Positions 1 to 10,293 of a DNA stretch of 10,293 nucleotides are shown piece by piece. A model generated the notes under the pieces. The model was not told where the DNA came from. It did no database searches and worked only from the letters and a program-made list of their open reading frames with translations. The stretch spans positions 1 through 10,293 of the forward strand of contig JAGHUZ010000054.1 of assembly GCA_018064575.1 (NCBI GenBank), in the 5' to 3' direction. Made by a program: the position numbers and the translations under genes. This DNA comes from Candidatus Minthomonas equi. GTDB lineage: Bacteria > Bacteroidota > Bacteroidia > Bacteroidales > UBA932. Position 1 is the stretch's first letter, and every line of letters begins with the position of its first letter.

Positions 1-1655
1 TTCCCGAAACCGACATCCCCGCAGATAAGCCTGTCCATCGGATAGTTTTTCTCCATATCCCCCTTGACAAGTTCTATGGCACGATGCTGGTCCGGGGTAT
101 CCTCATACATAAAATTCGATTCCAGTTCATGCATCAGATAACTGTCCTGAGAGAAAGCGAAGCCATCTGCCACACGCCTCTCCGAATACAGTTTAACCAA
201 ATCGGCCGCGATGTCACGGACTTTTGACTTGGTTTTGTTCTTAAGATTACTCCACGCTCCTGTCCCCAGTTTGTAGATTTTAGGCTCTCCGGAATCTGCG
301 CTTCTGTACTTGGATATTTTGTGCAGGGAATGAAGAGAGACGAATAATATGTCCCCATCCTTGTAAATCAGTTTGACAGCCTCCTGTTGTCTGCCATTGA
401 CCACATTTTTCACCAAACCTCCGAATCTTCCCACTCCGTGGTCGATATGAACGATGAAATCCCCCTCCCTGAGGGCATTGATTTCATCCATTGAAATCCT
501 TTCGCTTCTCTCGATGGTGCGGCGCAATTTCACATACCTGTAGCGCTCGAAAATCTGGTGGTCGGTATATAGACATATACGGGCATCGTTGTCGATGAAT
601 CCGGACTGTATGGTATATGTTTCAAAACAGACTTTAATGTCGTGAGTCGTGAATATGCTTTTCAAGCGCTCGATTTGCGAAATGCTTTCACTCATCACGT
701 GTATTTCATATCCCAAAGCCTTGTAATCACGCAAGTTTTCTGACAGTAGGTCAAAATTCTTATTGAATGAAGGTTGGGGAGCAGTATTGAAATCCACGCG
801 CTGGTCATATCGGAAGCCCCTTGCGGACTGTGACAGACATATTTTCCTATGCATCCCCTCCACCTTGGATACGTCATCCGAATCGCACATCCAGACCGTT
901 CCATCCTGAGGGAAAAATTCCATAAAAGGAATACGCTCGGCATCTCTTCCGGACAAGTTCGGGAAAACGGTCACTGCATCGATGCTTCCGAAAGAGCGCT
1001 GGGTATTTACATCGAACATCCTGATGCTTTCGACTTCATCCCCGAAAAAGTCTATCCTGCACGGTTTGTCGTCACTGTAGGAGAATACATCCACCAAGCC
1101 TCCCCTTACAGCGAACTCACCGGGTTGGGAAACATAATCTACTCTTTCAAAACCAAGGGAGAACAACATTTCCTTGAGAAAATCGAACGATATTTTTTCC
1201 CCTTTGGTGACAGTATAGGTATTGCTGCCTATCGCCCGGTCAGTAGGCACCTCGGCTTTGAGAGCATCGGGATAACTTACCACGATGACAAATTCTCCAT
1301 CGTATTCTCCCCCCACAAAGGAAGAAAGCGCACCTAATGCTGCAGTGCGCTGAACTTGCACTGTGGCGCTCTTTACAGATTTGGCCGTGCTCTTCGAATC
1401 CTCAGCCGGGAAAAAAAAGACATCTTTTTCACCCGTCAGGACATACAGGTCCGAAACACATTCCACCGCACTGTCCCTGTCGGGAAAAATCACGAGATGA
1501 CATCCCCGGACTATTCCGGCCGCCAATGCATAGGAGCGTGCCGAGGCGAACAGGCCCGTTACCAACAAATTTCCCGATTCCGAATCATCCAACAGTTCTG
1601 CGAGACGGGTGAAATTCTGATTCCCCGTCAACAGTTTTCCTTTTTCAGGCAGCAT
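1..1655 (-). CDS. mfd: Mfd transcription-repair coupling factor, N-terminal half (3' end beyond window)
   Basis: Mfd is an ATP-dependent DNA translocase that removes stalled RNA polymerase and recruits UvrA to template-strand lesions. Reading the minus strand from the ATG at 1655 gives 551 residues with no stop up to the window edge. The UvrB-like module includes QPGEFAVRGGLVDVF near residues 175-190. The RNA-polymerase-interacting Tudor-like domain begins near residue 395 (GDFIVHIDHGVGRFGGL), followed by the translocase entry with TPDQHRAI and RLICGDVGFG. The Walker A motif GDVGFGKT is cut at the edge, so the helicase lobes and C-terminal domain lie outside. Walker A falls near residue 549, earlier than in E. 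coli Mfd (about 627), so the N-terminal module is somewhat short. A stop at 1662-1664 in the same frame fixes the start at 1655. The start lies inside the 3' end of the decayed glycosyltransferase gene upstream, so the two were probably co-transcribed. Confidence 0.97.
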   Translation of the reverse strand, partial: MLPEKGKLLTGNQNFTRLAELLDDSESGNLLVTGLFASARSYALAAGIVRGCHLVIFPDRDSAVECVSDLYVLTGEKDVFFFPAEDSKSTAKSVKSATVQVQRTAALGALSSFVGGEYDGEFVIVVSYPDALKAEVPTDRAIGSNTYTVTKGEKISFDFLKEMLFSLGFERVDYVSQPGEFAVRGGLVDVFSYSDDKPCRIDFFGDEVESIRMFDVNTQRSFGSIDAVTVFPNLSGRDAERIPFMEFFPQDGTVWMCDSDDVSKVEGMHRKICLSQSARGFRYDQRVDFNTAPQPSFNKNFDLLSENLRDYKALGYEIHVMSESISQIERLKSIFTTHDIKVCFETYTIQSGFIDNDARICLYTDHQIFERYRYVKLRRTIERSERISMDEINALREGDFIVHIDHGVGRFGGLVKNVVNGRQQEAVKLIYKDGDILFVSLHSLHKISKYRSADSGEPKIYKLGTGAWSNLKNKTKSKVRDIAADLVKLYSERRVADGFAFSQDSYLMHELESNFMYEDTPDQHRAIELVKGDMEKNYPMDRLICGDVGFG

Positions 1656-2058
1656 ATCTTTTCATACAAATCATTAACTGCTCCGCACATCCCTTCCCAC
1701 GAATATTTTTTCTTTTCTTCCATAATGCCTTCGGTAAAGGCTTCCGACCCATCTTTTCATAAAATTTCACAATGGTTCCCGCCACAGCGGCCGCTTCCGC
1801 TTTTCTCAGTTTCATCCCTACGGAAATCCAGTTGAACGGGTTTATGGAATGTACGACGCGCCTGACAGTCAGCCCTTCGGGAGCAGGCCCGGTAGAGAAC
1901 TGAGTTTTTCCGGGGAATAGAAAAGAAGGGTTTTGAAGTCTAAAAGTCCATAATTCCACTTCTTTTCCGCCGCATATCAATTCCTGCGCCAGCCGTTCAT
2001 CAAAAGCGGCGATTCCTCCACGATACGGATGGGACGGTCTAAGGATGATTATTCTCAT
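1628..2058 (-). pseudogene. GT4-type glycosyltransferase remnant: internal deletion plus frameshift
   Basis: The N-terminus (from the ATG at 2058) is a GT-B glycosyltransferase start: MRIIILRPSHPYRGGIAAFDE, then NPSFLFPGKTQF and VHSINPFNWISVGMKLRK. At about residue 88 (near 1785-1800) the sequence jumps to what is normally the extreme C-terminus, AAVAGTIVKFYEKMGRK. The whole nucleotide-sugar-binding core, some 230 codons by family length, is missing. Near 1735-1739 the frame is then lost by one base. The original frame continues as FTEGIMEEKKKYSWEGM and ends DLYEKICCLKKENC at a stop at 1628-1630. The shifted frame ends at 1645-1647, giving a 137-residue product without an active site. Full-length relatives are about 370-380 residues (family knowledge). 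The surviving gene head keeps a plausible promoter, so transcription into mfd may still start here. Glycosyltransferase origin is well supported; the acceptor is unknown. Confidence 0.85.
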
Positions 2059-2075
2059 AACTCTGTTTTCGTTCG

Positions 2076-2083
2076 CAAAAATA
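2076..2083 (-). promoter_or_regulatory. candidate Bacteroidota -7 element for the GT remnant/mfd transcript
   Basis: On the minus strand the bases read TATTTTTG, matching the Bacteroidota -7 consensus TAnnTTTG, with 17 bases between it and the ATG at 2058. No convincing -33 TTTG lies at the right spacing. It would drive the decayed glycosyltransferase and, by read-through, mfd. Single short motifs like this occur by chance in AT-rich DNA, so support comes mainly from position in the only gap on this side. Confidence 0.45.
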
Positions 2084-2086
2084 TCA

Positions 2087-2094
2087 TAATTTTG
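2087..2094 (+). promoter_or_regulatory. candidate Bacteroidota -7 element for ruvB
   Basis: TAATTTTG matches the -7 consensus TAnnTTTG and ends 17 bases before the ruvB ATG at 2112. That would give a leader of roughly a dozen bases. A T-rich stretch at 2066-2069 may serve as a weak -33 region, though the spacing is slightly short. Three bases separate this element from the opposite-facing one at 2076-2083. An initiation site just downstream also argues against the GTG at 2094 being the start codon. Confidence 0.5.
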
Positions 2095-2111
2095 TGGATT
2101 ATTCAGAACCT

Positions 2112-3137
2112 ATGAATACAGAAACGAATTTTGACCCGAGAAACGAATCCCGTCTGAATGACAGTGATTTTGAGGGAAGGATAAGGCCTCAGAATTTTGA
2201 AAACTTCGCCGGACAGGGGAAAATCATAGAAAATCTTCAGATTTTCGTCAAGGCAGCCCTCCTCAGGGGAGAGGCATTGGACCATACCCTTTTTCACGGA
2301 CCTCCGGGCTTGGGTAAGACCACTCTGGCCAGCATAGTAGCCAATGAACTTGGAGTCAATATGAAAGTGACCTCCGGTCCGGTTTTGGATAAGCCGGGGG
2401 ATTTGGCAGGACTGCTCACCTCGCTGGAAGAGGGGGATGTTCTCTTCATAGATGAAATCCACAGGCTTCAACCTGTCGTGGAGGAGTACCTATATTCCGC
2501 TATGGAGGATTATAAGATAGACATTATGATAGACAAGGGCCCGGGAGCCCGTTCCGTTCAAATCGCCCTCAATCCTTTCACCTTGATAGGCGCCACCACC
2601 CGAAGCGGCCTGCTCACCTCCCCCCTTCGCGCCCGTTTCGGAATTCAGTGCCATCTTGAATATTACGATGAGACCATACTTCAGAAAATCATAGAACGCA
2701 GCGCAGGTATCCTCGCCATCGAAATCGACTCACAGGCGGCCAAGGAAATAGCTTGCCGGAGCAGAGGCACGCCCCGTATCGCCAATTCCCTTCTCCGTCG
2801 CGTCAGAGACTTCGCACAGGTAAAAGGCTCTGGACGTATCGACCTTTCCATCACGCGATATGCCCTCGATGCCTTGAATATAGATACCCGCGGCCTCGAC
2901 GTAATAGACAATAAGATACTTTCCACCATAATTCAGAAATTCAAGGGAGGACCGGTAGGTGTCGGAACTCTCGCGACCGCCATCAGTGAAGACCCAGGAA
3001 CACTCGAAGAGGTTTATGAACCATTCCTGATAAAGGAAGGTTTCATAAACAGAACGCCGAGAGGACGCGAAGTTACGGAGTTGGCCTACAAACACCTCGG
3101 TCTCACCAGATATCAAGCTGACAATACTTTGTTCTGA
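2112..3137 (+). CDS. ruvB: RuvB Holliday junction branch-migration ATPase
   Basis: RuvB is the hexameric AAA+ motor that drives branch migration of Holliday junctions with RuvA and feeds RuvC. The 341-residue product matches the usual family length. It has Walker A GPPGLGKT (residues 63-70), Walker B with FIDEIHRL (about 112-119), sensor 1 GATTRSG (about 160-166) and the PLRARFG segment (171-177). A C-terminal winged-helix domain carries [16 protein letters not shown] and [23 protein letters not shown] at 2094 would add six residues but overlaps the candidate -7 element, so the ATG at 2112 is preferred. The N-terminal stretch before [11 protein letters not shown] is typical for Bacteroidota RuvB. 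No ruvA or ruvC is in the window. The gene is GC-richer than the glycan genes to the right. The next gene follows after 14 bases on the same strand, so they are probably co-transcribed. Confidence 0.97.
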
Positions 3138-3151
3138 ACACTATCCCGACT

Positions 3152-5647
3152 ATGAAAGCATTCCTCAAGAAAATACTTCCGTATCTGATTATTATTGTCG
3201 GATTTGTCATAATCGCTCACGCATATGCTCCCGATGCCTTAAGTGGCAAGCAGTTAAATCAGGTCGATACTTCCTCCTGGATGGCTATGTCACACGAAGC
3301 TGCCGAACATAATGAAGCCCATCCGGATGATCAGGCCCTATGGACAGGCTCTATGTTTTCAGGAATGCCGGCCAATACCATCTATGGGGTCGATTCAGGG
3401 AATTTCATTTCCCCCCTGAGGAAACTGCTGATTTTCTGGGTAAAGCCCGTCAATTTCCTGATAGTATCCCTGATAGGAGGATTTCTTTTGATGCTGGCTT
3501 TCGGTGCCGGTATCTGGCTTTCAGCACTTGGTGCCATCGCCATAACATTCTGTTCGTACAATATGCAGATTATCCAGGTCGGACACGAAACCAAGATGAT
3601 GGCCATCGCATTTATGCCCTGGGTTCTGGCTTCACTCGTTTTCGCTTACAGGCGGAACTGTTTTTTCGGTTCCACCCTATTCGGAATAACGTTAAGTATG
3701 GAACTGATGTCGGGGCATCCGCAGATTTCCTATTATCTGGCCATCATCATTTTCGGATATGCCATAGCGGAAGCCGTCACAGCCATAAAAACGCATAAAA
3801 TGGCCCCGTTCGTCAAGACATCCTGCCTTGTTCTCATCTGTGGCATTCTCGGAACTGCCTCCCAGGCCGGTCATCTGCTGCCCCTGAAGGAGTATACCAA
3901 ACATACTATGAGGGGCGGTTCGGAACTCACCACCGACAAGCAGACAAACAGGGACGGCCTGGACATAGACTATGCCACCGCCTGGTCATACGGAGTTTCG
4001 GAAACGCCGAACCTTATGATTCCCGATTTCAACGGAGGTGCTTCGACAGGAGAACTCAGCCGCAATTCCCATACTTTTGAAGCCCTGAATGGCAAATATC
4101 AGGGAGCCGAACAAATCATCAGGCAACTGCCCCTGTACTGGGGACCCCAGCCTTTCACGGCAGGCCCTATGTATCTCGGCGCTGTCTGCGTTTTCCTCTT
4201 CATACTTGGACTTTTCATCGTCAAAGGACCCTACAAGTGGTGGCTGGCAGCCATATCCCTGCTTGCACTGATGCTGGGGTGGGGCTCACATTTTATGTGG
4301 TTTACTGAAATCTGGTTCAAGTATGTCCCCCTGTATAACAAGTTCAGAACGGTGTCGATGGTATTAGTTCTACTCCAGATAAGCGTTCCGCTGATGGGGG
4401 TGCTGACTCTGAAAGAGATTTTCTCGCAGAATCAGGAGAGTGACGAATTAAGTAAAAAACTGTTCTGGTCTTTCGGAATTACCGGCGGATTCTGCCTTCT
4501 TTTCATCCTGTTCCCAGGCCTGGCGGGAGACTTCCGCTCCACCTCGGACAGTTCCCTCCCGGATGATATAACCGCCGCACTCAGACTGGTCAGACAGGCA
4601 CTGCTTCGCGCCGATGCATTCCGCTCCCTGGCCTTTATCTCCGTCAGTTGCCTGATTATATGGCTCGCCGCATTCAAACGGAAATTCAAGACATCCGTCG
4701 CTGTTACTATTCTGTCCCTGCTGGTACTCTGCGATTTGTGGTCAGTGGACAAACGCTATCTGAATGAATCACATTTTTCCTCCCCGAAACAGATGAACGG
4801 GCTTTTCGCCAAGCGCCCTGTCGATGAAATGATTCTTCAGGATGGCGACCCGTCATATAGGGTTTTGGATATCAGTGTGAACACATTCAATGATGCCATT
4901 CCAAGTTATTGGCACAAGACCATCGGAGGCTACAATGCCGCCAAACTCCAGCGTTACCAGGACCTGATAGACCACTTCATCCAGCCGGAAATGTCCAGAC
5001 TCAGCAAGGATATCAACACCACATTGTCTTCCGCAAAAACGATATCGGACGTTGAGGCCGGACTGGGATACTACCCCATCCTCTCTATGCTGAATACAAG
5101 ATATATCGTAATCAATGGCGATACCCCTCCAGTCCGATATGAACGTGCATCAGGCAATGCCTGGTTCGTGTCATCGGTAATCGGAGCGGCCTCTCCGGAT
5201 GAAGAGATTCATCTTCTCGGAGAAATAGACCCGGCTTCCCAAGCCGTCATCTATGAAGGAGATGGAATCGATGTCAAAAGCCTTACCACAGTCCACGGCG
5301 GTGATACCGGGCAGGATTATATAAGGATGTCGGAATACTCTCTGAACCACCTTGAATACGATTATTCATCAGCGGAAGGCGGGGTGGCCGTTTTCAGCGA
5401 AATATATTACCCGGAGGGGTGGAAAGCCATATTGGACGGCAGTCAGGAACTGCCCATTATGCGTGCGGACTGGACTCTCAGGGCTTTGGATTTGCCCGCA
5501 GGAACACACCATATCACTTTCACTTATCTTCCGGAATCATTCGCTATAGGCAGAAAGATATCGATGGCATCATCCATCGCATTGTATATTCTGCTGCTGG
5601 CAGGCATCATATTCAGGAAGAGACTTCCACAGTCTCATACTTTCTGA
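3152..5647 (+). CDS. YfhO-family polytopic membrane protein
   Basis: This 831-residue protein is a Bacteroidota YfhO-type membrane protein, a GT-C-like family linked in Firmicutes to glycosylation of teichoic-acid-type polymers; its role in Bacteroidota is not settled. The N-terminus has one membrane segment (residues about 9-25), followed by GKQLNQVD and a tryptophan-rich loop with LWTGSMFSGMPANTIYG (63-79). Many hydrophobic helices follow to about residue 530, interrupted by conserved loops such as QVGHETKMM (142-150) and SGHPQISYY (187-195). A large extracytoplasmic region (about 540-790) includes EIYYPEGWKAILDG and LPAGTHHITFTYLPESF, a beta-sandwich-like ending. A last membrane helix (about 802-822) and a basic tail close it. 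The ATG at 3152 lies 14 bases after ruvB. The 3' end overlaps the opposing glycosyltransferase by 35 bases. The family call is firm; a role in glycan transfer is inference. Confidence 0.88.
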   Translation: MKAFLKKILPYLIIIVGFVIIAHAYAPDALSGKQLNQVDTSSWMAMSHEAAEHNEAHPDDQALWTGSMFSGMPANTIYGVDSGNFISPLRKLLIFWVKPVNFLIVSLIGGFLLMLAFGAGIWLSALGAIAITFCSYNMQIIQVGHETKMMAIAFMPWVLASLVFAYRRNCFFGSTLFGITLSMELMSGHPQISYYLAIIIFGYAIAEAVTAIKTHKMAPFVKTSCLVLICGILGTASQAGHLLPLKEYTKHTMRGGSELTTDKQTNRDGLDIDYATAWSYGVSETPNLMIPDFNGGASTGELSRNSHTFEALNGKYQGAEQIIRQLPLYWGPQPFTAGPMYLGAVCVFLFILGLFIVKGPYKWWLAAISLLALMLGWGSHFMWFTEIWFKYVPLYNKFRTVSMVLVLLQISVPLMGVLTLKEIFSQNQESDELSKKLFWSFGITGGFCLLFILFPGLAGDFRSTSDSSLPDDITAALRLVRQALLRADAFRSLAFISVSCLIIWLAAFKRKFKTSVAVTILSLLVLCDLWSVDKRYLNESHFSSPKQMNGLFAKRPVDEMILQDGDPSYRVLDISVNTFNDAIPSYWHKTIGGYNAAKLQRYQDLIDHFIQPEMSRLSKDINTTLSSAKTISDVEAGLGYYPILSMLNTRYIVINGDTPPVRYERASGNAWFVSSVIGAASPDEEIHLLGEIDPASQAVIYEGDGIDVKSLTTVHGGDTGQDYIRMSEYSLNHLEYDYSSAEGGVAVFSEIYYPEGWKAILDGSQELPIMRADWTLRALDLPAGTHHITFTYLPESFAIGRKISMASSIALYILLLAGIIFRKRLPQSHTF

Positions 5648-6467
5648 GCAGTTCCTCCAGTATATCCTCCTTTACGATGTCGATTTTTTTCCAATATGAA
5701 GCATTGATGGAGTGAACCCATCCGGCATCATCGAATAATTCGACCTGATCCTGATGGCGCAAGGACCCCTCCCTGAAATTTTCCATCTTTTCAGACATAA
5801 AACGCATTCCCTTCTCATCAAGATGGGAATAAATGGAAGACCAGTTTCCACCACCTGAATCCAGATAAGTATTCTGCAAAGTCACCGGCATAAAATCGAA
5901 TTTCTTATCCTTCAGGAAATCGGTTCTGAAAAAGCTGATTATGGCAGAAAGATACCAGAACCCATTGCGGCTGCGCCGCACACCATACACGGGCTGGGTT
6001 TTCAATATTGTGATGATATCCATCGGTCTGACAGGAAAAATATCATGGTCGATTATTCCGAAACCGAAAGGCTTTCTAGCCTTGATGATATGGTGGTAAG
6101 TCCAATTAACGGCTGCCGCGTGAGAATAACTGCCACTGAAGATATTCATACGGTTTTTATGCAGTTTGACATATCCCGTCCCATTTCTTTCACATATGGC
6201 TCTGATACTTTCCGCCCGGGCGGAATCAGTGGAATTATCCACGACGATATGGGTGAAGGCTCCACCAAAATACTTCACTATATATCGACTTTGAAGTTCT
6301 ATTACTCTGGGATTGTTATATGCGATGGTGATAAGGTCCAGATGATTCGCATCCCTTACATTTTCGACAGAAAGGTTATAATGGTACAATGATTTGATTT
6401 TCCGTTGTAGAAACAGCCACTCCGACACGCGGACGGCAGCCCTGAATATGATGCGTCTGACAGTCAT
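5613..6467 (-). CDS. GT-A-type (GT2-like) glycosyltransferase
   Basis: A 284-residue cytoplasmic glycosyltransferase of GT-A type. The Rossmann-like start is LDLITIAYNNPRVIELQS (about residues 43-60), followed by THIVVDNSTDSARAESI (72-88), where VVDNS matches the nucleotide-binding strand of GT2 enzymes. IIDHDIFPV (138-146) supplies a DxD-type metal site (D140, D142). The C-terminus holds RHQDQVELFDDAGWVHSINASYW. No membrane helix is evident. A longer frame reaches 6569 but would run into the divergent gene starting at 6523; the ATG at 6467 is chosen because it sits just below a good -7 element and precedes a basic, family-like N-terminus. About 40% GC in the lines counted, lower than ruvB or the yfhO-like gene. 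Donor and acceptor cannot be read from sequence. The product differs from textbook GT2 in the motif around the DxD, so it may belong to a less studied subgroup. Confidence 0.82.
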   Translation of the reverse strand: MTVRRIIFRAAVRVSEWLFLQRKIKSLYHYNLSVENVRDANHLDLITIAYNNPRVIELQSRYIVKYFGGAFTHIVVDNSTDSARAESIRAICERNGTGYVKLHKNRMNIFSGSYSHAAAVNWTYHHIIKARKPFGFGIIDHDIFPVRPMDIITILKTQPVYGVRRSRNGFWYLSAIISFFRTDFLKDKKFDFMPVTLQNTYLDSGGGNWSSIYSHLDEKGMRFMSEKMENFREGSLRHQDQVELFDDAGWVHSINASYWKKIDIVKEDILEELLRKYETVEVSS

Positions 6468-6471
6468 TGAA

Positions 6472-6479
6472 CAAAAATA
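6472..6479 (-). promoter_or_regulatory. candidate promoter of the minus-strand glycosyltransferase (near-leaderless)
   Basis: On the minus strand TATTTTTG matches TAnnTTTG, and a TTGG (6499-6502) lies 19 bases upstream, a suitable spacing for a -33 element. Only four bases separate the -7 motif from the ATG at 6467. If it is used, transcription would begin at or next to the start codon, giving a leaderless or nearly leaderless message. Confidence 0.5.
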
Positions 6480-6510
6480 TATATTCCATCGATAAACTCC
6501 AAGGATTTGA

Positions 6511-6518
6511 TATATTTG
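6511..6518 (+). promoter_or_regulatory. candidate -7 element of the plus-strand GT2 gene (near-leaderless)
   Basis: TATATTTG fits TAnnTTTG exactly and ends four bases before the ATG at 6523. No matching -33 TTTG is visible 19-21 bases upstream, so this half is weaker than the opposing promoter. As on the other strand, initiation would fall at about the start codon. Confidence 0.42.
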
Positions 6519-6522
6519 CCAA

Positions 6523-7431
6523 ATGAAGATTTCCGTCATCGTCTGCACTTTCAACAGGGACAAGTACATCTATAATGTTTTGGCCTCCATCGCCGGAAAT
6601 GATTTCCCGAAATCGGAATATGAAATCATTCTGGTGGACAATAACTGCACGGATAATACCGCCGTTGAAGTGAAGCGCTTTAAAAAAGACTTTCCAGACA
6701 CTGAGCTGAAGTATGTAATCGAATCCCATCTGGGTCTTTCTTATGCCAGAAACCGTGGTATCTCCGAGTCGGTAGGAAATCTCCTGGTGTATGTCGATGA
6801 TGATGCCACTGTAAATCCACAATATCTCCCGGCCCTGTCGGCCCTGTTCGGGAAATACCCCGACATAATGGCCGCAGGAGGTCCCATAATCCCAGTATAT
6901 GAAGACGAAGCGGAACCCCCGTGGATGAACAGTCACCTGAGGAGGCTGCTGACCGGTTATCTGTATTTCGGGAAAAAGGAAAGACCCTTCCCTATGAACT
7001 GTTACCCAGGAGGCGGGAATGCCGCATACAGAAGAAGCGTTTTCGAAAAAACGGGAACATTCCATACAGGACTGGGCAGAAAAGGAAAAAATTTGTCCGC
7101 AGGAGAAGAGAAGGACATCTTCGACAGGATGACATCAGCCGGAATGAAGTTCATTTATACCCCCGACGCCATCCTGTACCACATAATCCCGCACTACAAA
7201 CTTGAAAGCGCTTATCTGGAACAAGTCTCGAACTGCATCGGAAAAAGCGAACGGGTCAGAACCCTGTCGGTTTCAAAGAAAAAATACCGAATGAGGCTTC
7301 TGTCTGAAGCCGTCAAATGGGGCGGGACCATCGTGCTGTGCTTATTCCACCTGCTGCGCCTGAGACCGGCAAGCGGCAGAAAACTGCTCATTTTCCGATA
7401 TTACGTCACTAAGGGATTGCTGCAGAACTAA
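6523..7431 (+). CDS. GT2 family glycosyltransferase
   Basis: A 302-residue inverting GT-A glycosyltransferase. The first strand is MKISVIVCTFNRDKYI, followed by EIILVDNNCTDNT (34-46) and SYARNRGI (73-80), which carries the family's ARN signature. The metal-binding aspartates are in VYVDDDATV (D92-D94). PGGGNAAYRRSVF (162-174) forms the acceptor-side loop, and GEEKDIFDRM (194-203) supplies the catalytic-base region equivalent to the ED motif. A hydrophobic stretch near 266-281 (GGTIVLCLFHLLRL) followed by basic residues suggests membrane association at the C-terminus. It is transcribed away from the preceding glycosyltransferase. Its stop (7429-7431) interlocks with the opposing LicD-type gene's stop. 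About 50% GC in the lines counted, higher than both neighbours. A role in surface polysaccharide or O-glycan assembly is inferred from context; the sugar is unknown. Confidence 0.92.
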   Translation: MKISVIVCTFNRDKYIYNVLASIAGNDFPKSEYEIILVDNNCTDNTAVEVKRFKKDFPDTELKYVIESHLGLSYARNRGISESVGNLLVYVDDDATVNPQYLPALSALFGKYPDIMAAGGPIIPVYEDEAEPPWMNSHLRRLLTGYLYFGKKERPFPMNCYPGGGNAAYRRSVFEKTGTFHTGLGRKGKNLSAGEEKDIFDRMTSAGMKFIYTPDAILYHIIPHYKLESAYLEQVSNCIGKSERVRTLSVSKKKYRMRLLSEAVKWGGTIVLCLFHLLRLRPASGRKLLIFRYYVTKGLLQN

Positions 7432-8159
7432 CGATGGCGCCCTTTCGCAGCGGATTTTACTGTTTCGGAGATATCATAAGCCCTGTATGTTCTTTCTTTT
7501 GCGTGAATTATACGTGTAATGCAGTTTTTGGCATTCCAGTTCCTGATAGGCGTCATATACGAGTCTGAATATATCGCCTTCAGCCATTCATCTGTCTTTA
7601 CAGGCATATAAATCTTAAGACCAAGAAAATCTCTCCGCTCAAAATCAGTATCCGGCACATAACTCCTGTCACACGGAAACCCGTCTGTGGAATTAGCTTC
7701 TTTCCACTCTTTAGTCTCGTGCGCTCTCTGGATTATACTGTAGAGATCTTCTTCTTCCCGATGATAATGGAAAATGTCTAAATGTATTTTATCGTAAATA
7801 TATGTCTCTTCTGCTATTTGCTTTGTTCCTTCCACATAAATCTGCCTGTAAAACTTAAACCCTGCTTTCTCCATACGTTCACACAAATCGACGGGTGCCT
7901 CTTCCGCCAGAATTCCAAGGTCAATGTCCGGGTCGTAAGATATGAACCCGTGTTCACGATATGCGCCCAGAATGGTTCCGTATGTCAAGAATGGTTTCAA
8001 CCCCATCCCGGTCAGGACTTTATCTGCCTCTGCCAGCATCTTCAGACCATTTTTTTTCATTCTATGCGCCTGAATCTTGAATTTGGCTTTGTTTATCCAT
8101 TCTACCAAACATCTGTAGATTCCAATTTTTAAGGCAATTTTTACTAATAAATCTCTCAT
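7428..8159 (-). CDS. LicD-family phosphotransferase
   Basis: LicD proteins transfer a phospho-alcohol (classically phosphocholine) from a CDP carrier to a glycan and have a nucleotidyltransferase-like fold. This 243-residue protein shows LTYGTILGAYREHGFI (58-73), then SYDPDIDLGI (74-83) with the paired metal aspartates D78 and D80. A third acidic position lies in KIHLDIFHY (124-132, D128). The C-terminal LGLKIYMPVKTDEWL and YSDSYMTPIRNW match the family's closing motif. The N-terminal ~35 residues are basic and amphipathic, possibly a membrane contact. Its ATG overlaps the TGA of the dehydrogenase gene upstream (ATGA at 8156-8159), implying translational coupling. It is the last gene of a three-gene minus-strand operon. 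GC is low (35% in one line counted). The real donor may be CDP-ethanolamine-like rather than CDP-choline, given the PLP enzyme in the operon; this is inference. Confidence 0.85.
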   Translation of the reverse strand: MRDLLVKIALKIGIYRCLVEWINKAKFKIQAHRMKKNGLKMLAEADKVLTGMGLKPFLTYGTILGAYREHGFISYDPDIDLGILAEEAPVDLCERMEKAGFKFYRQIYVEGTKQIAEETYIYDKIHLDIFHYHREEEDLYSIIQRAHETKEWKEANSTDGFPCDRSYVPDTDFERRDFLGLKIYMPVKTDEWLKAIYSDSYMTPIRNWNAKNCITRIIHAKERTYRAYDISETVKSAAKGRHR

Positions 8160-9151
8160 TTCCTAAATGATATTCTTGATATCCCCCATTCATAAACCCT
8201 GTTGATTACAGGAGTCTCCACCTTGTTCTCCTTTGCCAGATTTTTTATCCACCTGAGACCGAACGGAAAATCTTCGATAAAGTAACGGCTGGCGAAATCC
8301 GCCCTCCACCCACTTCCCGTCATAGTCATCGGAGTAAGTATTCCTTCGAAAGCTTTAATGCTCCGTATCTTTCTCGTTAACGATTCGGCATCATAACTTT
8401 CGTAATAATCCAACAATGTAGGTATTGTCTTGATTCCCAGTCTGTCAAGCAATTCGAAGAACTCATTGTCCATTTCAATTTCAATCTCTGAAGCTTCATT
8501 TGTCCACTCCTTGTAAAATAGTATCTGACGGTCAAACACCTCATTTTCCCTGTCTTTGAATATAGAATACAACCGTCCTGTATGAAGAATCGGATTAGAG
8601 TTGGTCAGGGAAGCTTCATAGATGCTGTTCAATATTGAAACAGGTGTACCGAAAAGTTTCTCCAAAATATTTTCAAAGCCATCTTCTATGTTTTGTTCGG
8701 CTACAGCCAACTCTTTTTTATATCCGAGCAGAGTGGCGGATTTACCATATTCATTAACTCTTGCGATATATGGTACTCTCTGAAAACCAAATAGTTTAGC
8801 ATTCTCTCCGAGCACTTTATGTGCAAAAAAGAAAAACCCTGTACTCGAAACCACAGAGCCTACTTTCGCATCGCCAATAAATGGTTTTATTTTCATCAGG
8901 GTGTCCTCTATCAGACAGCCGGGCAAGCACAACAGCACTATGTCCTGATTCCTTAGAACCTCTGACGGCTTTTCAGATACTTTGAACAGTCTTCCCGTAT
9001 ATTCTTTGCCATAACAATCGCGCACAAAAATTTCATTTCTCCACTTCCCCGGATGCCCTGTCAGTATAGATACTTCGTTATCTTCTTGGGATGATAACAC
9101 TCCGGCACAGACGTGGCCTAATGACCCTCCCCCGCAAATACAAATTTTCAT
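8156..9151 (-). CDS. octopine/nopaline (opine) dehydrogenase-family protein
   Basis: Opine dehydrogenases reductively condense an amine (usually an amino acid) with a 2-keto acid using NAD(P)H. This 331-residue protein has an N-terminal Rossmann fold, MKICICGGGSLGHVCAG, with the dinucleotide loop GGGSLG (7-12). VLLCLPGCLIED (72-83) is the typical second crossover. The C-terminal octopine-dehydrogenase-like domain has SLTNSNPILHTGRLYSIF (181-198), in which H190 aligns with the catalytic histidine of the family by motif. It ends with ASRYFIEDFPFGLRW (287-301) and KVETPVINRVYEWG. Length is near that of bacterial members. Both ends overlap neighbours by ATGA. The substrate is unknown; the partners (a PLP enzyme fused to a nucleotidyltransferase, and LicD) point to a small phosphorylated amine rather than a free amino acid. 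It could alternatively act as a ketopantoate-reductase-like dehydrogenase, which shares the N-terminal fold but lacks this C-terminal domain. Confidence 0.82.
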   Translation of the reverse strand: MKICICGGGSLGHVCAGVLSSQEDNEVSILTGHPGKWRNEIFVRDCYGKEYTGRLFKVSEKPSEVLRNQDIVLLCLPGCLIEDTLMKIKPFIGDAKVGSVVSSTGFFFFAHKVLGENAKLFGFQRVPYIARVNEYGKSATLLGYKKELAVAEQNIEDGFENILEKLFGTPVSILNSIYEASLTNSNPILHTGRLYSIFKDRENEVFDRQILFYKEWTNEASEIEIEMDNEFFELLDRLGIKTIPTLLDYYESYDAESLTRKIRSIKAFEGILTPMTMTGSGWRADFASRYFIEDFPFGLRWIKNLAKENKVETPVINRVYEWGISRISFRK

Positions 9152-10293
9152 AGTTTCTTCAATTGCTCAACCAGATAAGAATTGTCCTTCCTGTCCCTCA
9201 CGGCCAACCTGATGAGATTACGTCCCTTCATAGCAGCCTTCCCTCCACAATCCTTTATCAATATGTTTTTCCGCAGCAGTTTCATAGCCAGTTCGCGAGG
9301 CTTGAATTTGTCAATTATCTCACAAAGGAAATAGTTTGCCTGTGAGTCAAATACTTTCAGATAAGAGATTTCTTCCAACTCCTGCCTGAATATTTTTCTC
9401 TCTTCGCGAAAATATCGGCATCCCTCTTCGTAGTCGTTTTTATATTTTTCATATATCTGCATATAGAACTCCCCGAATGAGTTTATATTCCATATAGCCA
9501 CGTCCTTTTTAATCTGTGCCATAATTTCTCTGTTTCCGGACGCCATTATCCCAAGCCGCAATCCGGGAACGCCATAACTTTTGCTTATCGATTTAACCAC
9601 AAATAAATGTGGATTTTCCGCAAGTATCGCATTATCCAATAATGATGTCTCCCCTTCTACGTCAGCAAAGTCAACGAAACTTTCATCTACTACAAATCTC
9701 CATCCCTTCTCTTTAGTCCACTGTATCAAGCCCAGCAATTCATCAAAAGGAATATAATTTCCTGACGGATTATCTGGATTGATAAGCAGCAAAGTATCTA
9801 TGTCTTTATCCTTGAAATAATTTTTCACATCCTCTGCTGAATAATGAAAATCCTCTGAATCGGGAACATATTGCACCAGATGCTCTTTTGATAAGCGGTT
9901 CGGATATTCCTCGAAGGTAGGAAGAATATTTCCCAAGGTACCGGCATACCCCTCCATCAATGCCTTAATCAGTTCCGCCGCACCATTCCCCACTACGATA
10001 AAATCCTCTTTTACTCCGAAATTTTTCGAGGCAAGCAGTGAATTTACTTTCATTCCCGAAGGATACTCCCTTATCAGCGTATCAAAACTTGCCCTTATCT
10101 CATCAAGCAGTTTCTGTGGTGGAAAATATGGATTGACGAGATAACAATAATCCAACATCTGAGGGTAACGCCAATAACCGCCGTAACGACATATATATGC
10201 CATATAACGCTCCTCGTCTGTATCAGCAAACATAGCGGTGGCAATGTCCAAATCCTGAATGTCATCTATTTCATACCATATCTCGCCGCTGAG
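9148..10293 (-). CDS. nucleotidyltransferase-PLP aminotransferase/decarboxylase fusion, 5' end beyond window
   Basis: The minus-strand frame is open to the right edge: 381 residues visible, no true start. The first visible residues, GEIWYEIDDIQDLDIATAMF, are the C-terminal end typical of LicC/MobA-like sugar or alcohol-phosphate nucleotidyltransferases. A linker with YGGYWRYPQMLDYCYLVNPYF leads into a fold-type I PLP domain of the HisC/CobD type. That domain has VVGNGAAELI (PLP phosphate loop), LLINPDNPSGNYI, VVDESFVDFA (the aspartate contacting the pyridine nitrogen), SISKSYGVPGLRLG with the Schiff-base lysine at 9580-9582, and NLIRLAVRDRKDN (carboxylate-binding arginine). A TTG at 10249-10251 is not the start, since the homologous frame continues through it. 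Related fusions in capsule loci pair a cytidylyltransferase with a PLP enzyme making ethanolamine phosphate or serinol phosphate. Whether this one is an aminotransferase or a decarboxylase cannot be decided. It is the first visible gene of the operon with the dehydrogenase and LicD genes. Confidence 0.85.
   Translation of the reverse strand, partial: LSGEIWYEIDDIQDLDIATAMFADTDEERYMAYICRYGGYWRYPQMLDYCYLVNPYFPPQKLLDEIRASFDTLIREYPSGMKVNSLLASKNFGVKEDFIVVGNGAAELIKALMEGYAGTLGNILPTFEEYPNRLSKEHLVQYVPDSEDFHYSAEDVKNYFKDKDIDTLLLINPDNPSGNYIPFDELLGLIQWTKEKGWRFVVDESFVDFADVEGETSLLDNAILAENPHLFVVKSISKSYGVPGLRLGIMASGNREIMAQIKKDVAIWNINSFGEFYMQIYEKYKNDYEEGCRYFREERKIFRQELEEISYLKVFDSQANYFLCEIIDKFKPRELAMKLLRKNILIKDCGGKAAMKGRNLIRLAVRDRKDNSYLVEQLKKL

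Follow-up and report, generated by a model that had tools for sequence, protein, structure and literature searches.

In the FrbH pathway, N-tailoring steps act on a CMP-tethered amine. FrbH itself, from FR-900098 biosynthesis, is described as a fusion of a cytidylyltransferase and a decarboxylase, with the activities in that order (PMC8976061); its substrate is 2-amino-4-phosphonobutyrate and its end product an antibiotic. Tde1415, in which a PntC cytidylyltransferase is joined to an AEP transaminase (6pd1), serves surface tailoring, and the LicC/PntC cytidylyltransferases are defined by the motif GXG(T/S)RX4-8PK with a catalytic Arg and a catalytic Lys (PMC6697681). In the Lic-1 phosphocholine pathway (LicA, LicC and LicD), activation by LicC is followed by LicD transfer (PMC10434233). 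The Campylobacter PLP enzymes Cj1436 and Cj1437 make ethanolamine or serinol phosphate in a capsule locus, where the amine is converted into an amide with glucuronate; CTP activation, LicD and an opine dehydrogenase do not figure in the excerpted description (PMC11800397). The opine-forming enzyme used for comparison is the octopine dehydrogenase (OcDH) of Pecten maximus (3c7a/3iqd), in which E142 is described as contacting the arginine guanidinium (PMC2924402).

The locus compared here with these systems lies in a stretch of 10,293 nucleotides from Candidatus Minthomonas equi, referred to as the window, which is the entire contig C203 of the MAG G000 (1.36 Mb, 321 contigs, 73.8% complete). 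An ORF and Pfam check places three frames on its minus strand between 7428 and 10293: a CobD/HisC-like PLP domain (9148..10293; Aminotran_1_2, E 1.4e-29), which is the C-terminal part of a nucleotidyltransferase-PLP fusion, an opine dehydrogenase (ODH) of 331 aa (8156..9151; Octopine_DH PF02317, E 2.9e-32, 112.2 bits against a cut-off of 30) and a LicD-type phosphotransferase of 243 aa and of the short subclass (7428..8159; PF04991, E 3.2e-7). The three genes and the two ATGA joins of the original prediction, which had been made from the letters alone, are thus confirmed: the stop of the PLP frame overlaps the ODH start at 9148..9151, and the ODH stop overlaps the LicD start at 8156..8159. Two of its descriptions hold in part. 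The PLP frame is open at the contig end, which falls inside the fusion, and the window retains, besides the PLP domain, the last ~24 residues of a LicC/PntC-like cytidylyltransferase domain (10222..10293, minus strand), recognized from the frame and its relatives by the motif WYEIDDIQDLDIA, to which the stretch SIYEIDSVQDY of LicC corresponds; the fusion as such is deduced here from full-length relatives. Of the neighboring glycosyltransferases, one is a GT2 enzyme (6523..7431, plus strand, E 7e-26), convergent to LicD with the gene ends overlapping by 4 bases and possibly part of the acceptor glycan locus; the frame at 5613-6569 matched no family in the Pfam search.

The reading that we favor, with a probability of roughly 0.6, is that of a 'phospho-opine' operon, in which a 2-aminoethyl phosphate or phosphonate would be activated with CTP, N-carboxyalkylated by the ODH and transferred by LicD, the substrates, the order of the steps and the acceptor being deduced. 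It is based on gene order, domain identities, catalytic residues, co-occurrence, donor switching and ODH-LicD proteins, all of which are observed. The pathway could operate in the following manner: The LicC/PntC-like domain of the FrbH-like fusion would use CTP to activate the phosphate of an amino acid or amino alcohol. The CobD-like PLP domain would generate the amine, and the likeliest reaction is a decarboxylation of O-phosphoserine or CDP-serine that yields (CDP-)ethanolamine phosphate. The ODH would then link this primary amine, which may still be carried on CMP at that stage, reductively to a 2-oxo acid, with pyruvate as the best candidate, to give an N-(1-carboxyalkyl) 2-aminoethyl phosphate, and LicD would move the phospho-group onto a surface glycan, or a lipid. 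Starting from pyruvate and ethanolamine phosphate, the product is likely to be N-[(R)-1-carboxyethyl]ethanolamine phosphate (R-Cet-EtnP). R-Cet-EtnP belongs to the Proteus structures. It is a named substituent in text that deals with the O-antigens of P. mirabilis and the capsules of Klebsiella (PMC9630907).

Loci with a PLP part 55-64% identical to that of the window yielded six complete fusions (601-607 aa), and both domains are present in each (the Pfam domain check was run on three of the six). By description, they resemble FrbH in having a cytidylyltransferase at the N-terminus and, at the C-terminus, a decarboxylase whose product is a CMP-tethered amine (PMC8976061, PMC6697681), but here the fusion is accompanied by LicD and the ODH in glycan-type loci. 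Among solved structures, the N-terminal domain of the relatives is closest to PntC (6pd1, 66.6 bits, 2.8e-17) and LicC (1jyk, 65.6 bits, 5.6e-17). The next match is 7whr (42.1 bits, 8.7e-10), which we take to be a sugar-type nucleotidyltransferase. On this ranking, a sugar nucleotidyltransferase, suggested by the top NCBIfam model (the sugar-type Arch_glmU, 73-88 bits, far under its cut-off of 292.1) and named in the original prediction as an outcome that would speak against it, was set aside as the less likely reading. The motif of the relatives reads GMG(R/K)RLxExTxxxTK; the Arg and the Lys, equivalent to R15 and K25 of PntC, are invariant in 8/8, with T/S replaced by R or K and P by T, and the equivalent of PntC Lys153 is one column off in the alignment.

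The PLP part, which is of class V in Tde1415, is here of the class I/II, CobD-like type. With 162.6 bits against the NCBIfam CobD model TIGR01140 (equivalog cut-off 290.55) and 137.9 bits against HisC (cut-off 276.55), the window's domain stays under both, as do the PLP parts of three relatives for CobD (161.2-170.1 bits, cut-off 290.55); judged by these scores, it appears CobD-like rather than a CobD, and it could, being so far under the CobD cut-off, be a transaminase. The amine might then be a different one, either serinol phosphate made by a PLP transaminase similar to Cj1437, which produces it in a capsule locus according to the excerpted account (PMC11800397), or 1-amino-2-propanol phosphate made by a threonine-phosphate decarboxylase, with the ODH alkylating that compound. 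This alternative, which is unlikely, has to contend with the best PDB match of the PLP domain, 6oux (1.7e-54), presumably SMUL_1544 given the shared molecule name, an enzyme proposed to make ethanolamine phosphate (PMC7755780), and with the swap to a phosphonate route described below, which best suits a 2-aminoethyl group. In the favored reading, phosphoserine would be decarboxylated, in preference to a transamination of dihydroxyacetone phosphate, and the keto acid would be pyruvate.

The ODH belongs to the same fold family as P. maximus OcDH and shares with it the catalytic His-Asp pair and the NADH-sensing Arg (PMC2924402): H190, R289 and D294 align with H212, R324 and D329 of OcDH, and equivalents of these three are common to all 28 surveyed ODHs. 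The region around E142/T143 of OcDH, in contrast, is changed to Q/D/E and R/K. The equivalent of E142 is Q124 in the window and Q, D or E in the other surveyed ODHs, so that by its lack of Glu142 the enzyme is not an octopine dehydrogenase proper. At the position of T143 (R125 in the window), R occurs in 26 and K in one of the 27 ODHs that cover it (the ODH of G782, which has no N-terminal half, is outside this count), as opposed to L in 7/7 generic ODHs; likewise, K261 is kept in 27/28 surveyed ODHs, as opposed to S in 7/7 generic ones. Both residues may be marks of the clade instead of substrate contacts. Among 5910 candidates of up to 1.75 times the query length, 4223 proteins belong to the ODH family at E 0.001, and no match was obtained in the phage families searched. 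Two plasmids, one from Burkholderia and the other from Paraburkholderia, encode ODHs 32% identical to that of the window. The neighbors of these ODHs are genes for oxidase, tyrosinase and methyltransferase proteins, with no LicD or fusion annotated in the stretches shown; accordingly, not every ODH at ~30% identity belongs to such a system.

Co-occurrence was assessed in an order sample of 393 genomes. The fusion is present in 13 of these (in one truncated, the window's own, and in one split in two frames), and a close ODH, defined as scoring over 300 bits, in six, all of them among the 13 fusion carriers; the hypergeometric probability, which ignores the relatedness of the genomes, is 3.5e-10, and 3.4e-7 on the same terms after removal of G000 and G051, both of which contributed sequences to the profiles. 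The fusion count excludes 14 genomes that match the PLP domain alone (206.8-277.1 bits), and the close-ODH count excludes six genomes with generic ODHs (142.0-159.0 bits), which served as negative control and contain the fusion in 0/6 cases. Because 7/13 fusion genomes have no close ODH, the ODH is an option and not a requirement. A first set of 59 relatives contained an ODH at E 1e-20 in five genomes, G000, G033 and G051, which entered the survey of 28 genomes with this ODH, and G012 and G041, which have generic ODHs of 400 aa.

The fusion is present in 20 of the 28 surveyed genomes: it immediately adjoins the ODH in 15, lies 5.4 kb off on the same strand in one (L014) and is on another contig in four. 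In all 12 measured loci besides the window, neighboring fusion and ODH genes are on the same strand with gaps of -59 to +25 bp, starts being first-ATG/GTG/TTG guesses. The pair also occurs in a second class, as LicD-fusion-ODH in G612 and as ODH-fusion in G672; these fusions are 50-59% identical to the compared Bacteroidales fusions, as against 26-36% for the ODHs, which indicates re-assembly or exchange of the pair instead of plain inheritance. A failure of the genes to co-occur elsewhere, which the original prediction had accepted as a refutation, is contradicted by the pairing in the order sample and in the second class.

Genomes in which the fusion is missing are informative about the donor. 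Among the eight ODH genomes of this kind, four (G423, G424, G511 and G568) have a phosphoenolpyruvate (PEP) mutase over cut-off, taken as the sign of an aminoethylphosphonate route, as against 0/20 with both ODH and fusion; the one-sided exact value of 0.0034 is not a clean probability, as the genomes are related and the base rate of PEP mutase is unaccounted. In G996 and G907, genes for LicC-like, LicC-kinase and LicD proteins adjoin the ODH (Pfam was run on the G907 copies), and G425 and G782, the latter with a truncated locus, have neither fusion nor PEP mutase. Among the 13 fusion genomes in the order sample, 12 gave no PEP mutase; G413, which has the fusion and an OCD enzyme without an ODH, nonetheless contains one. 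In G000, PEP mutase gave no match in a 73.8% complete MAG, so that the genome does not classify as carrying Pnt-type phosphonate tailoring and, for the window, a phosphate ester is the likelier donor. The reductase appears to be exchanged as well: directly after the fusion, an OCD/mu-crystallin enzyme is encoded in 3/7 fusion genomes without ODH, and this family, by its names, includes reducers of alpha-imino acids.

Transfer is attributed to LicD, whose residues D76, D78, D80 and D128 are invariant across 12 aligned LicDs. The window's LicD scores 31.1 bits against PF04991 (cut-off 22.6), covering positions 5-100 of the 227 of the profile only, and in 10/28 surveyed genomes no LicD was found near the ODH or the fusion in the stretches examined, a count that leaves aside the fusion surroundings of G955 and G868. 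In some cases a single protein comprises both ODH and LicD, as in one frame of L111. ODH-LicD proteins make up 78 of the 120 homologues listed for L111, a list that was drawn with an ODH-LicD query and favors fused proteins; in 78/78 of those among the matches listed, the ODH comes first and the LicD Asp motif is present. In the ODH tree, the ODH-LicD label is scattered over branches, with at least 4 label changes forced. Together, these proteins and the switching of donors between the fusion, a phosphonate route and LicC-kinase suggest that the ODH works on a 2-aminoethyl phospho(no) amine, which comes near to what was originally guessed.

The ODH step may precede CTP activation, follow it or even follow transfer, and the acceptor is presumably a glycan, although it may be a lipid. 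With low probability, the ODH could act last, modifying 2-aminoethyl phosphate that is in place on the glycan or on a lipid-linked repeat. The ODH-LicD protein is compatible with either order, but the ODH adjoins a donor-making gene in 15/28 genomes, and the FrbH pathway sets a precedent for tailoring a CMP-tethered amine. Less probable still is a phospho-opine that serves as a lipid head group instead of a glycan substituent: in G075, it is a CDP-alcohol phosphatidyltransferase, and not LicD, that comes after the ODH, and the window's LicD has a sole NCBIfam match, the diacylglycerol cholinephosphotransferase Mf1 (44.6 bits against a cut-off of 225), but a number of copies are surrounded by glycosyltransferase, flippase-like and sugar-nucleotide genes (named by eye from sequence starts unless Pfam was run), and the transfer described for LicD is that of phosphocholine to glycans (PMC10434233). 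Finally, an independent ODH that has only the locus in common with the other enzymes, its product being an opine amino acid of the alanopine or N-carboxyethyl-lysine type that is linked elsewhere, is improbable, since the ODH accompanies 2-aminoethyl donors by whichever route, is replaced in the same position by an imine reductase of another family and is joined to LicD in a single protein, although such amino acids are known in Providencia O-antigens (PMC10609480) and more than half of the fusion genomes in the order sample have no close ODH.

The 'phospho-opine' operon would share LicC-like activation and LicD transfer with Lic-1, but its amine would be made within the operon by the PLP domain and then be modified by an opine dehydrogenase, which is impossible for the quaternary amine choline. 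In a wider sense, and tentatively, at somewhat short of even odds, it may represent a general phospho-opine system of surface tailoring that acts on nucleotide-tethered 2-aminoethyl phosphates and phosphonates in Bacteroidales and Clostridia, with swappable donors (FrbH-like fusion, PEP mutase/PntC or LicC-kinase), N-carboxyalkylation by ODH or OCD/mu-crystallin enzymes and transfer by LicD or a CDP-alcohol phosphotransferase, and with an ODH recruited separately in a Rhizobium phosphonate cluster.

In the open-licence literature, to which the search was confined, no enzymes for R-Cet-EtnP were found described and no paper was found that treats octopine dehydrogenase and LicD together; in the main text of a study of Proteus O-antigen clusters (PMC5560731), neither carboxyethyl nor octopine nor LicD occurs. 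The plasmid set includes two chromosome-sized P. mirabilis records (NZ_OL790811 and NZ_OL790812), which encode an ODH of 24.9% identity, in one of them after a frame that by eye begins like cysteine synthase; with this identity and neighbor it looks unconnected with an O-antigen and is uninformative on the serotypes with R-Cet-EtnP.

The locus offers a concrete gene set for a surface substituent that is known chemically but for which that literature yielded no enzymes, and it predicts a phosphonate counterpart of the substituent, none of which was found described. The fusion and the ODH family are both highly abundant: of 8000 candidates scored for the fusion, 7999 attain E 1e-150, and the 120 matches listed among them, of 589-617 aa, go, where sources name them, by the names of aminotransferases or cobyric-acid-decarboxylase-like proteins, which hide the pathway. 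By placing a carboxylate on a zwitterionic phospho-amine, the modification would alter the charge of the cell surface.

The original prediction placed a three-gene operon at the end of the window, which is contig C203 of MAG G000 (73.8% complete), and all three frames were recovered on its minus strand: a PLP frame (9148-10293, truncated where the contig stops), an opine dehydrogenase (ODH; 8156-9151, reading frame and Pfam) and a LicD protein (7428-8159, likewise). They are linked through ATGA overlaps, and a GT2 gene is convergent with the LicD end. The nucleotidyltransferase part of the predicted nucleotidyltransferase-PLP protein (the "fusion") is visible in the window for only ~24 residues. 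YfhO-like membrane proteins are located near the operon in five loci among the stretches examined (window 3152-5647; L007 1429-3960; L011 5856-8291; L061 11479-14019; L064 130-2631), with 35-40% identity to the window copy; they may be part of the acceptor pathway or merely common in these genomes. At 1645-2058 of the window, a 137-aa frame, apparently a broken or truncated gene, adjoins mfd; it is 53-59% identical over 81-88 aa to proteins of 378-382 aa in L007 and L064, which were classified as glycosyltransferase-like by eye. The 318-aa frame at 5613-6569 had no match in Pfam or NCBIfam.

The fusion and the ODH occur together. G000 was assigned to the order Bacteroidales after its nearest named relatives. 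Among 393 genomes from this order, 13 encode the fusion and six a close ODH (>300 bits), and all six belong to the 13; the two genes adjoin in four and reside on different contigs in two. The six genomes that have only a generic ODH yielded no fusion at E 1e-60. A survey of 28 genomes with an ODH of this kind also drew on a family sample (348 genomes, nine further ODH genomes), a scan of contigs (eight Bacteroidales loci, L007-L014, and L015, labelled Clostridiales) and the class of L015 (291 genomes, five with ODH, including that of L015); only one pair, G033/G914, is >85% identical in its ODH. The fusion is present in 20 of the 28 and directly adjoins the ODH in 15 (G000, G051, G297, G075, G033, G914, G1003, G1010, L007, L008, L009, L010, L011, G672 and G612). 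In G033, the final 102 residues of the fusion are on the ODH contig and the remainder lies at the end of another contig; in G297, the fusion gene is broken into two frames (L069 8003-9953), either naturally or through an error of assembly. The two genes are 5.4 kb apart on the same strand in L014 and on separate contigs in G324, G226, G955 and G868.

Full-length fusions (601-607 aa) were found in six loci, with PLP parts 55-64% identical to that of the window; Pfam assigned NTP_transf_3/NTP_transferase and Aminotran_1_2 to the three searched. The closest PDB matches of the N-terminal domain are PntC of Tde1415 (2.8e-17) and LicC (5.6e-17), followed by 7whr (8.7e-10), which we take to be sugar-type. 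The top NCBIfam match is the sugar-type model Arch_glmU, which counts against a LicC/PntC-like domain, at a score far under the cut-off. PntC depends on an Arg and a Lys (PMC6697681) whose equivalents are invariant in 8/8 aligned rows; the rest of the GXG(T/S)R...PK motif is changed in the fusion relatives, with R/K replacing T/S and T replacing P. In addition, the alignment shows a Lys one column off the position of Lys153 of PntC.

The PLP domain of the window appears both CobD- and HisC-like and by score is neither (162.6 bits against a cut-off of 290.55 and 137.9 bits against 276.55, respectively). Its best PDB match is 6oux (1.7e-54), before 3ftb and CobD (1lc5). The molecule name carried by 6oux is that of SMUL_1544 (PMC7755780), a CobD-like protein described as the proposed maker of ethanolamine phosphate (PMC4585668); from this common name we infer that the two are the same. 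A decarboxylase is therefore the likelier predicted activity, ahead of a transaminase.

Equivalents of the catalytic His and Asp and of the NADH-sensing Arg of octopine dehydrogenase are present in all 28 surveyed ODHs. At the position of E142, which binds the guanidinium of arginine, the window ODH has Q, those of G672 and G425 have D, and that of G612 has E. The next position, R125, is R in 26 and K in one of the 27 ODHs covering it, and L in 7/7 generic ODHs; K261 is kept in 27/28 (A in G226) and is S in 7/7 generic ODHs. These residues would suit a pocket for a phosphate-bearing amine; they could also be marks of the clade.

Of the 13 genomes with the fusion in the order sample, seven have no close ODH. 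In three of these (G171, G067, G413), an ornithine cyclodeaminase/mu-crystallin enzyme directly follows the fusion, with LicD directly after it in G067 and G413 and three genes on in G171. The closest PDB entry to the G067 copy is pyrroline-2-carboxylate reductase; the enzyme is of a different family with a predicted C=N reduction like that of ODH. G568 carries both reductases.

LicD was found near the ODH or fusion in 18/28 surveyed genomes (Pfam or our own profile). Within the order sample, 12 of the 13 genomes with the fusion have LicD (11 by Pfam, G413 by our profile only). In the thirteenth, G075, a CDP-alcohol phosphatidyltransferase (L067 7687-8400) replaces LicD directly 3' of fusion and ODH; both transferase types take CDP-alcohols as substrates, in line with a LicC/PntC-like N-terminal domain. 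In G782, a single frame encodes ODH and LicD. A search with this frame retrieved 161 proteins at E 1e-60, of which at least 78, from the 120 matches listed, have both domains, a proportion that is no measure of fusion frequency among ODHs as the query itself is fused. All 78 have ODH first, R125 with K261, and the LicD Asp motif. On a tree of 11 ODH-LicD representatives and 27 other ODHs, the fused label changes eight times, at least four of them forced by well-supported branches; fusion or fission has therefore occurred repeatedly.

Most of the eight ODH genomes that lack the fusion have another donor source in sight. PEP mutase exceeds the cut-off in four (G423, G424, G511, G568) versus 0/20 genomes with the fusion (one-sided exact 0.0034, ignoring relatedness of genomes and the base rate of PEP mutase). 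In G423 and G424, the mutase is grouped with PntC-like and transaminase-like genes, named by profile or by eye except for PEP_mutase of L082 (Pfam). In G996 and G907, the ODH is adjoined by a LicC-like gene, a LicC-choline/ethanolamine-kinase fusion and LicDs (Pfam on the G907 copies). In G425, a HisC-like PLP gene directly precedes the ODH and is itself preceded by a LicD gene and one without Pfam family; in G782, whose contig ends in the ODH, no alternative source is in sight. Thus, six of the eight have an alternative 2-aminoethyl phosphate or phosphonate source in sight, one a PLP gene and one nothing. In loci L106 (1474-7745) and L105, a LicC-like gene, an amidohydrolase-like frame (by eye), a LicC-choline/ethanolamine-kinase fusion and two LicDs stand beside the ODH. 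A class-V PLP enzyme paired with a CTP_transf_like/GFO_IDH_MocA two-domain protein occurs in a clostridial LicD-ODH locus and also adjoins a Prevotella phosphonate cluster (L089 5623-6759 and 9013-10353; L081 2110-3186 and 3183-4526); possibly, this pair is a further route to a CDP-amino-alcohol.

The two fusions from clostridia share 50-59% identity with the Bacteroidales fusions in the comparison, and their ODHs only 26-36% with Bacteroidales ODHs, so the pair was exchanged or re-paired between classes. A phosphonate-type cluster on a plasmid of Rhizobium sp. 007 (L125, NZ_CP064190.1, 462-11815) includes a distant ODH (25.4% identity to that of the window), preceded by genes for PEP mutase, a cytidylyltransferase, a CDP-alcohol transferase and a CobD-like PLP enzyme. 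Counter-examples are ODHs of the Burkholderia group (32% identity), which have other gene neighbours. Further counter-examples are fusions or split forms with no ODH found nearby, in Rahnella, Erwinia and Bradyrhizobium records (by their incomplete annotation) and, by our own profiles, in a Fusobacterium record. Plasmids of Rahnella (L128 5980-13788) and Erwinia (L129 5980-13791) combine the fusion with a CDP-alcohol transferase, HAD enzymes, an SDR and an ATP-grasp protein; these clusters, which have no annotated ODH, look like natural-product clusters. Three records filed as plasmids are chromosome-like: NZ_OL790811 and NZ_OL790812 (Proteus mirabilis, 4.1 Mb each) and NZ_CP084075 (Fusobacterium vincentii, 2.1 Mb).

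FrbH is described as cytidylylating first and decarboxylating second (PMC8976061). By this precedent, the fusion would most likely cytidylylate phosphoserine and then decarboxylate it to CDP-ethanolamine, the ODH would couple the amine with a 2-oxo acid, and LicD would transfer the product; we infer every step of this chemistry. R-Cet-EtnP is located on Proteus O-antigens. This is the name given in a figure legend and glossary (PMC9630907) to N-(1-carboxyethyl)ethanolamine phosphate, which would result if the 2-oxo acid were pyruvate. No description of the gene set was found among the open-licence papers searched. CTP activation and LicD transfer are already known; the new element of the proposed pathway is the reductive N-carboxyalkylation.
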